Virus record (IMG/VR): IMGVR_UViG_3300009093_000084
Location: 1-37,236 of that record
Direction: 5' to 3' (one strand)
DNA from: a virus
DNA length: 37,236 nt
Shown here: positions 1 to 37,236 of the stretch, in pieces
How the letters are laid out: each line of letters begins with the position of its first letter
Position numbering within the stretch: position 1 is the stretch's first letter
Notes under the pieces: generated by a model
Told to the model about the DNA's origin: nothing
Seen by the model: the letters and a program-made list of their open reading frames with translations, nothing else
Database searches by the model: none
Program-made: the position numbers and the translations under genes

Positions 1-123
1 AACCGAGCTGCGTCGGGCTCGTCGCGCCGCTGGCAGCGAGGGCGCCGAGCTCCGCATGCGCAGCCTCCAGGCGGCGCATGAAGTCCTTTTCAGCCTCACG
101 CTCGACGGCACTCGCGACGCGCT
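1..123. repeat. Terminal direct repeat, left copy (circular overlap)
   Basis: These 123 bases are identical to 37114-37236. The repeat lies inside a coding region, and joining the two ends restores one uninterrupted 94-codon gene, which is what a circular or circularly permuted molecule assembled with an end overlap would give. A true short terminal repeat on the virion DNA is possible but less likely, because phage terminal repeats usually lie outside genes. Confidence 0.9.
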
Positions 124-238
124 CCCAAAGTGATTGGCTGCGCGCGTCGAGCTTCGCCCAAGGCAGGCGCACGTAATCGGATTTCACGTCATCGATGCGC
201 GTGAATGCTTCGTAAGCGACGCGAGCGAGCGCGATCAT
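1..238 (-). CDS. Hypothetical 94-aa protein, N-terminal 79 codons (gene crosses the circular junction)
   Basis: The start ATG at 238 overlaps the stop of the preceding gene (ATGA). Reading continues off the left end and resumes at 37113, ending in TGA at 37067-37069, for 94 residues in total. The protein is soluble and probably helical, with a central stretch LDARSQSLWERVA followed by charged helix. Short W-E-R-V-A helices of this type are common in small phage early proteins of unknown role. It lies third in the minus-strand early operon, between an unknown 115-aa protein and a zinc-knuckle protein. I do not recognise a family. Confidence 0.7.
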   Translation of the reverse strand, partial: MIALARVAYEAFTRIDDVKSDYVRLPWAKLDARSQSLWERVASAVEREAEKDFMRRLEAAHAELGALAASGATSPTQLG

Positions 239-582
239 CGGAGCACCGCTACTTGTGATTCGACCCACTCAGCCGCGGCGATAAGCGTCTTGAATTCGCA
301 CGGCCTACCGTGTCTCGCTCCAACGCACGCGAGGTATCCGTCTTTTCCGGCTGTTATCCAACCGCGATCGATGTACGTGCCATTACGGTCTGGCTTGCCG
401 TATCCCCAAGCAAAATGGCCGCCGTTAGAATGCCATCGGTATCGGATAGTGCGGGGGCGACGTGCGAGGACTTCGGGTAGCGTTCCATCGCGTCCGCGAA
501 GCGGCTCTTCGAGATCCGTCTTGCCGGTGAAGAGTGAGATGGTGCGCTCTACGGAGGTGGGCGACTTCTCCGCGCGCTTCAC
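235..582 (-). CDS. Hypothetical protein, 115 aa, minus-strand early operon
   Basis: Starts with GTG at 582, overlapping the TGA of the Cro-like gene (GTGA), and ends in an ATGA overlap with the next gene, so the three are almost certainly co-transcribed and translationally coupled. The N-terminal third is basic. The centre has an aromatic, glycine-rich stretch (RWHSNGGHFAWGYGKPDRNG) that looks like a small beta-rich fold, and the C-terminus is a short helix (EWVESQVAVL). No catalytic motif, signal peptide or membrane segment is visible. Position directly after the first lytic gene suggests an early function, but none can be assigned. Confidence 0.65.
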   Translation of the reverse strand: MKRAEKSPTSVERTISLFTGKTDLEEPLRGRDGTLPEVLARRPRTIRYRWHSNGGHFAWGYGKPDRNGTYIDRGWITAGKDGYLACVGARHGRPCEFKTLIAAAEWVESQVAVLR

Positions 583-866
583 GACGTCACCGCCTTACTT
601 GTATTGTGCACTGAACGCTTGCGCCTCTCTTGCGCTTTATGCGTCGCCGCATCAGAATCACGCGATGGCAGAGCCCACCATCCAAGCGGTGTCCCGAGGG
701 TCTTTTGTAAGACCGTGGCATCTTGGATGCTGGGAACAAGCTCGCCACGGAGGATGCGAGAGATGGTGCCCTGGTCGCGTCCAATCTTCGCCGCTAGCCA
801 TTTTTGAGTCTTTTTCAGCGCTTGAAGTCGTGTACTGGCATGCTGAGAGCCACGGGAGATAGCCAT
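579..866 (-). CDS. Cro-like helix-turn-helix regulator, first gene of the minus-strand lytic operon
   Basis: A 95-aa protein with a Cro/C1-type (XRE) helix-turn-helix at about residues 22-45: LAAKIGRDQGTISRILRGE, in which the Q-G-T-I-S-R-I recognition helix is clear. The tail is basic and probably disordered. There is no dimerisation or peptidase domain, as expected for a Cro rather than a full-length CI. It is the first gene of the minus-strand chain leading into replication and late genes, which supports a Cro role. The ATG at 866 has no Shine-Dalgarno sequence, and a good -10 hexamer lies only 8 bases upstream, so translation may be leaderless. Its first codons overlap the start of the divergent CI-like gene. 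Which of the two regulators is the repressor is inferred from position and size. Confidence 0.75.
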   Translation of the reverse strand: MAISRGSQHASTRLQALKKTQKWLAAKIGRDQGTISRILRGELVPSIQDATVLQKTLGTPLGWWALPSRDSDAATHKAQERRKRSVHNTSKAVTS

Positions 867-1425
867 GCGTATGGATTATGCGCTTACACATGAGCCGTCA
901 AGCCATAGCGCCACACTTGATGCGGATTTGCATTCTGCGTACGGTCCAGGTGTGGCCAAATCGCCGAAGAAGAAGCCCCTTTTTGCTCCGTACCAGGTGA
1001 AAATTCTGATCGACACGATCAAAAAGCACCGAAAGGATTTCAAGAATCAGAGTGACCTTGCCAAGGCCATCGGCATGACTCAGCCGGCCCTTTCCAATCT
1101 TTTCGCCGGCAAATGGAAGCCTGGCATGACGACGGCGCTTGCTGTCGCGGAGCTCGACGGCGTCGAGCTGGCAGATTTGGTGGGGCCGCTACAGAGCGGG
1201 GCTGAGACGCCGCCGAGCGGCACCCTCCCGATCCTGGAGGAGGACCGCTACCGCAATATCGACGTGTGCGTGAAGTTTTGGCACGGGCGCAAAGAGTGGA
1301 GCACCTGGACCATCGCGGCAGCCAAAGCCGGTCTCTTCGGCACGGAGGACTTTCCGGCGCCGGAGTGGCAGCCACGCCTCGACAGACTCGAAAAGGCGTT
1401 GGACGCCGTGCGCAAGAGCGCTTAG
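865..1425 (+). CDS. CI-like helix-turn-helix repressor (candidate)
   Basis: A 186-aa protein with an XRE-type helix-turn-helix at about residues 58-85 (DLAKAIGMTQPALSNLFAGK), followed by a linker and a tryptophan-containing C-terminal domain (KFWHGRKEWSTW) that could mediate multimerisation. There is no LexA-type Ser-Lys protease signature, so induction would not be by classical RecA-stimulated self-cleavage. The ATG at 865 is preceded by GGGAG at 854-858, a good ribosome binding site, but it lies inside the opposing gene. A GTG at 952 would give a 157-aa protein starting VAKSPKKK and leave a clean divergent promoter region. Either start is possible. The gene ends in a 4-bp convergent overlap with the lipoprotein gene. 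Confidence 0.7.
   Translation: MRMDYALTHEPSSHSATLDADLHSAYGPGVAKSPKKKPLFAPYQVKILIDTIKKHRKDFKNQSDLAKAIGMTQPALSNLFAGKWKPGMTTALAVAELDGVELADLVGPLQSGAETPPSGTLPILEEDRYRNIDVCVKFWHGRKEWSTWTIAAAKAGLFGTEDFPAPEWQPRLDRLEKALDAVRKSA
867..901 (-). promoter_or_regulatory. Candidate lytic promoter and operator between the divergent regulators
   Basis: On the minus strand a TTGACG (-35, at 901-896) is followed after 15 bp by CATAAT (-10, at 880-875). The spacer is short but both hexamers are near consensus. The start codon of the Cro-like gene falls 8 bases after the -10, implying a leaderless transcript. A 17-bp imperfect palindrome, GCG.AT.....AT.CGC at 867-883, overlaps the -10 and is a plausible repressor site. 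The only other operator-like palindrome I found (1783-1802) has a different sequence, so this call rests on one site. Confidence 0.4.
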
Positions 1426-1745
1426 TGGCAGATCGCGTTGCAGCTCGGCGGCTGCACGTTGCCGCCGATGTCCGCGCATGACGCGGCTTGCTCATCGCTC
1501 ACGCATGTTTGCGCCTGCGTGGCATCAAAACTGAGCCCTGCGCTACATGTCAGCGTCCCGCACGCTGCGGGATAGCCGCTGTTGGCGTTCGTCACGTTCT
1601 GGCAAGTTGCAATGTTCGGCTCGATGCTGCACGAGACCGCACGCTCACAGAGCGCCTGATAGAACTGCGCACAGAAATCCGGTGGCGACGAGGGCGCCGC
1701 TGACGAGCACGCGAGCAGGGTCGAGGCGAGCAAAACGATCCGCAT
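1422..1745 (-). CDS. Cysteine-rich lipoprotein, probable lysogenic-conversion (moron) gene
   Basis: A 107-aa secreted protein. The signal peptide MRIVLLASTLLAC ends in a lipobox (LLAC, Cys13), so the mature protein should be lipid-anchored. A short S/P-rich linker is followed by ten cysteines, enough for five disulphides, and an ending ADIGGNVQPPSCNAICH. Short Cys-rich lipoproteins with this C..C.A.C style are abundant in Myxococcota genomes. An AGGA ribosome binding site lies 8 bases before the ATG at 1745; an upstream extension of the frame is not needed. It is transcribed convergently to the repressor and stands alone, the usual setting of a gene expressed from a prophage. A role in changing the host surface, such as superinfection exclusion, is inferred. 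Confidence 0.7.
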   Translation of the reverse strand: MRIVLLASTLLACSSAAPSSPPDFCAQFYQALCERAVSCSIEPNIATCQNVTNANSGYPAACGTLTCSAGLSFDATQAQTCVSDEQAASCADIGGNVQPPSCNAICH

Positions 1746-1974
1746 GAGCTGAATCCTGACCGAAAACGGCTGGGGTTCCAAGGATATGTGTGACCATATA
1801 TCTTTTCTATGCGAATACATTTGACGAATATGCGTCCACGCATTAGCTTGCATCTTGCGAGGCAACGAGATGCTGAGGAGCGCAACGCAATCGAGGGCGG
1901 CGGACGAGACGATCGTTGTCTCGCTAACTGCGCTCGGCCCTCGGCCGTCGCCTTCGGTTGCGGAGGGAAGAGAC
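1746..1974. promoter_or_regulatory. Divergent intergenic region with AT-rich island and candidate plus-strand promoter
   Basis: This 229-bp gap separates the lipoprotein gene (minus) from the plus-strand small-gene chain. About 1783-1850 is clearly AT-richer than its surroundings. On the plus strand TTGACG at 1821-1826 is followed, after 17 bp, by TAGCTT at 1844-1849, a weak -10. I saw no convincing minus-strand -35/-10 pair for the lipoprotein gene. The first plus-strand start codon is preceded by GGAGGGAAG, a strong ribosome binding site. Confidence 0.35.
1783..1802. promoter_or_regulatory. 20-bp operator-like palindrome upstream of the lipoprotein gene
   Basis: The 20-mer GATATGTGTGACCATATATC is symmetric at seven of eight positions per half-site (GATATnTG....CAnATATC). 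It lies in an AT-rich island about 38 bp upstream of the lipoprotein start codon and just before the candidate plus-strand promoter, so a protein bound here could control both directions. The regulator is unknown; the phage repressor and a host factor are both possible. Confidence 0.45.
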
Positions 1975-2148
1975 ATGAACTGGGACGAGGCGTGCGAGCC
2001 TGACGCGAAAGCGTTTTACAACTGCTACCAGTGCGGAGAACCGTATCGCCATGGCGAGGCCGTCAACGGCTGCTGTGGCGAGCAGTGCAACCGTGAGCGC
2101 GCAAGAGAGTTTCGCGAGCGCGCCACGCTGAATGGCGGTGCGAAGTGA
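1975..2148 (+). CDS. Small zinc-ribbon-like protein, 57 aa
   Basis: The ATG at 1975 follows a strong GGAGGGAAG ribosome binding site; in-frame codons further upstream lack one. The protein has a CYQCGEPYRHGEAVNGCCGEQC core, two cysteine pairs about 15 residues apart, which fits a treble-clef or zinc-ribbon knuckle, followed by a basic helix. It is the first gene of the plus-strand chain, and its end overlaps the GTG of the next small zinc protein. Probably a nucleic-acid or protein-binding accessory factor; function unknown. Confidence 0.65.
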   Translation: MNWDEACEPDAKAFYNCYQCGEPYRHGEAVNGCCGEQCNRERAREFRERATLNGGAK

Positions 2149-2360
2149 GCGCCGCCCCCAAGCTCATCGCCGCAATCGAGAAGGCGCGGACGCTCACGGA
2201 GCCCGTATCGCGTCCGACGCTGGCCCCCGCTGCCTGCGCGCTCTGCGGAGGCCTAGGCACGCTGCAGACGGACGACGCCGCGCGCCCTGGCAGCACCTTC
2301 ACCGATATTTGCCCCCGCTGCGGTGGGAGCGGGTTTGCGGCGCGGAGGTTCCCGCTATGA
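2145..2360 (+). CDS. Small protein with DnaJ-type CxxCGGxG zinc motifs, 71 aa
   Basis: Starts at GTG 2145, overlapping the previous TGA (GTGA). It carries two CxxCGGxG elements: CALCGGLG and CPRCGGSG, about 20 residues apart. This is the zinc-binding repeat of the DnaJ cysteine-rich domain, here without a J-domain. Such stand-alone modules are frequent in phage early regions and may bind protein or RNA. The stop overlaps the next start (ATGA). Confidence 0.65.
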   Translation: MSAAPKLIAAIEKARTLTEPVSRPTLAPAACALCGGLGTLQTDDAARPGSTFTDICPRCGGSGFAARRFPL

Positions 2361-2626
2361 CCGCCATCGTCATCGACTTCGCCGCGCGCGCTCGGCTGCG
2401 CAAGGTAATCGCGCTGCTCGCCACGCTCGATCGCTTCTACGCGCGCGTCGGCGAGAATCCCGACGATGCGGCGCTCGCGGCTCGCTTGCGCGAGTGGCAT
2501 GACAGCGATTGGCAGACGCTCGCGAGCTTTTCGGGAGTCAAATATCCCAGCGCGGAGACGCGCGCTCTTGTCATCGGCGAGATTGAGCGCCGGTCGAGGC
2601 TTACCCCTGTGGAGGTGCAGTCGTGA
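2357..2626 (+). CDS. Hypothetical helical protein, 89 aa
   Basis: Begins at ATG 2357, overlapping the preceding stop, and ends at a GTGA overlap. After a short beta-like start (TAIVIDF) it is predicted to be mostly helical (ARLRKVIALLATLDRFYARV, then AALAARLREWHDSDWQTL). No catalytic or metal-binding motif is seen. I do not recognise the family; the coupled overlaps on both sides support it being a real gene. Confidence 0.6.
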   Translation: MTAIVIDFAARARLRKVIALLATLDRFYARVGENPDDAALAARLREWHDSDWQTLASFSGVKYPSAETRALVIGEIERRSRLTPVEVQS

Positions 2627-2799
2627 ACCTCTCAACGCATCAAGTGCAGGCCATTCGTGACGCTGGGTCAGCGCAGCCCGAAGAGGTGCGCGCGCTGGCG
2701 GAGGAGGTGCTGACTCTTCGCGAGATTCGGCATCACTTGCTGGAAGAGTGCGCCGAGAAGCGGCGCGAGCTCGACGAGCTCCACGGAGTCATCCGATGA
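2623..2799 (+). CDS. Small acidic helical protein, 58 aa
   Basis: The GTG at 2623 has GGAGG seven bases upstream and overlaps the previous TGA. The product is a charged helix, rich in Glu, Arg and Leu (VRALAEEVLTLREIRHHLLE), likely a coiled coil, with a single cysteine. It ends in an ATGA overlap with the next gene. No function is assigned. Confidence 0.6.
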   Translation: MNLSTHQVQAIRDAGSAQPEEVRALAEEVLTLREIRHHLLEECAEKRRELDELHGVIR

Positions 2800-2990
2800 G
2801 CCGCCGCGTCGTTATCGTCCCCGAAAGGCGCGTTGCTTACTTCGCTATCGTCGTGGACGACGAGACGGGGGAGCGCCTGTATCAGACGGAGGCGTACGAC
2901 GACGAGGCCGGGGCCGTCGCGTCAGCCAAAAGCGCTCTAAACGACGATGAGACGCTGACGAGCGTCCAAGAGTGTCGGGAGAGTGCGTGA
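2796..2990 (+). CDS. Hypothetical protein, 64 aa
   Basis: The ATG at 2796 overlaps the previous stop and is preceded by GGAG. The sequence suggests a small beta-sheet (RRVVIVPERRVAYFAIVVDD) with an acidic C-terminal half (DDETGERLYQTEAYDDE). The overall acidic character could suit a DNA mimic or inhibitor, but there is no direct support for that. The stop overlaps the GTG of the next gene. Confidence 0.55.
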   Translation: MSRRVVIVPERRVAYFAIVVDDETGERLYQTEAYDDEAGAVASAKSALNDDETLTSVQECRESA

Positions 2991-3436
2991 GTATCGGCGA
3001 CTTCTCGGCGTGGCCGAGCGCGTCCTACGACGCGTGGCGCGCGAGGAATGAGGACTACAGCGAGCGCCGTTACGAGCCGGCGCAGCCAAACCCATCTATC
3101 GCCCTCCCGCCGCCGCCCTGCAATGTGGTGCACGGCTGCACGAAGCCGGCGATGCACTTGGGCGGTTGCGCTGTGGACCCGAGAGACAAGCTCGAGCTTT
3201 TGACCTTCTGCTCGCGGTGTGGGCGTTGGGTCGACCCGATCGATCACACCGATGATTGTGACTTGGACTTACTTGACGACGAAATCCCATTCAACACGCA
3301 AGGAACACAACCATGGAACTCAAAGGCGGAAACTTCTACAAATTCCAAAAACTCGGCGACATTTTTCAAGGGCGCTTCGTCGCCTTCGACCGCGACGTTG
3401 AGGGCAACTTCGGCCCGCGCGATCAGCTCACGCTGA
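2987..3436 (+). CDS. Zinc-finger protein with internal SSB-type DDEIPF tip, reading into the SSB-like gene
   Basis: GTG at 2987 overlaps the previous stop. The first ~105 residues include CNVVHGC and a CSRCGRW...H..DDC zinc-binding set, then DLDLLDDEIPF, the acidic tip of bacterial and phage single-strand-binding proteins. A functional SSB tip needs a free C-terminal Phe. Here no stop follows DDEIPF, and the frame runs on for about 46 codons, overlapping the next gene by 124 bp with low-complexity, out-of-frame sequence. Either a stop was lost, or the tip is released by processing or frameshifting. An alternative is that the tail is tolerated read-through. The overlap is unusual compared with the 4-bp overlaps elsewhere in this arm. 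Confidence 0.55.
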   Translation: MSIGDFSAWPSASYDAWRARNEDYSERRYEPAQPNPSIALPPPPCNVVHGCTKPAMHLGGCAVDPRDKLELLTFCSRCGRWVDPIDHTDDCDLDLLDDEIPFNTQGTQPWNSKAETSTNSKNSATFFKGASSPSTATLRATSARAISSR

Positions 3437-3720
3437 AGACCCGCAACGGCATCCAGATCATGGACTGCTCGAAATTCTTGGCGGGCATCTTCCGCGCGCA
3501 CGAGTCGGAGCTGAAGGACAAGATCGTGACGGTCACCTGGACCGACAACAGGCCGCCGAAAAAGGCCGGCATGCAGCCGATGAAGGTCTTCCACGTCGAC
3601 GTCAGTGACAAGCTGGAGGACGTCAAGGCGCCGGTCGTCAAGACGGCGACCGGGGGCGGCGCGACGTCGATCGGGGACGAGTTCCGATCGCAGCCGGGCG
3701 ACGACGAGATCCCCTTCTGA
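3313..3720 (+). CDS. SSB-like protein (single-stranded DNA binding) with DDEIPF C-terminal tip
   Basis: A 135-aa protein whose first ~100 residues look like an OB-type beta-barrel (FYKFQKLGDIFQGRFVAF, then KIVTVTWTDN), followed by a Gly-rich linker and a C-terminal GDDEIPF. That acidic tip is the partner-recruiting end of SSB proteins, so a role in coating ssDNA and attracting replication or recombination enzymes is likely. Start ATG 3313 has AAGGAA eight bases upstream. The OB fold is not close to E. coli SSB, so the family assignment rests mainly on size, fold pattern and the tip. It overlaps the previous gene by 124 bp and the next by one base (TGATG). Confidence 0.65.
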   Translation: MELKGGNFYKFQKLGDIFQGRFVAFDRDVEGNFGPRDQLTLKTRNGIQIMDCSKFLAGIFRAHESELKDKIVTVTWTDNRPPKKAGMQPMKVFHVDVSDKLEDVKAPVVKTATGGGATSIGDEFRSQPGDDEIPF

Positions 3721-3863
3721 TGCTCTCCACCTATCTCGGCCCCGACGCGCTCCACGTGATCTTACGCCTTCGCGGGCGCGAGGTTCGCGTGGTCATCCCC
3801 GCCGGGGCCGAGTGGGTCCACCGAATCGACGTGAAGACGTGGCTAGAAGGATATCGGAGATGA
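3720..3863 (+). CDS. Small hypothetical protein, 47 aa
   Basis: Begins in a TGATG overlap with the SSB-like gene and ends in an ATGA overlap. It is predicted to be beta-rich and basic (ALHVILRLRGREVRVVIPAG), ending WLEGYRR. It is too short for a family call. The coupled start and the absence of any gap in this arm support translation. Confidence 0.5.
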   Translation: MLSTYLGPDALHVILRLRGREVRVVIPAGAEWVHRIDVKTWLEGYRR

Positions 3864-3934
3864 GCACAACGAAGAGCCCACGCCGCGAGCACGGGAGACT
3901 TGTTCACTACTTCAGACAAGGAGCGAAACGATGA
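3860..3934 (+). CDS. Very small basic ORF, 24 aa
   Basis: The ATG at 3860 overlaps the previous stop; the frame ends with TGA at 3932-3934 overlapping the next ATG (3931). The peptide MSTTKSPRREHGRLVHYFRQ plus four residues is strongly basic. It may be a real micro-gene or just a translational bridge that keeps ribosomes coupled across 60 bases; an AGGAG for the next gene lies inside it. Confidence 0.35.
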   Translation: MSTTKSPRREHGRLVHYFRQGAKR

Positions 3935-4269
3935 AAGCGAAAAAAATGATTCGGCAGGGTGACGTGCTTGTGATGCAGGCTAGGAAGAGCGCGATCACGA
4001 AGGCGCATACGGAAGTGAAGGACTCGCGCGGCGCAGTGCTCGCAGAAGGCGAGGCCACGGGACATCACCATCGCGTGAAGTTGCCTGGCGTCACGCTGCT
4101 GCGCGCGGAGGGCGTGAGCGACGCGGTGCTGACCGTGCCGCGCGACGTCGTCGCGCTGCTCGAACACGAGGAGCACGCAACGATCGAGATCGGCGGCGGC
4201 ACGCACGTCGTCCGGCGGCAACGCGAATACAACTGGGCTGAGAAGTCATCTCGCCGGGTCGAGGACTGA
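3931..4269 (+). CDS. Conserved phage hypothetical protein (GDVL...GHHHR...RQREY type), 112 aa
   Basis: Contains the pattern RQGDVLVMQ near the start, EGEATGHHHRV in the middle, EHEEHATIEI later and VVRRQREYNW near the end. From memory, this layout matches a conserved family often found beside DUF6745 proteins in phages and bacterial genomes, and that is the arrangement here. The histidine cluster (HHH, and H in EHEEHA) could hold a metal, in a cupin-like beta fold; that is inference. AGGAG lies eight bases before the ATG. The next gene starts one base after this stop, so the two are probably co-expressed. Confidence 0.6.
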   Translation: MKAKKMIRQGDVLVMQARKSAITKAHTEVKDSRGAVLAEGEATGHHHRVKLPGVTLLRAEGVSDAVLTVPRDVVALLEHEEHATIEIGGGTHVVRRQREYNWAEKSSRRVED

Positions 4270-4270
4270 C

Positions 4271-6358
4271 ATGGGCAAGCTCTATTCGTTCGCCGACCAC
4301 CCGGAACACAAGGCACAGCTCGGCACGTGGGCGCAGCGCTGGATCGCCAACGCGCTGCGCACGACGGCGCAGACCGAGGACGAGCGCGAGAAGATGCGCG
4401 CGGCGATGCGCGGGCTCTATGAGGCCGCGAAGCTCGAGCTCGTGCCCGAGCACCGCGGCGTGTTCGTTGCGTCGCCGATGAGTGCGGCGATCGCCGCGAG
4501 CGTGGCCGCCGGCGTCTGGTGGCTTCGCGAGCATCGCGAGAAGCACGCCGCGCTCTTCGGTCGTGAGGTGGACGAGCCGGAGCTTATGGCGGCTGTCGGT
4601 CCGGCTGTCTCAAGGGCGATGGTCGTCGGTTGCGCGCACCTTCGTGGTGAGTCGTTGCCTGCGCTGCCCTCGATGTCGGGAGATCCTGCGGACGCGGCGA
4701 CGGACGCGGCGACGGACGCGGCGACGTACGCGGCGACGAGAGCGGCGACGGACGCGGCGACGGACGCGGCGACGTACGCGGCGACGAGAGCGGCGACGGA
4801 CGCGGCGACGGACGCGGCGACGGACGCGGCGACGGACGCGGCGACGGACGCGGCGACGTCAGCGGCGACGAGAGCGGCGACGTCCGCGGCGACGTACGCG
4901 GCGACGTACGCGGCGACGGACGCGGCGACGGACGCGGCGACGGACGCGGCGACGTCAGCGGCGACGTACGCGGCGACGGAAGCGGCGACGGAAGCGGCGA
5001 CGTCAGCGGCGACGGACGCGGCGACGGACGCGGCGACGGAAGCGGCGACGTCAGCGGCGACGGACGCGGCGACGGAAGCGGCGACGGAAGCGGCGACGAG
5101 AGCGGCGACGGAAGCGGCGACGAGCGCGGCGACGGAAGCGGCGACGAGAGCGGCGACGAAAGCGGCGACGGAAGCGGCGACGTACGCGGCGACGGACGCG
5201 GCGACGTACGCGGCGACGAGCGCGGCGACGTACGCGGCGACGAGCGCGGCGACGTACGCGGCGACGAGAGCGGCGACGTCCGCGGCGACGGAAGCGGCGA
5301 CGTACGCGGCGACGGACGCGGCGACGTCAGCGGCGACGGACGCGGCGACGAGAGCGGCGACGGACGCGGCGACGTCCGCGGCGACGTACGCGGCGACGTA
5401 CGCGGCGACGGGAGCGGCGACGTCAGCGGCGACGAGAGCGGCGACGGAAGCGGCGACGTCAGCGGCGACGTACGCGGCGACGTACGCGGCGACGGAAGCG
5501 GCGACGGAAGCGGCGACGTCAGCGGCGACGGAAGCGGCGACGAGCGCGGCGACGGAAGCGGCGACGGACGCGTCCGATCTGATCGGTAGCCGGCTCGTCG
5601 CGTTTCTGATCCGCTGCACGCAGTACAGCCACGGCATGCGCAACGCCGGCAACATGTGGAGCGGCTGGGTCGCGTACCTGTCGTTCTTCCGCCACGTCGC
5701 GAAGCTGCCGCTCGACGTCTACGAGAAGTTCGCGCACTACGAGGCCGCAACCGAGCTCGCTGGCCCGCGGTACATGCACGCAAAGTTCTGGATCGCCTCG
5801 GACTTCCCGGAGACCGTCGGTCGCGACGAGCAGAATCGGCCGCACTGCGCGACCGGCCCGCAGCTCCGATGGCGCGACGGGTGGGAGCTCTTCTTCTGGC
5901 ACGGCGTCCGCGTGCCCGCGCAGCTCATCGAAGCGCCCGAGACGATCACTGTCGCGCAGATCGACGCGGAGCCGAACGCCGAAATTAGGCGCGTCATGAT
6001 CGAACGCATGGGCCTTGGCCGCTACGCCAATGAATCCGGCGCGCGCGTCGTCCACGAAGACAAAGACTCGCTCGGCTTGCCGCGCCGTCTCCTCTGGCGC
6101 GACGTGCCCGACCACGATCCCATCGTCGTCTGCGAGGTCATCAACTCGACGCCCGAGCCCGGCGCCTACGAAGGCGGCTGGGTGAACCCGACGACGGGTC
6201 GCGTGCACAAGATCTACCACCTCACCGTGCACCACGAGGCGCGGCCGCTGCTCGACGCCGACGCGCTCGGCGACGCGCAGAAGCTCACGTGCCACAACGC
6301 CATCGCGTCGACCTTCGGCCTCCGTGGTGAGGACTACCAGCCGGCGGTGGAGACATGA
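4271..6358 (+). CDS. Large DUF6745-like protein interrupted by a 73-unit AATX repeat, 695 aa
   Basis: Residues 1-140 are helical. Residues 141-432 are 73 perfect tetrapeptides X-A-A-T. Residues 433-695 form a globular domain with NMWSGWVAYLSFFRHVAKL, then DEQNRPHCATGPQLRWRDG, FFWHGVRVPAQLIE and RRVMIERMG, and an ending GLRGEDYQPAVET. The C-terminal half fits, from memory, the DUF6745 family, whose members often carry a leader and an Ala-rich variable stretch; no biochemical function is known to me. X is Asp 20, Ser 15, Tyr 14, Glu 14, Arg 8, Lys 1, Gly 1, so the stretch is acidic and could form a long single helix with X spiralling round it. A GAGGA lies five bases before the ATG. The stop overlaps a 12-codon mini-frame that leads to the next gene. 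Confidence 0.7.
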   Translation: MGKLYSFADHPEHKAQLGTWAQRWIANALRTTAQTEDEREKMRAAMRGLYEAAKLELVPEHRGVFVASPMSAAIAASVAAGVWWLREHREKHAALFGREVDEPELMAAVGPAVSRAMVVGCAHLRGESLPALPSMSGDPADAATDAATDAATYAATRAATDAATDAATYAATRAATDAATDAATDAATDAATDAATSAATRAATSAATYAATYAATDAATDAATDAATSAATYAATEAATEAATSAATDAATDAATEAATSAATDAATEAATEAATRAATEAATSAATEAATRAATKAATEAATYAATDAATYAATSAATYAATSAATYAATRAATSAATEAATYAATDAATSAATDAATRAATDAATSAATYAATYAATGAATSAATRAATEAATSAATYAATYAATEAATEAATSAATEAATSAATEAATDASDLIGSRLVAFLIRCTQYSHGMRNAGNMWSGWVAYLSFFRHVAKLPLDVYEKFAHYEAATELAGPRYMHAKFWIASDFPETVGRDEQNRPHCATGPQLRWRDGWELFFWHGVRVPAQLIEAPETITVAQIDAEPNAEIRRVMIERMGLGRYANESGARVVHEDKDSLGLPRRLLWRDVPDHDPIVVCEVINSTPEPGAYEGGWVNPTTGRVHKIYHLTVHHEARPLLDADALGDAQKLTCHNAIASTFGLRGEDYQPAVET
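4691..5566 (+). repeat. 12-bp tandem array, 73 units, NNN-GCG-GCG-ACG
   Basis: I read every unit: 876 bp, exactly 73 copies, no gaps. The nine bases GCGGCGACG are identical in all copies, while the leading triplet is one of only nine (GAC, TAC, GAA, TCA, TCC, AGC, AGA, AAA, GGA). Its third base is always C or A, its second base is never T and its first base is never C. Ser is written by both TCN (8 TCA, 3 TCC) and AGC (4). The 5' part is Asp-rich, the 3' part Ser/Glu/Tyr-rich. Silent sites are frozen while the amino-acid-changing codon varies, the reverse of ordinary protein conservation. Unit-wise block duplication is the simplest source; DNA-level selection is the alternative. Confidence 0.95.
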
Positions 6359-6389
6359 GCGCCGACGGCGCGCGCGGGAAGGAAACGAA

Positions 6390-7025
6390 ATGAAGACCGC
6401 ACCTGAAGATCGAGCGCGAACCCGTGATAGATGCGATCGCGACCTGCAACGAGGCGTGGGCCTGGTGGACTGGTCGATCGCATGGATCCGCGACCTGCTC
6501 GACGACCTCGACGAGGCGCTCGCCCAACTCGCCGCCGAACGCGAGCGCCGGCAGCGCGAAGGCGACGAGATGGACGATCTCTGGCAATCGAAGCTACACG
6601 CCGCACTCGCCGAGCGCGACGCCGAACGCAAGCTTCGGGAGGCGGAAGACGCGTTGACCCATCGTCCGTCGAGTTTGGATCTCGACCACACGGCGTGCGG
6701 GCTTCCGCTGGAGAGATTCCCGGTCGATCGGAATCTGCAACTCGGCGAAGGCGAGACGTGCCAGCGATGCACGCATGTCGTGGCAGCGGTCGCGAAGGAA
6801 CGCGAGCGCCGGGAGGCGGCGGAGCGTGCGCTAGTCGAGGTCACTGAGAAAACGCACGCGCTCTACGACTCCGCCATCGCCGCGCAGAAGCAAGCCGAGG
6901 AGCGGGCGGCGGGGTTGGAGAAGCTGTTGGATCGGGCGTACGACGCTATCAACGTGGATGCTGAGACGGTTCTTGCCGCCGACATTCGCGCCGCCCTCGA
7001 AGCCGCAAAGGAGCCGAAGCGATGA
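6390..7025 (+). CDS. Coiled-coil protein with central zinc motif, 211 aa
   Basis: ATG 6390 follows GGAA; a 12-codon coupling frame (6355-6393) bridges the gap from the previous gene. Long charged helices (LAQLAAERERRQREGDEMDD and KERERREAAERALVEV) flank a short segment with HTACG and CQRCTH, about 30 residues apart, that could bind zinc. The protein is probably an elongated dimer. It is the first of three neighbouring genes that combine a coiled coil with a small Cys/His motif. The function is unknown. Confidence 0.6.
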   Translation: MKTAPEDRARTRDRCDRDLQRGVGLVDWSIAWIRDLLDDLDEALAQLAAERERRQREGDEMDDLWQSKLHAALAERDAERKLREAEDALTHRPSSLDLDHTACGLPLERFPVDRNLQLGEGETCQRCTHVVAAVAKERERREAAERALVEVTEKTHALYDSAIAAQKQAEERAAGLEKLLDRAYDAINVDAETVLAADIRAALEAAKEPKR

Positions 7026-7678
7026 GCACGATCGAGGAACGCGTACGCATCGCATTCGAGCAAGTCGATCGTACCGGGGAACCGGCCGAAGTGCTCGGCG
7101 ACGACGGTAAGCGGGTGATGCTCATCGTGAAGCCGAGCGATCGACGGCCGATGCCTGGCGAGCTGGAAGAGCAACTCGCCGCCCGAGACGCCGAGCTGGC
7201 CACGGCGCTCGAGGAAGTCGAGGGGTTGCGGGAGAACCTGCACGAAGCGCTCGGCTATATGTCCGACTACTTCCGCCGCAAACACTTTGCAAAGTATCTG
7301 GACGGCAACGGAGAGCTGCTCGCGACCCTCGCCGCCTCGCGCGAGCCGGAGCCCGCGGGTGCAGATGCCGCCGACGAACTGACGCGCGAGGCGCAAGCGC
7401 GCGGGGAATACGACATGCCCGCATCGTCTCGCCGGGCGGACGCTCCGCAAGAGCCCGGCGCTTCTCACGATGCGACGCCCGAATGCGCGCACGGAGTATC
7501 GCGAGAGTACAACTGCCTCTTGTGCATCGCGGAAGAGCACGGCCACGCCGCCGCCGTGAAGGCCATCGCTGAGTGGATCCGAAATCCGCATGAGGGTGCC
7601 GAAAACCACTGGACGCCTAGTTGGGTTGCTGACGCCATCGAACGCGGCGAGCCGTTCCGGCCGCGGGCGGGGAAGTGA
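7022..7678 (+). CDS. Coiled-coil protein with C-terminal Cys/His cluster, 218 aa
   Basis: Overlaps the previous stop (ATGA). The N-terminal ~45 residues look globular (RVRIAFEQVDRTGEPAEVLG, then KRVMLIVKP), followed by a heptad-like helix (EEQLAARDAELATALEEVEG), a disordered Pro/Ala-rich linker, and a small cluster ECAHG...CLLC..EH that could bind zinc. The end (ENHWTPSWVADAIERGE) is a Trp-containing helix. No enzymatic motif is seen. The repeated theme with the two adjacent genes suggests related roles or common descent. Confidence 0.6.
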   Translation: MSTIEERVRIAFEQVDRTGEPAEVLGDDGKRVMLIVKPSDRRPMPGELEEQLAARDAELATALEEVEGLRENLHEALGYMSDYFRRKHFAKYLDGNGELLATLAASREPEPAGADAADELTREAQARGEYDMPASSRRADAPQEPGASHDATPECAHGVSREYNCLLCIAEEHGHAAAVKAIAEWIRNPHEGAENHWTPSWVADAIERGEPFRPRAGK

Positions 7679-7682
7679 AGCG

Positions 7683-8012
7683 ATGACGGAGATTGTATGG
7701 CCGTGCGGCGGCCACGAATACGATGATGTCGGGGTCGTGTGTGGCGCCTGTCACGATGCCGAGGTGTCGAGGCTCAAGGCCCAGCTCGCGAGCATGACGA
7801 AGCGCGCGGAGGAGGCGGAGAAGACATGCGACGACTACATGATCGACATCGAAGCGCTGGGCCGCAAAGGCGACGCCGCCGAGGTCAAGCTCGCGATGGC
7901 GGTTCAGGGGTTGCAGCGCGTAACGCGCTCCGACTACTTCCACGCTCAGCGCGCGATTGCTGAGGACACCCTCCGCGCTCTCGGCGTCGAGCCGGGGGAG
8001 GTGGGGCGGTGA
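7683..8012 (+). CDS. Short zinc-motif/coiled-coil protein, 109 aa
   Basis: I chose ATG 7683, four bases after the previous stop; an in-frame upstream extension would overlap the earlier gene by about 90 bp without a better ribosome site. The N-terminus has WPCGGHE...VVCGACHDAE, a CxxxH/CxxC set suited to zinc, followed by a long charged helix (VSRLKAQLASMTKRAEEAEK). It is a compact version of the preceding two genes. The stop overlaps the next GTG. Confidence 0.6.
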   Translation: MTEIVWPCGGHEYDDVGVVCGACHDAEVSRLKAQLASMTKRAEEAEKTCDDYMIDIEALGRKGDAAEVKLAMAVQGLQRVTRSDYFHAQRAIAEDTLRALGVEPGEVGR

Positions 8013-8218
8013 AAACCCGTCGCGTCTGGCTTCTCGAACTGCGTCACAACGGCGTCCGTCAGGGTGACGGAGAATTCTGGCCCACGCGCCAATCGTGCAT
8101 CGAGCAATTCGCCACGCTGGCCACGCTGGCGGACGGGCGCACCGATTCGGAATGGGAGGCGCGCATCACCTCGTGGCGCATTCCGAATCCGAAGGACGGA
8201 TGGCGGACTCTCACATGA
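8009..8218 (+). CDS. Hypothetical protein, 69 aa
   Basis: GTG start at 8009 overlaps the previous stop (GTGA) and sits behind GGGGGAGG, a strong ribosome site. The sequence (RRVWLLELRHNGVRQGDGEF ... SEWEARITSWRIPNP) suggests a small alpha/beta fold. No motif allows a family call. Ends in an ATGA overlap. Confidence 0.55.
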   Translation: MKTRRVWLLELRHNGVRQGDGEFWPTRQSCIEQFATLATLADGRTDSEWEARITSWRIPNPKDGWRTLT

Positions 8219-8415
8219 CCACCGCCACAAATCACAACGCCGCGCGCGCCGCGCTATACGTCGCCCAGGCCGCGACGATGGCCGCTTTTCGCGAGGTCAC
8301 TCGCCATGCGGACGACAGCAACACGCTGAGCTTTGCCGAGCGCGAGTTGCTCGGCGAGAAGATGCGCGAGATCGAAGGGCTGTTCTCCGACGTCGAGCGC
8401 TTGGTGCGACGATGA
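8215..8415 (+). CDS. Hypothetical helical protein, 66 aa
   Basis: ATG 8215 overlaps the previous TGA, and the end overlaps the next ATG. Ala-rich helix at the start (AARAALYVAQAATMAAF), then SFAERELLGEKMREIEGLFS, a charged helix. Possibly a small helical bundle that binds a partner; nothing more specific can be supported. Confidence 0.55.
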   Translation: MTTATNHNAARAALYVAQAATMAAFREVTRHADDSNTLSFAERELLGEKMREIEGLFSDVERLVRR

Positions 8416-8933
8416 GCGTTGCGGATCGCTTCGACCTCCGCGTAGCCGGCGACGATCGCTCGTGGGCGTGGTTCTCTCGCGACGGTGCATACCGCTACGC
8501 GCTCGGTCGCCAGTGGCATCCGACGTATTCGCCTCTTACGGTCTGCATGCTCAACCCGTCGACCGCCGACGAGCGCGTGGTCGATCCGACCGTGCGCAAG
8601 TTGCTCCACTTCGCGCAGCGCGACGGCCACGGCGGGCTGGTCGTCGTGAACCTCTTCGCGCTCCGCTCAGCCGACCCGTCGTACCTAGCCGATTGGATCG
8701 CGGAGGGCCGAGACCCGGTCGGACCGGCGAACGATGTCGCGATCGACAATCTGCTTTCGCGAGCTACGCCGGTCGCCGCGTGGGGCGCGTTCTCGCAGAA
8801 GTTCATCCGCGAGCGTGTCGCGACGGTGCGCGCGATGCGGCCGAGCTGGCAGTGCTTCGGCGCGACGAAGGACGGCCATCCGAAACACCCGTGCTACCTC
8901 GCGAACGCGACGCGCGCTGAGGCGTGGCGATGA
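8412..8933 (+). CDS. DUF1643 family protein, 173 aa
   Basis: Shows the DUF1643 signature in order: RYALGRQWH early, then CMLNPSTADERVVDPTVRK, VVVNLFALRSADPSYL, DPVGPANDVAID, VAAWGAF and a closing CFGATKDGHPKHPCYL. The family is common in phages and bacterial defence or mobile regions; I know of no firm biochemical role, though the conserved Asn/Asp/Trp-Gly/His pattern suggests an enzyme or nucleotide-binding fold. Length (173) is typical. Start and stop both overlap neighbours by four bases. Confidence 0.8.
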   Translation: MSVADRFDLRVAGDDRSWAWFSRDGAYRYALGRQWHPTYSPLTVCMLNPSTADERVVDPTVRKLLHFAQRDGHGGLVVVNLFALRSADPSYLADWIAEGRDPVGPANDVAIDNLLSRATPVAAWGAFSQKFIRERVATVRAMRPSWQCFGATKDGHPKHPCYLANATRAEAWR

Positions 8934-9280
8934 CCGCCGCCGCTCCGGCCCTCTTGCCCGACGTGCTGACCGCGCAGCACATCGCCGACCGCGAGCACAT
9001 CCCGCTGAGCACGGCCTACGAGCTGATGCACCGGATGATCCACTACTACGTCGGGCGCCAGCTCCGCGTCACTCGACATGCGTACGAGACTTGGCTACGA
9101 CGGCAGGAGTGCGCGCCCTTGCCGCCCCGAAGCTCTACCAGCGTGCGCCGGGCGGGTTCTGGCAGTGCTATTGGCGCGGCGAACGATGGAGCACCGGCGA
9201 AACGGACAAGGCGAAAGCCGCTGCGAAAGTCCGGCAGCACTACGATCCACGTCACACGACCGCGCGCGAAAAAACGATAG
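8930..9280 (+). CDS. Excisionase-like helix-turn-helix protein (Xis candidate)
   Basis: Residues ~13-58 match the MerR/excisionase-type winged helix: LTAQHIADREHIPLSTAYEL, a turn, then a wing (GRQLRVTRHAYETWL). Directional recombination for the neighbouring integrase is the likely role. ATG 8930 overlaps the DUF1643 stop. After residue ~60 the frame runs on through 172 bp of the integrase gene, adding a basic Ser/Arg/Lys-rich tail that ends KKR. The tail may be tolerated overlap, or may help DNA binding. A run of six A (9269-9274) lies just before the stop. Confidence 0.65.
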   Translation: MTAAAPALLPDVLTAQHIADREHIPLSTAYELMHRMIHYYVGRQLRVTRHAYETWLRRQECAPLPPRSSTSVRRAGSGSAIGAANDGAPAKRTRRKPLRKSGSTTIHVTRPRAKKR

Positions 9281-10179
9281 AAGACGCGATCGCGCTCGTG
9301 TACGAAGCTCTCGTGCGTCGTGGACGCACCGCCGCGACGAAGGAAAACGCCGCCGGCAAGCTCGGGCACTTCGCGCGCATCTGGGAGGGCCGCAGCCTCG
9401 CGACGATCGACTACCCCGCCGTCGCCGACTACGTGACGCAGCGGACGAGCGAGGGCGTCAAGCGGATCACAATCAGCCACGAGCTCGGCTACCTACGCCA
9501 AGCGTGGAAGCTCGCGCGCGCGAACGGATGGGTCACGAAGGCGTGGGATGAGCTGATGCCGGAAAGGTTCGATACGGGGCATCGGCCCCGCACGCGATGG
9601 CTCACGAAGCAAGAACTCTCCGCGGTGCTCGGATCGCTGCCGCCCGATCGCGCCGCGTGGGTCGCGTGGATCGTCGCGACGGGCTCCGACGTGTCCGATG
9701 TCGAGCGCGCGAAGGCCGGCGACGTCGACTGGAAGCGCGGCCTCGTGCGCGTGCGCGGCACGAAGACGGTCTTTCGTGACCGGCTCGTGCCCATCACGCC
9801 GCTGACGCGACCGCTGCTCAAGCTGGCGACCGAGCACGGCCCGCCGTTCGTCGACGTGTGGAATACGCCGACGAGCGCCAACATCGTGCTCCGTAAGCTC
9901 GCCGCTCGCATCGGCATCCCGCACTTCAGCCCGAAGGACCTCCGGCGTACGTGGGCGACGTGGCACCGGCACGCGGGCGTCGACCTCGACCTCCTCGGCC
10001 GCGGCCTCGGTCACGCGGACGGCTCGCCGCTGGCCGCGACGACGTACGGGGCCGGGGAGGACGACGAGCTGGCCCGGCTTGTGCGGATGCAGGTCCGACG
10101 GAGTGCGAATGGTGTGCGAATGGCGCGGAATCGGAGGGGGTCAACCGGAACAACTGGAATCGGGACCCGCAGAAAATAG
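9109..10179 (+). CDS. int: Tyrosine recombinase (phage integrase), atypical catalytic set
   Basis: About 356 aa from GTG 9109 (a TTG at 9091 is the alternative). There is an arm-binding-like N-terminus (LYQRAPGGFWQCYWRGERWS), a core-binding helical domain, and a catalytic domain. Expected residues: TG-S-D-V-S-D-V occupies the box I slot, so the first Arg is Asp194; the beta-strand Lys is in RGTKTV; box II reads PKDLRRT, with Lys276 where His is usual and Arg279 kept; LGH His302 and TTY Tyr313 are present. The missing first Arg may be a family trait or a sign of decay. The stop TAG sits against the tRNA-Arg sequence at 10180, the usual int-attP arrangement for integration into the 3' end of a tRNA gene. 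Confidence 0.85.
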   Translation: MRALAAPKLYQRAPGGFWQCYWRGERWSTGETDKAKAAAKVRQHYDPRHTTAREKTIEDAIALVYEALVRRGRTAATKENAAGKLGHFARIWEGRSLATIDYPAVADYVTQRTSEGVKRITISHELGYLRQAWKLARANGWVTKAWDELMPERFDTGHRPRTRWLTKQELSAVLGSLPPDRAAWVAWIVATGSDVSDVERAKAGDVDWKRGLVRVRGTKTVFRDRLVPITPLTRPLLKLATEHGPPFVDVWNTPTSANIVLRKLAARIGIPHFSPKDLRRTWATWHRHAGVDLDLLGRGLGHADGSPLAATTYGAGEDDELARLVRMQVRRSANGVRMARNRRGSTGTTGIGTRRK

Positions 10180-10231
10180 CGCCCCCGGCAAGAATCGGAC
10201 TTGCGACCTTCGGTTTAGGAAACCGCTAACC
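10180..10231 (-). other. attP: attP core: 3' half of tRNA-Arg(CCU)
   Basis: Read on the minus strand this gives, in order: an anticodon arm with loop TTCCTAA (anticodon CCT, decoding AGG), a 5-base variable loop, a T-arm with stem GCAAG/CTTGC and loop TCCGATT, the acceptor 3' strand CGGGGGC and discriminator G. No 5' half (acceptor 5' strand or full D-arm) is present, so it is not a working tRNA gene. Phage attP cores commonly match the anticodon-to-3' end part of a host tRNA so that the gene is rebuilt on integration. The integrase reading frame ends at the first base. The host attachment site should be tRNA-Arg(CCU). Confidence 0.85.
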
Positions 10232-10237
10232 TATCGC

Positions 10238-10263
10238 AAAAACACGGCGTTTTCGTGGCCGTG
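10238..10263 (-). terminator. Intrinsic terminator of the minus-strand late arm
   Basis: On the minus strand the sequence is CACGGC, a 9-base loop, GCCGTG, then TTTTT (10242-10238): a perfect 6-bp GC-rich stem followed directly by five T. It lies 136 bp past the GH25 lysozyme stop, between that gene and attP, so it would stop late transcription before it enters the attachment site and antisense integrase sequence. On the plus strand the hairpin is not followed by T residues. Confidence 0.8.
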
Positions 10264-10398
10264 CGCGGATGTGTGAAAATCGTCCGCCCCATGTCGATTT
10301 CTTGTCGCTATCACTTGCGCGGCGCTGGCTCGCGGCGAGAGGCGTGGTAGTGGAGTGGTGGATAAGATAGACGCGGAGCCCGGCGTGGGGAGCCCGGT
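10264..10398. other. Non-coding spacer between lysozyme and terminator
   Basis: Together with attP and the terminator this forms a gap of about 220 bp between the convergent integrase and lysozyme genes. It holds no open frame with a ribosome binding site. A short repeat of GGAGCCCGG / GGAGCCCGG (about 10375-10400) is visible near the lysozyme stop. I see no promoter. Confidence 0.4.
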
Positions 10399-10986
10399 CT
10401 AAACTCTCAACGCCCCAACGTCCGGCGCGTCCACGCTGTCCACGTCCCATAGCCCGACTTGGTGCGGCAGAGCCACGTTGCCGCGCTCCTGCCACGCGAT
10501 CGAGAGAGGCGGGCGGGTTCCGCCGAATTGGGCCGCCCACCAATCCCATCCGAGCGGTCCACCTATCTCCGGCTTGAGCACCAACATGGTGCGCCAGTAG
10601 CTCGTGCTCGCGTAGATGATCGGCTCGAGCCCGGTCGCGGCTTTCACGCGCTCGCACCAGTCGTCGGCCCAGGATGCGGCGTTGGTGGGCACATGCCCAT
10701 CGCTCAGCGTCTCCATGTCGATGACGGGCCGCAGCTCGATCAGGTGAGCGTGTGCCAGGAACGCGGCCACGAGCGTCGCGCAGTCCTGCGACGGGTGGCC
10801 GAACTGGTAGGAGCCAATGGGGACGCCGGCCGCCCGAGCGTTGAGCACATGCACCGCGTGGAGCGGGTCGAGTGTCGTACCCTCGCAGCATCGCGCGTAC
10901 GCAAAGCTACCGTAGCCGTCACGGACGAGCGCGGACCAATCTACGTGAGGCTGGTACTGGCTGACGTCGACTCCGTAGAGGGTCAT
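10399..10986 (-). CDS. GH25 lysozyme (endolysin), 195 aa
   Basis: Glycoside hydrolase family 25 muramidase, cleaving peptidoglycan at the end of infection. The signature is complete: YGVDVSQYQPHVDW at the start, SFAYARCCEG, IGSYQFGHP, then RPVIDMET containing the D-x-E pair (Asp90, Glu92), IIYASTSYWRTM, and a closing GLWDVDSVDAP. There is no signal peptide or wall-binding repeat, so release depends on the holin-like proteins encoded just upstream. The ATG at 10986 overlaps the stop of a 29-aa membrane peptide (ATGA), which fixes the start although no strong ribosome site is present. Confidence 0.9.
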   Translation of the reverse strand: MTLYGVDVSQYQPHVDWSALVRDGYGSFAYARCCEGTTLDPLHAVHVLNARAAGVPIGSYQFGHPSQDCATLVAAFLAHAHLIELRPVIDMETLSDGHVPTNAASWADDWCERVKAATGLEPIIYASTSYWRTMLVLKPEIGGPLGWDWWAAQFGGTRPPLSIAWQERGNVALPHQVGLWDVDSVDAPDVGALRV

Positions 10987-11072
10987 CGGATGAAGGCCAA
11001 GGGCAACGTGACGGCGATGCCGAGGGCGAAGCCCAGGCACGCCCAGCGGATGCGGACTTCCCAGAGGGTCAC
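10983..11072 (-). CDS. 29-aa single-pass membrane peptide in the lysis cassette
   Basis: GTG start at 11072 overlaps the preceding TGA, and the stop overlaps the lysozyme ATG. The peptide MTLWEVRIRW is followed by ACLGFALGIAVTLPLAFIR: a short charged N-terminus and one membrane segment of about 18 residues. Tight coupling on both sides and position directly before the endolysin suggest a role in lysis timing, such as a pinholin or antiholin helper, or a translational coupler. The function is inferred from position only. Confidence 0.55.
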   Translation of the reverse strand: MTLWEVRIRWACLGFALGIAVTLPLAFIR

Positions 11073-11278
11073 GGCTTGGTCACTTCGGCGTCAACCTCGA
11101 CGTCCACGGCCGCCCTAGCACCGGGGTCCAAGCTCGTCGCGTCGACAGCCGGCGCAAGCACGGCCAGGAGCTCCCCGAGCTTGGGGAGTCCCGCAACGGC
11201 CCCCGCGTAGTTGCCGGTGACGACGTCAGCGCCGATGCTGGCGAGCTGAATGAGAATGTCTGATTTCGGATCGCTCAT
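11069..11278 (-). CDS. Small hydrophobic protein of the lysis cassette, 69 aa
   Basis: ATG 11278 overlaps the stop of the lipoprotein gene (ATGA). The sequence is Ala/Val/Leu-rich (ILIQLASIGADVVTGNYAGA, then LPKLGELLAVLAPAVDATSL), with an acidic end (VDVEVDAEVTKP). Hydrophobicity is moderate rather than a clear membrane span, so it may be a peripheral or amphipathic helix protein. Position between spanin-like and membrane peptides supports a lysis role; no family is recognised. Confidence 0.5.
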   Translation of the reverse strand: MSDPKSDILIQLASIGADVVTGNYAGAVAGLPKLGELLAVLAPAVDATSLDPGARAAVDVEVDAEVTKP

Positions 11279-11487
11279 TGGGATGGCCCTCCATCGGTGA
11301 CGGCTGCAGGGGGCGCCCCAGCGCTGTCCCACTTCTTTCGCACGTATTCGAGACACGATTTCTGAGCCGCGGAGTTGCCCGAGTAAATATCCACGCACGC
11401 GTGGGATTGCGCGGAGTACTCATCCTTCGCGACCTGTTGCTTGGTGCAGCCGACGACCAGCAGCGCCATCGCAAAAATGAGTTTCAC
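11275..11487 (-). CDS. Small lipoprotein, Rz1/o-spanin candidate, 70 aa
   Basis: GTG 11487 starts MKLIFAMALLVVGC, a short signal peptide with lipobox VVGC (Cys14), so the protein should be lipidated. The mature part is about 56 residues with a Pro/Ala-rich end (AGAPPAAVTDGGPSQ) and two further Cys. A small lipoprotein embedded in the lysis cassette is the usual form of an outer-membrane spanin subunit, and the partner could be the 139-aa membrane protein two genes upstream. This also implies a Gram-negative host. Overlaps both neighbours by four bases. Confidence 0.6.
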   Translation of the reverse strand: MKLIFAMALLVVGCTKQQVAKDEYSAQSHACVDIYSGNSAAQKSCLEYVRKKWDSAGAPPAAVTDGGPSQ

Positions 11488-11657
11488 GGCTTCACCGGAG
11501 CCGGAGCCAGGACGCTCCGGTGGTTGATGACGGTGAGGACGAACACGGCAACCGCTGCCACCTTGGCGTCCGTCGAGTGACTCGCCACCGTGGCGATGGC
11601 GACGCCGCACGCAACGAGGTACGGCAGGAGGATTGAGACGTAGTGAGATGCTTTCAT
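11484..11657 (-). CDS. Holin-like membrane protein, 57 aa
   Basis: ATG 11657 follows GGATGGGA. Two membrane segments are visible: YVSILLPYLVACGVAIATVA and, after a short charged turn (SHSTDAK), VAAVAVFVLTVI; the C-terminus is NHRSVLAPAPVKP. Two-span proteins of 55-70 residues next to endolysins are typical class II holins, which form the inner-membrane lesion. It overlaps both neighbours by four bases. The assignment is by topology and context, not by a recognised family. Confidence 0.6.
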   Translation of the reverse strand: MKASHYVSILLPYLVACGVAIATVASHSTDAKVAAVAVFVLTVINHRSVLAPAPVKP

Positions 11658-12073
11658 GGTTTTCCCATCCAATGACGTACGAGCCAGCCAAGTACGACGA
11701 GTGTGATGCCGAGGGCGATACGACCGGAGATGTTGAGCGCCTTGCGCCAGCGACGAGCCGCAGCGCTGATTTCGTTCTCGCGCTGCCAAGAATCGAATAC
11801 GCGTTTGCTCACGCGCTTGTGATTGCCAGTCGGAGAATCTTCCCAGTCCTCTTCGATGAGCGATGTGTGGGCCGGGCGCGTTTCTGCGTCGCGGAGTAGT
11901 GCTGCGTTGAGTGCCTCGAATCCGTGGCGCATGTCGCGACGCATTTCCGTAATATCGCGTTGCATGCGTTCGTGAGATGCCTCGACGCGCATGGCAGCAT
12001 TCGCCGCTTTCTCCGCGTTCTCGTGGCTGCGGCGTGCGTACTCAACGAGTGCTTGCTCGGTATTTCCGTTCAT
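11654..12073 (-). CDS. Coiled-coil protein with C-terminal membrane anchor, 139 aa
   Basis: Residues 1-60 form a charged helix likely to be a coiled coil (ALVEYARRSHENAEKAANAA, then MRRDMRHGFEALNAALL). A polar middle is followed by a single membrane segment near the end (ALGITLVVLGWLVRHWM). It is tail-anchored, opposite to the N-terminally anchored Rz i-spanin, so a spanin role is only possible; a holin regulator or baseplate/lysis scaffold is equally open. ATG 12073 follows the upstream stop by three bases, with GGAG ten bases before it. Confidence 0.5.
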   Translation of the reverse strand: MNGNTEQALVEYARRSHENAEKAANAAMRVEASHERMQRDITEMRRDMRHGFEALNAALLRDAETRPAHTSLIEEDWEDSPTGNHKRVSKRVFDSWQRENEISAAARRWRKALNISGRIALGITLVVLGWLVRHWMGKP

Positions 12074-12076
12074 CGA

Positions 12077-12586
12077 TCACTGACTCCCGAAGTTGAAGCT
12101 TTGAATCCACACGGTCACGTCGGCCGTCGTGCCGCCGGTGTTCGTCACGGTGATTCGCTCGTTCGTCCCGGAGACGCTCCACGTGCACGTGGGCGGACCG
12201 GCGCCGACGAAACCGGAATCGGCCGCTTGCGCGTGCGACGCAACGAACGTCGTCGACGTGTTGCCTTGCGGGTTTGCCGACGACGCGAGCGCAGTAGCGA
12301 GGGAGAGCGTTCCGTTCTTGTTTTCGAAGACGGCCTCGCAAAAGAGCAGGCCCGTCGTGGACAAGTGACCGGTCGTGATCGCGCTCATTCCGACGCGCGC
12401 GAGGACCCAAGAGGCGCGGTCCGTCGTGCTCGCGTAGTCGCACGTCATCGTGCCGCCGCTCGCCGCTGCCGATCCGGTGCAGATTTTTTGATCGGCCACG
12501 ATGGCCGTCGACGTCGCGCCGGCTCGGTCCGATTGAAGGACCGCGAGAAGCGCGAGGACTAACACGAAGAGTTGAGAGCGCTTCAT
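12077..12586 (-). CDS. Exported protein of unknown function, 169 aa
   Basis: A clear signal peptide, MKRSQLFVLVLALLAVLQ with a likely cut after RAGA, then a Ser/Thr/Gly-rich beta-sheet protein (WVLARVGMSAITTGHLSTTG, later ERITVTNTGGTTADVTVWIQ) with four cysteines. A Sec signal in the virion and lysis region is unusual for a phage structural protein. It may be secreted to the periplasm or surface late in infection, or the leader may be a legacy of capture from the host. ATG 12586 was chosen because it gives a complete signal peptide. Confidence 0.6.
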   Translation of the reverse strand: MKRSQLFVLVLALLAVLQSDRAGATSTAIVADQKICTGSAAASGGTMTCDYASTTDRASWVLARVGMSAITTGHLSTTGLLFCEAVFENKNGTLSLATALASSANPQGNTSTTFVASHAQAADSGFVGAGPPTCTWSVSGTNERITVTNTGGTTADVTVWIQSFNFGSQ

Positions 12587-12593
12587 CGGTGCC

Positions 12594-13823
12594 TCACGGT
12601 GCGAGAACGAAGATGTTCCCGGACGAGTCTTTGATCTTCAGCTTCCCATCGGCCGAATCGAGGTATTCGCGCATTGCACCGGACGCAGGTGCGGCGGGCG
12701 CACCGGCTTGCAGGAAATCAGCGTATCCCGCACCGATCCCGATGACGTTCGTTGCGGCGTCGCCGGCAAGAAGGAGAGTCGCGCCGGTTTTATTCGTGCC
12801 GACCGTGAGCGATGTAGCACTCGTTCCGCTGCGCATTGCTGGCGTGGTAGCGGTTTGCACATTGCCGCCCCAGTCGAACGACAACGGCGCCGAGACTGTA
12901 CCGTTTGCCCCGCCGAATGATGCCGCGCCTTGGATTGCCCCAAACCACCACGCGGCAGCGCCGACATTCCACGATGTCGTACTCATCGACATCTGCGCTG
13001 TCGTGCCGCCGACGAATAGATTGTATAACCACGCATTGATAACTCGGTCGTTGACCGTCTGCGTAGCGCTATCGATCCATGACGTACGCTGAGCGATCCC
13101 GGTGTTATCGTACCAAGTACCGAGGATCTGATTTGCCGGACTGCTGAATTGTACTGCCTTCAGATTCGCATCGGTCGCCAGCGTGAGCGTCGCGCCGGCC
13201 TTGTTCGTGCCGAGCGTCGCCGCACTAACGAGCGGACCCCACTGCAAGGTGGACGTCGTGAAGGGTCCAGTCACGACCGCCGCCGCAGTCGTGCCGCTCA
13301 GCTCTCCCGCGAGCGATTGCGAGGCCTGATTGCTCGTCGGGAGCGTCCCCGTCACGTAGCCCGAGCCGCCCGCGAGATTCAGCGCGCCGGGCATCCAAAC
13401 CGATCCGTTCCAGCCAATCGTGTTTCCGGTCGTCGGTGCCGAGCTCGAAACCGCTCGCCCTTGCAAGCCCGTCACCGTCAGCGCGCCCGGATCCGTCGCC
13501 GATGCGTCGACGTCGCCGTGCGGGTACGCCCACACCGTTGCTGCGCCGGCGTCGTTCGTCCAAAGCGCTTGACCTGCGAGGCCGGGCGAGACGCCAGCGG
13601 GCGCCCAGTAGTACGCGCCGCCGTCCCATTGGAGCGCGCCGACCGTCGGCGCGGGCACCGGATGGCCCTGCACGCCGACGACGGTTTGGGAGACATACGA
13701 GCCGTCGAGGTCGCCAGAGAATTGAATCGGCGTTGCCGCCCCCGACGCGTCGATCGCTTGCGTGAGCAACGCGCCGAGCGCCATCGTCGCAATGACGAGT
13801 GAAATCCAAACACGATGCCTCAT
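12594..13823 (-). CDS. Exported tail-fibre-like protein with repeated TNK(A/T)GATL motif, 409 aa
   Basis: ATG 13823 overlaps the previous stop (ATGA). The N-terminus RVWISLVIATMALGALLTQA is a signal peptide or membrane anchor. The rest is Gly/Ser/Thr-rich and likely beta-structured, with fibre-like segments (PGALTVTGLQGRAVS, GYVTGTLPTSNQASQSLAGE) and two copies of a motif: LGTNKAGATLTLATDA and VGTNKTGATLLLAGDA. It ends EYLDSADGKLKIKDSSGNIF, a closing pattern seen in phage fibre and host surface proteins. Either a receptor-binding fibre with an odd leader, or a protein displayed by the host. It is one of two neighbouring genes with signal peptides. Confidence 0.55.
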   Translation of the reverse strand: MRHRVWISLVIATMALGALLTQAIDASGAATPIQFSGDLDGSYVSQTVVGVQGHPVPAPTVGALQWDGGAYYWAPAGVSPGLAGQALWTNDAGAATVWAYPHGDVDASATDPGALTVTGLQGRAVSSSAPTTGNTIGWNGSVWMPGALNLAGGSGYVTGTLPTSNQASQSLAGELSGTTAAAVVTGPFTTSTLQWGPLVSAATLGTNKAGATLTLATDANLKAVQFSSPANQILGTWYDNTGIAQRTSWIDSATQTVNDRVINAWLYNLFVGGTTAQMSMSTTSWNVGAAAWWFGAIQGAASFGGANGTVSAPLSFDWGGNVQTATTPAMRSGTSATSLTVGTNKTGATLLLAGDAATNVIGIGAGYADFLQAGAPAAPASGAMREYLDSADGKLKIKDSSGNIFVLAP

Positions 13824-14260
13824 GTGCTCACCCACGTGCTGTCGACCGTGTCCGCGATCCACTCGGCAGCCTGGCCGCCGATCGCTCCGAAGTTTCCGGG
13901 GTTGAAAATCGGCCCTGTATCGAGCCCGCCCGCGTCGACGCTGCCCTCCCACTCGACATGGAAGCCGTTGCCAAGCACCTGGAGCGTGTTCGCGTTGGAT
14001 AGCGTTGTATCGGTGACCTTGATCATCCACGACGAGCCGGAGCCAGGTCCATTCGGGAGCTGGATCGTCATCGGCCCTGTGAGGCCCGAAACAAGAATCA
14101 GATTGCGACCGGTTGGAGCTGCAACCACTTTCGCGCCCTGTCCGGTGAATTTCGTGACCGACGTGTAGCCGCTGGGCGACGCGGATCCGGTTGGGCCCTG
14201 CACCTGCGAGACGATGACGGCAGCGGTTTGCGGATTGACCTGAACGATGGCGGCGATCAT
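13820..14260 (-). CDS. Tail-associated beta-rich protein, 146 aa
   Basis: Overlaps both neighbours by four bases. It begins with a helix/strand (MIAAIVQVNPQTAAVIVSQV) and continues as a Gly/Thr-rich beta protein with GPTGSASPSGYTS, collagen-like in flavour, and LQVLGNGFHVEWEGSVD. It has no signal peptide, unlike its two downstream neighbours. Probably a minor tail or fibre-attachment protein, judged by composition and position in the tail region. Confidence 0.5.
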   Translation of the reverse strand: MIAAIVQVNPQTAAVIVSQVQGPTGSASPSGYTSVTKFTGQGAKVVAAPTGRNLILVSGLTGPMTIQLPNGPGSGSSWMIKVTDTTLSNANTLQVLGNGFHVEWEGSVDAGGLDTGPIFNPGNFGAIGGQAAEWIADTVDSTWVST

Positions 14261-14709
14261 CGCGTCTGCCTTGCGACGACTTCGAACCGGCCGCCAAAGA
14301 TGTAGTCGTTCACGCCTGCGACCGTGACGAGCACGTCAAAGAAGTATTTCCCGGCGTTCAGCGCCGCGAGCCGCGCTCCCGTGATCGCGAGCTTGAAGCC
14401 GTTGTTGTACGCGGGGATCGCGGGCGGGTTGGCGCTCGCGAGACCATTGCCGCCGATGAAGTTCTGCGCGTTCGCGCCGACGAGCGTGATTTCTCCCGTC
14501 GCCGTCGAGTACGTATCAATCAGTGTGCTCGTCGGCTGCTCGGTCTGCCGTACCTGCATCTTGAGCGATGCGCCGGTGAAGTCGTGCGGCACGAGGTTGT
14601 TGTCGCCGCCCATTGCAAGGTAGAGCCCGGCCGCGTCCGCGTCGTAGAAAAACCAAGACCGCGCGAAGTCGGCGTTCTGCTCTACGTCGAGGTCGAGCTG
14701 CGCCCACAT
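14257..14709 (-). CDS. Hypothetical structural protein, 150 aa
   Basis: ATG 14709 is preceded by AGAGG. The sequence has a beta-sandwich look, with SWFFYDADAAGLYLAMGG early, GASLKMQVRQTEQPTSTLID in the middle and GKYFFDVLVTVAGVNDYIFG late. This layout recalls N-terminal modules of baseplate-type and fibre-docking proteins that describe applied polynomial-like strands, but I cannot name a family. Overlaps the downstream gene by four bases. Confidence 0.5.
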   Translation of the reverse strand: MWAQLDLDVEQNADFARSWFFYDADAAGLYLAMGGDNNLVPHDFTGASLKMQVRQTEQPTSTLIDTYSTATGEITLVGANAQNFIGGNGLASANPPAIPAYNNGFKLAITGARLAALNAGKYFFDVLVTVAGVNDYIFGGRFEVVARQTR

Positions 14710-14718
14710 CGCAGCCTC

Positions 14719-15225
14719 TTAGGTCGCGCCGCCAGGCTCGGAGCTGATGAAGACGCGGATCTGTCCGGCGCCCGTCGCGACGAAGCCGAGGAAGTTGTCG
14801 ACGCCGACCTGAAGGCGAAAGCGTGCCGACTGGCCCGCGGGGATCCGCGCGCACGTCTTGGCGGCGCCGGTGTAGACGCCGTTCGCGTCGACAGCGCCGT
14901 TCGTCGCGAGCGCGGGCACGTTGGCGCCGGTGACGTCGGCCTTGGCGGTGCCGAGGATGTATCCGACGTCCGCGGTATCCGCGAAGATCGTGATGAAGCT
15001 GCCGACGGCGCCAACAGGGCCGTTCGGCGGCGCGTTCGCGCCCTGCGCCTTGCTGGCATCGCCGGGGTCGTAAGATAGCCCGCTCGTGAGCGTGCGAAGG
15101 TCGAGCAAACTCGCAACGGCGCTCGTCGCGAGCACGACCGCTTCGCCGAGCGCGGCGACGCCGTGACCTCGCGCGCCGGTGACGCCAAGCGCGGCCGTGC
15201 GGAGCCTATCTCCAGACGAAGGCAT
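14719..15225 (-). CDS. Hypothetical virion protein, 168 aa
   Basis: Ala/Gly-rich, with an N-terminal helix (AALGEAVVLATSAVASLLDL) and a beta-rich C-terminal half (ARFRLQVGVDNFLGFVATGA then IRVFISSEPGGAT). There is no signal peptide. It lies in the tail part of the late arm between a small basic protein and a beta-sandwich protein, so a minor structural role is likely. Start ATG 15225 is three bases after the upstream stop. Confidence 0.5.
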   Translation of the reverse strand: MPSSGDRLRTAALGVTGARGHGVAALGEAVVLATSAVASLLDLRTLTSGLSYDPGDASKAQGANAPPNGPVGAVGSFITIFADTADVGYILGTAKADVTGANVPALATNGAVDANGVYTGAAKTCARIPAGQSARFRLQVGVDNFLGFVATGAGQIRVFISSEPGGAT

Positions 15226-15228
15226 CGC

Positions 15229-15480
15229 TCAGCCCTTGTGATGGCCGTGAACGTCTTTGGGGATCTTGTAGCCGGTCTTTTTCCAAAGAGCTCGGCCGCC
15301 TTCGCTCGTCATGCCCCGCTGTGACATGTCGCCGTCGCTGTCGGTGCCCTCGGGCTGCACGATCGGCTTTCGCTTGCCGCCCGAGCCGGATCCGATCTTC
15401 TGATCCGCGCGCGAACGCGTGTCCGCGCCGCCGCGACCGGGACGATCTTTCAGTGAGCCGTTTTGTGCCTTGTGTGCCAT
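15229..15480 (-). CDS. Small basic Gly-rich protein, 83 aa
   Basis: A short, Lys/Arg/Gly-rich and probably disordered protein (NGSLKDRPGRGGADTRSR; ending GYKIPKDVHGHHKG). Basic unfolded proteins beside ejection proteins often bind packaged DNA, but that is inference. It follows the 831-aa ejection protein by one base. Confidence 0.5.
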   Translation of the reverse strand: MAHKAQNGSLKDRPGRGGADTRSRADQKIGSGSGGKRKPIVQPEGTDSDGDMSQRGMTSEGGRALWKKTGYKIPKDVHGHHKG

Positions 15481-15481
15481 G

Positions 15482-17977
15482 TCACGAGCCTAGCCCACTT
15501 CCGTGCAGCGCGGTAGAGGCAGAAAGATTACCCTTCATCACTTTTCCACCGTGGCCGCGATGTGTGCCACTTCCTGCCGTTGTGACCTGCTGGGACTGGG
15601 GAAGCGGCGCAATGGGGCGGTCGAACACCGGCTCCCCAAGGATCATCTTGACGGCCGCAGCCTGTGGCGGCGCGAGCGGCGTTTTCAGCTCTTTCAGCTG
15701 CGCCGTCACGCGCGCTTGGAGGTCACGCATCGTCGCCGGCTTGGTGAACGCAACGGCGTCGACCATGTCGCGCGTGAGCGCGCCCTTGCTGGCGGCATGT
15801 AGAAGCGTGGTCGGATCGTCCACGGCGTTGAAGACGCGAACAAAGCGCGCTTTATCCGCGTCGCTCGGTTTGATCGTGCCGGCCTTCGGGCTCGCGGGGT
15901 CGATCGGCCGCTCTTTGGGCATCTGCTGCGAGAGGTAAAACATCGACGAGACGGCGGCGCGCTGGTACGAGCTTCCGACGGTCGCGAAGCTCGGCCCGAG
16001 CGCCGCGGCGTGCGCCTGCACTTCCTGCCCGTACTGCGGATTGGACATGACTGCCTGCACCGCTTTGCTCTTGTCCGCGAAGCTACCGTCGAGTGACTTC
16101 GGCCGCCCCGGTGCGTTGGACGCGACGGCACCGTGTGTGATCGCCGTAATCCCGCGCGTAACCGCTGACGTGTAATTGCGCTGCGCGGTGATCGCGGCGC
16201 GCGCGGCAACCATCGGCATGATGGTGTTTTCGACGGCCCCCGAATCGAGCATCGCGTGGAGCAGCCGCGCGCCGACGGCTTTTCCGTATGTCTTGAGGAG
16301 ATGGTTTCCGACCATCGCCGCGCCGCCCGCGAGAAGTCCCATAGGGTGTCCCGCCGCGAACGCACCCAAGCCATGCGCGCCAAGAATCGTCGAGGTAAGG
16401 CTGATGGGCTCGTGAACGCCGATGCGCTTGTCTGCGGATTCGAGCGCCTGCGAAACGATGGTACCCATGCGGTATTGGCGCTTCGCGGCGTCATAGCCGT
16501 TGCCCCATTCTTCGCCGAGCGCCGCGCGCCCCTGTTTGCCTATTTCGTCTTCAAGCACGGCGCGCACGTTTCGCTTTTCGCTGTTCACCGTCGCTTGCGA
16601 AACGTCCGCCTTGCTGAAGTTGATCGCCTCGTCGACCTCGCGGCGCAGGTCGTATACCTGGCGAAACGTCGGGCTGTCGCCGAGTTTCGTCTCTGCGTTT
16701 TCGACGAGCGCGCGGATCTGCTTCCCAACGTTCTGCACGCCGGGGTCTACGGATTTTTCGAGCGGGTCGACGACTTCGCTTTTCAAGCGATCGACGATGG
16801 GCGCCCAATCCGGTTTCGCGCCGACTTGATCGAGCGTGTCGATGTGCGCGGCGATCTTCGGCGCGGCGTCCTCGGTCGCGGCTTGTGCGGCTTCGAGCTT
16901 CGCATCGCGCGTGATCGGGTGCGAGCCGTCCTCGGTGAAGCTCGAAAGATTATCGTGCATCCACTGCCCGACGGTGTCTTTCGAAACGCCGGCTTTTTCG
17001 ATCCGGTTGACCTCTTTGGTCTTGGCCCCGGTCGCGTCGACCTCCCAATCGTTGGCCATCTTGCGGAGCATGTCGCGGATCGGGCTCGCGCCTTCCTCGC
17101 CCGGCGCGGCGGCGCGTTCGAGCGCCGCGCCCACGACGCCGCCGGCCGTGCCGAGTCCAGCGCCAAGCAGCGCGCCCATACCCATGTCGTGAAGAAGCTG
17201 CTCGCCCGTGAGCTGATGGTCGGGTGAAACCGCGTCCTCGCCGAGTTCCATCATCCCGGTCGAGACGCCGCCGGTGACCGCGCCGCCCGCGGCTTTTGTA
17301 ATCGCGCGCTGCGCCATCTGGCCCGCGAACGATCGCGCGTCGCCGCCGACTAGCGCGCGCATCCCGTCCTCGGTCAATCCGGACGCAGCATCAAGCGCTC
17401 GCGTCGGCGCCGTGAACGCCGTTTTCGCCGCGCTGCCGGCGCGCTCAAGCGTCGAGGCTTCTTCTGCCGCTCGCGCGGCACCTTCCAAACCGATTGCTCC
17501 GGCCTCTTCCGGCGCCGCCGCACCACCGCTAAGCACCGTCGGAGCGATGGCGCCGACCACCTGCGATCCAAGGTTTGTGTACGGATTCGCCTCGCGCATC
17601 TTCGCGAGGGCTTCCTTGTGCTCGGGGCTGAGTACCGCGCCGAGTGCGACGTCTGAGAGGCCGAGCGTCGCGCCGCTCGCCGCGCCCGCCGCGCCGACGA
17701 TCGCTTGCGATCCTAGACCGCCGTACTTCTCTTGCAGCGCCGCTTGGGCTTTTTCTTTCTCGTGATGAGCGACCTCGTCGTCGCTCATCACGTGGAGGTC
17801 CGGAGCGCCAGCCGCGAACGTGCCGAGGTTTGCTGTTGGGACGGAGTACGTCTTGCCGCCCGACTTCACCATCACGGCGCTCTTGTCGGTGCCGTATTGG
17901 CCCGACAAGAGCGCTTGCGTCATCTGCGCGTCGGGTACCTCGACGGGGTTACCGCTCTTGTCGTAGAGCGTGCCCAA
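15482..17977 (-). CDS. Large internal virion / DNA-ejection protein, 831 aa
   Basis: Starts at TTG 17977 directly after the upstream TGA, with GGAG six bases before it. The N-terminal ~75 residues form a small domain (YDKSGNPVEVPDAQM), followed by long amphipathic and hydrophobic Ala/Gly-rich helices (AIVGAAGAASGATLGLSDVA; MGALLGAGLGTAGGVVGAAL; LGAFAAGHPMGLLAGGAAMV), then charged helical segments. Large Ala/Gly helical proteins in this position of podovirus genomes are internal core proteins that are ejected into the cell envelope with the DNA. No transglycosylase catalytic motif is visible. With the next two or three genes it forms the ejection module. Confidence 0.7.
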   Translation of the reverse strand: MGTLYDKSGNPVEVPDAQMTQALLSGQYGTDKSAVMVKSGGKTYSVPTANLGTFAAGAPDLHVMSDDEVAHHEKEKAQAALQEKYGGLGSQAIVGAAGAASGATLGLSDVALGAVLSPEHKEALAKMREANPYTNLGSQVVGAIAPTVLSGGAAAPEEAGAIGLEGAARAAEEASTLERAGSAAKTAFTAPTRALDAASGLTEDGMRALVGGDARSFAGQMAQRAITKAAGGAVTGGVSTGMMELGEDAVSPDHQLTGEQLLHDMGMGALLGAGLGTAGGVVGAALERAAAPGEEGASPIRDMLRKMANDWEVDATGAKTKEVNRIEKAGVSKDTVGQWMHDNLSSFTEDGSHPITRDAKLEAAQAATEDAAPKIAAHIDTLDQVGAKPDWAPIVDRLKSEVVDPLEKSVDPGVQNVGKQIRALVENAETKLGDSPTFRQVYDLRREVDEAINFSKADVSQATVNSEKRNVRAVLEDEIGKQGRAALGEEWGNGYDAAKRQYRMGTIVSQALESADKRIGVHEPISLTSTILGAHGLGAFAAGHPMGLLAGGAAMVGNHLLKTYGKAVGARLLHAMLDSGAVENTIMPMVAARAAITAQRNYTSAVTRGITAITHGAVASNAPGRPKSLDGSFADKSKAVQAVMSNPQYGQEVQAHAAALGPSFATVGSSYQRAAVSSMFYLSQQMPKERPIDPASPKAGTIKPSDADKARFVRVFNAVDDPTTLLHAASKGALTRDMVDAVAFTKPATMRDLQARVTAQLKELKTPLAPPQAAAVKMILGEPVFDRPIAPLPQSQQVTTAGSGTHRGHGGKVMKGNLSASTALHGSGLGS

Positions 17978-19627
17978 TCACTGCTCCGTCGCGCCGGCCG
18001 CTGCCGCCGCGTCGCTCACGCCTTGGCCTGGAATAAAGCCGCCACCGCCCGCGATCTGCGGCCCGGTCTTGAGCAGCGCCGCGCGCTTCTCTTCGATGAT
18101 TTTTCGCACCTGCGCGAGCTTCGCTTTGTCCGCACCGGTGAATTGATACGCGTTCAAGTCGCTCGGGAGCATCGACTGCGCCGTCTGAAGCTCCGTCTCG
18201 TTCGGCGACTTGCCGGCGTTCACGTAGCCGAGCTCGGCGCTCATGGCATTCAGCAACGTCTTGCCGCGCGCGGTGCGCGCCGCGTCGAGCGTACCGCCTT
18301 GGTTCACCATCTTCTCGGCTTCGTCGAGCTGAGAGAGAAACGCGTCGTAGCGATTGAGGTTGTTTTGGTACTCCATCTGCACGCCCGCGCTGCGTCCCGC
18401 GCCGGCCTGGCCGGTCTTGATCTGCGGCGCTTCCTCGCTCGGGCCGCCGGAGTACGGAATGCGGTGCGTGCGCGCGACAGCCACGATGGCCTGGTCGAGC
18501 GACATTTGGCCGCCCTTGTCGTGGTCGGACTTGTACAAGTCCTGCGCCTCCTTCGCCATCGCAGGTGTCCAACCGTTGCCGCCGCCGACGACTTGTGCCT
18601 GAGCGCGGCCGAACGCCTTGTTCAAGTAGTCCGCGCTCGCGTCGTCGATCGCCGCCTTGTGCTGTTCGGCCTCCGCGAGACGGACGGGGCTCGCGTTGCC
18701 GACCAGCGATGCATCGAGTCCAGCCTTCGCTAGCTCGGCGTTGTGTGCGTAGACGAGCGCGTGCGCCTTTTCCTCATCCAAGCCATTCTCTCGCGCGTGC
18801 GCGTAGAGACTGAACATCTTGTCTCGCTTCGATTTCTGCGCGTCGATGTCTCGCTTCGTCTCTTCGTCGATTTGCTGGAGGATCGGATTCGGTCCGCTCT
18901 GGCCGCGGAGCGCCATTCCGGCACCCTGGAGGCCCGCCGCGAGGCTGAGCATCACGCGCTTTCCGGCACTCATGCTCGAAAGATAGTGATTCGGATCCAC
19001 GTCCTGCGCGTTCTTCCAATCGTCGTAGGCCTTGGCGATCTTCGCCTGTGTGTCGGCGTCTGCCTTCTCCTGCTCCATCTGTCCGCCGCGGAGCGTGCCC
19101 TGGTAACCAGCCAGCGCCTGCGCGTCGTTTTCATTCTGTTCGTACTTCGCGCGCGCGACCTGATCGATCGCGTCCTTCGCCTCGGTCGCCGCGTTCTGCT
19201 TCGCGGCGAGTCCGGCGCCGCTCGCGATCTGGACGTCATGCGCGGGCGCGACGCGAGCGCCGGCCAAGCTCGATTGAATGTTGAGCGGCGCGGACGGGGC
19301 CGCGGGCGGATATCCGCCGCTGGGACCGCCGCTACCTGGCGTGACGAAGTTGATTTGCTTGGGCGCGGGGGGCGCGGGAGACGCGGGCGAGCTCGACGCG
19401 CCCTGCGCTTGGAGCGCGCTGGAGAGCGCCGCGCCGTAATCCTGCGAAGGCCCGACGGGAGGCGCGGTCGGCACAGGACTGACCGGCGGCGCACTCGAGC
19501 TCGGCAGACCGAGCGCGACCTGCACGGGGTTGACGTACATCGGGCCGGGCGCCGCGGCTTGCTGCGGCGGGATGTACGCGTTCGGATTTGTCGGGTCTGC
19601 CAAAGCCAGCGCGTCGCCGATACCCAT
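17978..19627 (-). CDS. Internal virion / ejection protein, 549 aa
   Basis: ATG 19627 has GGAGG five bases upstream and overlaps the previous TGA (TGATG). The N-terminal ~130 residues are Pro/Ala-rich and disordered; residues from about 140 form long charged helices (KDAIDQVARAKYEQNENDAQ; ADADTQAKIAKAYDDWKNAQ; LAQVRKIIEEKRAALLKTG), typical of helical ejection proteins. No membrane segment stands out apart from a Gly/Leu stretch (VMLSLAAGLQGAGMALRG). Likely packaged inside the capsid next to the 831-aa protein. The family is not identified by a specific motif. Confidence 0.65.
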   Translation of the reverse strand: MGIGDALALADPTNPNAYIPPQQAAAPGPMYVNPVQVALGLPSSSAPPVSPVPTAPPVGPSQDYGAALSSALQAQGASSSPASPAPPAPKQINFVTPGSGGPSGGYPPAAPSAPLNIQSSLAGARVAPAHDVQIASGAGLAAKQNAATEAKDAIDQVARAKYEQNENDAQALAGYQGTLRGGQMEQEKADADTQAKIAKAYDDWKNAQDVDPNHYLSSMSAGKRVMLSLAAGLQGAGMALRGQSGPNPILQQIDEETKRDIDAQKSKRDKMFSLYAHARENGLDEEKAHALVYAHNAELAKAGLDASLVGNASPVRLAEAEQHKAAIDDASADYLNKAFGRAQAQVVGGGNGWTPAMAKEAQDLYKSDHDKGGQMSLDQAIVAVARTHRIPYSGGPSEEAPQIKTGQAGAGRSAGVQMEYQNNLNRYDAFLSQLDEAEKMVNQGGTLDAARTARGKTLLNAMSAELGYVNAGKSPNETELQTAQSMLPSDLNAYQFTGADKAKLAQVRKIIEEKRAALLKTGPQIAGGGGFIPGQGVSDAAAAAGATEQ

Positions 19628-20529
19628 CACTTCCTCCGATTCAGCGCGTCGGATTCGAGCGCCTTCACGCGCTCAAAGACGCGCGCGAGGCCGGCCATGG
19701 TCGCCGACAGCGCCGTTTTTTGATCCACCATCTTGCCCTGCGGCGTCTGCACGACGAGCTGGGAGCCGAGGTGAGGGATTTTTTCGAGATCTTGCGCCAT
19801 CACGCCGAGATAGATCCCCCCGGTCGGGGCTACGCGCGGCTCCATGCGTGGATCTTTGTATCGGTAGGAGTACGGCCGCATGTGCTCGAGAAACGAGTCG
19901 GCAAGCGACGGCTCGGCGATCACTTTCTGGGTCGCGTCGGACATGGCGAGCCCAGCGCCTCCGCTAGCCTGAGCCTGCATCCCAGCCTGCACCGGATTGC
20001 CGACGTGCACTTGCGCTGCGGGCGCAGTCGCGTTCATCGCTGAGACGGGGTGCGGCTGCGCGGCGGGAGCGGTCGGCGCATACCGTTGCGCGGGCTGCGG
20101 CGTCGGCATGGGCTGCGGCTGGTAGGCGACCGGTGCGCGAGCAACGTTCATCATCGGGTTCTGTTGCTGTGCCTGCATTCGCGCGGCGTAACCTTGAGCG
20201 CCCTGCTGCGGCGGCTGTCCGTAGCCTTGCTGCTGCATCTGCTGGAAAAACTGCATCATCTGCTGCCACGACGGCTGCGGCTGCTGCGGTGGGTACGACG
20301 GCGGCGGGTTGTAGGACGGCTGCGCGGGTTGCGCTTGCGTCGCTTGCGTCGCTTGCGAGGGCGGCGGCGCGACGTTCGGCGATGCGTGCGTGGGACCAAA
20401 GTTCGTGCTTCCGACGCCGATTTGCGGAACCGCGGGCGCGCGCATCGCGCTCGGCGGAGCGGCCTGCGAAATGTTCGGCGGCTGCGATTGCATCGCGTTC
20501 GCGACGGGATTTCCTCCGGGGGTCATCAT
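19627..20529 (-). CDS. Pro/Gln-rich protein with C-terminal peptidase S74-type chaperone domain, 300 aa
   Basis: Residues 1-190 are low-complexity (Pro, Gln, Ala, Met), for example QMMQFFQQMQQQGYGQPPQQ. The last ~110 residues resemble the intramolecular chaperone domain of peptidase S74: MSDATQK (S-D start), LEHMRPYSYRYKDP, GIYLGVMAQDLEKIPH, QGKMVDQKTALSATMAGLAR and a C-terminal helix. In tailspikes this domain trimerises the fibre and then cuts itself off before the Ser. Finding it on a Gln-rich protein among ejection genes is unusual. ATG 20529 overlaps the previous stop. Confidence 0.6.
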   Translation of the reverse strand: MMTPGGNPVANAMQSQPPNISQAAPPSAMRAPAVPQIGVGSTNFGPTHASPNVAPPPSQATQATQAQPAQPSYNPPPSYPPQQPQPSWQQMMQFFQQMQQQGYGQPPQQGAQGYAARMQAQQQNPMMNVARAPVAYQPQPMPTPQPAQRYAPTAPAAQPHPVSAMNATAPAAQVHVGNPVQAGMQAQASGGAGLAMSDATQKVIAEPSLADSFLEHMRPYSYRYKDPRMEPRVAPTGGIYLGVMAQDLEKIPHLGSQLVVQTPQGKMVDQKTALSATMAGLARVFERVKALESDALNRRK

Positions 20530-21797
20530 GTCATAAGCCCTTTCACGAGGCCGCCGATCGCTCCGACGCCCGCGCCGATCGCTGTGCCCCACGGACCAAA
20601 CGCCGAGCCGACCGCCGCGCCGCCAGCCGCACCGATCCCGGTCGACGCCGCCGTGTTTGCGGCTTTGAGCCCGTCATCGTGCGGCCGGCTCTGTGACGCC
20701 GCGCCGAGCCCGCCCTGGAGCGCTCCGCCCGCGCCACCGACGACGGCGCCAACCGGACCACCGGTCACCGCGCCTTCGGCCGCACCGATCCCGGCTCCGA
20801 CGCCCGCGCCAATCCCCACGTTCGTAGCATTGCTCGGCGTCTGCTGCTGCGGCTGCCCGTTCAGCGGTTTCGAGTAGTCGATCGATCCGATGTTCCCCGA
20901 GCCCTGTGGTTTGATGTCCGTCTTGAGGTTTGCATCCGAAGCGGCGGCGCCGATCGCGCCCGCGGTGCCCTGCGCAACCGCACTACCGATGTTCACGCCG
21001 AGCTGCGTGTTGAACTGCGACTGCTGCGTGTTGACGCCTTCGGCCGCGAGCAGGTTTGCCATGTACGCTTGCTGCGCGGAGAGCCCAAGTCCCTGCTCTT
21101 GCTCGCCCATGCCCCACAGCGCCGTCTGCATCTGATTGATCTGCTGCTGATTGGCCTGCTGCAGCGATGCGTTCTGCGACTGCCTTTGGAGCTCGAGTTG
21201 CCCGATGTTGGCCATCCCTTGAGCGCCCTGCTGCTCTTCCTGCATCGCGATCTGCGCGGCCTGGTTCGCACCGGACGCCATTTGAGCGCCCGCGCCCTGT
21301 GTCGCGGCGCGCATCGCGCCGGCTCGAGCTGCCGCGCCGCCGCGCGCGGAATTCGCCATCGCCATCTGCGCCGCGATGCTCTGGTCTTGCGACTGCCGGA
21401 ATTGATTTTGGGCGTACCCGCCATCGCCCTGCATGAGCTGCTGGTAGTAGTTTTGTGCGTTGGCGAGCTGCGAAACGTCTCCGATCTGCGGCGCGTTCTG
21501 GTTGTATCCGTTCGCGAGGCCGTTGAAGTAATTCGACATGCCCGCGGCCTGGTTGTACAGGCCCCCATAGACCTGTCCTTCCTGCGTGGACATTTTCCCG
21601 CCGGTCTGGTCGTTCGCGTTGCCGTCGTTTCCGACCTGCGTTGGGGAGAACGCGTTGCCGGATTGCGGATTCACGAACGGCAAGCCGTTGTTCATCTGGT
21701 TGTAGCCGTATTGCCCCTGCGTTGGAGTCTGCGGCGACTGCGGCGGAGGTCCGTACGCGCTTCCGATGTTGTTCGTGTTTTGGTTCGGATCGGGCAT
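20526..21797 (-). CDS. Gln-rich internal virion protein with S74-like SDANLKTDI motif, 423 aa
   Basis: N-terminal third is Asn/Gln/Pro/Gly-rich; the middle is a long Ala/Gln helix (AQMAMANSARGGAAARAGAM; LQRQSQNASLQQANQQQINQ) typical of podovirus internal proteins. It is followed by AAASDANLKTDIKPQ, which matches the first element of S74 chaperone domains, but the expected Y-x-Y and AQ elements do not follow. Instead the end is a Gly/Ala hydrophobic stretch (NVGIGAGVGAGIGAAEGAV; AVGSAFGPWGTAIGAGVGAI) that could enter membranes. The missing elements sit in the next gene, which suggests the two may have arisen from, or act as, a split pair. Confidence 0.6.
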   Translation of the reverse strand: MPDPNQNTNNIGSAYGPPPQSPQTPTQGQYGYNQMNNGLPFVNPQSGNAFSPTQVGNDGNANDQTGGKMSTQEGQVYGGLYNQAAGMSNYFNGLANGYNQNAPQIGDVSQLANAQNYYQQLMQGDGGYAQNQFRQSQDQSIAAQMAMANSARGGAAARAGAMRAATQGAGAQMASGANQAAQIAMQEEQQGAQGMANIGQLELQRQSQNASLQQANQQQINQMQTALWGMGEQEQGLGLSAQQAYMANLLAAEGVNTQQSQFNTQLGVNIGSAVAQGTAGAIGAAASDANLKTDIKPQGSGNIGSIDYSKPLNGQPQQQTPSNATNVGIGAGVGAGIGAAEGAVTGGPVGAVVGGAGGALQGGLGAASQSRPHDDGLKAANTAASTGIGAAGGAAVGSAFGPWGTAIGAGVGAIGGLVKGLMT

Positions 21798-21801
21798 CGT
21801 C

Positions 21802-24800
21802 TTACGCCTTCAGTCTCGCGGGAAGCCTGCGGTAGCGGTCGCCGATCTTGTCGAGGTCGAGGGCGAGCGCGTCGAACGAAAATCCCTGCCCCGTCGTCTT
21901 GGCCGCGTCGTCGACGTCGGTGACCACGACCTGAATCGCCTCGCACTTGCAGTACGCGGCCGGCGAATGAACCTCGACTTGCTCGGTCGGGCGTCCCTCA
22001 AGCTGCGAATTGGTCCACGTCGCGGTCTTTCTCACGGTCGTGTCGTAATTGTACCTGAGTTGCACCTGCACTCCAGATGCATCTTGCTGTTCGCCGTAGA
22101 CGAGCGCCCGACGGGCGCGCATGTAGCCTTGAGGGCCGGAGACCTTGATCCAGGGCGAGGCGAGTGACAGCGGCACGAAGTGCGACGCGCCGGCCATGTC
22201 CGTATCGAGGTAGCTCGTCGCGGATTCTTTGTACCGACCGCCCGCGCTCGTGACGATCGTGAACGTTCCAGCGTCGTCGAGGAACATCGCGACGATCGGC
22301 CCGTCGAGATTCGCGTACTGATGGATCGTCCACGCGTTCAAAAAATAATCGAAGCAGACGATCCGCTGGTTGCCATTGCCGTCTTGCATGCACCATCGCG
22401 CTTGCTTTGCAATCGGCACGACGCACGACGCGACGCACGTTCCGTAGGCTCCGACGGTGTCTTGCACGCCCTTGCCGATGTAGGCGACGGACAGGTCTCT
22501 CCCGAGAAGATGAAAGCCGACCGCCGATTGGAAAATGAGCCCTTGCGGCACCTCGACAACGGAGCCGGCGGCGATGCATCCCACGTCGCTCGGCACCTTC
22601 TGCGGGATCGTCCAATCGCTGCCCTGGCCCGTGTCCGCCGGGCCGTCGCCGAACATGACGAAGATGCTCGAGCCTTTGAAGCACACAAACTTGTCATCCG
22701 TCGACGCAATGGCCGTGATGTCTCCGCCGTCGATAAAGGGCTGAATGAGCACCTCGTTGAAGCCCATGACCTCACCCGCGGTTTCTTGCCGCGTGAACCA
22801 CACGTTCGCGAGCGTTTCATCGACTATCGCCAGCCGGCCGCGATGCGCGCAGACGAGCGACGCCGCGGGCGGATTCACCGCGTCGAGTACGCCACCGGTC
22901 GTGTAGAGGAGCTGCGCTTTTTCTAGCGTCGCGTCGGGAAGCTGATCGTTGTAGTCACCATAGGGACCGTTGGCGAAATTCGCGGGGTCAACGCGCGCGA
23001 CGTAGAAATACGTCGAGCCGAGCGTGAGCGTCCGGTAAATCTCGACCCAGTACGCGCCGCCCGGATCGGTCGCTTCGTCGTTCGTCCACGCGAGCTTGGG
23101 AAAGACGACTTGCCCGACCTGGTTCGCGAGCACGACAGGCGTCGCGAGCACGGCAGGCGAGCTTCGTTCGATGTTGCCGTGTCGGTCTTGCCGAGCGTAG
23201 ACAACGGCGTAGCTGAATGTGCCCGTGATGCCAGGGCCGCCCGTCGGCGTCACCACGATGAACTCTGGGAAGTGAGCAAATCCGTGCTCGACGTGCGGCG
23301 GCCCCGCGCGCATGAGCATGCCGCCAGCGACTTCGTTAGTGTCGTTGAGCGTCGCGACCGCGGGCGAGGTCGCCGCGGGCGCAAACTCCGAAAGCCACAT
23401 GGTCGCGAGGTCCGGGCCAGTACCAACAGCGCCACCACCAAGCGCGAGCGGCACGATGAGGCGCGAGCCGTCTGCGTTGAGGCTCCGATTCAGGAACCGC
23501 GCATCACTCCAGCGCTCGAGGTACGGATCGAGCTGGCGCGGCGCGACGCATGCGGCGATCGTCGCCTGCGAGCCGGCGAGAGCGAGCGGCACGCCGGGCG
23601 ACGCGCGCACGCGGAAGTCGACGAGGTACTCCGTGCATTGCTCGGAAATGAGCGTCACGGCCGTCGGATTCGTGCCGGCGCCGATCTGGTAGTTTTGCAC
23701 GCACGGGTGAGAGACGTGGATGTACTGCCCGGCGATCTGCTGCGCGTCGTCGACCTGTCCGGGGCGCGCGAGCGGACGAAGGCCGAAAGGGTAGTACGCG
23801 AAGCCCATCGGCGTGACGACGTTGCCGCCGCTCCGCGCAACGAGCCCGCCCATCGTGACGGGCATGCTCGGCCCGCCCTCGCCGAAATTCGTTCCATCCG
23901 TTGCCCAAAACGAGACGAAGATTTCGCTGTTGAGCGTTGCGTTCGTCTTGGTTCCTACGCGGCACGCGCCGCCGATTTCCCAAAGCGTGTACCCGAAGTC
24001 GCCAAGCGCGGCGGTCACACTCGGATCGGCGCTGTACGACGCGAGCGTCGTGAAAAGCCCGTCGGCGGAGAGGTAATCGATGTGCAGATTGTCGTGGCCG
24101 GGGAGGTTCGGATTGTCGTTCCAGACGAGCGCGACGTCGACGCCCCAATCGGCCACGATTTGCATCGCGCTCTTACCGGGAAATCCCGTGTTCGCAAGCG
24201 TGCCGGTCGCGACTGACGCGAAGTTTTGGAAGTAGCGCCACGTAAGCTGCGTCTGCGTCGTCGAGGGCAAGTAGAGCGCGATCCATCCATCGTTCGGATC
24301 GCCGCTCATCGGCTGGACGTCGAGGCAGGTAGTATCGGAATTCCACAGCTGCGTCGTCGCGCCCGCGTGGAGCGTCCACGCGTTGTCCGCCGTGCCGGGC
24401 GCAACGGAATACGCGCGGAGCTCGCGCGACGCAGATCCCGTCGTCTCCAGCACGAGAAAGAGCACGAGCAGCGCCGAGTGCGGAAGCCACACGAGGTTCA
24501 AGAGCGTCACGTTTTCGCCCGTGACCGCGAGCGCCGGAAACTTCAAGAGCTGCTGCGAGGTCGACGGATCGAGTAGCGACGACTCGATCTGAAAATTCGA
24601 CGAGCCGATCGGCTCCTGCGGCTCGCCAATCCAGGCCACCGCGCGCACGGCCCCCTGGACGGCAACGACGCCGTCGCAAATCAGCGGCGCGGCGATCGAC
24701 CGAACCGGAAGCGGTCGGCGCACGGCGGAAAAGTTCGGACGCTTGCCGGCGTATGCAACCGTCCCGGCTTGCTCGACCCATGCCCACGACCCCTGGAACA

Positions 24801-25062
24801 CCTGCGCGCCAAGCCCACCGAGCGTCGACGCATAGAGGCTCGGCGCGACATACGGATCGGCAATCCCGCTCGCGTTGAGCACGTTGCACGCGCCGAGCTC
24901 TTTGTCCGCCTGCATGCCGTAGCGCTTGTCGACGCGCCCGACGTAGCGGAACGAGCCGTTCAGAATGCTTGCTTGGTTGTGCTCGGGGTCGAGGTATGTC
25001 GCCGCGGTCTTCTCATCGAGGCCGCCGACGAAGGGAAACTGAACAAAAACGGGCTCGCCCAT
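21802..25062 (-). CDS. Large tail hub / nozzle-like protein, 1086 aa
   Basis: The start FPFVGGLDEKTAATYLDPEH followed by ASILNGSFRYVGRVDKRYG fits the opening of podovirus tail nozzle and DNA-stabilising proteins (P22 gp10 / T7 gp12-like), in which such a segment leads into a beta-propeller. The rest is beta-rich over its full length, with repeated DxxGxx turns (DDKFVCFKGSSIFVMFGDGP; RWCMQDGNGNQRIVCFDYFL) as in propeller blades. At 1086 residues it is longer than gp10 (about 470) or gp12 (about 790), so an extra domain, perhaps receptor-related, is likely. Assignment is by pattern and position after the adaptor gene. Confidence 0.6.
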   Translation of the reverse strand: MGEPVFVQFPFVGGLDEKTAATYLDPEHNQASILNGSFRYVGRVDKRYGMQADKELGACNVLNASGIADPYVAPSLYASTLGGLGAQVFQGSWAWVEQAGTVAYAGKRPNFSAVRRPLPVRSIAAPLICDGVVAVQGAVRAVAWIGEPQEPIGSSNFQIESSLLDPSTSQQLLKFPALAVTGENVTLLNLVWLPHSALLVLFLVLETTGSASRELRAYSVAPGTADNAWTLHAGATTQLWNSDTTCLDVQPMSGDPNDGWIALYLPSTTQTQLTWRYFQNFASVATGTLANTGFPGKSAMQIVADWGVDVALVWNDNPNLPGHDNLHIDYLSADGLFTTLASYSADPSVTAALGDFGYTLWEIGGACRVGTKTNATLNSEIFVSFWATDGTNFGEGGPSMPVTMGGLVARSGGNVVTPMGFAYYPFGLRPLARPGQVDDAQQIAGQYIHVSHPCVQNYQIGAGTNPTAVTLISEQCTEYLVDFRVRASPGVPLALAGSQATIAACVAPRQLDPYLERWSDARFLNRSLNADGSRLIVPLALGGGAVGTGPDLATMWLSEFAPAATSPAVATLNDTNEVAGGMLMRAGPPHVEHGFAHFPEFIVVTPTGGPGITGTFSYAVVYARQDRHGNIERSSPAVLATPVVLANQVGQVVFPKLAWTNDEATDPGGAYWVEIYRTLTLGSTYFYVARVDPANFANGPYGDYNDQLPDATLEKAQLLYTTGGVLDAVNPPAASLVCAHRGRLAIVDETLANVWFTRQETAGEVMGFNEVLIQPFIDGGDITAIASTDDKFVCFKGSSIFVMFGDGPADTGQGSDWTIPQKVPSDVGCIAAGSVVEVPQGLIFQSAVGFHLLGRDLSVAYIGKGVQDTVGAYGTCVASCVVPIAKQARWCMQDGNGNQRIVCFDYFLNAWTIHQYANLDGPIVAMFLDDAGTFTIVTSAGGRYKESATSYLDTDMAGASHFVPLSLASPWIKVSGPQGYMRARRALVYGEQQDASGVQVQLRYNYDTTVRKTATWTNSQLEGRPTEQVEVHSPAAYCKCEAIQVVVTDVDDAAKTTGQGFSFDALALDLDKIGDRYRRLPARLKA

Positions 25063-25538
25063 TACGTGTACACCAAGAGGTCCGCGAGCACGCTCGCGAC
25101 GCCCGCGAACGCGGCGAACTGCGTCCAGATCCGGATGACACTGCTCGGGTCGCCGGACGCGGGCGCGATGCGCGCGTGCGCGGTGACGTAACCGCCTGTC
25201 GTCGAGAGAATCGCGTAGCCGCTCGGCGCGACGCCCAAGCCGTGCGAAACGATGTTGGGACTGGCTCCGTTCGCGCCGCCCTGCGCGAGCGTGACGCCCT
25301 GCACGAGATTCGCTGATGCGAACGGCGACGAGCGCACCTGTCCGAAAGCTTGGCGTACGTTCTGCTGCATCTGGAGGAGCGCGCGGCGCATCGGGCCGTC
25401 GAGTTGCTCGTCGGCGAAGTTTTCAAACGGAAGCACTGGGCCGCGATGCTGCACCGAGGGCGCGATGGTGCGGCCCGGCGCGGCGGGGTTTCTCGCCCCG
25501 TACGGCGCGATTTGGATGCGAGCAGAGAGGCGAGGCAT
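25062..25538 (-). CDS. Tail-associated protein, 158 aa
   Basis: Basic, Pro-rich N-terminus (RIQIAPYGARNPAAPGRTIA), a short helix (MRRALLQMQQNVRQAFGQVR), then a compact beta domain (SHGLGVAPSGYAILSTTGGY ... IRIWTQFAAFAGVASVLADL) of the kind that tips or bridges phage tail proteins. Its stop shares a base with the tail-hub start. The protein may link adaptor and hub; family not recognised. Confidence 0.55.
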   Translation of the reverse strand: MPRLSARIQIAPYGARNPAAPGRTIAPSVQHRGPVLPFENFADEQLDGPMRRALLQMQQNVRQAFGQVRSSPFASANLVQGVTLAQGGANGASPNIVSHGLGVAPSGYAILSTTGGYVTAHARIAPASGDPSSVIRIWTQFAAFAGVASVLADLLVYT

Positions 25539-25541
25539 CGA

Positions 25542-26273
25542 TCACCAAAGCCACTCGTCGGCGAAATGCGTTTCGTGGATCATCTCGGCCGTCTGCATGT
25601 CGCGCTTCGGTACGAGGCTCTTGATCCGCATCTCCTGCTTGTCTCGCATCTGCACGAGCATCGGAATCAAATCCGTCTGCCCATCTTTGATGAGCATCTT
25701 GATCGCGACGTCTAGAACGATCCATTCCTCCCAGGAGTTGATGGAATCGAAGGCGTCGCCCGGACGCGCGAGACGCGGCGCGACGGGGCAGTAATTGAGC
25801 TGGATGTTGTAGAGGCCTGGCGGCGGCGGAAAGAACACGAGGTTGCCGCCGTCGAGCCGGTAATAGATCGGGTCGTACTGCGTCCACGCGCCGACGGGGT
25901 AGAACTTGAACGCGTTGCGCTTCTCTTCGGGCAGCGACTCCGCTGTGAGCACAAGGTTTTGCCCTACGGAGATGTCCACCGAAATCAGGTGCAGAAAGTC
26001 GCCCGGCAGCGGGTAGTAGCTGCCACGCGGCGGCGAGACGGGCGGCGTGTCTTGGATTGCTGCTGTGGTTTGAAACGGAAAGCGCTTGCGACAGAGCGTG
26101 CCGCTGAACGTCGTTGCGCGAATCAGATCCCACCACTCGGCAAGCGACGTGTTGACTTCGCCGATGAGCTCGTCGTCGGTGATGAAGTCGTCGGCAGCGG
26201 CGTCCCCCGTTTCGAGGTTCGCGCGCTGCCGCGCCTTCAACATTAGCGTTTCGAGAGTGACCGGGTAGGCCAA
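25542..26273 (-). CDS. Head-tail adaptor / tail tubular protein, 243 aa
   Basis: TTG start at 26273 with GAGGAG upstream (nine-base spacing). The N-terminal helices TLETLMLKARQRANLETG and DDFITDDELIGEVNTSLAEW, and the YYRLDGGNLVFFPPPPGLYN strand segment with LNYCPVAPRL, fit the adaptor proteins that dock on the portal in podoviruses (gp4 / gp11-like): helices contact the portal and a beta domain faces the tail. Position between head completion and tail hub agrees. The C-terminal helix (LVQMRDKQEMRIKSLVPKRD) is typical. Confidence 0.65.
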   Translation of the reverse strand: MAYPVTLETLMLKARQRANLETGDAAADDFITDDELIGEVNTSLAEWWDLIRATTFSGTLCRKRFPFQTTAAIQDTPPVSPPRGSYYPLPGDFLHLISVDISVGQNLVLTAESLPEEKRNAFKFYPVGAWTQYDPIYYRLDGGNLVFFPPPPGLYNIQLNYCPVAPRLARPGDAFDSINSWEEWIVLDVAIKMLIKDGQTDLIPMLVQMRDKQEMRIKSLVPKRDMQTAEMIHETHFADEWLW

Positions 26274-26276
26274 GGA

Positions 26277-26528
26277 TTATTTCTCCTCGGCTTCGTCGTC
26301 TCCCTCGTCGCCGTACTCATCGTTGCAGAGCTTCTGCATCGTCTTGAACGCGTCCCACATCGCCGCGTGGTCGCCGCGTTTCAACGCGTCGGCGAACTGG
26401 CCCGCGGCGGCGGCGCCATGCGCGTCCATGTCGCCAGACTCGCCGGAGTCCGGCGACTCGTCGTCTTCTTCCGGTTCCGGCTCCTTGCCCTTCGCGGGAC
26501 CGAGCAAGAGCGCAATTCCTTTCGCCAT
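26277..26528 (-). CDS. Small acidic protein, 83 aa
   Basis: Starts MAKGIALLLGPAKGKEPE and is strongly acidic (PEEDDESPDSGESGDMD and EYGDEGDDEAEEK), with one helix between (FADALKRGDHAAMWDAFKTM). Acidic small proteins beside capsid genes can be head decoration, maturation or scaffold helpers. The start ATG 26528 gives a compact gene; the frame is open further upstream but would overlap another gene. No family recognised. Confidence 0.55.
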   Translation of the reverse strand: MAKGIALLLGPAKGKEPEPEEDDESPDSGESGDMDAHGAAAAGQFADALKRGDHAAMWDAFKTMQKLCNDEYGDEGDDEAEEK

Positions 26529-26536
26529 GACGGGCC

Positions 26537-27052
26537 TCAGGGGGTGAGCAGCGAGTTGCGGAAGAGAAACTGAAGGGAGAGTTGGTCGTTCAACACGACG
26601 TCTGCCGCCGCGGGCGCGGCGCCGCTCGCAGCGGAGAACGTCTGCACCGGTATGGACCACGTATTGTCGGCGTTCTGTGTCGGCAATCCCATGTTGACGA
26701 TCCAGTGATTTGCGATGGTCGCCGCGGCGATGTCTCCGCCGAAGGCTGTCACCGCGAGCCAGGGATCGACCGTCTTGATCGTGTACTTGCCGACGCCTTG
26801 ACGCGTGATGGTGAGCCAGATGGCGTTGGGGTCGCCCTCGCCGTTGGTCGGCACCGCGGCGCCAGCGCCGACGAAGATCACGTCGAGGAAAACGCCTGCG
26901 TTCAGCTGGTTGAGCACTGGCTTGAGCGCGGAGCGGTTTCCGCCACTCGTGCTCGTGACGAGCCGCCGCAGCCACGAAGGGCGCGGCGGCGGCCACGAGA
27001 CGAAGAGAAGCGCGAGCCCCGCGAGGCTCGCGAGGACGAGCGCGGTCACCAT
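26537..27052 (-). CDS. Putative head decoration-type protein with N-terminal hydrophobic helix, 171 aa
   Basis: ATG 27052 overlaps the capsid gene stop. Residues 2-20 (VTALVLASLAGLALLFVSW) are hydrophobic enough to span a membrane, then a Pro/Arg-rich joint leads to a beta-rich domain with GVFLDVIFVGAGAAVP and YTIKTVDPWLAVTAFG. It directly follows the major capsid protein gene, the usual place for a decoration or stabilising protein, but a membrane anchor there is unexpected. It could instead be a host-envelope protein made late in infection. Confidence 0.5.
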   Translation of the reverse strand: MVTALVLASLAGLALLFVSWPPPRPSWLRRLVTSTSGGNRSALKPVLNQLNAGVFLDVIFVGAGAAVPTNGEGDPNAIWLTITRQGVGKYTIKTVDPWLAVTAFGGDIAAATIANHWIVNMGLPTQNADNTWSIPVQTFSAASGAAPAAADVVLNDQLSLQFLFRNSLLTP

Positions 27053-28293
27053 GCGATCACCGCGTTCTTGCCGGGGGCCGCGCAGTACGAGGTCGCGATG
27101 TATTTGAATCGCGCCTGGTAGCTGTCGGACGCCGCATTGCGGAGCCACTCGAGCCCGTCGACGCCAGGGCCGGCGATGCGTGGGACTTCGCCGACGCTCG
27201 GCAGGAGCCAGGTGTCGAGCTCGAGCATGTACCCGCGGCCGAGCGGACAGAAGATGTCCATCAGCAGCGTGATCATGCCGTACGCCGTCGCGAGGCGAAT
27301 GCCGTCGAACGAGACCTGCGCGTTCTCGAACGCCTCGACGGTCACGTATTGGATGCGCGCGCCCATGTCGAGCTCGACGTCCACGTAGTCCATCGGGTTG
27401 AGCACGAGATGATCGGGGCGGCCGTTCATGCGCTGAACGAGGCCCGCGGCCTTCATCATCGACTCGGTCTTTTGCGCGCCGCCGCCCGAGAAGTAGACGC
27501 CCGCGAGGCGAATCGGATCGACGGAGCGGTTCACGCCGTTGAACGAATCGTTCGCGGCAACGCGCGGGTTCGCACCGTACGGGAGCCAGCCCGCGAGGCC
27601 CTTGAACGCGCCGTTGTAGTTGCCTTGCTGGAAGAGGTAGTCACCCGCGACGACCGCGGCGATCCCCGCCGTCCAGTTGCCCGTTGCCGTGAGCGTGCCG
27701 GCGATGATGTCCACCTTCGAAAGCGTGACAGTCGCCCCAGCGGATCGGGTGCCACCGCCGCCGGTCCCGTCGTCAGCGGAGGCTTGGAGCAGCTGCCCCT
27801 GCCAGAAGTTAAACATCTTGCTCGTGTCAGCGAGCGTGATGGTCGCCGTCGCGACGTTCGAGCCGGCTGAAATCTGGCCGAACGCGCCGCCGCCGTTGCC
27901 GAACAGATCGGCGCCGAGCTGCTGGCCGAGGTCGATGAAGGCGCCGTCAAACTCGCCGACCATCGCATCAACGAGCGCGTTCGCGTCGCCCTTGCTTTGG
28001 TCGATGGCCGCGCCGGTGACGTTCGCGGCGCCGTAGCCGTACGCCCAGGGGCAAACCCATTGGTTGTAGACCGAGGCCGAGACGTTCGTGCCGAACGCGA
28101 CGGAGTCCGTGTGGCTAGCCGTCGAGCCGATGGCCGAGCGGATCGCGCCGATGTATTGCTGACCGCCCTGGTCGGTGTCCTTCGGCATGATCGCGAAGAG
28201 CGACGACTTGAAGGCGAGGGTTTGGATCTTCTCTTTCGTGTACCGGTTCTTGAGAATCGGCGTTGCCGCCGTGATATCGAAATTCGCACCCAT
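27046..28293 (-). CDS. Major capsid protein, 415 aa
   Basis: Length and layout fit an HK97/P22-type coat protein. It begins MGANFDITAATPILKNRYTK with a charged N-arm, SSLFAIMPKDTDQGGQQYIG, a Gly/Ala-rich central part (GAFGQISAGSNVATATITLA) and closing elements DHLVLNPMDYVDVELDMGAR and ATAYGMITLLMDIFCPLGRG that resemble P-domain and spine segments. It is preceded by the scaffold and portal genes and followed by head completion genes, as expected. A GGAGACCCC ribosome site precedes the ATG, behind a stable hairpin at 28306-28324. Confidence 0.8.
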   Translation of the reverse strand: MGANFDITAATPILKNRYTKEKIQTLAFKSSLFAIMPKDTDQGGQQYIGAIRSAIGSTASHTDSVAFGTNVSASVYNQWVCPWAYGYGAANVTGAAIDQSKGDANALVDAMVGEFDGAFIDLGQQLGADLFGNGGGAFGQISAGSNVATATITLADTSKMFNFWQGQLLQASADDGTGGGGTRSAGATVTLSKVDIIAGTLTATGNWTAGIAAVVAGDYLFQQGNYNGAFKGLAGWLPYGANPRVAANDSFNGVNRSVDPIRLAGVYFSGGGAQKTESMMKAAGLVQRMNGRPDHLVLNPMDYVDVELDMGARIQYVTVEAFENAQVSFDGIRLATAYGMITLLMDIFCPLGRGYMLELDTWLLPSVGEVPRIAGPGVDGLEWLRNAASDSYQARFKYIATSYCAAPGKNAVIAW

Positions 28294-28305
28294 GGGGTCT
28301 CCGTG

Positions 28306-28324
28306 GCGACGCGGTAGGCGTCGC
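28306..28324 (-). other. Stable hairpin in the leader of the major capsid gene
   Basis: A perfect 7-bp stem GCGACGC/GCGTCGC with a 5-base loop (ggtag on the plus strand), located between the scaffold stop and the capsid ribosome binding site, in an otherwise uncoded 79-bp gap. There is no T-run, so it is not an intrinsic terminator. A 5' leader hairpin could protect or process the capsid mRNA and raise its level over the scaffold; that role is inferred. Confidence 0.6.
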
Positions 28325-28372
28325 GGTTTGGTCGGGACCGCTCAGGTTTCAGGGAGCGCTATGAACGAAGTT

Positions 28373-29311
28373 TCAGCGGCCGATTCCGAGCTGTCGGAAT
28401 TGTTCGGCCATGACTTTTTTCTGCTGCCGGTCGCTCATCTTCGAAAAGTCGACGGGCGCGGCGTGCTTGGCAGACGCGAGCTTGTTTGTGATCGTCGTCG
28501 TCTTCTTGCCGCTCGTTTCGGTTGCGGCTTCTTGCTCCGTCGCCGTTTTCTGGGGCGCGGATTTGTAGGCGTCGTTCAGGTATGCGAGGAAATCGGAGCT
28601 CGGGATCTCGCCGGGATTGGCGTAGCCCGTCGCGCGACGGAACGCGGCGGCGTTCGCCGAGTGTTTGCGCCAGAGCTCGGTCACGATCTCTTTCGTGCGC
28701 GAGAGGATGAAGTCGGGATGCACGGTCGCGAGGTTCGGATACTTCGCGGCGTTCGCAGCCTCCTGCTTGTAGGAGTTTTCGATCTGCGCTCGGCGCGTCG
28801 CTTCCTCGCGCTCGCGTGCGGCGTCAGCCTGCGCACGGAGCTGCTGCTGCGTCGCCTGGAGCTCGGCGCGCAGCGCTTCGATCTGCCCCTCGGGCGAGCC
28901 GTCGAGCGCAACGCGTTTGGCGAGGTCTTGCGGCGAGACGCCCTTGGCCTTGAGGAAGCCGAGCGGATCATCAATCACGTGCTGAAGATGCTGCGACGCT
29001 TCGCGCAGCTGCGTCTCGAGCGCGCTCGTGTGCTGCGATTGCTGCTCGAGCTGTCGCTGGAGCTGCACGCCCTGCTCGCGGAGCTTGCGATTCGCCGCGG
29101 CCCCTTTCTTCGCCTTCTCGGCAGCGGCTTTCGCCTTGTCGTACGCGCTCGACTCTTCGACGGGCGCGGCGACTTCGGCCGGCGCCTCCGGCGCCTCGAC
29201 AGCAGGCGCCTCCGGCTCGGTCTTGAGCTTCACAACCGGCTTTTGTGGCTCCGAAGATTGGATGACTTCGAATCCTGCGGGGGGAGGCGACGGTTGCGCG
29301 GTTGCACCCAT
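28373..29311 (-). CDS. Capsid scaffolding protein, 312 aa
   Basis: Fits phage scaffold proteins: a disordered Pro/Glu/Ala-rich N-terminus (EAPAVEAPEAPAEVAAPVEE), long charged helices (KAKAAAEKAKKGAAANRKL; LQRQLEQQSQHTSALETQL; QQQLRAQADAAREREEATRR) and a basic C-terminal helix (MSDRQQKKVMAEQFRQLGI) of the type that docks on coat subunits. It is placed between the portal and major capsid genes, the usual podovirus order. The start ATG 29311 has AGAGG only two bases away, an unusually short spacing, just downstream of the 29321-29346 palindromes. Confidence 0.75.
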   Translation of the reverse strand: MGATAQPSPPPAGFEVIQSSEPQKPVVKLKTEPEAPAVEAPEAPAEVAAPVEESSAYDKAKAAAEKAKKGAAANRKLREQGVQLQRQLEQQSQHTSALETQLREASQHLQHVIDDPLGFLKAKGVSPQDLAKRVALDGSPEGQIEALRAELQATQQQLRAQADAAREREEATRRAQIENSYKQEAANAAKYPNLATVHPDFILSRTKEIVTELWRKHSANAAAFRRATGYANPGEIPSSDFLAYLNDAYKSAPQKTATEQEAATETSGKKTTTITNKLASAKHAAPVDFSKMSDRQQKKVMAEQFRQLGIGR

Positions 29312-29320
29312 TGCCTCTAT

Positions 29321-29346
29321 GGTGTCACGTAGGACACCATGGTGTC
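29321..29346. promoter_or_regulatory. Three-part GGTGTC/GACACC palindrome between portal and scaffold genes
   Basis: The order is GGTGTC (29321-29326), six bases, GACACC (29333-29338), AT, GGTGTC (29341-29346). The central GACACC can pair with either neighbour, giving two mutually exclusive hairpins, one of them the perfect 14-bp palindrome GACACCATGGTGTC. It fills most of the 44-bp gap between the portal stop and scaffold start. It could be an RNA switch that sets scaffold translation, or a binding site on DNA. Confidence 0.55.
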
Positions 29347-29355
29347 AATGATGAC

Positions 29356-31374
29356 CTAACCGCCGATGGCCGCCGCGGCTTGGCCGGCTTCCTGTTTCAT
29401 CAAATCGTGACCGACCATCGCCGACATGGGCGGAGGCGCGCCCGGAGGCATGCCCGGAGGCGGCGGGGCGCCGGGAGGCGGTGCTCCTGGCGGACCCATG
29501 GGCGGCGCGGGAGGCGGTGGAGGCGGAACCCAGCCCTTCATCACGTCGCGGAATTGGAGCAGGAGCAATCGCCGCTTCGGATCGACATCGTCGATGCAAG
29601 CCTTCGTGTACGCCTTCGAAACGAGCTCGATTGCCTGCATCAGAAAATCAGGCCCAATGGCCTCGGGATCCGGCGCGACCTCGTCGCCGTCGTCGAGCAT
29701 CTTGTCCACGCTCGTCATCACGTAATCATACCGCGCGAACTCGTACGCGTTGTATTCGGCGGTGTCCGGCGAATCGATGAGACGCTGTCCAACTTCCTGC
29801 GTCATCATCCCGGCGTTCATTGCGTTCTGCACGTAATCGAGTTGCGCCGCGGGATCGTCCGCGAGCTTGTTCGTCGGGAGCAGCTTCAGAACAAACTCGT
29901 CTTCCTCGAGGTGCGCGTCCAAGTAGCGCACGGCGGACATCATTTCTTTTCCGCCCGCCGCGCTCACTTCGAAGGCCGGAAACTCGTCGGCGATTTCCTT
30001 GGCGACGGCGAGAATTTCCTTCACCACATCCACATACCACTGCTGATACTCGCGGTAGCACGGCTCGAAACGCTGCTGCTGGATCTGCGCGTAAACTTTC
30101 TGCGCTTCACCGCTTCGAAACTGCGAGGGCGCCTCGGACGCCGCGAGGTTTTGCGAAATGCCGAGCATCTCGAAACCCCGCTGCCACTGAAGGTTTAGGT
30201 AATTCACGACGTCCGGGCCGATCGGCGCCCACTGCGACCACTCGGGCGGTGTACCGGTGAATCGGATCATAGATCCAGGGCGATCGTCGATTGCGTTCGT
30301 GTTGATGTCCGAACCCTCCGGCACGAGCAGGTGCGGCACGCCGCGCGTGATCGTGAGGTCGACGTTGTGCAGCGTCTTGGCGATCGCGACCTGAAGCGGC
30401 GCGAGCTCGATGGGGAACGACTGGCCCCAGATCCCCGCAACCGGCCGGCGCCGATACAGGTACTTCAGCCCGTAGCTCTTTCGGTACCAAGGCTCGTCTA
30501 CGAGCACGACGCCGCCGACGCTGAGCACGTGGCGGCCGTCCTTGCTGCCGTCCTTGCCCGGCACGCGGGGCAGATGCCACGACTCAATAAGCAGCGCCAT
30601 CGTGCTCATGCCGTCGTGACCGTACGCTTCGGCCATGCCTCCGCCGCCGCCCTGGAGCTGGTCGGAGACGGTCTTGATGATTTCGTCGGCCTTGTCGTGG
30701 AACTCATCGGCCAGCGCGTACTTGTCGACCCACGTCGCGAGCATCTTGCTCTGAGGGTCGCCGTACACGGCGTCATGCTCGTTGGTGTAATCCTCCCACG
30801 CACGCACGCGGTCGATTTGGATTCGCGGCTTTTTGGGATTCGTCCAGTCGGCGTAGACCTTCACGCCGCCGAACGGGAAGATCGCCGAGTCGAGCACGCA
30901 CGCCTGATTGGTGCGCCCATCGAACATGTTGTCGTAGAGCACGCCTGCGACGAATTTCTCGCAGAGCTTGGCCTTGCGCTGGAGCGTGCGATTACCGCCC
31001 GAAGTCGAAAACGAAACCTTCGGCGTCTCGTCGGTGATCATCGCGACGTAGGTATCGCAAACGCTCTTGACGAGATTCCAGGGGATGCGCCGCATGCGCG
31101 CGGTAGGAACCTTTGGGCGGTAAAGCTTCGGCGTGAGCCCGGCGATCGGTGTGTTGTCGTAGAGGCGCCACGACGTGGTCATGTCGGCGCGGAGCGTCGT
31201 CTGCGCTTGGTAGTTGCGCTCGAGCACGGTGCGGATCTGCTCCGCGCACTCGCGAGATCCGGCCTCTGCAAGCCACCATCGCCCGTCCTCGAGCTCCGCG
31301 CGCTTGGGCGGGTCGACGGGCCGGCCGCGATCGTCGGTCTTGCGGTAGACGCGAGGAAGGCCGGTGCGCGCCAT
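29356..31374 (-). CDS. Portal protein, 672 aa
   Basis: Size and pattern match podovirus portals: TTSWRLYDNTPIAGL and IPWNLVKSVCDTYVAMITDE near the start, FGGVKVYADW and YLYRRRPVAGIWGQSFPIEL mid-protein, then LGISQNLAASEAPSQFRSGE with AQIQQQRFEP, and a helical end. The C-terminus is Pro/Gly-rich (PPPPPPAPPMGPPGAPPPG), likely flexible. The ring would form the DNA channel for packaging and ejection. Start ATG 31374 overlaps the stop of the previous small gene (TGATG). Adjacent to terminase as expected. Confidence 0.85.
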   Translation of the reverse strand: MARTGLPRVYRKTDDRGRPVDPPKRAELEDGRWWLAEAGSRECAEQIRTVLERNYQAQTTLRADMTTSWRLYDNTPIAGLTPKLYRPKVPTARMRRIPWNLVKSVCDTYVAMITDETPKVSFSTSGGNRTLQRKAKLCEKFVAGVLYDNMFDGRTNQACVLDSAIFPFGGVKVYADWTNPKKPRIQIDRVRAWEDYTNEHDAVYGDPQSKMLATWVDKYALADEFHDKADEIIKTVSDQLQGGGGGMAEAYGHDGMSTMALLIESWHLPRVPGKDGSKDGRHVLSVGGVVLVDEPWYRKSYGLKYLYRRRPVAGIWGQSFPIELAPLQVAIAKTLHNVDLTITRGVPHLLVPEGSDINTNAIDDRPGSMIRFTGTPPEWSQWAPIGPDVVNYLNLQWQRGFEMLGISQNLAASEAPSQFRSGEAQKVYAQIQQQRFEPCYREYQQWYVDVVKEILAVAKEIADEFPAFEVSAAGGKEMMSAVRYLDAHLEEDEFVLKLLPTNKLADDPAAQLDYVQNAMNAGMMTQEVGQRLIDSPDTAEYNAYEFARYDYVMTSVDKMLDDGDEVAPDPEAIGPDFLMQAIELVSKAYTKACIDDVDPKRRLLLLQFRDVMKGWVPPPPPPAPPMGPPGAPPPGAPPPPGMPPGAPPPMSAMVGHDLMKQEAGQAAAAIGG

Positions 31375-31589
31375 CAGCCCGCTTCGCTTTCATCGTCGAG
31401 CGCAACGCCCTCGGTCGCCGCGAACATGAAATCGTTGTCCGTGAGCTCGCGCGCGGGCTTCGTCGGCGGCACGACGAGCGCGCCGAGCTCGATTTCGACG
31501 TCGGGCGTCTTGAGCCTCACCACGCCAAGTTCACGCATCTTCGTCGCGATGGTCTGGAGCTCCGTGGCGAGCTCGGCGGCGTTCGTCAC
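31374..31589 (-). CDS. Small hypothetical protein between terminase and portal, 71 aa
   Basis: GTG 31589 starts three bases after the terminase stop. The N-terminal helix (AELATELQTIATKMRELG) is followed by a short beta segment (VRLKTPDVEIELGALVV) and an acidic end (ATEGVALDDESEAG). Genes at this spot sometimes assist packaging or portal assembly, but no family is recognised. The stop overlaps the portal start. Confidence 0.55.
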   Translation of the reverse strand: MTNAAELATELQTIATKMRELGVVRLKTPDVEIELGALVVPPTKPARELTDNDFMFAATEGVALDDESEAG

Positions 31590-31592
31590 GGC

Positions 31593-33011
31593 TCACCCAA
31601 TCCAATCGTCGACGCCACCCAGCCCGAATCCTCCGAGCGATTCGTCCACGTCGCGCGAGTTGTGCCGCTTCGGGTCATGGTGCGCCTTGTTCTTCTCGTA
31701 TCTATCACGAATTTCGTCGTCGACCGCTTTCCGTTCGGAGCTCCGGGTTTCGACCTTTCGTTTCTGGAGGTTCAGCAGGCTCGCGCGCCAGACGTAAAGC
31801 AGCGCATCGCAGAGGTGGTTGTCCATCCCCTCGACCTCTTTGGTGCGCTTCTCGTTCCACGCGAGTGAGCCGAGCTCGCGCAATAAATCCTCGTTCGTCT
31901 CTTTGACGATCTTCACCTCGCCACGCGAAAGCGCTCCGTTCATGAGGTCGATGAAGCCCTGCTTGTTGACCTTCTCGGCTTGCTCGACAGGTACGGCGTG
32001 CTTTTGCCGCATCGTCTCCGCGTAGCCTTTGCCGAGCCCCGCCGTGTCACCGACGATGCGATTGAACCGAAACGGAAGCCCCTTCACGTACTCCGCCGCG
32101 TCGTCGGGGAGCATGCGCTTTTTCTTGAACGACTGGAGCACGTACAAAACCGGGTCGTGCATGCGCCAGCCCACAGAGACAAACGCGCATGCATCGTGAA
32201 AGCCGAAGTCGATCCCGAGCGCCCATCGCGCGACGTCGACCGGCGGCCTTGGGATGACGTTCCCGGCGACGGTGAACGTGTGATAGACGAGCCCACTCGC
32301 GTCTTGAATCCACTCGCCCAGCTCGAGCTGACGGCGCGTGACCGGATCGAGCTTCGCGAGCTGTCGGCGGTAGCTGTCTGCGTCGGCGCTCGGGTTGTCC
32401 TCGAGGCGTGCGGGGACGAACCTGCACGCGCCGTCGATGAAGCGCTCCTTGACCCATTCGTGCCCGAGGCCGCCGGGGTTGCTGGCGGCGCGCATGCGGA
32501 GCGGCACGTCCATGCCGGACGTCTTGCGCAAGCGCGAAAACAAGTAGCGATAGCTCGCCTCCGGAAATTGCGTGAGCTCGTCGAAGCCGATGAACTGAAA
32601 CGCTGCCGACTGGTAACGGTACTTGTCTTTCGGCGTGTCCAGGTAGCCGAACGAAAGGCGCGCGCCGCTCGGGAACGTCCACTGCTTGTTGATCCCGCTC
32701 CAGTGCGCGCGCGTACCGCGGAGCCACTCGTGCGAGCGGTCCATGATGGCCTCGGGGAGCGCGAGGTCTGCGAACGTGCGCCGGAAGAGGATCGCGTTGT
32801 AGCCGGGGATGTGCGCATACTCGAGCGCCGCCATGAGCAGCGCGTCACTCTTGCCGCCCGCTGCGGCGCCGCCGTAGAGCGCCTCTTCGTCGTCGAGCGC
32901 AAGGAACTCCGCTTGCTTGGGGTGAGGAGCGTGCGGACACCACGGCGATCGCCCTGTCGTGCGGCGCTCGACTTCGCGCAGTAGCCGATCAGCGCTCGCG
33001 AGCGGGTGCAT
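31593..33011 (-). CDS. terL: Terminase large subunit, 472 aa
   Basis: The packaging motor ATPase and nuclease. Walker A GGAAAGGKS at residues 47-55, Walker B FIGFDE ending in Asp144/Glu145, and the nuclease domain acidic residues in GIDFGFHD (Asp268), VGDTAG (Asp322) and MDNHLCDAL (Asp397, Asp402). The length is typical. The start ATG 33011 lies within the end of the upstream 177-aa gene and has AGG five bases before it. No classical small terminase sits next to it; candidates are the AT-hook and helical genes further upstream. The packaging type (headful or cohesive) cannot be read from the sequence alone, although the circular permutation favours headful. Confidence 0.92.
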   Translation of the reverse strand: MHPLASADRLLREVERRTTGRSPWCPHAPHPKQAEFLALDDEEALYGGAAAGGKSDALLMAALEYAHIPGYNAILFRRTFADLALPEAIMDRSHEWLRGTRAHWSGINKQWTFPSGARLSFGYLDTPKDKYRYQSAAFQFIGFDELTQFPEASYRYLFSRLRKTSGMDVPLRMRAASNPGGLGHEWVKERFIDGACRFVPARLEDNPSADADSYRRQLAKLDPVTRRQLELGEWIQDASGLVYHTFTVAGNVIPRPPVDVARWALGIDFGFHDACAFVSVGWRMHDPVLYVLQSFKKKRMLPDDAAEYVKGLPFRFNRIVGDTAGLGKGYAETMRQKHAVPVEQAEKVNKQGFIDLMNGALSRGEVKIVKETNEDLLRELGSLAWNEKRTKEVEGMDNHLCDALLYVWRASLLNLQKRKVETRSSERKAVDDEIRDRYEKNKAHHDPKRHNSRDVDESLGGFGLGGVDDWIG

Positions 33012-33522
33012 GTCGCCTGACCTTCATGACACCGCCCAGCGCGCGACGGGTTGCGCGGTTTATGCCCGACGCGTGCAAGAGTCCAATGTGCTTGACCGCT
33101 CGCGTGCTGGGGATTGAGTGCGTTGTGCGCTTGGGCTGATCGAGAAAGCCGACTTCATACTTTCGCGTCTCGGGGTCGAGGATGCTGACGTATAGCATAT
33201 CCCCGTCGTAGCCGTTTGCACGCAGCCATTCATACCGGTCGAGCAGATCGCCACACAGGTCCGGCTCGTCGGTCATGTGCTTGACGACAAATCCAGCGAC
33301 CAAGAAAAGGCGCGCGTTCGAGTCGTGACCGCGCCAGACCATGAGCTCCCGCTTTTTGAAGCCGGCGCGCAGCGCCTTGCGGAGCTCGATAGAGACGGCG
33401 TGGAGGTTTTTCACCGCGAGCTTGCCGCCAACTTCGTAGGTCGGTCGCCACACCTCGCGTTCGCCCAGGCGCTTGGGCAAGTCCGCCACGTCCAGATCGA
33501 GCAGCTTCGGCGCGTCGGTCAC
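32989..33522 (-). CDS. Hypothetical protein upstream of terminase, 177 aa
   Basis: GTG 33522 overlaps the previous stop (GTGA); the end overlaps the terminase start by 23 bp. It has an alpha/beta appearance (VKNLHAVSIELRKALRAGFK; ARLFLVAGFVVKHM; YDGDMLYVSILDPETRKYEV) and a basic C-terminus (MKVRRHAPARER). It could be a packaging accessory or an enzyme; I recognise no family and see no catalytic signature. Confidence 0.55.
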   Translation of the reverse strand: MTDAPKLLDLDVADLPKRLGEREVWRPTYEVGGKLAVKNLHAVSIELRKALRAGFKKRELMVWRGHDSNARLFLVAGFVVKHMTDEPDLCGDLLDRYEWLRANGYDGDMLYVSILDPETRKYEVGFLDQPKRTTHSIPSTRAVKHIGLLHASGINRATRRALGGVMKVRRHAPARER

Positions 33523-33827
33523 GACGTAGCCTTCGGCTCTAGTGCCTGCGCGATGCTCTTCGGCGGGCGTCCGGGGCCTCGACGCGCACCATCAGTCTCC
33601 GCAGGAGTCATCCACGCGGCGCGACTGACGTGGATGGCGCGGCGAGCGCCGGAGCTGTTGGTCACGGCGACGAGCCCGCTTGCCGGATCGTAGTCGATGC
33701 TGTCGCCGTCTTTCTCGCGAAAGAGCGTGCGTGGGCGACTGGCCAGCATGCGCTGCTCGAGATCTGCCGTCTCCGGTACGCTCAGCCTCACGCCCTTGCC
33801 GTCAAATTCAATCTCCATGATTCGCAT
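33519..33827 (-). CDS. Protein with C-terminal AT-hook-like motif, 102 aa
   Basis: I chose ATG 33827 (an alternative ATG is 33818); the ribosome site is weak. A small N-terminal domain (EIEFDGKGVRLSVPETADLE) is followed by SRAAWMTPAETDGARRGPGRPPKSI, whose GPGRPPK resembles an AT-hook that would insert into the minor groove. As a DNA-binding protein close to terL it is one candidate for a small terminase or packaging-site factor. It overlaps the upstream gene by about 20 bp and the downstream gene by four. Confidence 0.5.
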   Translation of the reverse strand: MRIMEIEFDGKGVRLSVPETADLEQRMLASRPRTLFREKDGDSIDYDPASGLVAVTNSSGARRAIHVSRAAWMTPAETDGARRGPGRPPKSIAQALEPKATS

Positions 33828-34119
33828 TCGTCGTCGACCTTTCGAAAAGCTGTCTGCAGATACCCATCCCGCGCGCCGCGCGCCGCACGTACGCCATGAG
33901 CACGCGGCCTCCACGTTCGACGCAGACGAATCCGAGGATGGCATCTGCGTCGTCAGGCACCACCGCGACGCGCGCGCCGTGCGCGCTCAATTGCTCGCGC
34001 GCGAGGGCGCGAATGTGAGCGTTGCTCGCGCGCGAGTGTCGCCGCTCAGTCTGCACCCAGCACTCGAGCACATAAGGCACGTCGTTTTCGTGGAGCGGTC
34101 TCACCGCGCACGCCATCAT
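33808..34119 (-). CDS. GNAT-like acetyltransferase, 103 aa
   Basis: Shows the shortened GNAT pattern of phage proteins: VRPLHENDVPYVLECWVQ at the start, GARVAVVPDDADAILGFVCV, then LMAYVRRAARGMGICRQLF, where R-x-A-R-G-M-G-I is the acetyl-CoA pyrophosphate loop. Family members near terminase genes are common in podoviruses; substrates are unknown. At 103 residues it is short and lacks a full C-terminal strand, so it may act as a binding protein rather than an enzyme. The ATGATG start overlaps the previous stop. Confidence 0.6.
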   Translation of the reverse strand: MMACAVRPLHENDVPYVLECWVQTERRHSRASNAHIRALAREQLSAHGARVAVVPDDADAILGFVCVERGGRVLMAYVRRAARGMGICRQLFERSTTNANHGD

Positions 34120-34400
34120 TTGACCGCTTTGAGCTTCGTGATCGTCTCGTCCACGCGTTTTTTTAGCTCTTCAGCCGACAGCTGATCCAACGCATCGGCA
34201 TCGGGGTCTCCGGCTTTTTTGCGCATGAGCTTGAGGTGCTCGATGGCTGTGCGCATGTGGTGTGTCTGGCTGATGGCGTTGGCGAGTTTGGCCACGTCGC
34301 TCTTATCATCGGTGGTGTGCATCTGCTCCGTGAGGAACTCCGCCTGCGCCTCGAGCTCCGCGATCCGCTCGTTGTCCGTTTTTCCATCGCGCGCGCGCAT
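34116..34400 (-). CDS. Helical protein, first gene of the packaging block, 94 aa
   Basis: I chose ATG 34400; the frame is open to a TTG at 34415, and no good ribosome site is seen for either. The product is a charged coiled coil (NERIAELEAQAEFLTEQMHT; SQTHHMRTAIEHLKLMRKK) with a C-terminal helix (DQLSAEELKKRVDETITKL). Its size, helical nature and position at the head of the packaging block make it the best small-terminase candidate, but there is no motif to prove it. It lies just beyond the repeat region 34524-34661. Confidence 0.5.
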   Translation of the reverse strand: MRARDGKTDNERIAELEAQAEFLTEQMHTTDDKSDVAKLANAISQTHHMRTAIEHLKLMRKKAGDPDADALDQLSAEELKKRVDETITKLKAVK

Positions 34401-34523
34401 GGGATTATATTCCAACGGATTGGCAAAAACGTCAATGCGTTGGCACAGAGCAAACGACGTGAGTGAGTCTCATTGCCTCGGCCCCCGGTCGGCTCCTGGG
34501 CCATTGAAGGGCAACGAATTGGC

Positions 34524-34661
34524 GGACACTGGACATGCAATCTGTCCTGAGTGTCCGGAGCGTCCGCAGTGGGTATAAATACCCACTGCGCGGACACTCC
34601 TTTCGGACACTCTCTGAGTGTCCACCGCGGACACTCGCGGACACTGCGGACACTGGACACT
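34524..34661. repeat. Iteron cluster: nine copies of GGACACT in both orientations
   Basis: Direct copies begin at 34524, 34592, 34605, 34629, 34639, 34648 and 34655; inverted copies (AGTGTCC) are at 34550 and 34617. Most are preceded by C (CGGACACT). The last four are tandem with spacings of 10, 9 and 7 bp. GGACACTC-TCT-GAGTGTCC (34605-34623) is a perfect 8-bp hairpin, and the first pair encloses a second nested one (GGACA...TGTCC). Two more CGGACACT copies lie inside the adjacent primase/helicase gene (35367, 35518). Spaced iterons beside a replication gene are typical of origin binding sites. Confidence 0.9.
34565..34590. promoter_or_regulatory. 26-bp perfect palindrome with TATAAATA centre inside the iteron cluster
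   Basis: Two 12-base arms (CGCAGTGGGTAT / ATACCCACTGCG) around a central AA, with the AT-rich core in an otherwise GC-rich region. It is flanked on each side by half-repeats that read GTCCG and CGGAC, so the whole block is almost symmetric. It could be a cruciform or melting element of an origin, a dimer binding site, or a hairpin in the RNA that crosses it. No T-run follows on either strand. Confidence 0.85.
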
Positions 34662-34675
34662 CAGAGCCATTTTCT

Positions 34676-36460
34676 TTACACCGCAAACCATAATTTTCCG
34701 TTCCGAGGTCCGGGCACCGATTTCACCGCATTGAGGTTTTCGAGCTCGGCCAAGTCGTCAGCGACAGAAGATTTGGAGCGGCCCAAAAGCTTCGCGAGCG
34801 TGCGACCGGATTGGCCGCGATTGTCGCGTACACAGAGAAGCAGATTGGCGCGCTCAGCTTGCATGCGTTCTCGGCGGTTATCCTCTTCCGCTTTGCCAAG
34901 CGGCTTCATCTTGAACTCGAGCGCGCCGGAGAGGCTCCAGACGCCAGCAAGCTGAAATGATTCCTCACGCGAGCCAGGAAAGCGGCTCCGGATGTGTGTC
35001 CAGATGCTTGGCGCGTCGACCTTGTTCTGATCACGCTTCACACCCCACGCGTCTTGGCACATGCCGAGAATCGCGTAATTGCCTGCGACACGTTCGATGT
35101 CCGATTTCTTGCCGCCCGATGCGCCCGCTGAAGCGCCTTTGTTGTAGTGGTGCGTCATCGCGATTGTGCAGCCGGTTTTTTCTGAGACGCGCCAAAATGC
35201 CTCAAGCGGGCGTGCGGCCTCCGGTGCGTTCTCGTTATCGACTCGGCAACAGCGACGGAACGAATCGATGAGTGCGAACGCGTAGCCGTCGAGCGCGCGG
35301 CACCACATGTCGACGTCTTTCAAGTCCGACATGAAGATGGTCGGCATGACCTCGACGCGTAGATCTCGGACACTCAGGCTGCGCCAGTCGAGCCCAAGAC
35401 CCCGCGCAATCTCGTTGTAACGCGCGTGCGTGAGCCTTTTTCCCTGCTCATAATCGAAATGAATCGCGCGGCCTCGCGCCGCTTCCCACTGTCCAAATAC
35501 CTTGTGCCCGGTGGGGACGGACACTGCGATCCCCTGCGCGCCGTAGGTCTTGCCGCTGCCAGGCTCGCCAGCGATAAGGGTCACCGGTCCGGGCGCGAGC
35601 CGCATCGGCTGGAGAAGCCACGGCACCGGCCCAAGGTCTTGCGCGAGCGTCGTCGGGTCGAGCGTCTCGATCGCGTACGACGGCACAGCCTCTGCCGCGT
35701 TTTTCCACGCCTCGAGAAACGTCCCTGCCGTTGCGCCGGCGGCGATGGCGTCGCTTGCATCCTTTTGCGGCAAACGCACGATGCGCGTCGATGACGCAAC
35801 GCCCTCGAGCTCCGCGCGCCAGCTCTCCGCGTAGACCGTACCCTCAGCGTCAGCGTCTGCGATGATGCACACGTCACGGCCGCGCAGGAGGTCCTTGCCA
35901 GCGTCGGCGCTTAGTTTGACACCACGGGCGCCCCCCGAGCTCGTCGTTGCTTGGAGGCCCAATTGTGCGAGCGCGTCAGCGTCCTTTTCTCCCTCCACGA
36001 GAAAGATGACGCCCTCGGAAGTTCGCACCTGCTGTGCGCGGTACATCTGCCGAGCGACGCCTGCGATACTCCACACCCAGGACCCAGGCGAGCCGTTGGG
36101 ACGACGCTGCCGGAAGCTCTTCGGCTCGAGCCGTACGACTTGATACGCTAGCGCGCCGGACGCATCGAAGTAGTCGTAGGTGGCGACCTCCCGCGACGGC
36201 AAGCTAGGCGCGACGTTCGGAGCCAGACCATTCATCGTGAATGACTCTTCATTGATGAGCGGCTCATCGCGTAGGAGGTGGGCGTAGAGCGGCCCGGCTT
36301 CTGAGTGTGATTCATGGTGCGAGCCTTCGGAGATGCGCGCGCAGAACGCCCATTTGCCATCATCGGACATGTATCCGTGACAGCGCTTTTCCTTTCCGCG
36401 CGGCATAGAGCCGTAGCCTTCGCAAATGGGACAAGGATCGGCGCGCGTAAATCGACGCAT
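34676..36460 (-). CDS. TOPRIM primase fused to RepA-type helicase, 594 aa
   Basis: Domains in order: an N-terminal zinc set (Cys10, Cys13, Cys27, Cys40), a TOPRIM domain with FLVEGEKDAD (Glu156) and IIADADAEG (Asp202-Asp204), and a hexameric RecA/RepA-like ATPase with Walker A GEPGSGKT (298-305) and Walker B ALIDSF (Asp399). It ends with a winged-helix-like segment (GRTLAKLLGRSKSSVADDLA). Such fusions prime and unwind phage DNA, and the final domain may bind the origin. The iteron cluster starts 15 bp beyond the stop and two iterons lie inside the gene, which supports an origin link. ATG 36460 has only a weak ribosome site. Confidence 0.85.
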   Translation of the reverse strand: MRRFTRADPCPICEGYGSMPRGKEKRCHGYMSDDGKWAFCARISEGSHHESHSEAGPLYAHLLRDEPLINEESFTMNGLAPNVAPSLPSREVATYDYFDASGALAYQVVRLEPKSFRQRRPNGSPGSWVWSIAGVARQMYRAQQVRTSEGVIFLVEGEKDADALAQLGLQATTSSGGARGVKLSADAGKDLLRGRDVCIIADADAEGTVYAESWRAELEGVASSTRIVRLPQKDASDAIAAGATAGTFLEAWKNAAEAVPSYAIETLDPTTLAQDLGPVPWLLQPMRLAPGPVTLIAGEPGSGKTYGAQGIAVSVPTGHKVFGQWEAARGRAIHFDYEQGKRLTHARYNEIARGLGLDWRSLSVRDLRVEVMPTIFMSDLKDVDMWCRALDGYAFALIDSFRRCCRVDNENAPEAARPLEAFWRVSEKTGCTIAMTHHYNKGASAGASGGKKSDIERVAGNYAILGMCQDAWGVKRDQNKVDAPSIWTHIRSRFPGSREESFQLAGVWSLSGALEFKMKPLGKAEEDNRRERMQAERANLLLCVRDNRGQSGRTLAKLLGRSKSSVADDLAELENLNAVKSVPGPRNGKLWFAV

Positions 36461-36486
36461 GAAGCACCATCAAACTTTGCAAAGAG

Positions 36487-36840
36487 CTATGGGAACGTCG
36501 CGAACACTTCGACCCGCACAGCGTAGCGTCTGGAAGCTTTTTCCTGCGCAAACGTCATGGGGATATGGCGGTCATCTACGCCAAGCCACTTGGCTACGGC
36601 GTCGATAATGTGTTTGAAACAGCCAGCGAGATTGTCCGCATCGAGCGTGCGCGGCGCGATGCGTGTGAGACGAAGGGAGTAGGACGCGCGCGGCCCAGCG
36701 ACACGGTTGACGCCGAGCACCCAGAACGCAGCCTCTTGCTGCGCCTTTTTGCGCTTGTGCTTTCTGCTCCAATGCTCGCGTTGATTCGCTTCGCTCACCG
36801 TGCGAACGGGAATGGTGAAGGTGGCAAGGAGATCGCTCAC
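36487..36840 (-). CDS. rusA: RusA-type Holliday junction resolvase, 117 aa
   Basis: Shows the RusA core LDADNLAGCFKHIIDAVAKW followed by LGVDD: acidic residues Asp67, Asp69 and Asp89/Asp90 with Lys76, the metal- and DNA-handling set. It cuts four-way junctions formed during phage recombination or replication. GTG 36840 overlaps the upstream stop (GTGA) and has AGGG eight bases before it; a longer TTG start would overlap the neighbour. The end is 26 bp from the primase start. Normal family length. Confidence 0.88.
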   Translation of the reverse strand: MSDLLATFTIPVRTVSEANQREHWSRKHKRKKAQQEAAFWVLGVNRVAGPRASYSLRLTRIAPRTLDADNLAGCFKHIIDAVAKWLGVDDRHIPMTFAQEKASRRYAVRVEVFATFP

Positions 36841-37067
36841 GGCTTGAGCCCTACACGTGGACAAGTCCTAGCGTTGTGGTTTTGGCCTCTACATTCGCTG
36901 CACCTATTACGTTTGCCAGTAAAGCCGTGTTTGATGCGCGCCCTAAGGCGTGCGCGATCGTTTGCTTCGGCACGATGGCGAGCGCAATAGAGGGTCGCGC
37001 CAGCGACAGTGCCGCCGCATTCGCAACAGATACCGGCATCGATGCGCTTAGCGCGGATGGAGTGCAT
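36837..37067 (-). CDS. Zinc-knuckle (CCHC) protein, 76 aa
   Basis: ATG 37067 overlaps the previous stop (TGATG). Two zinc sites are visible: CCECGGT...LYCARH near the start, and CSECRGQNHNARTC near the end, which is an exact CX2CX4HX4C zinc knuckle, a single-stranded nucleic-acid binding element. A basic helix (ANDRARLRARIKHGFTGKRN) lies between. Placed directly before RusA and the primase, it may load or guide these on ssDNA; that is inference. Confidence 0.7.
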   Translation of the reverse strand: MHSIRAKRIDAGICCECGGTVAGATLYCARHRAEANDRARLRARIKHGFTGKRNRCSECRGQNHNARTCPRVGLKP

Positions 37068-37236
37068 CACGGCTTCGCCAACTCAGCGGTGGTCGGGCCC
37101 ACCGGCTGCACCCAACCGAGCTGCGTCGGGCTCGTCGCGCCGCTGGCAGCGAGGGCGCCGAGCTCCGCATGCGCAGCCTCCAGGCGGCGCATGAAGTCCT
37201 TTTCAGCCTCACGCTCGACGGCACTCGCGACGCGCT
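37067..37236 (-). CDS. Hypothetical 94-aa protein, C-terminal part (right-end copy)
   Basis: Continuation of the gene whose start is at 238. Bases 37114-37236 duplicate 1-123, and the unique 3' part is 37067-37113, coding GWVQPVGPTTAELAKP and the stop TGA. In the circular molecule this is one gene. The stop overlaps the zinc-knuckle start (TGATG). Confidence 0.7.
   Translation of the reverse strand, partial: RVASAVEREAEKDFMRRLEAAHAELGALAASGATSPTQLGWVQPVGPTTAELAKP
37114..37236. repeat. Terminal direct repeat, right copy (circular overlap)
   Basis: Identical to 1-123 over all 123 bases. See the left copy. Removing one copy gives a 37113-bp circle. Confidence 0.9.

Follow-up and report, generated by a model that had tools for sequence, protein, structure and literature searches.

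Nine GGACACT repeats directly 3' of a primase-helicase gene: a probable replication origin in a circular phage genome

The cluster of nine GGACACT repeats beside the DNA-copying gene of this phage is almost certainly a real signal, and it is most likely the place where copying of the phage DNA starts. According to the reading that we prefer, to which we give a probability of about 0.8, the intergenic gap at 34416-34675 is the replication origin and the GGACACT copies are iterons, which would be bound by the C-terminal winged helix of the adjacent primase-helicase, its helicase rings opening the DNA and its Toprim part providing the priming. The window, i.e. the whole stretch of 37,236 nt that was analysed, is a circular record (123-bp end repeat, circle of 37,113 bp) whose genes include those for the terminase and the head. 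No DNA-level relative was found in the phage collection searched, and no close primase in the viral contigs searched. The features on which the argument draws are the following:

865-1425: HTH_3 protein (profile match)
8734-10179: tyrosine integrase (phrog_1, E=2.2e-35)
31593..33011, minus strand: terminase large subunit, used as a synteny marker (77% identical in the relative L004)
33808..34119, minus strand: GNAT-like gene, used as a synteny marker (82% identical in L004)
34116..34415, minus strand: small gene of 99 aa, the first of the run towards the terminase (alternative ATG at 34400)
34416..34675, unstranded: intergenic gap of 260 bp, proposed origin region (58% GC versus 65% for the genome)
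34524..34661, unstranded: iteron array with nine GGACACT, at 34524+, 34550-, 34592+, 34605+, 34617-, 34629+, 34639+, 34648+ and 34655+
34531+ and 34543-: GGACA half-like copies within the array
34524-34556: nested hairpin, GGACACT..GGACA..TGTCC..AGTGTCC
34565..34590, unstranded: inverted repeat of 26 bp with 12-bp arms within the array, CGCAGTGGGTAT-AA-ATACCCACTGCG, a candidate melting or cruciform element
34605..34623, unstranded: hairpin with an 8-bp stem, GGACACTC-TCT-GAGTGTCC, made of two opposed iterons
34676..36460, minus strand: primase-helicase of 594 aa, the proposed initiator, with Toprim_2 (residues 153-238), AAA_25/RepA-like (272-443) and C-terminal winged-helix (531-586) domains
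34703..34870, minus strand: winged-helix domain, proposed to bind the iterons (PF25212, E=5e-6, 26.7 bits, just below the cut-off of 27.6; HTH_11, E=7e-4)

Both genes that flank the gap are on the minus strand, and the array is therefore 3' of the primase-helicase and 5' of the run from the small gene to the terminase, its nearest iteron being located 15 bp past the primase-helicase stop codon. An earlier note on this DNA had described nine GGACACT in both orientations within 138 bp, which the count and the simulated genomes confirm. Seven copies are forward and two reverse, with mixed orientations and an irregular spacing (26, 42, 13, 12, 12, 10, 9 and 7). Over the whole window the word occurs 11 times against 2.8 expected, a total reached by none of 100 shuffles, and in 100 Markov-1 genomes with the same dinucleotides the maximum for any 7-mer in 138 bp was 5 copies. 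Nor is GGACACT scattered elsewhere at the same density: the only two copies outside the array, at 35368 and 35519, both lie within the primase-helicase gene, as the note had reported, and are close to chance level (genome-wide expectation of 2.8). The non-coding DNA of the window has no other dense cluster of a word; one at 4.7-5.5 kb is denser, but is made of a 12-bp repeat within a coding ORF. This ORF of 695 aa (4271-6358, plus strand) carries very GC-rich 12-bp tandem repeats, GCGGCGAC, with approximately 21 copies per 250 bp and 76% GC.

Base composition is among the points against an origin at this place. The AT-richness of the gap is moderate, a 260-bp window near position 800 being more AT-rich, and the cumulative GC skew of the 37113-bp circle, proposed as a check, gave no support for an origin at the array: its extremes are located elsewhere (minimum at about 430, maximum at 12857 or 29526), although the signal has little amplitude and gene strand confounds it. 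The palindrome described as perfect proved to be a genuine 26-bp inverted repeat, but not a strictly perfect one, because its central AA is not self-complementary. The hairpin with the 8-bp stem and the nested one were both recovered as announced, and the array region, taken as single-stranded DNA, folds with a z of -7.75 relative to shuffles.

The main evidence for the origin is the position of the array, directly 3' of a gene whose product is predicted to combine a Toprim domain, a RepA-like (AAA_25) core and a winged helix. This protein matches phrog_239 (E=3.8e-30); its Toprim domain was detected with PF13155 (27.1 bits, for a cut-off of 22.1) and its helicase core with AAA_25 (E=1.2e-23). 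Its sole PDB relative by sequence is RSF1010 RepA (1g8y; phmmer E=5.5e-7, residues 280-451), and no match to D5, DUF5906 or Pox_D5, i.e. to an SF3-type helicase, was found in it. For the C-terminal tail, a single-sequence model gives the order H-H-H-E-E with low confidence (pLDDT 56), and no PDB relative was retrieved by sequence.

The sequences themselves show the array with its inverted repeat, the domains of the protein, the conserved position past the 3' end of primase-helicase genes and the joint replacement of word and helicase in a syntenic relative; iteron binding, duplex opening, ring loading and priming are what we infer. The C-terminal winged helix of the primase-helicase (34676-36460) would bind the GGACACT iterons, and several bound copies, in both orientations, could bring together a pair of helicase rings that face each other around the TATAAATA-centred inverted repeat. 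Opening of the duplex, or of a cruciform, at this AT-centred inverted repeat would follow, and both strands would be primed by the protein's own Toprim part.

Such a mechanism would belong to a kind already known, namely the iteron origin beside an initiator helicase, and repeated short sites do lie here in non-coding DNA next to the proposed initiator gene. In general type the array most likely resembles the origins of phage P4 and of the staphylococcal islands, but with a different helicase type; the variant appears to be a RecA-fold RepA-like helicase fused to Toprim and a winged helix, together with the exchange of helicase and word as a unit, and our literature search found no described example of this arrangement with a RecA-fold helicase. 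The alpha protein of P4 has an SF3 helicase, whereas the core of the present protein is AAA_25/RepA-like with no SF3 (D5-like) domain. In P4 alpha a Toprim primase and a helicase are joined to a C-terminal winged helix, through which the origin repeats are bound (PMC4234260); the present protein also joins Toprim primase and helicase, with a winged helix predicted at its C-terminus. P4 also differs by its crr, since a search of the 37,236-nt stretch for a crr-like second array found none. The same paper compares P4 alpha with the plasmid pRN1, whose essential origin, with a large stem-loop, lies just 3' of the gene for its primase-helicase ORF904, itself ending in a C-terminal winged helix (PMC4234260). 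The candidate origin described here likewise lies just downstream of a primase-helicase with a predicted C-terminal winged helix, but iterons are absent from pRN1, which relies on an archaeo-eukaryotic primase and an SF3 helicase.

Closer in layout are SaPI Rep and SCCmec Cch2, which recognise, through their C-terminal domain, iterons directly downstream of their own gene (PMC7581432); the Cch2 iteron, AAGTG, has 5 nt and occurs in three copies in a 23-bp direct-repeat region (PMC7581432). This phage shares with these systems the placement of short repeats immediately past the end of the helicase gene. The differences lie in the word, in the separate primase that many of them have, and in the helicase, theirs being of the DUF927 or D5 type, neither of which is present in the primase-helicase of this phage. 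On sequence alone, the hexameric RepA-type core is closest to RepA of RSF1010, a plasmid whose oriV also combines iterons and palindromes. However, iteron binding and priming are on separate proteins in RSF1010 and apparently fused with the helicase here, and its iterons are long (20 bp) compared with a 7-bp word at irregular spacing; no RepC-like protein was named among the proteins scanned, which represent part of the genes.

In scans of IMG/VR for GGACACT, many of the matches listed were arrays in non-coding DNA with copies in both orientations, from phages whose GC content ranges over 30-75%. In the cases examined, replicative primase-helicases account for at least 20 of the 28 genes whose 3' end faces such an array, a tally that includes near-identical copies and corresponds to approximately 15 distinct ones, besides this phage and one bacterial-genome locus. 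The families found at these array-facing 3' ends are AAA_25 (8), DUF5906 (6), DUF3987 (5), Prim-Pol (3) and VapE (2); the tally concerns 3' ends, and the one protein examined whose 5' end faces an array had no family match. Arrays of the reversed control word TCACAGG that adjoin gene 3' ends also had helicases as neighbours in five cases out of six (D5, VapE, VapE, Toprim+D5 and AAA_25+HTH_11). As the control word finds helicase-side arrays too, GGACACT is not special and TCACAGG is no true null. Mixed arrays of at least four copies numbered 29 for GGACACT versus 2 for TCACAGG, among 120 loci each and among the matches listed; tandem-copy counts for the two words, again among the matches listed, are not comparable. 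A shared ‘GGACA code’ was considered and rejected, TCACAGG arrays also adjoining D5, VapE and AAA_25 helicases. What is conserved is the place 3' of primase-helicases of unrelated folds, not the word. A literature search for GGACACT together with repeats and a replication origin found nothing.

The same place was examined without reference to the motif. Homologues of the primase-helicase were fetched by protein alone from 379 Myxococcota genomes, and among the 22 with a full 3' flank, eight displayed, in the 260 bp past the 3' end of the gene, a short-word array or an inverted repeat that reached significance, versus 1 of 25 on the 5' side (one-sided hypergeometric of about 0.006, calculated by hand). 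Of these eight, six scored with a repeated word and four with an inverted repeat; that the other 14, the majority, have no significant array there counts against the origin reading. In the nearest homologue (L561, 30% identity over 502 aa), tandem CAATACCCT runs from the stop codon on; other 3' words are GGGTTCA (nine copies), GGGCGA (seven) and CGAACC (seven). The words thus differ among homologues, as expected if each fits its own binding domain.

The syntenic relative L004 keeps the terminase (77%), the GNAT-like gene (82%) and a gene of 177 aa (69%). In the primase-helicase position, however, it has an unrelated protein of VapE type (PF05272, E=2.5e-39), and in the corresponding gap AGGTGG occurs six times (p 0.004), three of the copies being at 9-bp spacing. 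Helicase and iteron word have thus been replaced together. Tentatively, a winged-helix tail and a 3' iteron array might even travel as one interchangeable origin unit among unrelated helicases (RecA-fold RepA-like, SF3 D5/VapE, Prim-Pol/DUF3987), phages replacing the helicase and its word jointly at a single syntenic position and short words such as GGACA recurring independently in different phyla. If general, the rule would be that a mixed-orientation array of a short word directly 3' of a primase-helicase marks an origin, irrespective of which word it is and of how the helicase folds; the present phage is a clear case with a RecA-fold helicase. Origins could then be predicted from the sequence of phages at large, most uncultured phages being without a known origin, and the rule would also provide matched pairs of helicase tail and iteron word for studying how recognition changes.

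These comparisons make the iteron origin, with the winged-helix end of the primase-helicase as candidate binder, the better supported of the two functions that the earlier note had proposed, the other being a late switch. Under the latter, the repeats would be operators, and a regulator encoded by the phage, such as the HTH_3 protein, would use them to control the late operon that begins at 34415 on the minus strand. The gap does lie upstream of the minus-strand run to the terminase, the genome does encode an HTH_3 protein and TATAAT stands 3 bases before the ATG at 34400, yet we consider such a switch unlikely: a search of the gap revealed neither a sigma-70-type promoter nor a T-tailed terminator (the inverted repeat at 34565-34590 has no T-tail and is therefore no intrinsic terminator by consensus), operators of the Cro/CI type do not usually comprise nine sites in both orientations, and what arrays constantly adjoin across phages is the 3' end of a helicase gene, not a late operon. 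This TATAAT (34400-34409, minus strand), before the first gene of the late run, could be a leaderless promoter, without a -35 match. Regulation could also be added to the origin rather than replace it, the iteron-bound helicase repressing transcription through the gap and the array serving autoregulation or incompatibility control as in iteron plasmids. Such dual use extends the origin reading and is compatible with it; given that the array is also in the leader of the late run and that iteron handcuffing is known in plasmids, we regard it as a possible, if rather doubtful, addition.

A partition (parS-like) or packaging (pac) site is far less probable. Repeat arrays are common at parS and the gap lies within 1.7 kb of the terminase gene; however, the tyrosine integrase leads one to expect an integrated prophage, ParA and ParB were not found among the proteins scanned (part of the genes), and neither function predicts an association with primase-helicases across phages. 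Finally, although tandem repeats arise readily, a chance or low-complexity expansion devoid of function is scarcely credible in view of the mixed orientations and irregular spacing, of nine copies where no simulated genome exceeded 5, and of the occupation of the same place in unrelated phages.

Hairpins like those of this phage occur in a minority of such arrays, which counts against the iteron origin that we favour: a significant inverted repeat outside the iterons was detected in 4 of 27 arrays (p≤0.05), and the hairpin as an obligatory part of such arrays was rejected on this count. A strict C-run/TA/G-run palindrome pattern, picked post hoc from examples, was found in 5 of 24 3' flanks of AAA_25 loci versus 0.18 expected, with 0 matches in 78.5 kb of gene and upstream DNA. 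Palindromes of the type CCCCCTCTATAGGGGG lie in or beside arrays 3' of AAA_25 helicase genes in L563, L573, L580, L583, L586, L324 and L235.

Two further groups of arrays were observed in the course of the scans. A five- to eight-copy mixed GGACACT array is present in L501, L503, L506, L508, L512, L518, L521 and L524, mostly prophages of bacterial isolates, in which the gene calls show no recognised helicase with its 3' end beside it. Arrays of GGACACTT are located 3' of a D5/DUF5906 helicase in L225, L177, L221, L258, L522, L525, L526, L531 and Lacticaseibacillus phage R23.1 (OP869847), in which this helicase is annotated as a hypothetical protein and which is 96.8% identical to L225; these elements are mostly of 12-14 kb and probably satellites, and in most of them the array lies 89 bp past the helicase.
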